Assembly (NCBI GenBank): GCA_039973685.1 | Contig: JBDWKL010000030.1 | Location: 1-40,084 of the forward strand | Source: Hyphomicrobiales bacterium | GTDB taxonomy: Bacteria; Pseudomonadota; Alphaproteobacteria; Rhizobiales; JACESI01 | Direction of reading: 5' to 3' | Length of the DNA: 40,084 nucleotides | In this document: positions 1 through 40,084 of the stretch, piece by piece | How positions within the stretch are numbered: the first letter of the stretch is position 1 | How the letters are laid out: each line of letters opens with the position of its first letter | The notes under the pieces: model-generated | Databases searched by the model: none | The model's input: the letters and a program-made list of their open reading frames with translations, nothing else | Told to the model about the DNA's origin: nothing | Program-made: the position numbers and the translations under genes

Positions 1-1199
1 GCCCTGCTGGGCGCTTTGCTAAGACCACACCCCTCACCCCCGTGCTAGAGGCTGAGGGTGCCGCTTTCACAACGGTCAACGGATGGGAGCGGGTTGAGTA
101 CATCAAACCAACTGAAGACTTCCACCCATCACTCGGCTTCAACTTTGATGAGGCATTTGATGTGGTGAAACAGGAAATCGCGAACATTCAGCAAAATGTC
201 GGCATGACGGAGGTGAGTGGCTTCAACCGTTTTGAGATCACAGGCACAGACCGCCACGCCTTTCTTGATCGCATGATCTGCGGCACAGTGACAAAGCGCA
301 CCAACCGCGTAGGCCTCGGCTATCTGCTCAATCATCATGGCATGGTAAAAGGCGAAGCAACCATCGCCAATTTACCAGCAAGCGACAGAGGACCAGATCG
401 AGTTTGGTACGGGTCCGCTGCCGCCAGTGAATTTCACGACATGGACTGGCTGCAATCACATGTACGCCGTAATGAAGATGTGCACATTCGAAGCCTCACC
501 AATGATCAAACCATCCTCATCCTCGCCGGACCAAAGGCGCGCAGTGTATTGTCTGATTGCGCGCGCGGTGATTGGTCGAAGGCAGCTTTCCCTTGGCTGA
601 GTGTTCGCGAATGCTTCATCGATTTTGCCCCTGCCACCGTTATGGCTGTCAGCTTTTCAGGCGAGCTGGCTTATGAAATCCACATTCCAAACGCCTCGCT
701 ATATGCAGCTTACCGCGCCTTGCGTGGGGCGGGAAAAGCGCACGGTATGAAGCTCTTCGGAGCACGGGCTGTTGAATCCATGCGGATGGAAAAAGGGTTC
801 CTCCATTGGAAATCCGATCTCCTCACAGAGTTCGATCCCTTTGAGACAGGCTTGGGTCGTTTCGTGAAAATGGATAAAGGCGATTTTATCGGCAAACAGG
901 CGTTAACAAAACGCGTTTCAAAGAAGCCAGCGAAGCGCCTTGTCACTCTGCAAATTGACACAACCCATGCCCCTGCCCACGGCGGCGGTTCTTTGATAGT
1001 GAATAGTAACGTAGTCGGCACCATCACCTCAGGCGATTGGGGTCACCGCGTTAACATGAACCTTGCCTATGCCTTCATTGATGCAGCATTCGCGGAACAC
1101 GGATGTGAGATGGAATTGGACTTATGTGGCGACCTTGTGAAAGCAACAGTGATCCCCTCTTCCCCTTATGACCCCGACTTTGAAAAACTCCGCAGCTAA
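1..1199 (+). CDS. GcvT-family FAD-dependent oxidoreductase, C-terminal part (dimethylglycine/sarcosine dehydrogenase-like), 5' truncated
   Basis: The reading frame is open back to the window edge (about 399 residues, reading from base 3), so the N-terminal FAD domain lies outside. The visible start, GRFAKTTPLTP then VNGWERVEYIKP, resembles the junction between the FAD/FAO domain and the aminomethyltransferase domain in dimethylglycine or sarcosine dehydrogenase-like proteins. A GCV_T folate-binding domain follows (FEITGTDRHAFLDRM, then GYLLNHHGMVKGEATI), then a GCV_T C-terminal barrel ending YDPDFEKLRS. Family knowledge: these enzymes oxidatively demethylate N-methylated amines and pass the one-carbon unit to tetrahydrofolate. 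The GTG at 42 is an internal valine, not the likely start. The stop is directly adjacent to the stop of the convergent tetR gene. The exact amine substrate cannot be told from this portion. Confidence 0.85.
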   Translation, partial: PAGRFAKTTPLTPVLEAEGAAFTTVNGWERVEYIKPTEDFHPSLGFNFDEAFDVVKQEIANIQQNVGMTEVSGFNRFEITGTDRHAFLDRMICGTVTKRTNRVGLGYLLNHHGMVKGEATIANLPASDRGPDRVWYGSAAASEFHDMDWLQSHVRRNEDVHIRSLTNDQTILILAGPKARSVLSDCARGDWSKAAFPWLSVRECFIDFAPATVMAVSFSGELAYEIHIPNASLYAAYRALRGAGKAHGMKLFGARAVESMRMEKGFLHWKSDLLTEFDPFETGLGRFVKMDKGDFIGKQALTKRVSKKPAKRLVTLQIDTTHAPAHGGGSLIVNSNVVGTITSGDWGHRVNMNLAYAFIDAAFAEHGCEMELDLCGDLVKATVIPSSPYDPDFEKLRS

Positions 1200-1793
1200 C
1201 TAAAGGCAACCATGGGCATTGAGATGGGTTGTGATCAAATCTTTGACGAAGCCTTCAACCGTCTTATCGCTTAAATAAACCAGCTTACCCTTCATCGCCA
1301 AGGTGAGCACGCCATGCAGTGACACCCAAATTTCCGCGACAAAACGTGTGCATTGTTCTTCAGTTTTAAAGGCCGGACCAACCGCCTGCTGAATGACCAC
1401 AACCGGCATTGATAACACCTTGCTATACCATTCAGGCAATTCGCGTGTTTCTGGATAGACATAATCAAACAAGACAGACCACAAACGCGCATCAGACATA
1501 CCAAGCGTTACATAAGCTTCCGCCATGTCATAAATACGTTGAACGGGATCCTCCGATTTTTTCGCCGCCTCTTCCAAACATTCGGTGATGGCATCAGTCG
1601 TGCGGGCGTTCACCAGCAAAATCAACTCGTCCAAATCTCCAATCACATTATACAAAGTACCCGGAGAACATTGCGCCGCCTTTGCCACAGGACGCATAGA
1701 AACAGCCGCCAAGCCCCCTGTTTGCGCAAGCCGTTCAGCCTCTAAAACGGCCTTTTTCTTCAAATCATCATGCGAAAGTTCAGTTTTTCTCAT
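1200..1793 (-). CDS. TetR/AcrR-family transcriptional regulator
   Basis: This 197-residue protein has the usual TetR length and layout. An N-terminal helix-turn-helix (about residues 10-60; GGLAAVSMRPVAKAAQCSPGTLYNVIGDLDEL) is followed by a divergent all-helical ligand domain. It is transcribed divergently from the phospholipid operon starting at 1910. The 116-bp gap contains three copies of a 15-bp palindrome, the nearest 28 bp upstream of this start codon. The inference is that it represses both itself and the lipid operon, and is released by a ligand that may be a fatty acyl compound or phospholipid intermediate. The ligand is not readable from sequence. Its stop codon abuts the stop of the convergent GcvT-like gene. 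Confidence 0.9.
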   Translation of the reverse strand: MRKTELSHDDLKKKAVLEAERLAQTGGLAAVSMRPVAKAAQCSPGTLYNVIGDLDELILLVNARTTDAITECLEEAAKKSEDPVQRIYDMAEAYVTLGMSDARLWSVLFDYVYPETRELPEWYSKVLSMPVVVIQQAVGPAFKTEEQCTRFVAEIWVSLHGVLTLAMKGKLVYLSDKTVEGFVKDLITTHLNAHGCL

Positions 1794-1820
1794 CGATATT
1801 TCAAGCCTTTACGATTTATT

Positions 1821-1890
1821 TTGAACGCCGTTCAAAAAAGATATTGAACAGCGTTCAGAATGCGTGTACATTATTTTGAACAGTGTTCAA
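1821..1890. promoter_or_regulatory. Three tandem 15-bp palindromic operators (probable TetR sites) over the lipid-operon promoter
   Basis: Three near-identical inverted repeats are present: TTGAACGCCGTTCAA at 1821-1835, TTGAACAGCGTTCAG at 1844-1858 and TTGAACAGTGTTCAA at 1876-1890. Centres are 23 and 32 bp apart, about two and three helical turns. A plausible sigma-70 promoter for the plus strand uses TTGAAC (1844-1849) as -35 and, after a 17-bp spacer, TACATT (1867-1872) as -10. Operator 2 would then cover -35 and operator 3 the transcription start. Operator 1 lies close to tetR and may serve autoregulation. Confidence 0.8.
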
Positions 1891-1909
1891 TAATATTAAG
1901 GAAAAAGCA

Positions 1910-2755
1910 ATGTCTCCTTCACTTTCTGAACTAAAAAAACCATTACCCCTTTGGACCCCAAAAGCTTGGTACTATGCAACAGTCCGCGCAGGCTTAAACC
2001 TCGGCGCCCTCTTCTCCAAAGGTCTTGCCATTGGGCAGAAGCACGGATTTGATAGTGGCGTTATGCTCAACCACGTTTACGAAAACAAAGCGCAAGGCGT
2101 TGGATTTCTAGGCCGTTTCATTGACCGCCAATATCTCAATTCGATTGGATGGGTTGGCATTAGAAACCGCGGTGAACTCCTCGCACAAACAATCAAAGAT
2201 ACATTGCAACACTATGGTGCACGTCGTGATCAAATAAATTTCGCAGATCTAGCCTGTGGTGGCGGTCGATATGCTTTGCGCGCCATGAAAAACGTGAGCG
2301 GCGTTAAAATCAACGCAACCTTGCGCGATTACGCGGATGCCAACATTCAACAAACACGCGCGAATGCCCAAGCGCTAGACCTCTCCCCCTGCATTGAAAA
2401 AGCAGATGCGTTCAACGCCCATGATTTAGAAACAATGGAGGAGCAAGATGTTCTTGTCGTGTCTGGCTTGCATGAAATCATTGATGACGACGATCTCATT
2501 CGCCACCATTTCAAACAACTCAAACGTGTTCTGAAACCAGATGGCACTTTGATTCTCACGATCCAGCCAGATCACCCACAACTAGAATTCATCGCTCGCA
2601 CACTAAAAACCCACACAGGCCGCCCTTGGGCTATGCGCTTGCGCAATAAAGACTTGATAACTCAATGGTTGAACAATGCGGGATTTGAAATTCAATCAAT
2701 AAAAATGGAGAATACGGGCATATTCGGCATCATTACTGCGCAACAGGGGGTATAA
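1910..2755 (+). CDS. Class I SAM-dependent methyltransferase (YnbC C-terminal-domain-like)
   Basis: The start is set at ATG 1910, preceded by AAGGAA at 1898-1903. The GTG at 1883 lies inside an operator and is unlikely. The 281-residue protein has a Rossmann methyltransferase core: motif I FADLACGGGRYALRA in mid-protein, then VLVVSGLHEIIDDDDL and RVLKPDGTLILTIQPDHP, ending with an IFGIITAQQ strand. The 100-odd residues before motif I resemble an alpha-helical lead-in. It is the first gene of an operon with YnbA-, PlsC-, YnbB- and LplT/Aas-like genes. In enterobacterial ynbABCD clusters the equivalent gene (ynbC) fuses an alpha/beta hydrolase to a methyltransferase; the hydrolase part is absent here. 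The methyl acceptor is unknown, and a lipid headgroup or lipid precursor is inferred only from context. Confidence 0.8.
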   Translation: MSPSLSELKKPLPLWTPKAWYYATVRAGLNLGALFSKGLAIGQKHGFDSGVMLNHVYENKAQGVGFLGRFIDRQYLNSIGWVGIRNRGELLAQTIKDTLQHYGARRDQINFADLACGGGRYALRAMKNVSGVKINATLRDYADANIQQTRANAQALDLSPCIEKADAFNAHDLETMEEQDVLVVSGLHEIIDDDDLIRHHFKQLKRVLKPDGTLILTIQPDHPQLEFIARTLKTHTGRPWAMRLRNKDLITQWLNNAGFEIQSIKMENTGIFGIITAQQGV

Positions 2756-2756
2756 A

Positions 2757-3377
2757 TTGTCGATTTATCAATTAAAACCCGCCTTTCAAGGATTGCTGCG
2801 ACCTTTCGTGCAGGTTCTTGCGCGGATAGGTATTACCGCCAATATGGTGACGATTTTTGCAGCCGTCTTTTCAGTGCTCTACGGCTTCATCCTCTTCGTT
2901 AGTTTAAAGAGTAATGTAATTGCTTGGTTAGTTTTCCTTCCTGTCGTCTTATTCATCCGCATGGCACTCAATGCAATTGACGGCATGTTGGCGCGGGAAC
3001 ACAATCAGCAATCAATGCTGGGTGCATACCTCAACGAAATCTGCGACCTCATCGCCGACGCCGCTATGATTGCCCCCTTCGCCCTGCTCGCTCCTTTCTC
3101 GCCTTTTTGGATCATTGCAATATTGCTTCTGTCTTGGTTGACTGAGTTCATCGGGATGATGGGCGTTGCCGTTGGCGCAAGCCGTCGTTATGACGGGCCG
3201 ATGGGCAAGAGTGACCGCGCTTTTCTTTTTGGAGCACTAGGCTTGGCCGCTTGGGCCTTTGACGGCTTGTCACCCGTTCTATTCTGGCTACAACCCCTCC
3301 TCGCTCTAGCTCTTATCGTCACTTGCGTGAAGCGCCTTCAAGGTGCCCTTCAAGAAGTGAAAGGAGCAAGCGCATGA
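2757..3377 (+). CDS. CDP-alcohol phosphatidyltransferase family protein, YnbA-like
   Basis: The start is TTG 2757, with CAGGGGG at 2744-2750 as ribosome binding site, one base after the previous stop. The 206-residue membrane protein has several hydrophobic helices and a CDP-alcohol phosphatidyltransferase signature around residues 72-97. It reads N72..D75G76..A79R80........G89...N93...D97. The canonical family motif has Asp where Asn72 and Asn93 stand. From memory, E. coli YnbA shares this Asn variant and the flanking LNA(I/L)DGMLARE, so orthology to YnbA is likely. Classical members swap the CMP of CDP-diacylglycerol for an alcohol such as glycerol phosphate, serine or inositol. The alcohol used here is unknown. 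The gene ends with an ATGA overlap into the next gene. Confidence 0.85.
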   Translation: MSIYQLKPAFQGLLRPFVQVLARIGITANMVTIFAAVFSVLYGFILFVSLKSNVIAWLVFLPVVLFIRMALNAIDGMLAREHNQQSMLGAYLNEICDLIADAAMIAPFALLAPFSPFWIIAILLLSWLTEFIGMMGVAVGASRRYDGPMGKSDRAFLFGALGLAAWAFDGLSPVLFWLQPLLALALIVTCVKRLQGALQEVKGASA

Positions 3378-4045
3378 GCTTTTTAACAACCCGCCTTGCT
3401 GCACCCATTACAGAATTTGCCATTCGCCAAGGATCGCAATTAATCACCGGCGCGCGCGCTTTTCATCATCATGACGATGAGCAACAAGGTTTTGCTCGCC
3501 CCTGCGTCTATTTCGCAAACCATCGCTCCCATGGTGACTTCGTTTTGTTGTGGTCGGTACTACCGCAAAAGCTTCGCGCTATGACCCGTCCTGTCGCTGG
3601 TGCGGACTACTGGAACAAGTCCCCTATTCGAAAATTCATCGGCGAAGATGTATTCAATGCCCTTTTGGTGGAACGCAACTCGACTGAGCGAACAGTAGAC
3701 CCTGTCGAGAAAATGGCTGACGCCGTCGCTCAAGGAAATTCCCTCATCATTTTCCCCGAAGGCACGCGCAATATGGGTGAGGAGAAATTACTGCCGTTTA
3801 AAACAGGCTTATTCCACCTAGCGCGAACCCTCGAAGAGCGCGGTATCAAAGCCGACTTCGTACCCGTATGGATCGACAATCTAAACCGCGTCATGCCAAA
3901 GGGCGAATTCATTCCAGTACCGCTTTTATGCAAAATCCATTTCGGCGCTGCCGTTCCTTTAAATGACGAAGACAAACAAGCCTATCTTGAACGCGCAAGT
4001 AACAGATTAGCCGATCTATCAGGCGAAGATCGGGGGAACGCATGA
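3374..4045 (+). CDS. PlsC-type lysophospholipid / 1-acylglycerol-3-phosphate acyltransferase
   Basis: The start is ATG 3374, overlapping the previous stop (ATGA) and preceded by AAAGGAG. The product has 223 residues. It carries the acyltransferase motif NHRSHGDF (the NHxxxxD catalytic His/Asp, about residue 49) and the phosphate-binding block FPEGTRN near residue 133. Family knowledge: such enzymes put an acyl chain on the sn-2 position of a lysophospholipid or lysophosphatidate at the inner membrane face. Tight coupling on both sides, with ATGA overlaps at its start and end, suggests translation in fixed ratio with the YnbA-like and YnbB-like enzymes. It may supply the phosphatidate that the next enzyme activates to CDP-diacylglycerol. 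Confidence 0.88.
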   Translation: MSFLTTRLAAPITEFAIRQGSQLITGARAFHHHDDEQQGFARPCVYFANHRSHGDFVLLWSVLPQKLRAMTRPVAGADYWNKSPIRKFIGEDVFNALLVERNSTERTVDPVEKMADAVAQGNSLIIFPEGTRNMGEEKLLPFKTGLFHLARTLEERGIKADFVPVWIDNLNRVMPKGEFIPVPLLCKIHFGAAVPLNDEDKQAYLERASNRLADLSGEDRGNA

Positions 4046-5028
4046 GCGATACTCCCGCATCCACCAACGCCCTTGCAGAAACCATGTCTGCACGACCAGA
4101 ACTTACGTGGTTGTTCGTTGGCATCTTCGGCCTTTTAATGACGGCATCTATTGTCTCATTTTTGCTGAAAACATTCGCAAAACAGATTGACCACAAAACG
4201 CTCGAAAATCTCCAAGACCGGATCAACTCGTGGTGGGTGATGATTGGCCTTTTGGTTTTTGTCTGCCTTTTAGGGCGCACTGCTACAATTGTGTTTTTTG
4301 CGATTTGCTCCTTCATGGCGCTCAGGGAATTTCTCACCCTATCCGACACCAGAAAAGGCGATCACTGGTCGCTGATCTTGATGTTCTTTGTCGCGCTACC
4401 CCTACAATATTGGCTGATTGGCATCAGCTATTACGGCGTCTACTCGATTTTCGTTCCGGTTTATTGCTTCCTCCTCTTGCCAGTCATCGCCGCTTTGCGC
4501 GGTGATACGACACGGTTTTTCGAACGGGTTGCGAAAGTACAATGGGCCTTGATGATTTGCGTCTTCTGCCTATCCCACGTGCCTGCCCTCTTAAACCTCA
4601 CCATACCCGGCTTTGGAGAACGCACAGTCATGCTGATCGTCTTCTTGCTGCTGGTGGTTCAACTAAGCGATGTCATGCAATATGTCTGGGGCAAATTATT
4701 CGGCAAAAAACTAATCGCCCCCTCCCTATCTCCATCCAAAACATGGGTTGGCTTTTTTGGCGGGGTAGCGTCTGCTTCCTTGGTCGGCGCCGCCCTTTTC
4801 TGGATTACCCCTTTTAACCCATGGCAAGCTGGCCTAATCTCAATCGTCATTACAGTGATGGGTTTTCTTGGCGGTCTGGTTATGTCTGCCATCAAACGTG
4901 ATTGCGGTGTCAAAGATTGGGGACACACGATAAGGGGGCACGGAGGCTTTTTGGATCGTCTCGATTCCGTCGTTTTTGCGGCCCCTATCTTCTTTCACGT
5001 AACCCGTTTTTTCTACTCAACGAGCTAA
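4042..5028 (+). CDS. Phosphatidate cytidylyltransferase (CdsA family), YnbB-like
   Basis: ATG 4042 overlaps the previous stop (ATGA) and follows CGGGGGAA. The 328-residue product has about eight hydrophobic helices. Near the C-terminus it carries a full CDP-diglyceride synthetase signature, SAIKRDCGVKDWGHTIRGHG followed by GFLDRLD, plus the SPSKTWVGFFGG block upstream. The reaction in the family is CTP plus phosphatidate giving CDP-diacylglycerol and pyrophosphate. At 328 residues it is longer than a housekeeping CdsA (about 270-285) and fits the YnbB type with an N-terminal extension. A dedicated CDP-diacylglycerol synthase beside a dedicated CDP-alcohol phosphatidyltransferase argues for a separate lipid branch, not housekeeping synthesis. 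Confidence 0.9.
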   Translation: MSDTPASTNALAETMSARPELTWLFVGIFGLLMTASIVSFLLKTFAKQIDHKTLENLQDRINSWWVMIGLLVFVCLLGRTATIVFFAICSFMALREFLTLSDTRKGDHWSLILMFFVALPLQYWLIGISYYGVYSIFVPVYCFLLLPVIAALRGDTTRFFERVAKVQWALMICVFCLSHVPALLNLTIPGFGERTVMLIVFLLLVVQLSDVMQYVWGKLFGKKLIAPSLSPSKTWVGFFGGVASASLVGAALFWITPFNPWQAGLISIVITVMGFLGGLVMSAIKRDCGVKDWGHTIRGHGGFLDRLDSVVFAAPIFFHVTRFFYSTS

Positions 5029-5038
5029 GGTCAACATA

Positions 5039-8000
5039 ATGTCTTTCTTCAAGAACGAACTTTTCAAAGACAAAACATTCTTCCCACTGTTTCTCGTGCA
5101 GTTCATCGGCGCGTTTACAGATAATGCTTTAAAGAGCGCTTTCTCGTTTCTTGTCGCGTTTAAAGGGCTTGACCTATTGGGCTTCCCCCCAGACTTCGCC
5201 TTAATGCTCGGCGCGATTATGTATATCCTGCCGTTTGTCTTATTTTCAGGCATATCCGGCGATATTTCTGATCGTTGTGACAAAGCAGACATCATTCAAA
5301 AAACAAGACTGGCCGAGATTGTTCTTGCCGCACTAGCTGGCATTTCGCTCTATGTGGGTTCAGGCTTTTTCATGCTGATTTGTATGTTTTTATATTCTAC
5401 ACAATCTGCATTTTTCGGGCCTGCTAAATATTCAACATTGCCACAAGTTCTTAAAAAAGAGCAGCTCGTGGGCGCCAATGCCTTGTTTGAAAGTTCAACC
5501 TTTGTCGCCATCCTAGCAGGGCTTCTAACAGGTGGTTTTCTTGCTGGTAATGACCTAACCCCAGCGCTTGTTGTTCTCCTTCTAATCGCGTCTATCACGA
5601 GTTATCTCATTTCAAGAATGCTGCCTGCCATTCCTTCTTTCAACAAAGAACAAGCGGTACCGCTCGCACCTATTGCAACATCGGTGACAGCAGTAAAAGA
5701 AGTTCTTAAAAACATCCGCCTAACACGGTCAGCCATCGGCATTGCATGGTTTTGGGCGATTGGTCTTGTGGTCATCAGCATCTTCCCAATCGTTGCCAAA
5801 GAAGATCTTGGGCTTTCTGCCAATGCAGCAAATGGACTAATCGGCGCTTTTGTTATTGGCATCGGCCTTGGCACAGCCTTGGTTTCAAAATTGCTCGATG
5901 GAGAAATTTCCGCGAGACATGTGCCATTCGGCGTTCTTGGGATGGCGATATTCTTGGCCGACTTATGTTTTTCAATCAAAGCTTATCCCGCAGGCCTAAC
6001 TGACCAAAGCCTTGGAACGCTACTCACCACTTGGCACGGGTCACGCATTATCATTGATATGATCGCCATTGCAGCCTTCGGCGGTGTATTCACCGTCCCG
6101 CTTTATGCAATCTTCCAAGCGAACACCAAAGAAGAAACCCGCTCACGTGCGATTGCTGGCAGCAATATCTTAAACTCATTTATCATGATTGCGCTTGCGC
6201 TAACGGCGTCTGCCATCATGGCGCTTAGCGTTAGTTTTGCAGGCCTGCTCCTTATTCTTGCGATCATCAATGTGGGCATTACCATCTATCTCTTCCGCAT
6301 GATGCCAGCCGATTCTTTAAAGGTGGCACTTGCTGCAGTTCTGCGTTTGCTCTTCTCTGCCCGCGTAAAGAACTTGAGCGCTTACGGCGACCCCAATGAA
6401 CCCGCCGTCGTCGTGGCGAACCACACCTCTTATCTCGATGCTGTGTTGATGGGTTGCTTACTTCCAGGCAGACCAGCTTTTGCGGTGAATACCAATATTG
6501 CAAAAGCATGGTGGGTGCGCCCTGCATTCTGGTTGTTCGATCTCATTCCAGTTGACCCAACCAGCCCCTTGTCTGTGCGCAAAATGGTGCAAATCGTTCG
6601 CGATGAAAAACGCCGCCTCATCATTTTCCCAGAAGGACGCCTTACCGTTACAGGCGCTTTGATGAAGATTTATGCGGGGCCAGCCATGATTGCGAGCAAA
6701 GCAGATGCTCCCCTCATCCCTATTCGTATTGAGGGCGCGCAGTTTTCTAAGCTCTCTTATATGAGTAAAAAACTGCCAACCAAATGGTTTCCAAAAATCA
6801 CAGTCACTGTGCTTGAGAAACAGGTTTTGGATTTGCCAGAACACCTAACAGCACGCGGCAAACGCGCTGCTGCTGCAGCAAGTCTACACAGTGTCATGAC
6901 AGCAATGGTTTTTGATACAAGCCCGATTGATACCACGCTCTTCGCGTCCCTCATCACGGCCAAAAAGACCTATGGCAAAATGAAAGTGCTTGAAGATATT
7001 GAGCGCACGCCAATTGGTTATAAGCGCGTCATCACAGGCGCCTTCGCACTTGGCAAGGTCATGGCAGACTATAGCCAGACCAATGATAATATCGGCCTGC
7101 TCCTGCCAAATTCCAACGCCTGCGTGATCTCATTCTTTGGGTGCCACGCTTATAACCGCGTTCCAGCCATGTTGAACTTCACAGCGGGCAGAGCAGGCAT
7201 TCAAGCAGCCCTCACCGCTGCCAGCATAAAGACCGTTTTCACCTCGCGAAGGTTTGTTGAAAAAGGCAAACTTGAAGCGCTGGTTGAGGCTATCGAAGAA
7301 CAAGCAACTGTAGTTTATCTGGAAGACTTGCGCGGCAAAATAACGAGTACGGCCAAAATGAAAGCCTTGCTCCAAGCAACCTTCCCGTCGATTGCGTTAC
7401 GCCTGTCAGGCGGTGCGGCAACGAAGGCTGACGACCCAGCTGTCATCCTGTTTACGTCAGGCTCAGAAGGCTTGCCAAAAGGTGTGGTGCTAAGTCATCG
7501 CAACATTCAAGCAAACCGCTATCAAGTCACCTCGATGATTGATTTTTCAACCAGCGATACGGTGCTCAATGCCCTACCGATGTTCCACTCATTCGGCTTA
7601 ACAGCAGGCACACTTTTACCGCTTCTGTCAGGCGTTAAATCGTTTCTTTATCCTTCACCGTTGCACTACAGGATTGTTCCTGAGATTGCCTATGACAGCA
7701 ATGCGACGATCATGTTTGGTACAGATACTTTCTTGTCTGGCTACGCAAGAATGGCGCACGCATATGACTTTTATTCCCTGCGTTATGTCTTTGCAGGAGC
7801 CGAGCGTGTGCGCCCTGAAACACGTAGAACGTGGAACGAGAAGTTTGGCCTGCGGGTGCTGGAAGGCTACGGCACGACAGAAACCGCGCCCGTTCTTTCC
7901 ATCAACACACCGATGGCCAATCTACCCGGTTCCGTCGGCAAGCTTATGCCCGGCATGACCGCGAAGCTTGAAGACGTGCCAGGTGTTGATGAAGGCGGCA

Positions 8001-8473
8001 GATTGCATGTCTCTGGCCCGAACGTCATGAAGGGCTATCTCAAAGTTGACCTTCCAAACATCATCCAACCACCAGAAGACGGTTGGCATGATACAGGCGA
8101 CATCGTGACCATTGATGACGCTGGATACATCACCATTAAAGGCCGCGCAAAACGGTTCGCGAAAATTGGCGGTGAGATGGTTTCTCTCGCAGCCGTCGAA
8201 GCCTTGGTTGGTGAATGCTGGCCAGAAATGATTGTCGCAGCCGTTGCCTTGCCCCATGACAAAAAAGGCGAGCAAGTGGTGATCTTATCGGAAGACAAAG
8301 ATGTCGATATGAAGGAGCTTTCCACCTTCGCAAAATCGCGCGGTGTGGCCGACATCATGATCCCGAAAACGGTCTATAGCGTGGATGCTATTCCGTTATT
8401 GGGAACAGGGAAAGTCGACCTTGCAGGCGTCAACAAACTTGGCAAAGAGCTGTTTGAGAAATCACAGTCTTAG
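5039..8473 (+). CDS. aas: LplT-Aas fusion: MFS lysophospholipid transporter / acyltransferase / acyl-ACP synthetase
   Basis: This 1,144-residue three-part protein starts at ATG 5039, 10 bp after the previous gene. Residues 1 to about 410 form an MFS permease like LplT (FLVQFIGAFTDNALKSAF). Residues about 450-620 form a PlsC acyltransferase, with NHTSYLD near 461 and FPEGRLT near 530. Residues about 650-1144 form an AMP-binding acyl-ACP synthetase (FTSGSEGLPKGVVLSHRN near 805, GYGTTETAPVLS, then a C-terminal GTGKVDL lysine). In E. coli these are two genes, lplT and aas. They flip lysophospholipid inward and re-acylate it with an acyl-ACP-activated fatty acid. The single-chain form is, as I recall, common in alphaproteobacteria. 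It completes the lipid operon; a hairpin terminator follows at 8493. Confidence 0.93.
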   Translation: MSFFKNELFKDKTFFPLFLVQFIGAFTDNALKSAFSFLVAFKGLDLLGFPPDFALMLGAIMYILPFVLFSGISGDISDRCDKADIIQKTRLAEIVLAALAGISLYVGSGFFMLICMFLYSTQSAFFGPAKYSTLPQVLKKEQLVGANALFESSTFVAILAGLLTGGFLAGNDLTPALVVLLLIASITSYLISRMLPAIPSFNKEQAVPLAPIATSVTAVKEVLKNIRLTRSAIGIAWFWAIGLVVISIFPIVAKEDLGLSANAANGLIGAFVIGIGLGTALVSKLLDGEISARHVPFGVLGMAIFLADLCFSIKAYPAGLTDQSLGTLLTTWHGSRIIIDMIAIAAFGGVFTVPLYAIFQANTKEETRSRAIAGSNILNSFIMIALALTASAIMALSVSFAGLLLILAIINVGITIYLFRMMPADSLKVALAAVLRLLFSARVKNLSAYGDPNEPAVVVANHTSYLDAVLMGCLLPGRPAFAVNTNIAKAWWVRPAFWLFDLIPVDPTSPLSVRKMVQIVRDEKRRLIIFPEGRLTVTGALMKIYAGPAMIASKADAPLIPIRIEGAQFSKLSYMSKKLPTKWFPKITVTVLEKQVLDLPEHLTARGKRAAAAASLHSVMTAMVFDTSPIDTTLFASLITAKKTYGKMKVLEDIERTPIGYKRVITGAFALGKVMADYSQTNDNIGLLLPNSNACVISFFGCHAYNRVPAMLNFTAGRAGIQAALTAASIKTVFTSRRFVEKGKLEALVEAIEEQATVVYLEDLRGKITSTAKMKALLQATFPSIALRLSGGAATKADDPAVILFTSGSEGLPKGVVLSHRNIQANRYQVTSMIDFSTSDTVLNALPMFHSFGLTAGTLLPLLSGVKSFLYPSPLHYRIVPEIAYDSNATIMFGTDTFLSGYARMAHAYDFYSLRYVFAGAERVRPETRRTWNEKFGLRVLEGYGTTETAPVLSINTPMANLPGSVGKLMPGMTAKLEDVPGVDEGGRLHVSGPNVMKGYLKVDLPNIIQPPEDGWHDTGDIVTIDDAGYITIKGRAKRFAKIGGEMVSLAAVEALVGECWPEMIVAAVALPHDKKGEQVVILSEDKDVDMKELSTFAKSRGVADIMIPKTVYSVDAIPLLGTGKVDLAGVNKLGKELFEKSQS

Positions 8474-8492
8474 AGCTAAAGACACAACGAAA

Positions 8493-8521
8493 GCTTAGGT
8501 GCATTAACGCTGCACCTAAGC
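8493..8521. terminator. Bidirectional terminator hairpin between aas and matB
   Basis: A perfect 11-bp inverted repeat, GCTTAGGTGCA (8493-8503) and TGCACCTAAGC (8511-8521), encloses a 7-base loop. T-rich sequence flanks it in both directions (GTTTACTTGTTT on plus, TTTCGTTGTGTCTTT on minus). It lies between convergent genes, so it can end both operons. Confidence 0.85.
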
Positions 8522-8523
8522 GT

Positions 8524-10053
8524 TTACTTGTTTGATGAGAACGTGTGCTTGTATTGCTCACGCAGTACGTTCTTCTGAACTTTACCCATCGTATTGCGCG
8601 GGAGTTCATCAACGACAACCAATGTTTTAGGTTGTTTAAACCGTGCGATCTTCGTGCTGATTGCTGCTAAGATAGCATCACAATCCAAAGCTCCGTCTTT
8701 AGCAACCAGCAGGCCAAAAACACCTTCGCCAAAATCTGGATGCGGCACACCGATCACGGCAGATTCCAACACACCCTCTTGCTCATCAAGCAACAGCTCA
8801 ATCTCTTTTGGATAAATATTGTAGCCACCAGAAATGATGAGGTCTTTGTTTCGACCGACGATTTTCAAATAACCATCTTCATCAACCACGCCGAGGTCAC
8901 CTGTGATGAAGAAGCCATCGGCACGGAATTCTTCTGCCGTTTTTTCTGGCATTTTCCAATAGCCTGAAAAGACATTCGGGCCTCTAAGCTCAATGCTGCC
9001 AATTTCGCCATCGTCAACTTTTTGACCGCTCTCAGGATCACAAACCTGCATCTCCACACGCGGGAGTGCAAAGCCAACCGTGCCTGCTTTCCGCTCACCG
9101 TCATAAGGGTTAGAGGTGATCATATTGGTTTCCGTCATGCCGTAGCGTTCCAAAATACGCTGCCCCGTTAGGCGCTCAAACGACTGGTGCGTTTCGGCAA
9201 GCAGTGGTGCACTGCCTGAGATGAACAGCCGCATGTGCTCAACCAATTCTTTCGTAAAACGGTCATCACCAAGCAGTCTGGTATAAAAAGTCGGCACGCC
9301 CATCATCGCGGTCGCATCAGGCAATTGCGCAATCACCTCATCATTGTTGAAAGCGGGCAAAAACAACATGGATGATCCCGCCAACAACGTCACATTGATC
9401 GCGACGAACAAGCCGTGTGTGTGAAAAATTGGTAAGGCATGGAGCAGAACATCGCTTGACGAGAACTGCCAAAGTTCGACCAATGACTTCGCGTTTGAAA
9501 GCAAATTGTCATGGCTCATCATCGCGCCCTTAGAGCGGCCTGTCGTGCCAGAGGTGTAGAGGATAGCTGCTAGGCTATCTGCACCACATTCAGCATTTTC
9601 AAATGTGGTTTCAGCCACCAATGATTTATCATTAAAGGAACCAGCGCTTTTTCCATCCGTCGTTAAAACGCCGAGTGTTTCAATTGCGATGTTACGGCTA
9701 CTTACTATTTGATCAAATGCATCACGCTTGTTCGGATCACAGATGAACAATGACGGCTCCGCGTCTGACAAAAAGTATTCAACTTCATCCGCCGTGTAAG
9801 CTGTATTGAGTGGTAAAAAGACTGCTCCCACACGAACACAAGCCAGATAAAGCATGGCAGCTTCAATCGACTTTGGCACTTGCACGGCAACACGGTCGCC
9901 AGCCTTCACACCACACGCCACAAGAACATTGGCAAAGCGAGCGGAGACTTCCAAAGCCGTGCCATAGCTATAGCGTCGCCCATCCGGCATACGCGCCAGC
10001 AAAGCGTCACTTTGTTTATTGCTCAAAAGCCCGTCAAAAAGATGATTGGTCAT
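8524..10053 (-). CDS. matB: Malonyl-CoA synthetase (MatB-type acyl-CoA ligase)
   Basis: This 509-residue ANL-superfamily ligase matches the usual MatB length. Visible blocks are the AMP/phosphate loop ILYTSGTTGRSKGAMMSHDN, the A5 motif ERYGMTETNMITSNPYDGE, the hinge FFITGDLGVVDEDGYLKIVGRNKD, and the C-terminal catalytic lysine in LPRNTMGKVQKNVLRE. The phrase VGAVFLPLNTAYTADEVEYFLSDAEP is typical of MatB. It converts malonate, ATP and CoA to malonyl-CoA in the cytoplasm. It is the last gene after dctP-dctQ-dctM, 74 bp beyond dctM, with AGGTAGG before its ATG. That resembles rhizobial malonate loci (matPQMAB), but no malonyl-CoA decarboxylase gene is nearby. A related dicarboxylate such as methylmalonate is possible. 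Confidence 0.85.
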   Translation of the reverse strand: MTNHLFDGLLSNKQSDALLARMPDGRRYSYGTALEVSARFANVLVACGVKAGDRVAVQVPKSIEAAMLYLACVRVGAVFLPLNTAYTADEVEYFLSDAEPSLFICDPNKRDAFDQIVSSRNIAIETLGVLTTDGKSAGSFNDKSLVAETTFENAECGADSLAAILYTSGTTGRSKGAMMSHDNLLSNAKSLVELWQFSSSDVLLHALPIFHTHGLFVAINVTLLAGSSMLFLPAFNNDEVIAQLPDATAMMGVPTFYTRLLGDDRFTKELVEHMRLFISGSAPLLAETHQSFERLTGQRILERYGMTETNMITSNPYDGERKAGTVGFALPRVEMQVCDPESGQKVDDGEIGSIELRGPNVFSGYWKMPEKTAEEFRADGFFITGDLGVVDEDGYLKIVGRNKDLIISGGYNIYPKEIELLLDEQEGVLESAVIGVPHPDFGEGVFGLLVAKDGALDCDAILAAISTKIARFKQPKTLVVVDELPRNTMGKVQKNVLREQYKHTFSSNK

Positions 10054-10127
10054 ACTGCCTACCTAACCAAGCCTGCACGCCCTCATTGAATAAGCGAAGG
10101 TTGAAGGAGTGGAAAATTTATCTATCC

Positions 10128-11444
10128 TCATACCCCCGGCCCCATCAACATATCTGGTAAGCCAGTTGCCAACCATGGGAACAAGCACAACAAGATAATC
10201 GCGATCACCATGCACGCAACAAACGGCATGGAACCCCAAAGAATGGTTTTAAGCGGTATATCTGGCGCAATACCGTTAATGACATAAAGGTTCAAGCCCA
10301 CCGGTGGGGTAATGAGGCCGATTTCCATATTAATCGTCAGCACCACTGCAAACCAGTAAGGATCAAACCCCGCCCCTGTTACAATCGGCAGCAATATCGG
10401 TGCGGCCATCAAGATCACTGCAACGGGTGGCAGGAAGAAACCTGCGACCAAAAGGAACACGTTGATTGCCAGCATCAAGACCCACGGATTAACATCCAGC
10501 GTGCCGATTGATGTTGCGATTGATTGCGTGATCGAGAGGCTAGAGAGCATGTAGGAGAACACGCCCGCTGCTGCGATGATGAATAAAATCATCACACTCT
10601 CACGGGTGGAATCGCGCAACACCGTCCAAATCGCCATTGGGCTCCACATTTTGTAGATCACCATGGCAATCACCATGCAAAGGATCGCGCCAACTGCAGC
10701 CGTTTCTGATGGCGTCGCAATGCCGCCATACATGGCATAAAGCACGCCCATAATGATGAAGAGAAATGGCAGGACGCGCGGGAGGATTTCAAATCGTTCT
10801 TTCCAAGTATAGTTGCGAACAGCCAGCGCCTCTTCTGATCCGTTTTTCCACGTGTCATAAATCGACCACGCCATGAACAAGCCAACAAGCACCAAACCCG
10901 GCACGACGCCCGCAATGAACAAGCGGCCAATTGAGGTCTCTGTCGCGATGCCGTAGACGATCATGGTCACCGATGGCGGGATCAAAATACCAAGCGTACC
11001 CCCCGCCGCAATGGCACCCGATGCAACGCCGTCTGGGTAGCCGCGTTTGCGCATTTCAGGAATGCCCATTTTACCGATAGCCGCACATGTTGCAGGTGAC
11101 GAACCAGACATGGCAGCAAACAGTGCGCAGGCACCAAGATTGGAAATCACCAACCCACCGGGCACACGCGTGAGCCACCGCTCCAACGCTTCATAAAGAT
11201 CACCACCCGCCCGTGTTGAGGCAATGGAGGCGCCCATGATGATGAACATTGGAATGGATAGAAGCGCGAAGTTATCGAGTTTACCGAAGAAGATTTCAGG
11301 CATCAATTCAAGCGAACGCATTCCATCAAAGGCGAGCAAGAAACAAGCGGCAACCACAAGCAACCCATTGGCAACTGAGATGCCTGAGAATAAAACTAAG
11401 ATGGTAGCTAACGCGACAAAACCGCCGAGAATGAGAGGATCCAT
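10128..11444 (-). CDS. dctM: TRAP transporter large permease subunit, DctM type (probable malonate system)
   Basis: This 438-residue, strongly hydrophobic protein has the DctM/YiaN family pattern of about 12 membrane helices. Typical stretches are SIPMFIIMGASIASTRAGGDLYEALERWL, MSGSSPATCAAIGKMGIPEMRKRGY, and GLITPPVGLNLYVINGIAP near the C-terminus. It forms the sodium-coupled transport channel of a tripartite ATP-independent periplasmic transporter. Its start overlaps the last base of dctQ, a sign of translational coupling. The position between dctQ and matB suggests malonate or a similar short dicarboxylate as cargo; this is inferred from context only. Confidence 0.92.
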   Translation of the reverse strand: MDPLILGGFVALATILVLFSGISVANGLLVVAACFLLAFDGMRSLELMPEIFFGKLDNFALLSIPMFIIMGASIASTRAGGDLYEALERWLTRVPGGLVISNLGACALFAAMSGSSPATCAAIGKMGIPEMRKRGYPDGVASGAIAAGGTLGILIPPSVTMIVYGIATETSIGRLFIAGVVPGLVLVGLFMAWSIYDTWKNGSEEALAVRNYTWKERFEILPRVLPFLFIIMGVLYAMYGGIATPSETAAVGAILCMVIAMVIYKMWSPMAIWTVLRDSTRESVMILFIIAAAGVFSYMLSSLSITQSIATSIGTLDVNPWVLMLAINVFLLVAGFFLPPVAVILMAAPILLPIVTGAGFDPYWFAVVLTINMEIGLITPPVGLNLYVINGIAPDIPLKTILWGSMPFVACMVIAIILLCLFPWLATGLPDMLMGPGV

Positions 11445-11998
11445 TATTGTTTCTCCTCAAGGCCGAAGGGTTTTTCGTAACCCATCATTATAGACACCAA
11501 ATCTGCAATGAGCTGGAGCAAGAAAAGCCCAAAACCTACTGGCAAAGCAAGGTAGGGTATCCAAAGGCGCACGCCCCAAACCGTGTCCGAGGTCCAGCCT
11601 TTTTTGAAAGCCACGTACCATTGTTCAAAGCCGTAAAACAACATGATGCAAATGACGACAATGGACGCAATCAGCACGACAAACGCCAAAAATCGCCTTA
11701 GCTTCTGGTTCAACATAAGGGGAAGCAAATCCACATTCACATGCCCCCGATGGCGCTGCACATAGGGCAGACCAATCAAGGTCGCTGAGACCATGAGATA
11801 GACCACGGCTTCAGTTTGCCAAATCGTTGATAGGTTCAAAACAAAGCGCACGAAAATCATCTGGCAGGTAATGATCACAGCAATCAAAATCATGCTGGCT
11901 GATACAATCCCGCACAGGGATGACAGGCCGTTGCTGACACGGATAAATGCATTGCCGCCTGTCGGGGAGACCGCAGTTTGGTTCAGGGAACCGGACAT
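11444..11998 (-). CDS. dctQ: TRAP transporter small permease subunit, DctQ type (probable malonate system)
   Basis: This 184-residue protein has four predicted membrane helices and the DctQ layout. These include IVSASMILIAVIITCQMIFVRF, then TEAVVYLMVSATLIGLPYVQRHRGHVNVDLLP, a third helix around LAFVVLIASIVVICIMLFYGF, and a last helix near IPYLALPVGFGLFLLQL. The QRHRGHVNVD segment is the familiar helix-boundary motif of DctQ proteins. It pairs with DctM in the inner membrane. A strong ribosome binding site (GAGGAGG) precedes ATG 11998. A hairpin separates it from dctP. Confidence 0.9.
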   Translation of the reverse strand: MSGSLNQTAVSPTGGNAFIRVSNGLSSLCGIVSASMILIAVIITCQMIFVRFVLNLSTIWQTEAVVYLMVSATLIGLPYVQRHRGHVNVDLLPLMLNQKLRRFLAFVVLIASIVVICIMLFYGFEQWYVAFKKGWTSDTVWGVRLWIPYLALPVGFGLFLLQLIADLVSIMMGYEKPFGLEEKQ

Positions 11999-12028
11999 GG
12001 CCAGCCTCCTCTTCGAATTTTAATAAAG

Positions 12029-12053
12029 GGGCGCGAGATAAAACCTCGCGCCC
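12029..12053 (-). terminator. Intra-operon hairpin after dctP (first TRAP operon)
   Basis: GGGCGCGAG (12029-12037) pairs perfectly with CTCGCGCCC (12045-12053) around a 7-base loop. On the minus strand it lies just after the dctP stop and is followed by CTTTATTAAAATT, which is AT-rich but has only short T runs. It probably stabilises the 3' end of the dctP message or ends most transcripts there. Confidence 0.6.
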
Positions 12054-12081
12054 GTAAGGTCCGCCTATTCAACCCCGTCGA

Positions 12082-13068
12082 TTACTCGACAGAAAGAGCC
12101 ATATCGAGCAATGATTGACCGTTCGGTGTCTGCTCAACAAATGTTTTGTATGAAGATGTCTTCGCAATTTCACGCCATTGCGCGAACTCTTCTGCTGTCA
12201 TGTTTTTGATTTCAACGCCCGCTTCTTGGAACGTTTTAACAGACGCAGCATCCTGCTTCTTCGCTTCTTCTAGGTAGAAGGTTTGCGCTTTTGCTGAAGC
12301 ATCATTAAGCGCTGTTTTTTGTGCGTCGTTCAACCCATCAAAGGCTGACTTGTTGACCAAGAGAGGCTGATACATAAACCACAAAGCGACGTCACCTGCT
12401 GGTGTGTAGCACTTCACTTGTTCAAACACGCGGTATGATGCGAACGAAGATGATGATGTGTTTGCTGCTTGCAAGACGCCTGTTTGCATCGCGTTATAAA
12501 TCTCAGAAGACGCCATGGATGCAATTGATGCACCGGCTGCTGCCAACATTTGTTCAAACGATTTACCAGCTGCGCGGGTTTGCAAACCTTTCACGTCATC
12601 AGGGGATGTGATGCATTTGTCTTTTCCGGCAAAGCCACCAGCAAGATAACCGTGCACGAGCACCTTCACATCATCTTCTGCCATGAGTTTTTCAAGCTCA
12701 CCCATGAAAGGTGATGTGTTCAAACGCGCTGCGTGGTCGTGGTTCTTCACAAGACCCGGCATCAACGTGAGATTGTAAGCAGGACGCTGCCCTGCTGCAT
12801 AAGCCAGTGGCAAAACTGTCATATCCAACTGACCACGAGATAGCGGCTTATATTGCTCCCGTGGTTTGAACAGAGATTTTGATGGGAAAATTTTGATTGA
12901 AAGATCTACATTGGCAGCAGCCACATTGTCTGCAACCATTTGCGCAACCTTGTGACGCACGTCCTTTGTTGACCATTGGTGTGAAAGGCGTAGCTCAACC
13001 GCGTTAGCTGCAAATGTCGTAGCGGCAAACGCCAAACCGACAGCAGTCGTAAGTAATGCTCTTCTCAT
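12082..13068 (-). CDS. dctP: TRAP transporter solute-binding protein, DctP type (probable malonate binder)
   Basis: This 328-residue periplasmic protein has a clear signal peptide (MRRALLTTAVGLAFAATTFAANA, cleavage near residue 23). The mature protein starts VELRLSHQWSTKDVRHKVAQMVAD. The conserved ligand arginine of the DctP family is probably in VKGLQTRAAGKSFEQ. The region usually containing DGQE or similar reads GVLQAANTSSSSF, so the pocket departs from the classical C4-dicarboxylate binders. Ribosome binding site GGGAGGAAA precedes ATG 13068. Genes dctQ, dctM and matB follow in one operon, and a divergent GntR gene lies 140 bp upstream. The malonate assignment rests on context. Confidence 0.9.
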   Translation of the reverse strand: MRRALLTTAVGLAFAATTFAANAVELRLSHQWSTKDVRHKVAQMVADNVAAANVDLSIKIFPSKSLFKPREQYKPLSRGQLDMTVLPLAYAAGQRPAYNLTLMPGLVKNHDHAARLNTSPFMGELEKLMAEDDVKVLVHGYLAGGFAGKDKCITSPDDVKGLQTRAAGKSFEQMLAAAGASIASMASSEIYNAMQTGVLQAANTSSSSFASYRVFEQVKCYTPAGDVALWFMYQPLLVNKSAFDGLNDAQKTALNDASAKAQTFYLEEAKKQDAASVKTFQEAGVEIKNMTAEEFAQWREIAKTSSYKTFVEQTPNGQSLLDMALSVE

Positions 13069-13184
13069 TGTTTCCTCCCAGAAAATTCTTTTGTTTCGGC
13101 AGCACCGAAATTTATAGCCGCTTGACCTAACGTGGCCTCGGTTATTTCGAGCTTTCCATTCTTTGTATTTTCTGTCAACAATTC

Positions 13185-13192
13185 TGTATACA
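13185..13192. promoter_or_regulatory. Candidate GntR (MatR-like) operator in the dctP / gntR divergent region
   Basis: A perfect 8-bp palindrome TGTATACA sits in TTCTGTATACAAAA, 17 bp before the gntR start and about 117 bp before dctP. From memory, the reported Rhizobium leguminosarum MatR operator is built around TTGTATACA, so the core matches. Binding is an inference. Confidence 0.5.
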
Positions 13193-13208
13193 AAAAACCC
13201 GTTGTTGA

Positions 13209-13928
13209 ATGCACAGCTATATGCATAATGCGCTTATGCAAGAATCTCCGGCTCCATCACTTGTACAAAGACGTGCTGATTCCGTTCTTCAAGAACTGGA
13301 ACGCATGATTGTTATGGGCGAATTTTCAGATGGGGAGCGTTTGGACGAGGTCAAACTTTCTGAACGTTTTCATGTCTCCCGCACGCCATTGCGAGAAGCA
13401 TTTCAAAAGCTGGCAGCCACAGGCCTTCTAGAACTCATTCCGCGCCGTGGTGCTTTTGTCCGTCACCCAAAATTTACAGAACTGATTGAGATGTTCGAAG
13501 TGATGGCTGAACTAGAAGCCATGTGCGGACGCCTTGCCTCGCGCCGCGTGTCGGATGCACTTTTGGATGAAATCAAACAGTCAGCTGAGCTATGTGAAGA
13601 AGCGTTATTGCGTAATGATAGTGACGACTATTACGACTATAATGAGAAATTCCATCACCTGATTTATCAAGCAAGTGGCAACAGTTTTCTGCAAATGGAA
13701 GCAGCCAGACTGCATAAGCGCTTAAAACCCTTTCGCCGTATGCAGCTTCGTGTGCGTGGTCGCATGACGCAATCAATGGAACAACACCGCCAAATCGTCA
13801 TAGCGTTAGAAACCGGTGATGCCGCCCTTGCTGAAAGTGTTTTGCAAGCACACGTGCAGATACAGGGTGAAAAGTTCAACGATTTGATGTCGAGCTATTC
13901 AAACAGGCCGATTGCAGCGACAGGCTAG
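13209..13928 (+). CDS. GntR-family regulator, FCD subgroup (MatR-like)
   Basis: At up to 239 residues, it has an N-terminal winged helix-turn-helix (SVLQELERMIVMGEFSDGERL, then LSERFHVSRTPLREAFQKLAATGLLELIPRRGAFV) and an FCD effector domain from about residue 95. FCD metal/ligand residues include the ELEAMCGRLA helix, NEKFHHLIYQASGN and a late histidine in MEQHRQIVIAL. The start is uncertain: methionines 1, 5 and 10 are all possible and none has a good ribosome binding site. It is divergent from dctPQM-matB and probably controls that operon in response to malonate or malonyl-CoA. Its stop is one base from the stop of the convergent kdgK gene. Confidence 0.88.
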   Translation: MHSYMHNALMQESPAPSLVQRRADSVLQELERMIVMGEFSDGERLDEVKLSERFHVSRTPLREAFQKLAATGLLELIPRRGAFVRHPKFTELIEMFEVMAELEAMCGRLASRRVSDALLDEIKQSAELCEEALLRNDSDDYYDYNEKFHHLIYQASGNSFLQMEAARLHKRLKPFRRMQLRVRGRMTQSMEQHRQIVIALETGDAALAESVLQAHVQIQGEKFNDLMSSYSNRPIAATG

Positions 13929-13929
13929 C

Positions 13930-14865
13930 TTACTTATCTTGCGCGATAATTGCCCCGGGATGGCCTACGACGCGAGACGCCACTTCATGGCCTTTTAACA
14001 AGCAATTGATCTCATCTTCACCCTGCAAAAATGCAGCAAGATACCCACCATTGAAACTATCGCCAGCAGCCGTGGTATCAATTACCTTTGACGCGGGTTC
14101 GAAACTCGGGTGCAGGTCAATTGAAAGGTGTGGCGATACAGGGCCGCGAACACCGCGTTTGATCGCGCAGGCACGCCATTCATGGCGCGCGAAACGAGCG
14201 ATCACAGCATCTTCGTCTGTATCGTCATAAAGGTCCATTTCATCATCAATAGACGGCAAGGCGATATTGGCAATATCCCACATTTCACTGATGGTCTGCC
14301 TCGCGACTGATTGATTTTCCCAAAGCTTGGGACGGTAGTTTGAATCAAACGCAATCATTGCATCTGTTGTCTGAGCTAAATGCTTCAAATGATCCATAAT
14401 CCGACGCCGTGCAGATGGGCTTAAAATTGCAAGCGTTATCCCAGACAGATAGTAGATGCGCGCTTCAGGCAAATGCTGGGCTGCTTCATCATGGGAAAAC
14501 AACTGCCGTGCTGCCGAGCTATGTCGCCAGTAAGAAAAGCTTCGCTCGCCTGTGCTGTCTGTTGTTACCGAATAGATCCCAATCAGATGATCAGCATCAT
14601 GGGCGATGAAGGAAGGATCAAGTCCCTCTTCTTGTGCTCTAACTACAAACTCAGCAGAAAGCGGGTCTTGACCAACACGGGTGAAGAAACCAACATTTGC
14701 CCCCTCGCCCATTGTTCTGTTGCAATAGACAGCCGTGTTATAGGTGTCGCCTGCAAAGCCAACTTTAAAATCAGCTCTTGAACCAGCAGGCGATCCATTA
14801 CGCAGCTCAGCCATCGCTTCGCCGATCGAAATAAGGTCGAGTTTCTTTGTTTCGTTCTCAGACAT
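13930..14865 (-). CDS. kdgK: 2-keto-3-deoxygluconate kinase (PfkB family)
   Basis: This 311-residue PfkB/ribokinase-family kinase begins ISIGEAMAELRN and GFAGDTYNTAVYCNRTMGEG, a stretch typical of KdgK. The C-terminal PfkB signature DTTAAGDSFNGGYLAAFLQG contains the catalytic aspartate (AAGD). It phosphorylates 2-keto-3-deoxygluconate (KDG) to KDPG with ATP, the entry to KDPG aldolase in the lower Entner-Doudoroff route. It is the fourth gene of a minus-strand operon, 20 bp after dctM. The divergent arm encodes UxuA, which produces KDG, so the assignment is well supported by both sequence and context. No KDPG aldolase gene is in the window. Confidence 0.9.
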   Translation of the reverse strand: MSENETKKLDLISIGEAMAELRNGSPAGSRADFKVGFAGDTYNTAVYCNRTMGEGANVGFFTRVGQDPLSAEFVVRAQEEGLDPSFIAHDADHLIGIYSVTTDSTGERSFSYWRHSSAARQLFSHDEAAQHLPEARIYYLSGITLAILSPSARRRIMDHLKHLAQTTDAMIAFDSNYRPKLWENQSVARQTISEMWDIANIALPSIDDEMDLYDDTDEDAVIARFARHEWRACAIKRGVRGPVSPHLSIDLHPSFEPASKVIDTTAAGDSFNGGYLAAFLQGEDEINCLLKGHEVASRVVGHPGAIIAQDK

Positions 14866-14885
14866 CTCTACTTATTCGCCACTTA

Positions 14886-16196
14886 CTACTTAAATGAATC
14901 CGGCATCAATGTGCTTGGCAACCATAAAACGATCTCTGGAAACAGAATGATCAAAAGCAGGATGAACAACATTGGAATAAGGATAATCACAACGGTTGAT
15001 AGTACCTTGACCACGTTCAAGCCCGCAATAGCAGCCGAGATCAATAAGCACAGCCCATAAGGCGGCGTTACCAGACCAAATGCCAATGACACGATACCGA
15101 TGATTGCAAACACAACGGGGTGAATATCCGCAGCACCCGCCACCGGCAAGAGAACCGTTCCAAGAATGATGATTGTTGGAATAGCGTCGATGAACAATCC
15201 GAAGAATAAGAACAAGGCCGCGATCACCAAGGCGGTGCCAAATGTGCCAAATTCGTAGCTTGTGAGTAACTCAACAATCAAACGTGGCACATTGTAGAAC
15301 GACAACATCCAACCGAAGGCAGACGCTGTACCAATGGCAAACAACGAGATTGAAGCGAAACGGCCTGTTTCATAGAAAATCCCACCAAGCTGTTTATAGC
15401 TTACAGTACGATAAACAAACACACCAAGGAACAACGCATAGGCAGCCGCGATGATAGCACTCTCTGTCGGTGTCACGAGGCCACCAACAATCCCGCCGAT
15501 AACAAGCACAGGTGTGAGGATAGCAAGCGCTGCCCCTTTAAAGGCGTCTATGAATTCTGCGAAATTTGGCTTACCCGCGATTGGATAATCATAAACTTTG
15601 GCGAAAACATAAACCGTCGACATCAAGGCAAGGCCGATCATCAGCCCCGGTATTGCACCAGCAAGGAACAACGCGCCAACTGACACCTGCATCACACCAC
15701 CCCAAACAACCATCAAGATGCTTGGTGGAATGATCACGCCCATCACAGACGAACAAGCGGTAACAGCAACAGCAAATCTGGAATCGTAACCTTCTTTGAT
15801 CATTGCAGGGATCAAGATTTTGCCGCACCCAGCAGCATCCGCAGTGGACGAGCCAGAGATACCAGCAAACAACATCGACACAGCCACATTGACGTGTCCG
15901 AGGCCACCAGGCATCCAGCCCGTAAGCACGCGAGCAAGTTCAATCAACTTATCGGTGATTTTGCCAGAGTTCATCAAATTGGCAGCGAGCAAGAAGAACG
16001 GCACGGCCAATAGAATGAATGAATTATAAGATTGAAACATCCGATCAAGAATGATGAACGGTGTTAAACGAATGTCCAGTGTTACGATTGGAATAATCGC
16101 AATGCCCAAGGCAAAAGCAACCGGCACGCGTGCCAATACCAACAGTAGAAAACCACCGACTAAAATTGCGCAGGCTAAGCCTGTTGTGAGGATCAT
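14886..16196 (-). CDS. dctM: TRAP transporter large permease subunit, DctM type (probable uronate system)
   Basis: This 436-residue polytopic protein has DctM family stretches: LLAVPFFLLAANLMNSGKITDKLIELA, FAGISGSSTADAAGCGKILIPAMIKEGYD, PPSILMVVWGGVMQVSVGALFLAG, and FGLVTPPYGLCLLISAAIAG near the end. It forms the membrane channel of the second TRAP transporter. It overlaps the dctQ stop by four bases (ATGA), so the two are translationally coupled. The neighbours kdgK, SDR and uxuA suggest import of a hexuronate or aldonate such as glucuronate, fructuronate or mannonate. Confidence 0.92.
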   Translation of the reverse strand: MILTTGLACAILVGGFLLLVLARVPVAFALGIAIIPIVTLDIRLTPFIILDRMFQSYNSFILLAVPFFLLAANLMNSGKITDKLIELARVLTGWMPGGLGHVNVAVSMLFAGISGSSTADAAGCGKILIPAMIKEGYDSRFAVAVTACSSVMGVIIPPSILMVVWGGVMQVSVGALFLAGAIPGLMIGLALMSTVYVFAKVYDYPIAGKPNFAEFIDAFKGAALAILTPVLVIGGIVGGLVTPTESAIIAAAYALFLGVFVYRTVSYKQLGGIFYETGRFASISLFAIGTASAFGWMLSFYNVPRLIVELLTSYEFGTFGTALVIAALFLFFGLFIDAIPTIIILGTVLLPVAGAADIHPVVFAIIGIVSLAFGLVTPPYGLCLLISAAIAGLNVVKVLSTVVIILIPMLFILLLIILFPEIVLWLPSTLMPDSFK

Positions 16197-16687
16197 GCTC
16201 CCGCGCCTTTCGCAGCTTTGTACGTTTGGAATGTTTCATAAAAGCGATAGCCGCCAAACAACATCCATATAAAGCCTGCAATAGGAACAGACACATAAGT
16301 AATTGCCAAATTGGCACGCATCATGACCGAATTTTGGATGTATCCAAACTTCGCATATTCAATGCCGTACCAAGCAAATAAAAGAGCAAACGAGATCAGC
16401 AGAACAAAAACAATGCCGCTTTGCAGCAAAGCACCCAAAGGGCTTTTAGCGTCTGGTAAAACACGAACATCAAAGTGTGTTCCCTCCCAAACGGCGATCA
16501 TCGAACCAAGCATAACCACCCATACAAAAATGAAGGTAGAAAGCTCTTCAGTCCATAAATAAACAGGAATAATGCCTGTGTATCGTGAGATAACTTGCAT
16601 ACCAACGGGTATCGCAAGCGCCATCATTAAGAAGCCCACGAGGAACCTCAAAACCTGACAAAGTTTTTCGAGTGCATTCCCAACCAT
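16193..16687 (-). CDS. dctQ: TRAP transporter small permease subunit, DctQ type (probable uronate system)
   Basis: This 164-residue protein has four predicted helices and the DctQ pattern: FLVGFLMMALAIPVGMQVISRY, then WTEELSTFIFVWVVMLGSMIAVWEGTHFDVRVLPD, then a third helix FVLLISFALLFAWYG, and the last around AITYVSVPIAGFIWMLFGGYRFYE. GGGGGAGGC lies upstream of ATG 16687. It works with the overlapping dctM gene. A hairpin in the 109-bp gap separates it from dctP. Confidence 0.9.
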   Translation of the reverse strand: MVGNALEKLCQVLRFLVGFLMMALAIPVGMQVISRYTGIIPVYLWTEELSTFIFVWVVMLGSMIAVWEGTHFDVRVLPDAKSPLGALLQSGIVFVLLISFALLFAWYGIEYAKFGYIQNSVMMRANLAITYVSVPIAGFIWMLFGGYRFYETFQTYKAAKGAGA

Positions 16688-16748
16688 GATGCAGCCTCCC
16701 CCTAAAACCAGAATATTTTTGAGCTATTTATTGCTACAAAAGAAATTA

Positions 16749-16776
16749 GGTACCGGCAAGAAAACTTGCCGATACC
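16749..16776 (-). terminator. Intra-operon hairpin after dctP (second TRAP operon)
   Basis: GGTACCGGCAAG (16749-16760) and CTTGCCGATACC (16765-16776) form a 12-bp stem with one mismatch around an AAAA loop. On the minus strand it begins about 20 bases after the dctP stop and is followed by CTAATTTCTTTTG. It probably limits read-through into dctQ or protects the dctP message. Confidence 0.65.
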
Positions 16777-16796
16777 CAAAACATATATAGTTTTGA

Positions 16797-17798
16797 TTAT
16801 TTACCGCGGATTGCAGCTAATAGATCAGTTGCATTCAATTCAGCAGCATATTCGTTTTGAACTGATTGAACCAACTCAAGAAGCTTTTCGCGATTTTCAA
16901 ACTCTTGAACTTTGATCTGACCTGCATCGATCATCTCTTGAAGTTTTACGCCATCTTCACGTGATTCCAATTCACGACCAAATGCACCAGCTTCTTTGGC
17001 AGCTTTTGAAACAGCTACTTGCAATGCTTCTGGAAGTTTGCGGAATGTTTTACCACTCATCACGATTGGACGAACAGTAATTGTGTGACGTGTCAATGTA
17101 ACGTTTGGCGCAACTTCGTAGAACTTAAGGTTCTGGATACTTGCAGCTTCGTTTTCAAAGCCAGCGATAACGCCAGACTGAATTGCATTGTAAACTTCGT
17201 TATATGCAATCGCAGAAGGTGCTGCTGTTAGTGCAGAGAAGATACGCGCTTGGATAGGTGCACCCATCACGCGCATTTTGTGACCGTTAAGCTCATCCAA
17301 GTTGCCAATTGGCTCTTTTGAAAGAAGGTTACGTGTACCACCACCAGTATAACCAATGATCTTAATGTCAGCTTTTTCAAGGAGTTCTGCTTCTAGTGGC
17401 GCAAGAACATCACTTGATAGAACCGCATTCCAGTGATCCAAGTCACGGAACAAGAACGGCATATCCATGAGTGGGATAGACGGTGCAAATTTCGCCATGT
17501 TTGAAGGCGCCATGATTGTATAATCAATAGCAACGCCCTGCTGTAGGAAGTTTGCGTAGTCTTTTTCAACACCAAGCTCACCGTTGAGGCGAAGGTCAAA
17601 TTTTACGTCGCCGTCATAGTACTGATCTACAAGTTCACCGAACTTAACCATTGTTTTTGTAAATGCGTGCTTATCATCAAACATGCTTGCGCCGCGAAGT
17701 GTTACTTCTTGTGCGAAAGTTGTTGTTGCAGCAGCACCAAGTACAGCTACGAGCGGCAAACTAACCGCAAGCTTCTTTACAGTTTTCAACAATGTCAT
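16797..17798 (-). CDS. dctP: TRAP transporter solute-binding protein, DctP type (probable uronate binder)
   Basis: This 333-residue protein has a signal peptide (MTLLKTVKKLAVSLPLVAVLGAAATTTFA, cleavage near residue 29) and a DctP fold. The expected ligand arginine is in NGHKMRVMGAPIQAR. The second conserved block reads NEVYNAIQSGVIAGFENEAASI. The GGTRNLLS segment and LTRHTITVRPIVMSG are also typical. Ribosome binding site AGGAGGAAA lies before ATG 17798. It is the first gene of dctP-dctQ-dctM-kdgK and divergent from the GntR gene. Uronate or aldonate binding is inferred from KdgK and UxuA nearby; the sequence alone does not fix the ligand. Confidence 0.9.
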   Translation of the reverse strand: MTLLKTVKKLAVSLPLVAVLGAAATTTFAQEVTLRGASMFDDKHAFTKTMVKFGELVDQYYDGDVKFDLRLNGELGVEKDYANFLQQGVAIDYTIMAPSNMAKFAPSIPLMDMPFLFRDLDHWNAVLSSDVLAPLEAELLEKADIKIIGYTGGGTRNLLSKEPIGNLDELNGHKMRVMGAPIQARIFSALTAAPSAIAYNEVYNAIQSGVIAGFENEAASIQNLKFYEVAPNVTLTRHTITVRPIVMSGKTFRKLPEALQVAVSKAAKEAGAFGRELESREDGVKLQEMIDAGQIKVQEFENREKLLELVQSVQNEYAAELNATDLLAAIRGK

Positions 17799-18091
17799 AT
17801 TTTCCTCCTACTATGAACATTCTCTAATCTTGGCTCTCAAACCAATTTGAAAGCTCGAATTTCCAGATTATTGATCCAGAGATAATCCTTCGAAATACAA
17901 TTCGTCAAGCAAAATGTAGACTAGTATGGTAATTATTTTTGTGCAACACTTCCGTAATAGTAAGGTGAATAAACATAACTTCTGGTAATAACTCAGAGAT
18001 TATCGATAATTGTATCCAGTGCTTTTAAAAGCTAACCTGCACTCGGATTCGAATTTCGAATGCGTTAATATAGAGAATAGTGGATATAACG
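17799..18091. other. Divergent regulatory region between dctP and the uronate GntR gene
   Basis: This stretch of about 290 bp has no coding content that I can support. It contains a candidate operator at 17920-17934 (entered separately). A perfect 12-bp palindrome, ATTCGAATTTCGAAT minus its centre bases, also gives an inverted repeat near 18047-18061. A second TGGTAATAACT-like element lies near 17983. It must hold the promoters for both divergent transcripts. Confidence 0.5.
17920..17934 (+). promoter_or_regulatory. Candidate operator, copy 1 (upstream of uronate dctP)
   Basis: ACTAGTATGGTAATT here matches, at 13 of 15 positions, the reverse complement of AACTACCATACCAGT at 18816-18830. The two copies flank the GntR gene and precede the two gene arms, which suggests a shared binding site for that regulator. 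Confidence 0.45.
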
Positions 18092-18781
18092 ATGAACTAT
18101 CAGCATCCTTTAGGGGAGAGTAAAAGACAAACCACTGCTGATGAGGTTTTTCATAAGCTACAATCAGACATCACTTCGTTGCGCTTGTTACCTGGAACCA
18201 AATTATCCGAAGTAGAAGTTGCTAAGTTGTATGAGGTATCACGCCAGCCTGTTCGCGAAGCATTTGTCCGCCTTGGCGACCTAAACCTTCTTCAAATCAG
18301 GCCGCAAAAAGCAACTTTAGTAAAAAAGATATCCATCAATGAATTACAAAATTCACGCTTCATTCGTGCGGCGGTTGAAGTGGAAGTGGTCAAAAGAGCC
18401 TGCCATCAAGCCACAGATGAGGGTTTAGATCTGATTGATCATAATTTGTCTGAACAAGCTGAAGCAGTCAAAACAAAAGATGCAAAACAGTTGCAAAATC
18501 TTGATTATGAATTTCATCGTTTGATTTGTTCAGCGGCCGATTGTTTGCCAGCCTTTCGTACAATTGTAGAAAACAGAAGATACACAGATCGCGTTTGCAC
18601 ATTAGAGCTCGCAAATGTGTCTGGAATGTCTGAAGTCCTCGAAGGACATCAAAACATTATTGATGCCATCAAGAATAAAAATGAAGAAGAAGCAGTTGCA
18701 ATGACGAGGATCCACCTCGCCCACCTTGATGACACACTGGCAGATGCTCACGAGCACTACCCAGATTATTTTGAAGACTAA
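18092..18781 (+). CDS. GntR-family regulator, FCD subgroup (uronate operon regulator)
   Basis: The N-terminal winged helix reads DEVFHKLQSDITSLRLLPGT, then LSEVEVAKLYEVSRQPVREAFVRLGDLNLLQIRPQKATLV. An FCD domain follows (SRFIRAAVEVEVVKRA, then LDYEFHRLICSAADC, then a late LEGHQNIIDAI histidine). The start is placed at ATG 18092, with GTGGA eight bases before; the in-frame GTG at 18080 would add four residues. Product length is 229 residues. It sits between the dctPQM-kdgK arm and the SDR-uxuA arm, 109 bp before the SDR gene, so it is the obvious regulator of both. A uronate or aldonate intermediate is the probable effector. Confidence 0.88.
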   Translation: MNYQHPLGESKRQTTADEVFHKLQSDITSLRLLPGTKLSEVEVAKLYEVSRQPVREAFVRLGDLNLLQIRPQKATLVKKISINELQNSRFIRAAVEVEVVKRACHQATDEGLDLIDHNLSEQAEAVKTKDAKQLQNLDYEFHRLICSAADCLPAFRTIVENRRYTDRVCTLELANVSGMSEVLEGHQNIIDAIKNKNEEEAVAMTRIHLAHLDDTLADAHEHYPDYFED

Positions 18782-18800
18782 ATTCAGTTAAATTGTTTCA

Positions 18801-18830
18801 TTGACATACCTAATTAACTACCATACCAGT
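18801..18830 (+). promoter_or_regulatory. Promoter -35 with candidate operator, copy 2 (upstream of SDR-uxuA)
   Basis: A consensus TTGACA lies at 18801-18806. The 15-mer AACTACCATACCAGT at 18816-18830 covers the place where the -10 element should be (CATACC or nearby). It is the inverted near-copy of 17920-17934. A bound regulator would block the promoter, which fits repression. The -10 itself is weak. Confidence 0.5.
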
Positions 18831-18890
18831 TGTAAGGCAATCTAAGAGATTGTTTCAATTAATGTAGGCAATGGTATCAAGGATTCCCCC

Positions 18891-19640
18891 ATGAACTTAG
18901 AAGGCAAAACAGCAATTGTTACTGGCGGCGGCCGCGACATTGGTCGTGCGTGCGCAATGCGATTGGCTAAAGACGGCGCGCGTGTCGTTATCAATTATCA
19001 CTCCAGTAGCGAAGGCGCTGATTCTGCTGTCAAAGAAATCACTGACATGGGCGGAAAGGCTTTTGCTCAACAAGGTGACATGACCAAACAAGCAGACGTT
19101 GAGGCGCTTATAGCCGAAACACGAAAGCAATTTGGTGAATCAATTGACGTGCTCGTTCACGTCACAGGCGGTCTGGTTGCTCGCAAAACTTTTGATGACA
19201 TGGACCACGATCACTGGAACACAGTGATGGACCTCAATGTGACCTCACTATTCCATATCTCAAAAGCTGCAATCCCATTTATGCCAACTGGCAGCAGCAT
19301 CGTAACATTTGCCTCCCAAGCAGGCCGTGATGGCGGTGGCCCAGGTGCGATCGCCTATGCTGCGTCAAAAGGTGCCGTGATGACGATGACACGCGGTATG
19401 GCGAAAGAACTCGGTCCAAATATCCGCGTCAATTCAATCTGCCCAGGCATGATTGACACAGACTTCCATAATGTCTTCACTAAGCCACAAGTTCGCCAGA
19501 ACGTATCTAATGCTGCTGCTGTTAAGCGCGAAGGAACATCAGATGAAGTTGCTAACTTAGTGTCATTCCTTGCAGGTGATGAAGCATCCTTCATGACTGG
19601 CACATGTATTGATATTAATGGAGGCATTCTCTACTCATAG
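18891..19640 (+). CDS. SDR-family NAD(P)-dependent oxidoreductase (probable uronate-pathway reductase)
   Basis: This 249-residue classical short-chain dehydrogenase has the cofactor loop [10 protein letters not shown] (residues about 11-20), a later LVHVTGG in place of the usual NNAG, the catalytic serine in VTFASQAGR, and YAASK with catalytic Tyr/Lys. It ends with the usual [16 protein letters not shown] precedes ATG 18891. It is 42 bp upstream of uxuA. The uronate route needs a reductase making mannonate from fructuronate (normally UxuB, a different family) or reducing 4-deoxy-5-ketouronate to KDG (SDR enzymes in alginate degraders). Either role is possible here. The basic or small residue after the glycine loop that would set NADH/NADPH choice cannot be judged safely. 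Confidence 0.85.
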
Positions 19641-19682
19641 TGAGAAGAGAATAAAGCCACCTGACGAAAAAGGCTCTGTTGG

Positions 19683-20897
19683 ATGAAGCAAACTTGGCGT
19701 TGGTTTGGTCCAACAGACACCACCACTACAAATGCTATGGTTCAGGCGGGCGTAGAAGGTGTTGTTACATCGCTGTACCACATTCCTTCAGGCGCCGTTT
19801 GGCCACTAGACGAGATCAAATCGCGTCAAAAAGAAATTGCATCCCTAGAAGATGGAAGCCCATCAGGGCTTTCATGGGATGTGGTTGAAAGTGTGCCTGT
19901 CTCAGAAGAAATCAAAACCCAATCAGGCGATTGGCGGGCGCATATTGAGGCTTATAAAGAAAGCCTAAAACACCTGTCTGAATGCGGCATCGCCACGGTT
20001 TGTTATAACTTCATGCCCGTCCTCGATTGGACCCGCACCACCCTACGCGCAAAACAGCCAAGCGGCGCTTTCGCCATGCACTTTGATGTGATTGATTTTG
20101 CGGTGTTTGATATTCACCTGCTTGAACGGGAGAACGCAGCCCGCGATTTTCCGAAAGATATCATCGAAAAAGCAAAAGCTCGTTTCGATGACATGACAGC
20201 TGATGAACGCCATGGTCTGGCTTCAAACATAGTCTCAGGACTACCAGGTGCCAATGACAATTGGACCTTAAAAGATGTTCGCGAACTGCTGAGCACCTAC
20301 GAGAACATTAGCGCTGAGCAACTGCGTGAAAATTTAATCACGTTCCTAAAGCTGGTCACTCCCTTTGCCGCAGAAGTTGGCATCAACCTTTGCTGCCATC
20401 CAGATGATCCCCCCTTCTCCATTCTGGGTCTGCCCAGAATAATGTCCACGATCGAGGACTATGAAAAGATCATGCAGGCAGTGGATGTTCCGCAAAATGG
20501 CATCACCCTTTGTACGGGCTCCATGGGCGTGCTTCCAAAGGTTGATTTCGTAAGCTTCATCAAAAAATGGGGCCACAGAATTCACTTCGCCCACTTACGC
20601 AACACCCAGCGAACGGGTGAAGCAAGTGATACTATGTTCAGTTTTTTCGAAGCCGAGCACCTAGGTGGTGATACCGATATGGTCTCCGTCATCGCTGAAT
20701 TGCTTGCAGAAGAAAAACGCCGCAAGGCTGCGGGCCAAGAAAATTGGGAAATCCCCATGCGCCCCGATCATGGGCAAGATATTTTGCATGACATTGGAAG
20801 CAATCAATTACCAGGCTACCCGCTTCTAGGCCGCTTAAAAGGCTTGGCTGAACTAAGAGGCGTTATGACAGCGCTGAATAGTTCGCACCGCGTTTGA
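19683..20897 (+). CDS. uxuA: D-mannonate dehydratase
   Basis: This 404-residue protein is close to the usual UxuA length (about 394). The start MKQTWRWFGPTDTTTTNAMVQAGVEGVVTSLYHIPSGAVW is diagnostic. It also has YNFMPVLDWTRT, the metal-site region GINLCCHPDDPPFSILGLPRI, LCTGSMGV, IHFAHLRNT and MRPDHGQD. It dehydrates D-mannonate to 2-keto-3-deoxygluconate in the cytoplasm. AAAAAGG lies about ten bases before ATG 19683. KdgK, encoded on the divergent arm, would phosphorylate the product. Regulation by the adjacent GntR protein is likely. Confidence 0.96.
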   Translation: MKQTWRWFGPTDTTTTNAMVQAGVEGVVTSLYHIPSGAVWPLDEIKSRQKEIASLEDGSPSGLSWDVVESVPVSEEIKTQSGDWRAHIEAYKESLKHLSECGIATVCYNFMPVLDWTRTTLRAKQPSGAFAMHFDVIDFAVFDIHLLERENAARDFPKDIIEKAKARFDDMTADERHGLASNIVSGLPGANDNWTLKDVRELLSTYENISAEQLRENLITFLKLVTPFAAEVGINLCCHPDDPPFSILGLPRIMSTIEDYEKIMQAVDVPQNGITLCTGSMGVLPKVDFVSFIKKWGHRIHFAHLRNTQRTGEASDTMFSFFEAEHLGGDTDMVSVIAELLAEEKRRKAAGQENWEIPMRPDHGQDILHDIGSNQLPGYPLLGRLKGLAELRGVMTALNSSHRV

Positions 20898-21005
20898 CGC
20901 TTAAATTTTCGAAACGCTCTGTTTGGCCACTTCGCATTTCAAGTATTTACATTGCCAAACAACGAACATCTTGTTCTAAGTGTATAGACTGAGGACTTAC
21001 ACGGG

Positions 21006-21022
21006 CTAGCTGTGGCAGCTAG
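21006..21022 (+). promoter_or_regulatory. Hairpin abutting the start codon of the mechanosensitive channel gene
   Basis: CTAGCTG (21006-21012), loop TGG, and CAGCTAG (21016-21022) form a perfect 7-bp stem ending one base before ATG 21023. It would occupy the ribosome-binding region of that start. Either it limits translation, or the true start is ATG 21035. Confidence 0.4.
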
Positions 21023-22564
21023 ATGGTTTTAGAAATGGAATTCTTGAGCGCTATTGATCGAATAGTACAGGATCATGTTTGGTTTTCATTGGCAATCGTG
21101 CTGGTTTTATTGGTTTGGATTGCAATAACCAGATACTTTTTTTACGAAGCGACGAGCCAAAAGCATCAATCTATCGTTGCAACGGTTGATTTGGTTTTAT
21201 TTCCAGCAGCCATCTTAAGCATCGGCGGCTTGCTATACTTCAGCCTACAAAGCACTCAATTTTCGCTGGTTGAAACGCAACTGCAGTTCGTTGTGCATTT
21301 AATGGCGATACTGGCACTCAGCTGGTGCGTGGCTCGCTTCATCGAAATTTTCATTCTCTCAAAATCTAAACGTGATGATATTTCGAACTATCTACCTGGC
21401 TTAGAACGCGGCCTCCTCTATATCAGCGCGCTCTTCATTGGCTTGATGATTTTTTTGAACATGCGTGATGTTTCGATAACGGGCCTTTATGTTTCAACAG
21501 GTGCCGCAGCGGCCTTGATTGCCTTTGCAATGCAACGCACGTTAGGCGATCTATTTTCAGGCATTGCCCTTAGCATAGAGCATCCCTTCAGGGTTGGTGA
21601 TTGGGTTGAACTTAGCGATGGAACACAAGGCAAAATCATCGACATCAATTGGCGAGCCACACGCATTCGCGCATGGGATAATGCAACAATGATTGTTCCC
21701 AATAGCGAATTGGCTCAACAAAGCATCAAGAATTTGCACGGGGCGGGTCATTCATTTTCCCCATGGTACGAGATAAAAATATCAGCCGATGTGGACCCAC
21801 GATTTGCTAAAGCTTTACTGCTTGAAGCAGCACTACGTTGTAGCAAGGTTATGAAGAGCCCTCTTCCCGTTGTGCGCCTGAAAGATGCGACCACCATCCC
21901 CTACACATACATGGTTTGGGTTCACTACAAAGATTTCCTCACTATGTTTGCTGGGCGAGAAGAGCTTTTCCGTGAAATTCATTATGGCCTAAAACAAGCA
22001 GGTATTCAGGTAGCGCCTGACACGTATGAAATTCATTCGCGCCGTGCTGAAACCATGAATATTGAGCTTCCCTCTGTCCTGCTCGCCCTCAAAGGGTTGG
22101 ATGTGGCAAACATTCTAACCGATCGTGAAGTCGAGCAAATGGCGAGCATGAGCCAACACCATTCATTTGAAGCAGGCACTGTCATTTTGCCGGAAGGTGA
22201 TACAGCAACTTCATTCGACATTCTCTCCACTGGCATCATTGAATCGAGCATCCAAACCAACAAAGGCGTTTCAAAAACGGTTGATCGGCTCAAGCCGGGG
22301 CAGTATTTTGGCATTGCCTCAATGATAACCGATAACCCATCGTTTTTAGAATTTACCGCAATAACCGATGTGTCCCTTATTCGGGTCGACCTAGATTGCT
22401 TCCGCACAATTATAAGTAATCGCCCAGAACTATCAGAAGAACTCGCAGAAATTGTCAAGCAGCGCATGGATGCAGCGGAAGACGCGCGGGCCTTCTGCAA
22501 CAAACCGCCGCAAAAACTTTCTGTCCAAGAAATATTGAAGAGCGTGGAAAAATTATTGCACTAG
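21023..22564 (+). CDS. MscS-family mechanosensitive channel with C-terminal cyclic-nucleotide-binding domain
   Basis: At 513 residues (or 509 from ATG 21035), it starts with several membrane helices (about residues 15-165). The MscS pore helix and beta domain follow (GAAAALIAFAMQRTLGDLFSGIALSIEHPFRVGDWVELSDGTQGKI, about 158-210), then IVPNSELAQQSIKN. Residues about 370-495 form a Crp-like cyclic-nucleotide-binding fold (FEAGTVILPEGDTATSFDILSTGIIE, then LKPGQYFGIASMI). The typical phosphate-binding arginine/serine cassette is not clear. Members of this class open on membrane tension and may be modulated by cyclic nucleotides. It stands alone, and neither possible start has a good ribosome binding site. 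Confidence 0.88.
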   Translation: MVLEMEFLSAIDRIVQDHVWFSLAIVLVLLVWIAITRYFFYEATSQKHQSIVATVDLVLFPAAILSIGGLLYFSLQSTQFSLVETQLQFVVHLMAILALSWCVARFIEIFILSKSKRDDISNYLPGLERGLLYISALFIGLMIFLNMRDVSITGLYVSTGAAAALIAFAMQRTLGDLFSGIALSIEHPFRVGDWVELSDGTQGKIIDINWRATRIRAWDNATMIVPNSELAQQSIKNLHGAGHSFSPWYEIKISADVDPRFAKALLLEAALRCSKVMKSPLPVVRLKDATTIPYTYMVWVHYKDFLTMFAGREELFREIHYGLKQAGIQVAPDTYEIHSRRAETMNIELPSVLLALKGLDVANILTDREVEQMASMSQHHSFEAGTVILPEGDTATSFDILSTGIIESSIQTNKGVSKTVDRLKPGQYFGIASMITDNPSFLEFTAITDVSLIRVDLDCFRTIISNRPELSEELAEIVKQRMDAAEDARAFCNKPPQKLSVQEILKSVEKLLH

Positions 22565-22890
22565 CGTTGTTGAGTGATGTTGCTAAGTGCGCACCCCACC
22601 CGAGTTTATGGCGCTTCATATGACGGCGTGACTTCGAAAACCGAAGAGACAAGAACCCGTCTAATCAGCATAAACCAGCCTCAACAGGTAAAGCCTCAAT
22701 AAAATTACTGACTTGAATCCCTGCCTCATAAGTTAACTTATGCATAACGGGAGGAATAAAAACATAAATTGTTTTCAGAATAAAAATTATTGAATCCAGC
22801 GTAAGATAAAGCTTACTGAGGCTATTTTTATATTTAATCCGTCCAATTTTGGATGAAATACGGGATTATTTACTATTGGGGGCGTCCGCA
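22565..22890. other. Non-coding gap with a 16-bp palindrome upstream of the VanZ-like gene
   Basis: No gene is supported in this 326-bp stretch. It contains CATAAGTTAACTTATG at 22727-22742, a perfect 16-bp palindrome. It also holds a direct repeat AGCCTCAA about 15 bp apart (near 22677 and 22692) and a GGGAGGAA at 22749-22756 that is not followed by a usable start codon. AT-rich sequence follows to the start at 22891. Confidence 0.5.
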
Positions 22891-24102
22891 ATGCTTAAAA
22901 GAAACAATTTGAACGTGATTGGACTGATTTTGGTCTTTCTTATTGTTGTTGCGTTTCAATATACGGCACCACACGTGATAAAGCTCGCTTTAAAAGCAAA
23001 TGCAGAAAACACAGGCCTCTCCATAGCTCAACTGATGGGGCGCCGCATTCCCGATCTTGGTCTCTTGAACAAGGACGATGTTTTTTTTCGTGATTTAGAT
23101 CATTCAATCAAAATGAAGCGGGTCGAACATCTTGCAGCGGATGTTCTTGCAGCCGAAAGAATCCATCAAATTGATTTCATCAATTCTGATTGCATGTGCG
23201 CAATTAGCCTTGGGTCTTACGAGACAAAGGATAATCAAAAACAAGCAAAAGTGTTCCACAAATCCTATGGATATAAGCGAGCAGCGTTTACAGGTTTGAA
23301 GCAGCGAGATTTTAAAGCTTTCAAAGAAGACATAGGAAACCATGTATTCTTCGATATAAAGAAGCATTCACCAAGGACTATTGGTAGCCATCTAAAATAT
23401 CAGTTACCTGTAAATCGTGAGCTCCTTTCTCAATTGATCAACGGTCGACAAGACGTAACATTCGTCAAAGACACACCACTTCCTTACCAACCAGAGGCTT
23501 TTGGCGAGGTGTATCATATGGTGAAAGTGGATGGCCATGTGGCTTACATTATCAGAATTATGGTCGATTTGAGCGCGGCATCAAGCGCCTACAACGATGC
23601 CGCAAACACCATTTTCTGGATTGGGTTTGGGCTTCTTGGCTTCGGCTTCTTCTACCCAGTGCTTTGCCAAACAATTACTCAAGCAGAGCAAGCAACAAAG
23701 AAACAAGAAACGACCAAGACACCGCCTATCGCTCGCTTCGAAATTTTCACAATATTAGCGTTATCGTCAATCGTGCTCATTTTGTCATTCAGTAACCCAC
23801 TAACGAATATGGGTGACATGATATCGATCGATAAATTCAAACACGTAATAGCCTATGCGGCGCTGGGTTTTGTGGCCTTATATGGCCGCAAGACGGCAAC
23901 CAGCAGTTTTGTAGCAGTAATCGCCCTCCTCAGCTTTGGTATTGCCATTGAATTTCTGCAGCCGTTGTTTGGCCGCGAAGCAGATGCGCTCGATTTTGTA
24001 GCGAACGTTGTTGGCATTGCCATCTCATGCTGCGCTCTGCTGATCGTTAGAAACTTCGACAGCACTCAACCAGCAGCAACTAGCGCTAATATCGACCCGT
24101 AA
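22891..24102 (+). CDS. VanZ-like membrane protein with N-terminal extracytoplasmic domain
   Basis: The start is taken as ATG 22891 (GGGGGC eight bases before; MLKRNN then a membrane helix), giving 403 residues. ATG 22849 would add 14 residues without a ribosome binding site. Layout: helix 1 about 9-25, an extracytoplasmic region of about 190 residues, helix 2 (IFWIGFGLLGFGFFYPVLC), a short charged linker, then four C-terminal helices forming a VanZ-like domain. The conserved VanZ residues are visible as DKFKHVIAYAALGF and IEFLQPLFGREADALDFVANVVG. VanZ-like proteins are poorly understood; the founding member gives low-level teicoplanin resistance. The N-terminal half is not recognised and resembles a sensor-like periplasmic domain only in general layout. 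Confidence 0.78.
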   Translation: MLKRNNLNVIGLILVFLIVVAFQYTAPHVIKLALKANAENTGLSIAQLMGRRIPDLGLLNKDDVFFRDLDHSIKMKRVEHLAADVLAAERIHQIDFINSDCMCAISLGSYETKDNQKQAKVFHKSYGYKRAAFTGLKQRDFKAFKEDIGNHVFFDIKKHSPRTIGSHLKYQLPVNRELLSQLINGRQDVTFVKDTPLPYQPEAFGEVYHMVKVDGHVAYIIRIMVDLSAASSAYNDAANTIFWIGFGLLGFGFFYPVLCQTITQAEQATKKQETTKTPPIARFEIFTILALSSIVLILSFSNPLTNMGDMISIDKFKHVIAYAALGFVALYGRKTATSSFVAVIALLSFGIAIEFLQPLFGREADALDFVANVVGIAISCCALLIVRNFDSTQPAATSANIDP

Positions 24103-24321
24103 TTTTTGCACGCGCGCGCTTTTAGTTCCGCATCCAGTTTCGTTGGGTTGATCTTGTTAGAAGTATGCAGGTGGCATTCCCCATGCCGCAGAATACATTT
24201 GGCGTAAATAGTGAAACTCACAAGCTATTGATCAGAAAATTCACGATCTCGACAAAATTCAATATATATTTTATGACTGAAAATCAGAATAAATATTTGT
24301 ATGGATATCGGGTAGTTAGAC

Positions 24322-25371
24322 ATGGCGTCATTGATAAGTGATCTTAAAAATATAGCGATGTTACCCATACATGCGGTCGCTGTGGGAACCGCCATTAAAT
24401 CCTTCAAAAGCAACCCGATTTTAGGCAGCCCTCGATTAAACCGAATGGGTTTGCACGTAAAGCGCGTGAGCCTCGCTGAGAAATTATCCATTCGGCGGCA
24501 AACAGGGTTGGCGCGGCTCATCTCAGATGAACAAGCCCAGATCATAAATCGCGACGGCTACATCATTATCAAAAACGTTCTGCCTGATGATGTCTTTGCA
24601 AAGCTCTCAGAGGAAGTAGAAAATACCGAATTCCTCGCTCGCGAAATGCGCCAAGGTGGCACCGTTACCCGCCTTATTCCGCTGCCCCCATCACTCTTGG
24701 CTTCCCTGTCGAACTTGAATAACTTCGTCAACGGCGATCTTTTTCAAGGGCTTTTAAGATATACCGCCAGTTTCAACCATGAATCCCTAGTGAACCTGCA
24801 TACAGTCATAACCGACCCTGAATTAGGCGATACTGACCCGCAGACTATGTTCCATTCAGACACATTCCATGCAACGGCCAAAGGCTGGTTCTTTCTGCGC
24901 GATGTAGAAATGGCCGATGGACCCTTTGGTTATGTTCCCGGTTCACACAGAATGACAAAAGGTCGTCTTGAATGGGAACAAGAACAAAGCCTCATCGCAG
25001 CCAAACATGAAAACGGGCACCATGCACTAGGCTCTTTTCGAGCCAGCGAAAGCGATATCAAAGCGATGGGATACGATGGAATTGAACCGCTTCCAGTACC
25101 AGCGAACTCTCTAGTAATAGCAGATACTCATGGGTTTCACGCGCGTTGTGAAAGCACCCGACCGTCGACGCGGCTAGCGATCTATGGCTCACTTCGGTGC
25201 AATCCATTCGTACCTCTGTCCGGTCTCGATGTCTTTTCTCTTCCTGGTTTAAGAGGCAGAAAAGGTGAAGCTGTTTATATGGGCCGAGCAGCCCTTGCTA
25301 AAATGGCAAAAAAACGAGAAACGCAGCCTATTGTTGGCATGGTACGCCCTGGAGATCCTGCTGTTTTGTGA
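24322..25371 (+). CDS. Phytanoyl-CoA dioxygenase (PhyH)-family Fe(II)/2-oxoglutarate oxygenase
   Basis: This 349-residue protein carries the PhyH pattern: LISDEQAQIINRDGYIIIKNVLPDDVF near residue 70, the iron ligands His and Asp in MFHSDTFHAT, FLRDVEMADGPFGYVPGSHR, the distal histidine in IADTHGFHARC, and a 2-oxoglutarate arginine in RPSTRLAIYG. Family members hydroxylate small molecules or lipids using oxygen and 2-oxoglutarate. The substrate is unknown. The gene stands alone after a 219-bp gap without recognisable elements and converges on the GlcG-like gene, with a shared hairpin terminator between them. Confidence 0.85.
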   Translation: MASLISDLKNIAMLPIHAVAVGTAIKSFKSNPILGSPRLNRMGLHVKRVSLAEKLSIRRQTGLARLISDEQAQIINRDGYIIIKNVLPDDVFAKLSEEVENTEFLAREMRQGGTVTRLIPLPPSLLASLSNLNNFVNGDLFQGLLRYTASFNHESLVNLHTVITDPELGDTDPQTMFHSDTFHATAKGWFFLRDVEMADGPFGYVPGSHRMTKGRLEWEQEQSLIAAKHENGHHALGSFRASESDIKAMGYDGIEPLPVPANSLVIADTHGFHARCESTRPSTRLAIYGSLRCNPFVPLSGLDVFSLPGLRGRKGEAVYMGRAALAKMAKKRETQPIVGMVRPGDPAVL

Positions 25372-25381
25372 TGTAAAACGG

Positions 25382-25414
25382 TGTGAAAGAACGATTTAAG
25401 CAACATCTTTCACA
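25382..25414. terminator. Hairpin terminator between PhyH and GlcG-like genes
   Basis: TGTGAAAGA (25382-25390) and TCTTTCACA (25406-25414) form a perfect 9-bp stem with a 15-base loop between convergent stops. T tails are short, so it is only moderately convincing as an intrinsic terminator. Confidence 0.55.
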
Positions 25415-25432
25415 ATCAAAACGACAGGCAAC

Positions 25433-25858
25433 TTAGCCCGCATCCGCCACAAAACCGTTCTGTTCGATCGCAAAAATAGCGCAGGCTTCATCGTTATCTG
25501 AGCTATCCCCTGTAATACCCATCGCACCAATGATTGCACCATCTTGCTTGATCAAGACACCACCGGGGACAGGAACCAATGATCCGCCGGACAAGCCATT
25601 CATTGCTTGAATGAAATAAGGCTGTTCTTGCGCGCGATTGTATAACGCCCGTGAGCCAAGCCCCATTGAAATTGCCCCACGCGCTTTTCCCTGAGCAATT
25701 TCTGGACGCAAATTGCTGGTTCCGTCTTCCCTGATTAAAGCTTGCAAATGGCCCCCTGCATCAAGAACGGCAATCGTTAGCGGCTTCATGTTTTGCTGTT
25801 TTGCGTATTTGCGCGCTGCTGCAATCAATGCTTCGGCTTGGTCAATCGTCACAAGCAT
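25433..25858 (-). CDS. GlcG/HbpS-family (DUF336) protein
   Basis: This 141-residue protein matches the heme-degrading/HbpS-like family: ALIAAARKYAKQQNMKPLTIAVLDAGGHLQALIREDGT, then AQGKARGAISMG, VPVPGGVLIKQDGAIIGAMGITGDSSDNDEACA. E. coli GlcG, encoded with glycolate oxidase, and Streptomyces HbpS belong here. The biochemical role is unsettled; heme or small-ligand binding is reported for some. It is the last gene of the seven-gene minus-strand operon, 21 bp after the CoA-transferase. Its presence fits a cluster handling glyoxylate or 2-hydroxy acids. Confidence 0.85.
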   Translation of the reverse strand: MLVTIDQAEALIAAARKYAKQQNMKPLTIAVLDAGGHLQALIREDGTSNLRPEIAQGKARGAISMGLGSRALYNRAQEQPYFIQAMNGLSGGSLVPVPGGVLIKQDGAIIGAMGITGDSSDNDEACAIFAIEQNGFVADAG

Positions 25859-25879
25859 TTTGTGTCCCCGTCTTTCATC

Positions 25880-27082
25880 TCACATCTCAAATTGCATCAC
25901 CGCCCCTGAGCCAATCAGGTGCGTTGCTTCTTCTTCATCGTAGCCTGCTTCAAGTAGAACCTCGAGCGTATGTTGGCCTAAGAGGGGTGCAGCAGAATTG
26001 ACCCCGCCCGGTGTGTTTGAAAACTTCACAGGCAGGCCGAGGGTTTGAACCGTGCCAGCAATCGGGTGTTCAACTTCCGGCACCATATCACGCGCCTTTG
26101 TCTGTGGGTCGTTATGCATATCAAGGATGGAGAGTACTGGCCCCGACGGCAAACCACCCTCTTCAAAGATTAAAAGCCAGTCTTCAGTTGAGCGCCTACA
26201 GATGATCCCATTCAATTCAGTCTCAAGCACCAATCGATTTTCCATACGCTTTGCATTGGTCACGAAGCGTGGATCATCAAGCAAGTGCGGCGCATCTATC
26301 AACGTTGCAAGCTTCTCCCAATTACTTTGGTTTGCCGCCCCAATATTGATCCAGCCATTTGAGGTTTGAAACGCTTGATAAGGTGCGTTGAGCGGGTGCG
26401 CAGAGCCCATCGGTTCTGGTGCTTCTTGCGTTGCGAAAGCAATGGCAGATTGCCAATAGGTGTGAGTGATTGCCGCCTCAAACAACGAAGTATCGACCTT
26501 TTGCCCCTCGCCTGTTTTAAGCTTATGAGCATAGGCAGCACAAACACCCATCGCAGCCAAAATACCTGCGGTGATATCAGACACAGGTGCCCCAACTTTT
26601 ACCGGCTGACGGCCAGCCCCCTCGCCCGTAATGGACATTAAGCCAGACATGCCTTGGGCGATGAGATCAAAGCCGCCTCGTTCCGCATATGGGCCAGTGC
26701 GGCCAAAGCCTGAAATTTCTGCGTAGATCAGCCCGGGATTTTCTTTTTTCAGCTCATCATAGCCTAGGCCAAGCTTTTCCATTGTGCCTTTGCGATAGTT
26801 TTCTAAGACAACATCCGCATCTTTGATCAAGCGATGCAGAACTTGCTTGCCACCCTCCGATTTCAGATCAAGCACAATCCCCCGCTTGTTGCGGTTCATC
26901 ATCATATAGGCAGCACTCTCGCCCTTAATGTCTGGCGGGACAGAGCGACGCGTATCATCACCCGTGGCCTTTTCCACCTTGATAACATCGGCCCCCATGT
27001 CTGCCAGCATCAGGCCACATGCAGGGCCCGCCATGATATGGGAAAGTTCAATCACCCGACATCCAGAAAGCGGACCGCCCAT
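25880..27082 (-). CDS. Class III CoA-transferase (CaiB/BaiF family)
   Basis: The start is taken as ATG 27082 (MGGPLSGCRVIELSH), one base after the preceding stop. The ORF extends 22 residues further, but that part overlaps the previous gene. The 400-residue product shows SHIMAGPACGLMLADMGADVIKVEKATGDDTRR, NRNKRGIVLDLKSEGG, ENYRKGTMEKLGLGYDEL and the catalytic aspartate in RGGFDLIAQGMSGLMS. Family enzymes move CoA between carboxylates (formyl-, carnitinyl-, succinyl-CoA donors) through an aspartyl anhydride. It is encoded just after an unusual crotonase and a TRAP transporter, so it probably activates the imported acid. The specific acid cannot be read. Confidence 0.9.
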   Translation of the reverse strand: MGGPLSGCRVIELSHIMAGPACGLMLADMGADVIKVEKATGDDTRRSVPPDIKGESAAYMMMNRNKRGIVLDLKSEGGKQVLHRLIKDADVVLENYRKGTMEKLGLGYDELKKENPGLIYAEISGFGRTGPYAERGGFDLIAQGMSGLMSITGEGAGRQPVKVGAPVSDITAGILAAMGVCAAYAHKLKTGEGQKVDTSLFEAAITHTYWQSAIAFATQEAPEPMGSAHPLNAPYQAFQTSNGWINIGAANQSNWEKLATLIDAPHLLDDPRFVTNAKRMENRLVLETELNGIICRRSTEDWLLIFEEGGLPSGPVLSILDMHNDPQTKARDMVPEVEHPIAGTVQTLGLPVKFSNTPGGVNSAAPLLGQHTLEVLLEAGYDEEEATHLIGSGAVMQFEM

Positions 27083-27083
27083 G

Positions 27084-27860
27084 CTACTTACCTTTCCATT
27101 GCGGTTTTCGCTTACCGAGGAAGGCCTCCATACCCTCTTTAAAATCATCGCTCATATAACAATCAACCACGAGGTCTGTGCCCTCTGCCTTCGGACCATC
27201 AACCCGCAAACGGCGCAGCGCTTCTTTCGTGGCGCGTAAAGTGCGTGGGGCGTGGCTTGCCATGAGAGCGGCCAGTTCATCGGCACGAGCGCGACAGGCA
27301 TCAGCATCATCCAGCACGTCGCTTACAAGACCGAGGTGTACTGCCTCTTCTGCTTCAACCAGTCTGGCTGTAAAAATCAATTCACGCGTGCGTCCTGTTC
27401 CAATCAGCGCCGAGATACGGTTGAGGTTTCCAACTGAGAGGCAGTTCCCCAAGGTGCGGGCGATGGGAAATCCGAACTTCAGGCGCTTATCGCAAACCCG
27501 CAGATCACACGCCGCAGCAATTGCCGCCCCGCCGCCCGTACAAGCGCCTGTGATCGCTGCAATGGTTGGCACGGGGCATTGCTCAACAGTTTGCAGTATC
27601 CGGTCCATGGTCTGTTCATAGTCGATGGCATGCTGCGGTGTCGTGAACTCCCGAAACTGCGTCATGTCAGTGCCAGCTGCAAAAGCCTTGTCACCTGCCC
27701 CCGATATGATGACAGCTTTGATGGCGCCGCCTAGCTCTATCTCACCACAAGCACGTCCAATCTCTTCGTACATACCAAAGGTCAGCGCATTGCGGGCTTC
27801 CGGTCGGTTGAGCGTGATATGCAAAGTGGCATCATGGGTCTCAATTAAAATTTCAGACAC
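27084..27860 (-). CDS. Crotonase-superfamily protein lacking both hydratase glutamates
   Basis: This 258-residue enoyl-CoA hydratase/isomerase-family protein has the oxyanion-hole segments FAAGTDMTQF (about 59-68) and GACTGGGAAIAAACDLRV (about 106-122). In classical hydratases the two catalytic glutamates fall at GGGxE and FGxPE. Here these positions are Ala113 and Ile133, spaced by the same 20 residues as Glu144 and Glu164 of the rat enzyme. It is therefore unlikely to be an ordinary enoyl-CoA hydratase. Isomerase, decarboxylase, racemase or lyase chemistry on an acyl-CoA is more plausible. It lies 15 bp after dctM and one base before the CoA-transferase start, so the two probably act on the same CoA ester. 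Confidence 0.85.
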   Translation of the reverse strand: MSEILIETHDATLHITLNRPEARNALTFGMYEEIGRACGEIELGGAIKAVIISGAGDKAFAAGTDMTQFREFTTPQHAIDYEQTMDRILQTVEQCPVPTIAAITGACTGGGAAIAAACDLRVCDKRLKFGFPIARTLGNCLSVGNLNRISALIGTGRTRELIFTARLVEAEEAVHLGLVSDVLDDADACRARADELAALMASHAPRTLRATKEALRRLRVDGPKAEGTDLVVDCYMSDDFKEGMEAFLGKRKPQWKGK

Positions 27861-27875
27861 GCGTGCCTCCTCAGT

Positions 27876-29156
27876 TTAGCGATAGAAATATTCAACTAAG
27901 AACAGTGGAACACTTGGCACGTAAGTACACAACATCAAGACGGCAAAAAGGACGGCAACAAAGTAGACATTCACCTTTGACACTTCCCAGATATTCGCCC
28001 GAGCAACAGCACAGGATGTGATCAACACACTCGCTACAGGCGGTGTTTGCTGGCCGATGGCAAGGTTCAACGTGACGACAAGGCCGAAATGGATCGGGTC
28101 AATGCCTGCTGCTTGAATAAGTGGGATGACAATTGGCACCACCAAGATGATGGCTGCGGCTGAGTGCAGGAAGAAGCCGATAATCAAGAACATGAAATTC
28201 AAGATTAAAAGGATGAGCCACTTATTACTGGTGATCTCAATGATGTTAGCTGCCAGTTCCTGTGGCACTTGGGCACGGGTCAAGAAACCACCCATAACAA
28301 CGGAAGCCGCAACCAACAACATCACAACAGCGGTTTGCATACCACCATCCAGCATGGCGCGTTTCAAGTGGGAAAAGTTCATTTGATTGTACCAAAGCCC
28401 AACCAAACAAGCAGCAATAACCGCAAGGCCCGCCGCCTCTGTTGCTGTGACAAAACCACCAAAGATACCGCCAAGAATAATCACAGGCAGTGTAAAGGCT
28501 GGCAAGGCATCCAAGAAGGTCGCACCGAGGCGTCGCCAGTTAAAAGCTTCTTCAACGGGCAAATTATAACGGCGAGCAAATCCGTAAGCGACTGCCATCA
28601 GGCCGAATGCACCAAGCAACCCTGGCACGATACCTGCGACAAACAATTGCTCAACCGATGTGTTAGCCGACGTTGCATAGAGGATCATCGGGATTGACGG
28701 CGGGATGATTATTGCAAGCGAAGCAGAAGACGATGTAACCGCCGCAGACAAGGGAGCGCTATAGCCGCGCTTTTTCATTTGCGGAATTAAGATCGAGCCC
28801 ATCGCCGCCACATCTGCAACGGCAGAGCCTGAAATTTCAGCAAAGAACAACGACACACCGATGTTGACCATCGCAAGCCCACCACGCACGAAGCCGATGA
28901 TGGCAGAGACGAAATTAATCAGACGATCCGTCACCCCACCCGCATTCATAATCGCGCCAGCCAGAACAAACATGGGAATGGCGATCAGGGAGAATTTTGT
29001 GGAGCCATCATACATATCAAGCGCCACGGAGACGACACTGGATGGCCCCTCAAAAGCCAAAAGTCCCAAGACGGCAGAAACCGCTAGCGCCACGGCAATT
29101 GGCACATTGATGCAGACCATGATGACGAGGGATAAGAAAATTAGAAATACCAGCAT
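27876..29156 (-). CDS. dctM: TRAP transporter large permease subunit, DctM type (third system)
   Basis: This 426-residue polytopic protein has the DctM patterns SLIAIPMFVLAGAIMNAGGVTDRLINF, SLFFAEISGSAVADVAAMGSILIPQMKKRGYSAP, IIIPPSIPMILYATSANTSVEQLFVAGIVPG and LNLAIGQQTPPVASVLITSC. It starts three bases after the dctQ stop. It is the membrane channel of the third TRAP transporter and is followed directly by the crotonase gene, so import and CoA-ester chemistry are co-transcribed. Confidence 0.92.
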   Translation of the reverse strand: MLVFLIFLSLVIMVCINVPIAVALAVSAVLGLLAFEGPSSVVSVALDMYDGSTKFSLIAIPMFVLAGAIMNAGGVTDRLINFVSAIIGFVRGGLAMVNIGVSLFFAEISGSAVADVAAMGSILIPQMKKRGYSAPLSAAVTSSSASLAIIIPPSIPMILYATSANTSVEQLFVAGIVPGLLGAFGLMAVAYGFARRYNLPVEEAFNWRRLGATFLDALPAFTLPVIILGGIFGGFVTATEAAGLAVIAACLVGLWYNQMNFSHLKRAMLDGGMQTAVVMLLVAASVVMGGFLTRAQVPQELAANIIEITSNKWLILLILNFMFLIIGFFLHSAAAIILVVPIVIPLIQAAGIDPIHFGLVVTLNLAIGQQTPPVASVLITSCAVARANIWEVSKVNVYFVAVLFAVLMLCTYVPSVPLFLVEYFYR

Positions 29157-29159
29157 GAT

Positions 29160-29735
29160 CTATCGCGCCTTGTCTTGAAGTGACTTTTCATGCTCAAGCG
29201 CTGCTGCATTCTTAAGCTCGGTTTCGACTTCCTCTTCGATCTCTGCATGTTCCAAAGAGATACCCGCAGCCGTGGTCTTCCAGTAATCAGGCAAGCTCAG
29301 CAATTCACACACAACAAACAGGATCGCCCCCATCGGGATGATCGATTGAGTAAGCTGAATGGGAACCCATGTGAGCGAAACAAGATATTCGCCCTCAAGC
29401 ACCTGCAGCACCTCTAAGCCTGTTTGTGCCAGCACCACGAAGAAGCCGATGACAACAAACTCCGCCAAAATCACAGCGCCCATCCGCGCGGGCATAGGGA
29501 TTGAAAGCAACACACTATCAAAGCCAATATGACGCCGCTTCAAGGCGGCTAGACCTGCGCCAAAATACGTCACCCATGACAAGAAGATGGCGGCAACTTC
29601 GTCATACCAAGACAGGGAATTTCCAAAAATTCGAAAGAGCACTGCGACGATAACAATCGTCGTCAACGCAACCATCAAGGTGATGACAATCCATTCTAAG
29701 AGTTTTTCAAGGGCTCGGCTGAAAGACGATAACAT
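29160..29735 (-). CDS. dctQ: TRAP transporter small permease subunit, DctQ type (third system)
   Basis: This 191-residue protein has four predicted helices: LEWIVITLMVALTTIVIVAVLFRIFG, then WYDEVAAIFLSWVTYFGAGLAALKRRHIGFDSVLL, then VILAEFVVIGFFVVLAQ, then TQSIIPMGAILFVVCELLSL. The C-terminal tail of about 40 residues is acidic and glutamate-rich (LEHAEIEEEVETELKN), longer than usual for DctQ. It pairs with the adjacent dctM. A strong hairpin separates it from dctP. Confidence 0.9.
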   Translation of the reverse strand: MLSSFSRALEKLLEWIVITLMVALTTIVIVAVLFRIFGNSLSWYDEVAAIFLSWVTYFGAGLAALKRRHIGFDSVLLSIPMPARMGAVILAEFVVIGFFVVLAQTGLEVLQVLEGEYLVSLTWVPIQLTQSIIPMGAILFVVCELLSLPDYWKTTAAGISLEHAEIEEEVETELKNAAALEHEKSLQDKAR

Positions 29736-29803
29736 GGCGCATTATGTTCCTGTGGAGCGCGACATGACGTGCGCTAACACTCGGTTTTGAATGAGAGAAA
29801 AAA

Positions 29804-29832
29804 TGGCTCGGGGGTCAAACACCACCGAGCCA
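29804..29832 (-). terminator. Intra-operon terminator-like hairpin after dctP (third TRAP operon)
   Basis: TGGCTCGGGGGT (29804-29815) and ACCACCGAGCCA (29821-29832) form a 12-bp stem with one mismatch around CAAAC. On the minus strand it is followed by TTTTTT, so this is the most terminator-like of the three equivalent hairpins. It lies about 12 bases after the dctP stop. Confidence 0.75.
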
Positions 29833-29844
29833 AAACGTTAAAGT

Positions 29845-30825
29845 TTAAGAACCTGATGCGAGGCCTTGCACCTTATCAATCAGTTCTTTGCCGCCATCAA
29901 CAGAAGATGAAAACTCATCATAGATCGGCTTGGATGCTTTGATAAACGCTGCATTATCTGCATTGTTCACGGCAACGCCTGCTGCTTTGATCACGTCAAG
30001 CAATTCAGTCTCCAAACGGGCCGCTGTTTCATAGACAAACTTCTGGCTATCGCTTGCGCATTTTTCCAAACCAGCTTGAACGTCGACTGGAAGCTTTACG
30101 TAGTTTTTCTCAGACACAAGAACATAAGCAGGTGTGTAAACATGGCCTGTAATTGAGAGGTATTTTTGAACTTCTTGGAACTTCGCCGATGCAATTTGTG
30201 CATACGGATTTTCTTGTCCATCAATCACACCAGTCTGAAGCGCTGTAAACACTTCGGAGAACGCCATTGGTGTCGGGTTCGCGCCATAGAGCTTGAACAT
30301 CTTCACGCGCCATGCGCCTTTTGGTGTACGCAGTTTCACGCCAGCCAAGTCTTCTGGTGTAGTGATCGCGCGGGTGTTGTTGGTGATGTGTCTAAAGCCG
30401 TTTTCGAAATAGCCAAGAATGCGGTAGCCTTTCGACTGGGCAGCTTTTTGGAACGTATCGCCAAGTTCTGTTTGCACGCGCTTCATATGCTCACGATCTT
30501 TAATGATGTAAGGCATTTCAAACACGCCAAACTCATCAGCAACAGATGACATGACAGAAGATGGCAGAGAGAATGTGATCTGACCGAGCTTTAATTTTTG
30601 GAGCAGCTCTTTGTCTTTGCCAAGTTGTGACGAGCCGAAAGTTTGAACTTCCGCTTTGCCAGCCAGCTCAACATTTGAACATTTTGCAAACTCGTTGACG
30701 CTTGCTTCAAACAGTGACCCTGGTTTTCCTACATGGCCAAATTTTAGTTTTAGTCCTTCAGCACTTGCCTGCGTCGCCATTAATACCATGGCGGCGGTGC
30801 ATAAAAATTTTGATCTAATTCCCAT
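29845..30825 (-). CDS. dctP: TRAP transporter solute-binding protein, DctP type (third system)
   Basis: This 326-residue protein has a signal peptide (MGIRSKFLCTAAMVLMATQASAEG, cleavage near residue 22). The mature protein begins LKLKFGHVGKPGSLFEASVNEFAK. The conserved ligand arginine is in LAGVKLRTPKGAWR, and the block SEVFTALQTGVIDGQENPYAQIASAKFQEVQKYLSITGHVYTP is the classical DctP form, unlike the other two binders in this window. Two or three mature cysteines are unusual for the family. GGAGGAG precedes ATG 30825. The aminotransferase gene lies 60 bp upstream, so it may be part of the same transcript. Confidence 0.92.
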   Translation of the reverse strand: MGIRSKFLCTAAMVLMATQASAEGLKLKFGHVGKPGSLFEASVNEFAKCSNVELAGKAEVQTFGSSQLGKDKELLQKLKLGQITFSLPSSVMSSVADEFGVFEMPYIIKDREHMKRVQTELGDTFQKAAQSKGYRILGYFENGFRHITNNTRAITTPEDLAGVKLRTPKGAWRVKMFKLYGANPTPMAFSEVFTALQTGVIDGQENPYAQIASAKFQEVQKYLSITGHVYTPAYVLVSEKNYVKLPVDVQAGLEKCASDSQKFVYETAARLETELLDVIKAAGVAVNNADNAAFIKASKPIYDEFSSSVDGGKELIDKVQGLASGS

Positions 30826-30885
30826 CGTAGTCTCCTCCGGTTTTAAAAATTTCTTGTCTTCTTATCGTCTCCCAAACTGCGATCT

Positions 30886-32058
30886 TTATGTGATCTCAGA
30901 ATTCTTCAAATGATCCATTGCCGCCATCACCCCGCCGCTCTCATGCGGGACACCAGCTTTTGCAAGCCCCATCTCCACGCCTGATAGCGTCGCCATCAAC
31001 ATCAAATCGTTGAAGTCACCTAGGTGCCCAATGCGGAAAACTTTGTCGGCAATTTTAGAAAGTCCATTGCCGAGTGAAATATCGTAGTGCTTAAGCGTCG
31101 TTGCGCGGAAGCCATCAGCGCTATGCCCTTCTGGCATCATCACAGCCGTGAGCACGCCGCTTTCTTGACCCTGTTGAGAACAGAGGACTTCCAGCCCCCA
31201 AGCCCGCACAGCAGCACGAGCTGCAACACCATGACGAGCATGACGGGCGAACACATTGTCCAGCCCCTCTTCATGCAACATGTCGATTGCTTCATTGAGG
31301 CCGTACAAAAGGTTGGTCGCAGGCGTATAGGGGAAATAACCTTTTTCATTCGGGCCAATCATATCAGCCCAATCCCAATAACTGCGCTGCAACGTCGCGT
31401 TCTTATTAGCAGCAAGCGCTTTTTCACTTGCCGCATTAAAAGAAAGACCGGGCGGCAGCATCAAACCTTTTTGCGAACCTGAAACCGTGACATCAACGCC
31501 CCATGCATCGTGCTGATAATCAATCGATGCAAGGCCAGAGATTGTATCCACCATCAACAAAGCTGGATGGTTCGCTTTGTCCATCGCTTTGCGAACCGCC
31601 TCAATGGGAGAGACTGAGCCGGTTGATGTTTCATTGTGCACGACGCAAACCGCTTTAATTGCATGGCCCGTGTCTTCGGCGAGATGAGCTTCAATCTGAT
31701 CAGGATCCGCACCGCCGCGCCAATCGCCCTCAATGAATTCAGGCTCAATGCCAATGCGCTTTGCTAAACTCTGCCAAAGCGTTGCGAAGTGCCCTGTCTC
31801 AAACATCAACACGCGATCACCGGGAGAGAGCACATTCACAAGAGCTGCTTCCCATGCACCCGTCCCTGAGGCTGGGTAGATGAATACATTGCTCTTCGTC
31901 TTGAAGATCGTTTTGATACCCTCGAGCGCCTTACCACCAACCTCCGCAAAATCAGGACCACGATGGTCGATAGTCTGTGAAGAAATTGCCCGCAAAATAC
32001 GATCCGGCACAGCGCTTGGGCCGGGAATTTGAAGAAAATGGCGACCTGCTTGTCTCAT
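30886..32058 (-). CDS. PLP-dependent aminotransferase, serine/aspartate-glyoxylate type (class V)
   Basis: This 390-residue class V aminotransferase has HFLQIPGPSAVPDRILRAISSQTIDHRGPDF at the N-terminus, TKSNVFIYPASGTGAWEAALVNVLSPGDRVLMFETGHFA, a VVHNETSTGSVSPIEAVRKAMD block, LLMVDTISGLASIDY with the PLP-interacting Asp, and the Schiff-base lysine in VSGSQKGLMLPPGL. These are marks of SgaA/AGXT enzymes, including the BhcA aspartate-glyoxylate enzyme of the beta-hydroxyaspartate cycle. It interconverts glyoxylate or hydroxypyruvate with an amino acid. The other Bhc genes are absent. It is the first gene of the minus-strand operon, divergent from the FAD/Fe-S dehydrogenase. Confidence 0.9.
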   Translation of the reverse strand: MRQAGRHFLQIPGPSAVPDRILRAISSQTIDHRGPDFAEVGGKALEGIKTIFKTKSNVFIYPASGTGAWEAALVNVLSPGDRVLMFETGHFATLWQSLAKRIGIEPEFIEGDWRGGADPDQIEAHLAEDTGHAIKAVCVVHNETSTGSVSPIEAVRKAMDKANHPALLMVDTISGLASIDYQHDAWGVDVTVSGSQKGLMLPPGLSFNAASEKALAANKNATLQRSYWDWADMIGPNEKGYFPYTPATNLLYGLNEAIDMLHEEGLDNVFARHARHGVAARAAVRAWGLEVLCSQQGQESGVLTAVMMPEGHSADGFRATTLKHYDISLGNGLSKIADKVFRIGHLGDFNDLMLMATLSGVEMGLAKAGVPHESGGVMAAMDHLKNSEIT

Positions 32059-32102
32059 CTATAAATCCTAAAACGAGGGCTTTCGCCCCATTTGACGCAT
32101 CA

Positions 32103-32132
32103 AAAATGAGTTGCATCCTGTTAGCTCATTTT
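32103..32132. promoter_or_regulatory. Inverted repeat in the aminotransferase / dehydrogenase divergent promoter region
   Basis: AAAATGAG (32103-32110) and CTCATTTT (32125-32132) form a perfect inverted repeat with a 14-base spacer. It sits in the 128-bp region between the two divergent transcripts, where a GntR-type operator would be expected. This is only a candidate. Confidence 0.35.
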
Positions 32133-32186
32133 GCATATTTAATTTTGAATTCATAATTACGTCAAGCGAAAAGACGAGAAAATAGA

Positions 32187-35105
32187 ATGGTGACTGTCGC
32201 CAGACCTGCATTTGAAAATAAGCTGACAAAGCGAATTGAGGGTGAAATCTTATTCGATAAGTTTGCGCGTGGGCGATATGCAACGGACGCATCGTTCTAT
32301 CAAATGATGCCCACGGCCGTGGTCGTTCCCAAGCACGTTGATGACATTGAAGCCTGCATTTCTATGAGCCGCGAAGAAGGCATTTCTATTTTGCCGCGCG
32401 GGGGTGGGACATCGCAATGCGGACAAACGGTCAACAACTCACTGGTGCTCGACAACACCAAATTCATGAACCGCGTTTTAGAACTGGATGTTGAAAACCA
32501 GCGATGCATCGTCGAACCAGGTATCGTGTTAGATGAGCTCAACCGCATTCTAAAGCCCCACGGCCTATGGTTTCCTGTCGATGTTTCAACAGCATCCCGC
32601 GCAACGATTGGCGGCATGGTCGGTAACAATTCTTGCGGCGGGCGCTCCATTCGCTACGGCATCATGCGCGACAATGTAATTGCCGTAGATGCCATCCTTG
32701 CTAATGGTAAAAAGAAACACTTTGGGGAATTAAGCACTGGGTCAAATGTGGACCAACCATTTACCCAAAAGCTCCTAGCCCTTGGCGATGAACACGCCGC
32801 TGAAATAAAGGCCCGTTTTCCAAATGTCATGCGCCGTGTTGGTGGTTACAACATCGACGCCCTAACGCCGGATGCTGCACCAAATAACTTGGCTCACTTA
32901 CTTGTGGGTAGTGAAGGAACACTCGGTTACTCAACTGCAATCGAGTTAAAACTCTCTAAGCTTGTGACCAACAAAGTGATGGGGCTTTGCCACTTCCCGA
33001 CTTTTTATCAAGCGATGGACGCGACCCAGCATTTGGTGAAGTTAGGCGTATTGGGTGTTGAGCTCATCGATTCAACCATGATTGCGCTTGCCCGCAACAT
33101 CGATATTTTCCGACCAACCATAGAAGCCTATGTGCGCGGACAACCAGACGCCCTATTGGTGGTAGAATTTGCTGAAGAAACGGCAGACGAAAATCTCAAG
33201 AAGCTCTCCATGCTTGAAGAAGCAATGGGAGATTTGGGTTTCTCGTGGCAGGGAAATAACAAACAATGGGGCGGTGTAGTGCCTCTATCAGAAGACACGT
33301 CCCAAAACGCCATTTCAGAAATGCGCAAGTCTGGGCTCAACATCATGATGTCCATGAAAAGCGAAGGTAAACCCGTCTCCTTCGTGGAAGATTGCGCGGT
33401 GGAGCTGCCCGACCTAGCCGAGTACACAGCAGGACTAACCGAGATTTTCGAAAAGCATGGCACCAAAGGCACATGGTACGCCCATGCTTCCGTCGGCTGC
33501 CTCCATGTGCGGCCTGTTCTCAATCTACGACAAGAAAACGACGTAAAAACCATGCGCTCCATTGCGGAGCAAGCGTTTGAACTCGTGCGAAAATACAAAG
33601 GCTCTCATTCGGGCGAACATGGCGACGGCCTGCTGCGTTCTGAATTCCACGCAGACATGTTCGGCGACCAAATTGTTGGTGCGTTTGAAACGGTGAAAGA
33701 AACGTTCGACCCTCAGGGCGTTTTCAACCCCGGCAAGATTGTCGCCTCGCCAAAGATGGATGATCGCTCTCTCTTCCGCTACGGGCCAGATTATGCGGTG
33801 AAAGATTTCGACACTGTTCTCGATTGGACTGACTGGTCAGGTGCTGCGGGTGGTTTTCAAGGTGCCGTTGAAATGTGCAACAACAATGGAGCCTGCCGCA
33901 AATTAGACGGCGGCACCATGTGCCCGTCCTACAGAGTAACCCGCAATGAGCGCGATGTGACACGCGGCAGGGCCAACACCTTACGGCTTGCCATCTCAGG
34001 ACAGTTGGGAGAAGACGCCCTCACCTCAGACGATATGATGGATGCCATGAAGCTTTGCGTTTCTTGCAAAGGCTGCAAACGTGAATGTCCAACGGGTGTT
34101 GATATGGCCGCCATGAAAATTGAGGTGCTCGCTGCCCGCGCGAAAAAGAACGGGCTATCCCTGCACGACAAGTTGGTCGGCTACCTACCCCGCTATGCGC
34201 CCGCCCTTTCGAAATTCCCGTGGTTTGCCAACGCGCGCAACAAAGTCCCTTTCCTTGCAAAGCTCCTTGAGGGACCGACGGGCTTCACAGCAAAAAAGGA
34301 ACTGCCCGTTTGGAGTTCAGTACCGTTTAAAGATGATGAGGCAACCAGCAACGACGATGCATCAGTGGTGCTTTTCGCTGATAGCTTCAATCGTTACTTT
34401 GAACCCGAAAACCTACGCGCAACTTTGACCGTTTTAAAAGCTGCTGGACGCTCGGTCACTATTGCAAAACCCAAGGACGGCACAAGGCCTTTATGCTGTG
34501 GCCGCACCTTCCTTTCTGTCGGCCTTATCGACGAAGCAAAGCAAGAAGCCAAACGCCTTATTGAAGCATTGTTACCCTACGCCAAAAGCGGCACACCCAT
34601 CATCGGCCTTGAACCCAGTTGCCTCCTAACCTTGCGCGATGAGATACCCGCACTTCTGTCTGGAGATGACGCCAAAGAAGTTTCAAAACACGCAGTCATG
34701 CTAGAAGAATACATCGCCAAACAAATAGACCAGAACACCATAAAGCTTGACCTCAAGCCGCCAGTAGAAAAAATACTCTTACACGGCCACTGTCACCAAA
34801 AGGCATTTGGCATGATGTCTGACCTTGAAAAAACCTTGGCCCTTATCCCTGATTGTAAAGTGGAAACCATCAAGACGAGTTGCTGTGGGATGGCGGGCTC
34901 GTTTGGATATAAGAAAGACACGCAAGAAGTCTCTTCACAAATGGCTGAATTGAGTCTACTACCCGCTGTTCGTGCAGCAGACGCTACCACTTTGATTGTA
35001 GCCGATGGCACGTCATGCCGACATCAAATCACCGACGGAACAAAACGCAGCGCCATTCATGTCGCCCGCGCCCTAGAACTGGCCTTGAAGAAAGACCCGG
35101 AGTAA
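32187..35105 (+). CDS. FAD-linked and Fe-S D-2-hydroxyacid dehydrogenase (YdiJ-like)
   Basis: This 972-residue protein has three modules. Residues about 40-270 form a PCMH-type FAD domain (PRGGGTSQCGQTV near 71, IGGMVGNNSCGGRSIRYGIMRDNV). A FAD-oxidase C-terminal domain runs to about 540 (GSHSGEHGDGLLRSEF, FNPGKIV). Then come Fe-S cysteines: CNNNGACRKLDGGTMCPSYR near 564 and CVSCKGCKRECPTGVDMAAM near 624. Two CCG domains end the protein (CCGRTF near 770; HGHCHQKAF and SCCGMAGSFG near 899). Length and order match YdiJ-type proteins; E. coli YdiJ is reported to oxidise D-2-hydroxyglutarate. It probably oxidises a D-2-hydroxy acid and gives electrons to the respiratory chain. The first GntR gene follows by 9 bp. 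Confidence 0.88.
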   Translation: MVTVARPAFENKLTKRIEGEILFDKFARGRYATDASFYQMMPTAVVVPKHVDDIEACISMSREEGISILPRGGGTSQCGQTVNNSLVLDNTKFMNRVLELDVENQRCIVEPGIVLDELNRILKPHGLWFPVDVSTASRATIGGMVGNNSCGGRSIRYGIMRDNVIAVDAILANGKKKHFGELSTGSNVDQPFTQKLLALGDEHAAEIKARFPNVMRRVGGYNIDALTPDAAPNNLAHLLVGSEGTLGYSTAIELKLSKLVTNKVMGLCHFPTFYQAMDATQHLVKLGVLGVELIDSTMIALARNIDIFRPTIEAYVRGQPDALLVVEFAEETADENLKKLSMLEEAMGDLGFSWQGNNKQWGGVVPLSEDTSQNAISEMRKSGLNIMMSMKSEGKPVSFVEDCAVELPDLAEYTAGLTEIFEKHGTKGTWYAHASVGCLHVRPVLNLRQENDVKTMRSIAEQAFELVRKYKGSHSGEHGDGLLRSEFHADMFGDQIVGAFETVKETFDPQGVFNPGKIVASPKMDDRSLFRYGPDYAVKDFDTVLDWTDWSGAAGGFQGAVEMCNNNGACRKLDGGTMCPSYRVTRNERDVTRGRANTLRLAISGQLGEDALTSDDMMDAMKLCVSCKGCKRECPTGVDMAAMKIEVLAARAKKNGLSLHDKLVGYLPRYAPALSKFPWFANARNKVPFLAKLLEGPTGFTAKKELPVWSSVPFKDDEATSNDDASVVLFADSFNRYFEPENLRATLTVLKAAGRSVTIAKPKDGTRPLCCGRTFLSVGLIDEAKQEAKRLIEALLPYAKSGTPIIGLEPSCLLTLRDEIPALLSGDDAKEVSKHAVMLEEYIAKQIDQNTIKLDLKPPVEKILLHGHCHQKAFGMMSDLEKTLALIPDCKVETIKTSCCGMAGSFGYKKDTQEVSSQMAELSLLPAVRAADATTLIVADGTSCRHQITDGTKRSAIHVARALELALKKDPE

Positions 35106-35114
35106 AAACCAATC

Positions 35115-35795
35115 ATGAACCTATCTGAACCCCTTGCCCGTCCGTCTCTTCACATTGAACTGCTTGACCGTCTTCGCGCACTCATCGTTGATGGCTCCTT
35201 GCAGCCCGGCACCAAAATTCCTGAACGAGAATTATGTGAACGCTACCACGTATCACGAACACCGATGCGCGAAGCCTTGAAGGTTTTGGCGGTCGATGGA
35301 CTTGTGTGGTTGGAACCTAACCGAGGGGCATGGGTAAGCAAAATCACCATTGAAGACCTGCAAGAAGTCTTCCCTGTTATGGGCGCGTTGGAAGCCTTAT
35401 CAGGTGAGCTTGCTTGTGAGCGCATTACCGACGATGAAATCGCAGCAATTCGTGCCATACACGACCAAATGATCGAGCATTATGAAGCGCGCGACCTTAC
35501 TCAATATTTCCAGTCCAATCAGGCAATCCACGAAGCCATTTTGTCAGCGGCGCGAAACTCTGAACTAACCACCATGTATAAGTCGCTCGCCGCCCGCGTT
35601 AGACGCGCCCGCTATCTCGCCAACATGACAGACGAGCGCTGGGCAAGTGCTGTTGAAGAACATGAGCAAATTTTAAAAGCCCTTCAAAAGCGTCAAGGTG
35701 ATGCGCTAGGCAAAATATTGCGACAGCACCTTGCAAGCAAATTTGAGACTGTAAGGCAGTGGTTAGAAAACGACGACATTGAAAGCTTGAATTAG
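35115..35795 (+). CDS. GntR-family regulator, FCD subgroup
   Basis: At 226 residues, it has an N-terminal winged helix (LLDRLRALIVDGSLQPGTKIPERELCERYHVSRTPMREALKVLAVDGLVWLEPNRGAWVSKI) and an FCD domain with EALSGELACERIT, FQSNQAIHEAILSAARNS and a late EEHEQILKALQ. It starts nine bases after the dehydrogenase stop, so it is probably co-transcribed with it and could give feedback control over the divergent cluster. The effector may be a hydroxy or keto acid. The sequence is typical and complete. Confidence 0.9.
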   Translation: MNLSEPLARPSLHIELLDRLRALIVDGSLQPGTKIPERELCERYHVSRTPMREALKVLAVDGLVWLEPNRGAWVSKITIEDLQEVFPVMGALEALSGELACERITDDEIAAIRAIHDQMIEHYEARDLTQYFQSNQAIHEAILSAARNSELTTMYKSLAARVRRARYLANMTDERWASAVEEHEQILKALQKRQGDALGKILRQHLASKFETVRQWLENDDIESLN

Positions 35796-35889
35796 TTTAG
35801 CGAAACAACCGCTCCCGTTCTCCCTTCAAACGCATATGGCCTCAATTTCTGTAAGCCACCGCAGGCCGTTATACGATGACCTTCGTCCG

Positions 35890-35930
35890 GACCAGTCAAA
35901 ATTATTGTTGAATGTGACAACACTGGTCAC
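35890..35930. promoter_or_regulatory. Candidate GntR operator upstream of the second GntR gene
   Basis: GACCAGT (35890-35896) and ACTGGTC (35922-35928) form a long-range inverted repeat with centres 32 bp apart. A tighter repeat, GTGAC (35914-35918) and GTCAC (35926-35930), overlaps the second arm. FadR-subfamily regulators are known to use TGGTC/GACCA half-sites. The element is 46 bp before the start codon, which fits autoregulation. Confidence 0.5.
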
Positions 35931-35975
35931 TAAGCTTTCGCGTTAAAGATTTGAATTGAAACGGGTAATAACCAG

Positions 35976-36767
35976 ATGCCGAGCGGAAAAACCCTAAAAG
36001 TTCCAGCAGACCTGTTCAATCCGGTTGAGCATAAATCCATATCAAGCTCGGTGGTTCAACAAATCGAAACCTACATCTTGAATGGAATTTTGAAGGAAGG
36101 CTCAAAATTACCAGGTGAACGTGAGATGGCAGAGCAGTTTGCCGTTTCCCGTCCGAAAGTGCGCGAAGCCTTGCAAGTTTTAGAAGAACGCGAATTGATC
36201 AAAATTGCGGTCGGAGATGGCGCTTATATCGCGCAGCTTGGCGCCGCCGTTATGTCACCTGCCCTCATTGACCTCTATCGCCGCCACCCATCCGCAATCT
36301 ATGACCAGCTTGAATATCGCCGCGAGCAAGAAGGCTTTGCAGCACGGCTAGCCGCAACCCGAGGCACGGCTGCCGATAGAAATCTCATTACGAACATCAT
36401 GGAAGAAATGGAGATTGCTCACAACGAAGCCAATCACCAACGTGGCGCAGAACTCGATGCGAACTTCCATAACGCCATCGTCAATGCCAGCCACAATCGC
36501 ATTCTTATTCACATGATGGATTCGCTTTATGAGCTGAACCGCAGCGGTGTGTTTTTCAATCGCCACGAGATTTTGAATATCTCTGAAGTGTCAGATATTT
36601 TACTGCGCCAACATAAGGCAATTGGCGAAGCCGTGTGTTCAGGAAATGCTGAAGAGGCGGTCAAAGCGTCAGGCACCCATATCGATTATGTGCTGATCTC
36701 AACCCGCGAGGCATTGGATTTTCGCGAGCGTGAGAAAATCGCTGAAAAACGAAAATTAGGGTTTTAA
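35976..36767 (+). CDS. GntR-family regulator, FadR/PdhR-like
   Basis: At 263 residues, the winged helix reads VVQQIETYILNGILKEGSKLPGEREMAEQFAVSRPKVREALQVLEERELIKIAVGDGAYIAQL, the LPGERE form seen in FadR/PdhR/LldR-type proteins. A C-terminal FCD domain follows (YDQLEYRREQEGFAARLAATR, ELDANFHNAIVNASHN, LLRQHKAIGEAVCSGN). It differs from the preceding GntR protein in length and in a 30-residue lead before the DNA-binding domain, so the pair is not a recent tandem duplication. It has its own 180-bp upstream region with an inverted-repeat operator candidate. Targets are unknown; the neighbouring hydroxyacid cluster is the first choice. Confidence 0.9.
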   Translation: MPSGKTLKVPADLFNPVEHKSISSSVVQQIETYILNGILKEGSKLPGEREMAEQFAVSRPKVREALQVLEERELIKIAVGDGAYIAQLGAAVMSPALIDLYRRHPSAIYDQLEYRREQEGFAARLAATRGTAADRNLITNIMEEMEIAHNEANHQRGAELDANFHNAIVNASHNRILIHMMDSLYELNRSGVFFNRHEILNISEVSDILLRQHKAIGEAVCSGNAEEAVKASGTHIDYVLISTREALDFREREKIAEKRKLGF

Positions 36768-37088
36768 GTAGAGAAAAATAATGGAAATGAAGGTGCTGCC
36801 CGACAGAATAAATGATTTTCTAGGGCGTAACATCACCTTGATCACAAAAATTTGTTAGCTCACTTTTGGTTTATTAAAAAACAATACATTCAAAAAAATC
36901 AATTAAATTACGTATTTTTATCCTATAAAATACGCAAATTATACTTAAATCAGGACATAAAATCCTATAATTTTTAGGTTCATCTATTAAATGAAAATAG
37001 GCCTAAAAGGCTGAATTTCGTACGGTATTTTATCATTAATTTTTCGGTAATTTGTTTGTGTGCAAAACGATAAACAGACAATCTGTTA
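36768..37088. other. AT-rich non-coding stretch with inverted and direct repeats upstream of the peroxidase gene
   Basis: No gene is supported here. The segment is far richer in A and T than its surroundings. CGTATTTT (36911-36918) and AAAATACG (36927-36934) form an inverted repeat around TATCCTAT. TTTTAGG (36972-36978) and CCTAAAA (37002-37008) form another. The 9-mer ATCCTATAA occurs at 36920-36928 and 36962-36970, 42 bp apart (four helical turns). It probably holds the promoter and regulator sites of the peroxidase-chemoreceptor operon. Confidence 0.5.
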
Positions 37089-38114
37089 ATGGTGGAAATT
37101 ATCTTGCGACCCAAAAAAACCATCTTGGCACTCACCAGTGCCCTAATAACCTTGACCGGCGTTAGCACATTTGCCGCAGATCAAGATTCCTTAAAAGAAA
37201 AATACAAGCGCCCACTCTCCATACCATTTGAAGGCGTCACCCCTTATTCGCCACAGCTCGCGACTTTGGGAAAGATGCTATTTTTCGATCCAAGGCTATC
37301 AGGCGCCAAGAATATAAATTGTTCTAGCTGTCATAATCCTTCTTTTGGTTATGAAGTGCCAGTTAAGACGGCAGTCGGTGCAGCCAACGTGCCGCTGGCG
37401 CGACAAGCACCGACAATTTTGAATATGGCTTGGGTGAAACCTTATTTCTGGGATGGCCGCGCGGACACATTAGAAGCGCAAGCCGCCGGACCAATTACTG
37501 CTCCTGTTGAAATGAACGCGAAATTTGAAGATGTTGTCAAAACATTGAGCGGCATCTCAGACTATGACCAATGGTTTGATCATCTATTTCCGAACAAAGG
37601 CGTGAGCGAAGAAACAATTTTGACAGCTCTCGCGACCTATCAACGCACGGTTGTCTCAGGCTGGTCTCCTTTCGATCGCTGGGTTGAAGGTGACGAAAGC
37701 GCCATTAGTGAATCTGCTAAACGCGGGTTTGGCCTGTTTAACGGAAAAGCAAAATGTGCTGACTGCCATTCTGGATGGAATTTTACCGATAATAAGTTCC
37801 ATGATATCGGGCTCGACACAGAAGATATCGGGCGTGGTGAATTCGAACCGAACAATCAAAAGGCAAAGCACGCCTTTAAGACACCTGGCCTGCGAAACAC
37901 AACTTACAGAGCGCCATTCATGCATAATGGTAGCTTAGATAATTTGGAAGAAGTGATGGCTCACTATGTTTCAGGCGGAATTAACCGCGGCTCTCTTTCA
38001 GCAAAAATGTTTAAGCTGTCGATTTCGGCAACCGAACAAAAAGACGTTATTGAATTTATGAGAACCCTGACCGCTGACAAGCAAGAAACGCCTGTCCCAA
38101 TCCTACCGAATTAA
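37089..38114 (+). CDS. Di-heme cytochrome c peroxidase / MauG-family protein
   Basis: At up to 341 residues, an N-terminal signal peptide ([22 protein letters not shown]) sends it to the periplasm. Two CxxCH heme sites are seen: CSSCH near residue 78 and CADCH near 223. Other family marks are [44 protein letters not shown] and [16 protein letters not shown]. Such enzymes reduce hydrogen peroxide using cytochrome c or carry out MauG-like protein oxidations. ATG 37089 lacks a ribosome binding site; in-frame TTG 37104 has GGTGGA seven bases before it and would give a neat [10 protein letters not shown] start, so that may be the true start. The chemoreceptor gene follows by 11 bp. Confidence 0.9.
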
Positions 38115-38125
38115 GAGACCTTGTT

Positions 38126-39781
38126 ATGTCTGTACGTACAAAAATAATTCTCCCAATTCTTTGCTCGATTTTGATTGGGCTCTTGGTTGCTGGCCTTATA
38201 GGGTGGAGCGCTCTATCTGGGCATTCCACGGTTTCTAACAAGATTGAAAAATCTTTGTCTGGCATTGCGCTCACAACTAAAATCTCAGATGATTTTAGTC
38301 GCGCAAAGGCACTAAGTGACCGTGTTTTAGCAATGACCACACTCATTGCTCATGATGTCATTGATAAAGAGTTTACAGGCATCTCAACTTCATTGGGCCA
38401 GAACATTGTAAAATTGCATGAATTCGCTTTATCAAACGAAGTGCGAAATGAAAGCGATGCTTTGCAAAAACAGTATGAAAACTGGCGCAAAGACACATCA
38501 GTTATTTTAGGCTTATCACAGTCTGACCTTATTCCCACTCGGGAGAAAATTGATCGTTATCGCAACGCAATGGCAACCAAGATTGAAGCCATCAACAAGT
38601 TGGTCTCACATGATGCAAATACCCAAATTGCAGCAGCGGGTAGCAAGCTATCAGCGACGATCAAAACACTTCTAATCGTTGTTTTCATTCTAAGTGTAAT
38701 CGGCATGGTTGTTGCCATCATCTTTGCAAGAAACATCTCAAAGCCGTTGTTAAACTTGGTTGAAAACGCTGAGAGACTTGCGGAAGGCGACACATCGATC
38801 GTGTTTGAACAGCAAACTCGTAAAGATGAAATTGGTGCTGTTGCCAATGCAATTGCAGGCTTTAGAGATGGCGTTGTTAAACAGGCAGAATTGGAAGCTC
38901 ATGCACAACGAGAACGAACAGAGCAAATTGCACGCCAAAAACAGGTGAGCAAAGCAATCGCGACTTTTGAAAGCCAAGCAAACGACTTCTTGCAAAGCGT
39001 AGAAGAGCGCATGATCCAAACAGAAACGACAACGGACGTTTTGTCGGGCCTTGCCGATGACACAACTGGCCGAGCAGATGATGCATCCATTGCATCTCAG
39101 CAAGCTGCAAGCGATGTGCAATTAGCCGCATCAGCAACAAGACAGCTCAACACAAGTATCAACCACATCGGTGAGCAGATTTCAGCAAGCTCAAAGAAAA
39201 TTAGTATTGCAGCTGACACGACAAAACAAACCACTCATAAAATCGACACGCTTTCCCAAGGTGCAAATCGTATTGGTGAAATTGTGAGCCTTATTCAAGG
39301 CATTGCAGAGCAGACAAATCTTCTTGCACTCAATGCAACGATTGAGGCTGCACGAGCTGGTGAAGCTGGCCGTGGTTTCTCAGTGGTTGCGACAGAAGTG
39401 AAATCACTCGCAAGCCAAACAGCAAAAGCGACAGAGGAAATCTCAACACGCATCTCAGAAATTCAAGGCTTAACGGCAGATGCGGTTGACGGCATATCTC
39501 AAATTGATGGTGCCATGAATGAAGTAAACGAACTAACCACTTCTATTTCAAGCGCGATGAACCAACAAAGCCATGCAACAAGCGAAATTTCGCATAGCAT
39601 TACATCGGCAGCAGATAAGACGAAAATATCAAACAACAACATGTCGACGGTTTCGCAAGCACTTGGACAAACAACACAATCTGTAGGCGAAGTGAAACAA
39701 ACAGCCACAGACGCAAAACACAAAATGCAAGACCTGCAGTCATCAGTCCGCGAATTCTTGGCAAGTGTTCGCGCCGCATAG
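38126..39781 (+). CDS. Methyl-accepting chemotaxis protein
   Basis: At 551 residues, it has membrane helix 1 (about 7-29), a periplasmic sensing region of about 150 residues, helix 2 (about 180-202), a HAMP domain ([21 protein letters not shown], about 203-255), and a long helical signalling domain. The hairpin tip [37 protein letters not shown] is near residues 392-430. The periplasmic region is all-helical in appearance ([28 protein letters not shown]) and shows no recognised ligand motif. It transmits a signal to CheA/CheW at the cell pole. It is 11 bp downstream of the di-heme peroxidase gene and probably co-transcribed with it, which hints at a redox or peroxide-linked taxis role. A C-terminal CheR-docking pentapeptide is not evident. 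Confidence 0.93.
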
Positions 39782-39834
39782 GCGCGTTCACGACATCATT
39801 GTTTTAAGATGCTTATTTATACCAAAACTTATTT

Positions 39835-39880
39835 TGGGTAAGTTGCCGTCAAATTTCAGCGGCCGATAAGAACTTACCCA
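39835..39880. repeat. Nested inverted repeat downstream of the chemoreceptor gene
   Basis: TGGGTAAGTT (39835-39844) and AACTTACCCA (39871-39880) form a perfect 10-bp stem. Inside it, GCCG (39845-39848) pairs with CGGC to give a second short stem. There is no T tail on either strand, so it is not a standard terminator. It may be a structured RNA end or a protein-binding site. Confidence 0.5.
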
Positions 39881-39970
39881 CATTCTTCAAGTCCCCTCCT
39901 CTCCCATAATTTCGAAGCTGTTTGCCCTAGGGTACAAGCCGTTAGAAAACGTGCTATTAGATAGTTCTAA

Positions 39971-40084
39971 ATGATCCATTTTGAGCTAGTGCCCGTGATT
40001 GAAAAAACACCCTATGCAGTATTGAACGCCCTTCAAGAGGCTGTGTTTATTTTGGACAGTGACCGAAAGGTCAAATTTGCCAAT
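39971..40084 (+). CDS. PAS-domain protein, 3' truncated by the window end (possible NtrB-like sensor kinase)
   Basis: Thirty-eight codons are open to the window edge. The translation MIHFELVPVIEKTPYAVLNA then LQEAVFILDSDRKVKFAN matches the opening of a PAS domain (LNAL..AVFILD.D..V.FAN), as found at the start of GlnL/NtrB-type histidine kinases and other sensors. No good ribosome binding site precedes ATG 39971; GTG 39995 is an alternative start. Everything beyond the first PAS strand lies outside the window, so the output domain is unknown. Confidence 0.6.
   Translation, partial: MIHFELVPVIEKTPYAVLNALQEAVFILDSDRKVKFAN

Follow-up and report, generated by a model that had tools for sequence, protein, structure and literature searches.

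Among the closest described relatives of the operon reported here are the ynbABCD genes of E. coli. Their YnbB protein makes CDP-diacylglycerol in vitro (PMC7018664, which cites Sato 2019 on YnbB), is unable to replace CdsA and raises MPIase when over-produced (PMC6362211), and a review credits it with activity for MPIase and not for bulk phospholipid (PMC7018664). YnbD has been tried in complementation and did not rescue PGP-phosphatase or undecaprenyl-PP-phosphatase mutants (PMC7413402). Calling ynbABCD uncharacterised, as a sequence-only reading of our locus had done, was too strong. Two other known systems are relevant. PIP synthases share the membrane fold of YnbA, and LplT-Aas proteins (NF005291), which take up and re-acylate lysophospholipids, are usually unlinked to ynb genes. 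Among the titles and abstract openings listed from the open-access literature, none describes a YnbA-YnbB-PlsC set or the YnbA active-site signature reported below.

We analysed a 40,084-nucleotide stretch of DNA from a Hyphomicrobiales bacterium (the window), which carries a tetR gene facing a five-gene lipid operon. We lean, by a modest balance of probability, towards a TetR-repressed operon that forms a dedicated, switchable side branch of phospholipid synthesis, placing a probably phosphorylated head group onto CDP-diacylglycerol.

Organization of the operon

Five packed genes span positions 1910–8473 and face tetR, and all six open reading frames lie where the sequence-only reading had put them. 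The methyltransferase and YnbA genes are 1 bp apart, YnbA/PlsC and PlsC/YnbB overlap by ATGA, and 10 bp separate YnbB from Aas, in agreement with the packing claimed earlier. The features are as follows.

1200–1793, minus strand: tetR-family repressor gene encoding 197 aa, transcribed away from the operon
1821–1835: putative operator O1, TTGAACGCCGTTCAA, perfect match to the consensus
1844–1858: putative operator O2, TTGAACAGCGTTCAG, one mismatch
1865–1894, plus strand: promoter-like site TGTACA-18-AATAAT, weak
1876–1890: putative operator O3, TTGAACAGTGTTCAA, perfect match, within the promoter-like site
1910–2755, plus strand: stand-alone PF12147 methyltransferase, 281 aa from ATG 1910, homologue of the YnbC C-terminal domain
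2757–3377, plus strand: YnbA-like CDP-alcohol transferase with Asn at D1 (N72) and D3 (N93)
3374–4045, plus strand: PlsC-like acyltransferase with NHxxxxD and FPEGT, likely start ATG 3374, 223 aa
4042–5028, plus strand: YnbB-like CdsA paralogue with intact C-terminal signature (SAIKRD..VKD.G....GHGG..DR.D)
5039–8473, plus strand: LplT-Aas fusion with MFS lysolipid transporter, acyltransferase and acyl-ACP synthetase domains
8493–8521: possible terminator, a hairpin with an 11-bp stem between the operon and a convergent malonyl-CoA synthase gene; such sites are little above chance overall (16 found, 11.4 expected)

The gene identities are borne out by Pfam and NCBI profiles and by blastp against the E. 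coli Ynb proteins (E from 1.8e-41 to 2e-55). The methyltransferase scores 256.9 bits against Methyltransf_20 (PF12147), a domain it has in common with YnbC, and is 36% identical to the E. coli YnbC methyltransferase domain; its likely start is ATG 1910, since GTG 1883 falls within an operator. YnbA (47% identity) scores 39.4 bits against CDP-OH_P_transf (PF01066; cut-off 22), YnbB (37%) 219.9 bits against CTP_transf_1 (PF01148; cut-off 24), and PlsC 74.9 bits against the Acyltransferase domain. The last protein matches NF005291 along its whole length at 1415.5 bits (cut-off 1349), contains MFS_1, Acyltransferase and AMP-binding domains, and carries the motifs NHTSYLD, FPEGR and TSGSEGLPKG. TetR barely passes for TetR_N (24.1 bits, cut-off 24) and scores 28.1 for TetR_C_33. 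The C-terminal signature of YnbB, which we take to be that of CdsA, is invariant in all six YnbB-like proteins aligned; family and signature together predict a phosphatidate cytidylyltransferase. A self-contained PlsC, CdsA-like and CDP-alcohol-transferase gene set is thus present, as had been proposed. Because the genome holds further CTP_transf_1, PF01066 and PF01553 genes, the operon would be an extra route.

Three of its proteins are therefore direct homologues of E. coli ynbABCD products, but the window operon differs in gene order, lacks YnbD and the YnbC hydrolase, and adds PlsC, LplT-Aas and the divergent tetR. Searches of the whole genome with E. coli YnbD and the YnbC hydrolase, both run without a positive control, gave no match. 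With YnbD missing from the window, any phosphorylated acceptor would have to rely on a different phosphatase, which counts against the side-branch reading. The methyltransferase model is confident (mean pLDDT 93), and its top fold match is 3ocj (Z 22.8, rmsd 3.3, 246 residues, 18% identity). We draw no substrate from this fold, as the title of 3ocj says only possible exported protein and class I methyltransferases crowd just below it in the ranking.

A variant active site in YnbA

The PF01066 catalytic motif, D1xxD2G1xxAR...G2xxxD3xxxD4, contains eight residues called absolutely conserved in PMC4634129. In a register set by alignment to solved PIP synthases, the window YnbA departs from it with Asn at both D1 and D3, and the same pair occurs in 132 of 132 loci with a YnbA match. 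Two matches without the motif are C-terminal halves of split frames (L019 and L139), and the other halves carry both Asn. We accordingly file YnbA as a variant subfamily and not as a functionally proven member. With two of three metal-ligand Asp gone, an altered or reduced metal site is expected.

Among solved structures, the protein comes nearest to PIP synthases. Its AlphaFold2 model (mean pLDDT 95) has the membrane fold of the family, and the 13 PDB matches with E ≤ 0.001 are without exception chains of PIP synthases, with TM scores of 0.67–0.73 to M. tuberculosis PgsA1. D2 and D4 are shared with PgsA1 (6h5a) and M. kansasii PIPS (6wm5), whose folds agree with the model at TM about 0.7, and the acceptor-phosphate arginines of PIP synthase, R155 and R195, have counterparts in YnbA. 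Across 90 aligned YnbA sequences, Verrucomicrobia included, D2, D4, both glycines and N93 are invariant, R154 is found in all 90 and R193 in 89. Besides Asn at D1 and D3, a further difference from PIP synthase lies after D4, where inositol-phosphate users carry Arg (PgsA1 R94); the window protein has L and window-type YnbA proteins mostly V, I or L, which counts against the side-branch reading.

The changes at D1 and D3 could equally signal a YnbA without phosphatidyl transfer. This would suit a membrane-repair or back-up operon in which PlsC, YnbB and Aas top up phosphatidate and CDP-diacylglycerol, YnbA is a weak enzyme or a regulatory pseudo-enzyme, and no new lipid is made; LplT-Aas is, moreover, a lysolipid repair enzyme. 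The in vitro activity of E. coli YnbB (PMC7018664) points the same way. We nevertheless regard such a function as unlikely. The invariance of YnbA residues over 90 sequences argues against decay, E. coli YnbB is no substitute for CdsA (PMC6362211), and a methyltransferase, joined elsewhere by YnbC and YnbD, accompanies the gene set.

Neighbouring genes and the MPIase question

The effect of over-produced YnbB on MPIase (PMC6362211) and its description as active for MPIase (PMC7018664) raise a second alternative, in which a sugar-pyrophosphate-diacylglycerol anchor for membrane protein insertion is the product of YnbB, perhaps acting together with YnbA. The same literature reports that an E. 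coli ynbB knock-out did not significantly change MPIase. Clustering of flanking ORFs found no conserved extra neighbour in more than 9 loci among the 25 largest clusters listed, and no glycosyltransferase was recognised among these clusters, which were read without a family scan. An MPIase operon would also leave PlsC, the methyltransferase, YnbC and YnbD unexplained, and we think it quite improbable.

Representatives of two clusters, from L060 and L058, fall between YnbD and PlsC and overlap the end of the YnbD frame, a tentative hint of a small extra protein there. Of the 80 named loci, 46 have a YnbD–PlsC gap of 250–600 bp. The gap ORFs were chosen by length, several look wrong-frame (for example in L040, L045 and L047), and a profile built from them matched 40 of its 46 own training sequences.

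Palindromes in the divergent region

The sites O1–O3 amount to three in 116 bp, compared with a simulated mean of 0.00075. Promoter-like sites in the region occur at chance frequency (8 found, 9.5 expected). TetR homologues of 23–32% identity adjoin related cassettes, and a first scan placed TTGAAC-N3-GTTCAA sites beside nine of nine distinct tetR-linked cassettes. Over 130 loci, TTGAACNNNGTTCAA with at most one mismatch gave 25 matches in 0.70 Mb of cassette versus 3 in 1.72 Mb of flank, and was present at 10 of 10 TetR-linked loci; because one contig appears twice, as L077 and L147, these counts become 23 matches and nine of nine loci. One of the three flank matches precedes a full-length LplT-Aas ORF by 62 bp (L146). 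With a TetR domain in the regulator and conserved palindromes as putative operators in the divergent region, the control by divergent TetR suggested earlier is likely.

The window genome has 30 operator-like sites per strand (at most one mismatch) versus 8 for a reversed control. The scan covered six genomes, after which six other operator-like places were inspected; as some of them sit within genes, we do not claim a wider TetR regulon.

Conservation of the cassette

We found that the core of the operon is widespread. At 40 YnbB places sampled in the source order, YnbA accompanies YnbB in 36 and PlsC in 37; at 24 in the source class, the figures are 22 and 23; and 72 of the 80 named loci have all three genes together. 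The profiles for these proteins had been built from loci read earlier in this survey, and two of the loci, L040 and L041, are close to identical. Under a 4 kb distance rule, YnbA was at first missed in L020, L022, L024, L107 and L108 (order) and in L020 and L148 (class), which were counted as present because the gene lies further along the cassette. We scored L112 as a miss, together with L134, whose contig is 4 kb long, and L144 and L145, where the YnbB match is weak and partial. YnbA-YnbB-PlsC is a conserved, widespread core and no oddity of one strain, so the gene order, for this core, extends well beyond the strain examined.

The usual fuller cassette adds YnbC (hydrolase plus methyltransferase) and YnbD. 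Cassettes of the order YnbA-YnbC-YnbD-PlsC-YnbB, found in Pseudomonas, Cupriavidus, Mesorhizobium, Acinetobacter and others (many of L028–L104), have the YnbA, PlsC and YnbB families in common with the window; the window PlsC is about 50% and YnbB about 60% identical to theirs, and plasmid-type cassettes are about equally close. Unlike in these cassettes, the window methyltransferase stands alone. Three tetR-MT-YnbA-YnbB-PlsC operons (L018, L019 and L146) resemble the window in their divergent TetR, the same palindromes and a stand-alone methyltransferase gene in first place, but contain no Aas, and their YnbB (about 40%) and PlsC (31–33%) are far more distant than those of the other types. 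The window methyltransferase is closest (51–54%) to those of L018, L019 and the split gene of L025, where methyltransferase and YnbC hydrolase are two genes, a split YnbC; the window operon may therefore be a mosaic.

The sequence-only reading had singled out the union of Ynb genes, Aas and a repressor. The core and tetR do recur, but of the loci read, the window alone showed the exact five-gene order with an internal full-length Aas. In a minority of loci, the cassette has Aas or LplT-acyltransferase genes as neighbours. In L027 and L098, an LplT-acyltransferase gene starts or ends some 30 bp away from ynbA, and in L146 a full-length LplT-Aas gene that has a palindrome of its own is located about 1.6 kb past tetR. 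Two observations count against the side-branch reading: Aas lies within 10 kb of ynb genes in only 3 of 13 class genomes holding both, window included, and the methyltransferase is absent from the other three same-genus genomes in the sample. The uniqueness of the five-gene order might suggest unrelated lipid genes side by side by chance in one strain, but this is hardly credible, given that YnbA, YnbB and PlsC adjoin in nearly all YnbB places read and that a common palindrome goes with tetR-linked cassettes.

A proposed side branch

The gene set, its tight packing, the three conserved palindromes, the catalytic motifs of PlsC, YnbB and Aas and the conserved core, as read from the DNA, are compatible with the following side branch of phospholipid synthesis. 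TetR would occupy O1–O3 and cover the promoter until an acyl or lipid-like ligand binds. Upon induction, LplT-Aas would import lysophospholipid and re-acylate it with acyl-ACP, PlsC would form phosphatidate, and YnbB would convert this to CDP-diacylglycerol for the side branch and not for bulk lipid. YnbA would then transfer the phosphatidyl group to an acceptor that is small and probably phosphorylated; it retains N29 and T32 of the nucleotide site, D2, D4 as the catalytic base, and two PIP-synthase-type acceptor-phosphate arginines. The methyltransferase may act last, on the product or the acceptor; in fuller cassettes elsewhere, YnbD would dephosphorylate and the YnbC hydrolase deacylate. 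The head group and the methylation target are purely conjectural.

A bolder version, to which we give very little credence, makes YnbA the founder of its own class of CDP-lipid transferases. Its Asn residues at D1 and D3 would strip most of the metal site and let a phosphate, not a hydroxyl, attack CDP-diacylglycerol, so that YnbB and YnbA yield a pyrophosphate-linked X-P-P-diacylglycerol that is methylated later. If true, Proteobacteria and Verrucomicrobia have a widespread, regulated lipid that has been overlooked so far.

In the literature covered, a role has been proposed among the E. coli ynb genes for YnbB only. These genes are now placed in a conserved set of YnbA, YnbB and PlsC, often with YnbC and YnbD, which in several lineages gains a candidate operator and repressor. 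The strict active-site change of YnbA and the regulated cassette point to a membrane lipid that can be sought, and together these features make the question of the ynb role testable. Either a novel head group or a CDP-lipid transferase poor in metal would, if true, be new enzymology.

Layout of the operon

The 3.23-Mb genome is assembled in 55 contigs, the window being contig C30, and it carries a tetR gene divergent from five tightly packed genes, in which the intergenic spacings are 1 bp, an ATGA overlap twice, and 10 bp. Gene content, packing and families agree with the sequence-only reading, which had described a TetR-divergent five-gene operon.

1200-1793, minus strand: tetR, divergent from the five-gene operon
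1883-2755 (ORF; likely start ATG 1910): methyltransferase, first operon gene
2757-3377: YnbA-like, TTG start, second operon gene
3374-4045: PlsC, third operon gene
4042-5028: YnbB-like, fourth operon gene
5039-8473: LplT-Aas, fifth operon gene
8493-8521: hairpin with an 11-bp stem, between the operon and a convergent malonyl-CoA synthase gene

Elsewhere in the genome CTP_transf_1 occurs at one place, PF01553 at two and PF01066 at three, and the operon genes of these families are therefore paralogues beyond that set. The gene at 42-1199 is GcvT-fold aminomethyltransferase-like, with every NCBIfam match far under cut-off. Downstream, at 10131-30825, there are apparently several TRAP-transporter gene sets with regulators, judged by eye from the translations; these are probably catabolic and separate from the lipid operon. 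A 15-mer near the contig end (40022-40036) recurs at position 79 of contig C14, and may be a repeat at which the assembly was interrupted.

A widespread and partly known gene set

The sequence-only reading took the operon for a candidate undescribed system, a self-contained pathway that would attach an alcohol to CDP-diacylglycerol. A lipid branch is a sound idea, but the gene set is widespread and in part already known, and the operon is a variant of it rather than an isolated undescribed system. In the order sample, a YnbB-like match at E <= 1e-30 was found in 39 of 150 genomes, at 40 places (the window, L018-L022, L024, L105-L124 and L133-L145), every one of which was read; the same cassette holds YnbA at 36/40 and PlsC at 37/40, with five long cassettes counted in. 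In the class sample, 24 of 385 genomes have a YnbB match at E <= 1e-40; all 24 were read, and the neighbours of YnbB include YnbA in 22 of them and PlsC in 23 (long cassettes L020 and L148 counted in). The co-occurrence thus extends beyond the strain; the two samples overlap at two places, the window and genome G084.

The named genomes, a third sample, gave 538 confirmed candidates, of which the best 80 were kept, with loci of up to 21 kb. Anywhere in these best 80 loci, YnbA is present in 76, YnbB in 77, PlsC in 74 and all three together in 72; 78 have an unsplit YnbC, and 76 have YnbD. By title, the best 80 of 538 come from alpha-, beta-, gamma- and delta-proteobacteria, Verrucomicrobia and one Thermoanaerobaculia MAG; contig ends truncate at least L025, L034 and L103, and the near-identical L040 and L041 are both counted. 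A gap of 250-600 bp recurs between YnbD and PlsC in 46 of these best 80 of 538 loci and may hold a small extra gene, the choice of ORF being crude. The methyltransferase family PF12147 is rare in the class (9/385 genomes at E <= 0.001, strong at E <= 1e-70 in five), and the methyltransferase is absent from all three sampled congeners (G001-G003).

Relative to E. coli K-12, identity by blastp is 47% for YnbA, 37% for YnbB and 36% for the methyltransferase domain of YnbC; PF12147 scores 508 bits against E. coli YnbC and 257 bits against the window methyltransferase. The window PlsC has no blastp match to E. coli YnbA-D at E 1e-3. L025 (uncultured Afifella) encodes the methyltransferase and the YnbC hydrolase separately, in a pair of overlapping genes that amount to YnbC in two pieces. 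PMC6362211 reports that YnbB over-production raised MPIase, that ynbB loss left MPIase without significant change, and that YnbB cannot replace CdsA (given there as data not shown). Other papers report that YnbB makes CDP-DAG in vitro (PMC7018664), that YnbD fails to complement mutants of PGP-phosphatase or of undecaprenyl-PP-phosphatase (PMC7413402), that ynbB or ynbA are among genetic-screen hits, without mechanism (PMC8609368, PMC13031359), and that ynbB is not needed for phosphoglyceride-linked ECA (PMC8609368). The YnbB and YnbD literature is consistent with a branch having its own substrate, without proving one. The sequences themselves show the gene content, the palindromes, the motifs and the conservation; for this branch we infer a TetR ligand, substrates, a reaction order, an acceptor and a methylated group.

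A possible mosaic origin and the Aas link

Pairwise identities suggest that the window operon may be a mosaic. Its YnbB is ~60% identical to those of YnbC-type and plasmid-type cassettes, as against ~40% for the tetR-methyltransferase type, and its PlsC ~50-60% as against 31-33%. For the methyltransferase, the highest identities are to the stand-alone type (53-54% to L018 and L019, 51% to L025); those to the YnbC-type domains first aligned are 36-39%. The plasmid-type order PlsC-YnbB-YnbA' recurs on Rhizobium, Paracoccus, Gemmobacter and Nitratireductor plasmids, with a small hypothetical gene 5' of YnbA' in three of four annotated cases, and is also present in G001 (L105), a congener of the window species. 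Such cassettes were seen at L013-L017, L105, L106 and L192, most with a small hypothetical gene; the one at L016 is near inositol catabolism genes.

The link of Aas to the cassette is real, yet occasional, as proximity in the class sample and the named loci together indicate. Of the 385 class genomes, 100 match LplT or LplT-acyltransferase at E <= 1e-20 and 24 match YnbB; 13 have both, <=10 kb apart in three (the window, G335 and G299), where rough arithmetic for the 12 non-window genomes of ~4 Mb gives a chance expectation of well under one case. In G299 (L183), Aas and PlsC are convergent and ~4 bp apart. Among the best 80 of 538 named loci, three have an LplT-acyltransferase gene: in L027 and L098 it lies ~30 bp from ynbA on the same strand and is without the AMP-binding domain, and in L034 it is convergent and full-length.

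Palindromes and TetR

Three TTGAAC-N3-GTTCAA sites lie within the 116-bp region 1794-1909, where a first-order simulation gives a mean of 0.00075. When <=1 mismatch is allowed, 130 loci contain 25 sites in 0.70 Mb of cassette sequence (taken with 400 bp on each side) versus 3 in 1.72 Mb outside, and palindromes are found in all ten loci with a linked TetR homologue; L077 and L147 are one contig, so that the distinct figures are 23 cassette sites and nine TetR-linked loci. L021 and L025 have palindromes with no TetR homologue in view. Since most of the 130 cassettes have neither TetR homologue nor palindrome, this control is not general. Outside the 130, L186 and L188 both have sites, and L188 a TetR. 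Of the three sites found beyond the cassettes, the one at L146:15648 precedes by 62 bp a full-length LplT-Aas ORF that adjoins a tetR-divergent methyltransferase-YnbA-YnbB-PlsC operon.

The putative operator O3 (1876-1890) overlaps a promoter-like site (1865-1894, TGTACA-18-AATAAT) of a kind that occurs at chance frequency in the region; the overlap would fit repression by occlusion. A second TetR homologue of the genome (L168:4429-5049, contig C16; 26% identity to the window TetR) has two operator-like sites in front, 34 bp apart, and the motif may therefore serve more than one TetR. Contig C13 of G335 has another pair of operator-like sites (L169:6425-6473), again with a distance of 34 bp, ahead of an ORF of 897 aa; an ORF of 753 aa is divergent from it.

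The active site of YnbA

PMC4634129 gives D1xxD2G1xxAR...G2xxxD3xxxD4 as "eight absolutely conserved residues" of the CDP-alcohol phosphotransferases, in which metal is bound by D1-D3 and D4 probably acts as base; PMC6506517 gives D68, D71 and D89 as Mg-1 ligands, Mg-2 on D89, D93 as presumed base, and R155 and R195 as holding the acceptor phosphate. The predicted model of the window YnbA (mean pLDDT 95) has PIP synthases as best structural matches, and in a profile alignment to their structures N72 aligns to D1 and N93 to D3. With a pattern leaving D1 and D3 free, Asn/Asn is found in 108/108 matching YnbA ORFs, E. coli YnbA among them. By profile, 132 of the 134 matches in the order, class and named sets have Asn/Asn. 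The two exceptions come from split reading frames: each is the C-terminal half, and the N-terminal half carries Asn/Asn, which is thus present in all 132 loci with a YnbA match (130 once two duplicate pairs are removed). At the same positions, the window genome's three remaining PF01066 proteins have Asp/Asp.

In an alignment of 90 YnbA, there is no variation at D2, G1, A, G2, D4, K151, R154 or an additional D at position 101; R193 is present in 89 sequences and the Arg of the AR pair in 77. The profile alignment pairs R154 with R155 and R193 with R195. PIP synthases use an Arg that directly follows D4; plasmid-type YnbA' retains it in the cases for which the motif was read out, and the window YnbA does not. 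The strict Asn/Asn change, absent from the sequence-only reading, is the most surprising element of the operon. Since the rest of the site is kept and both residues are changed alike everywhere, the Asn/Asn YnbA would seem to result from selection for an altered mechanism or substrate rather than from decay.
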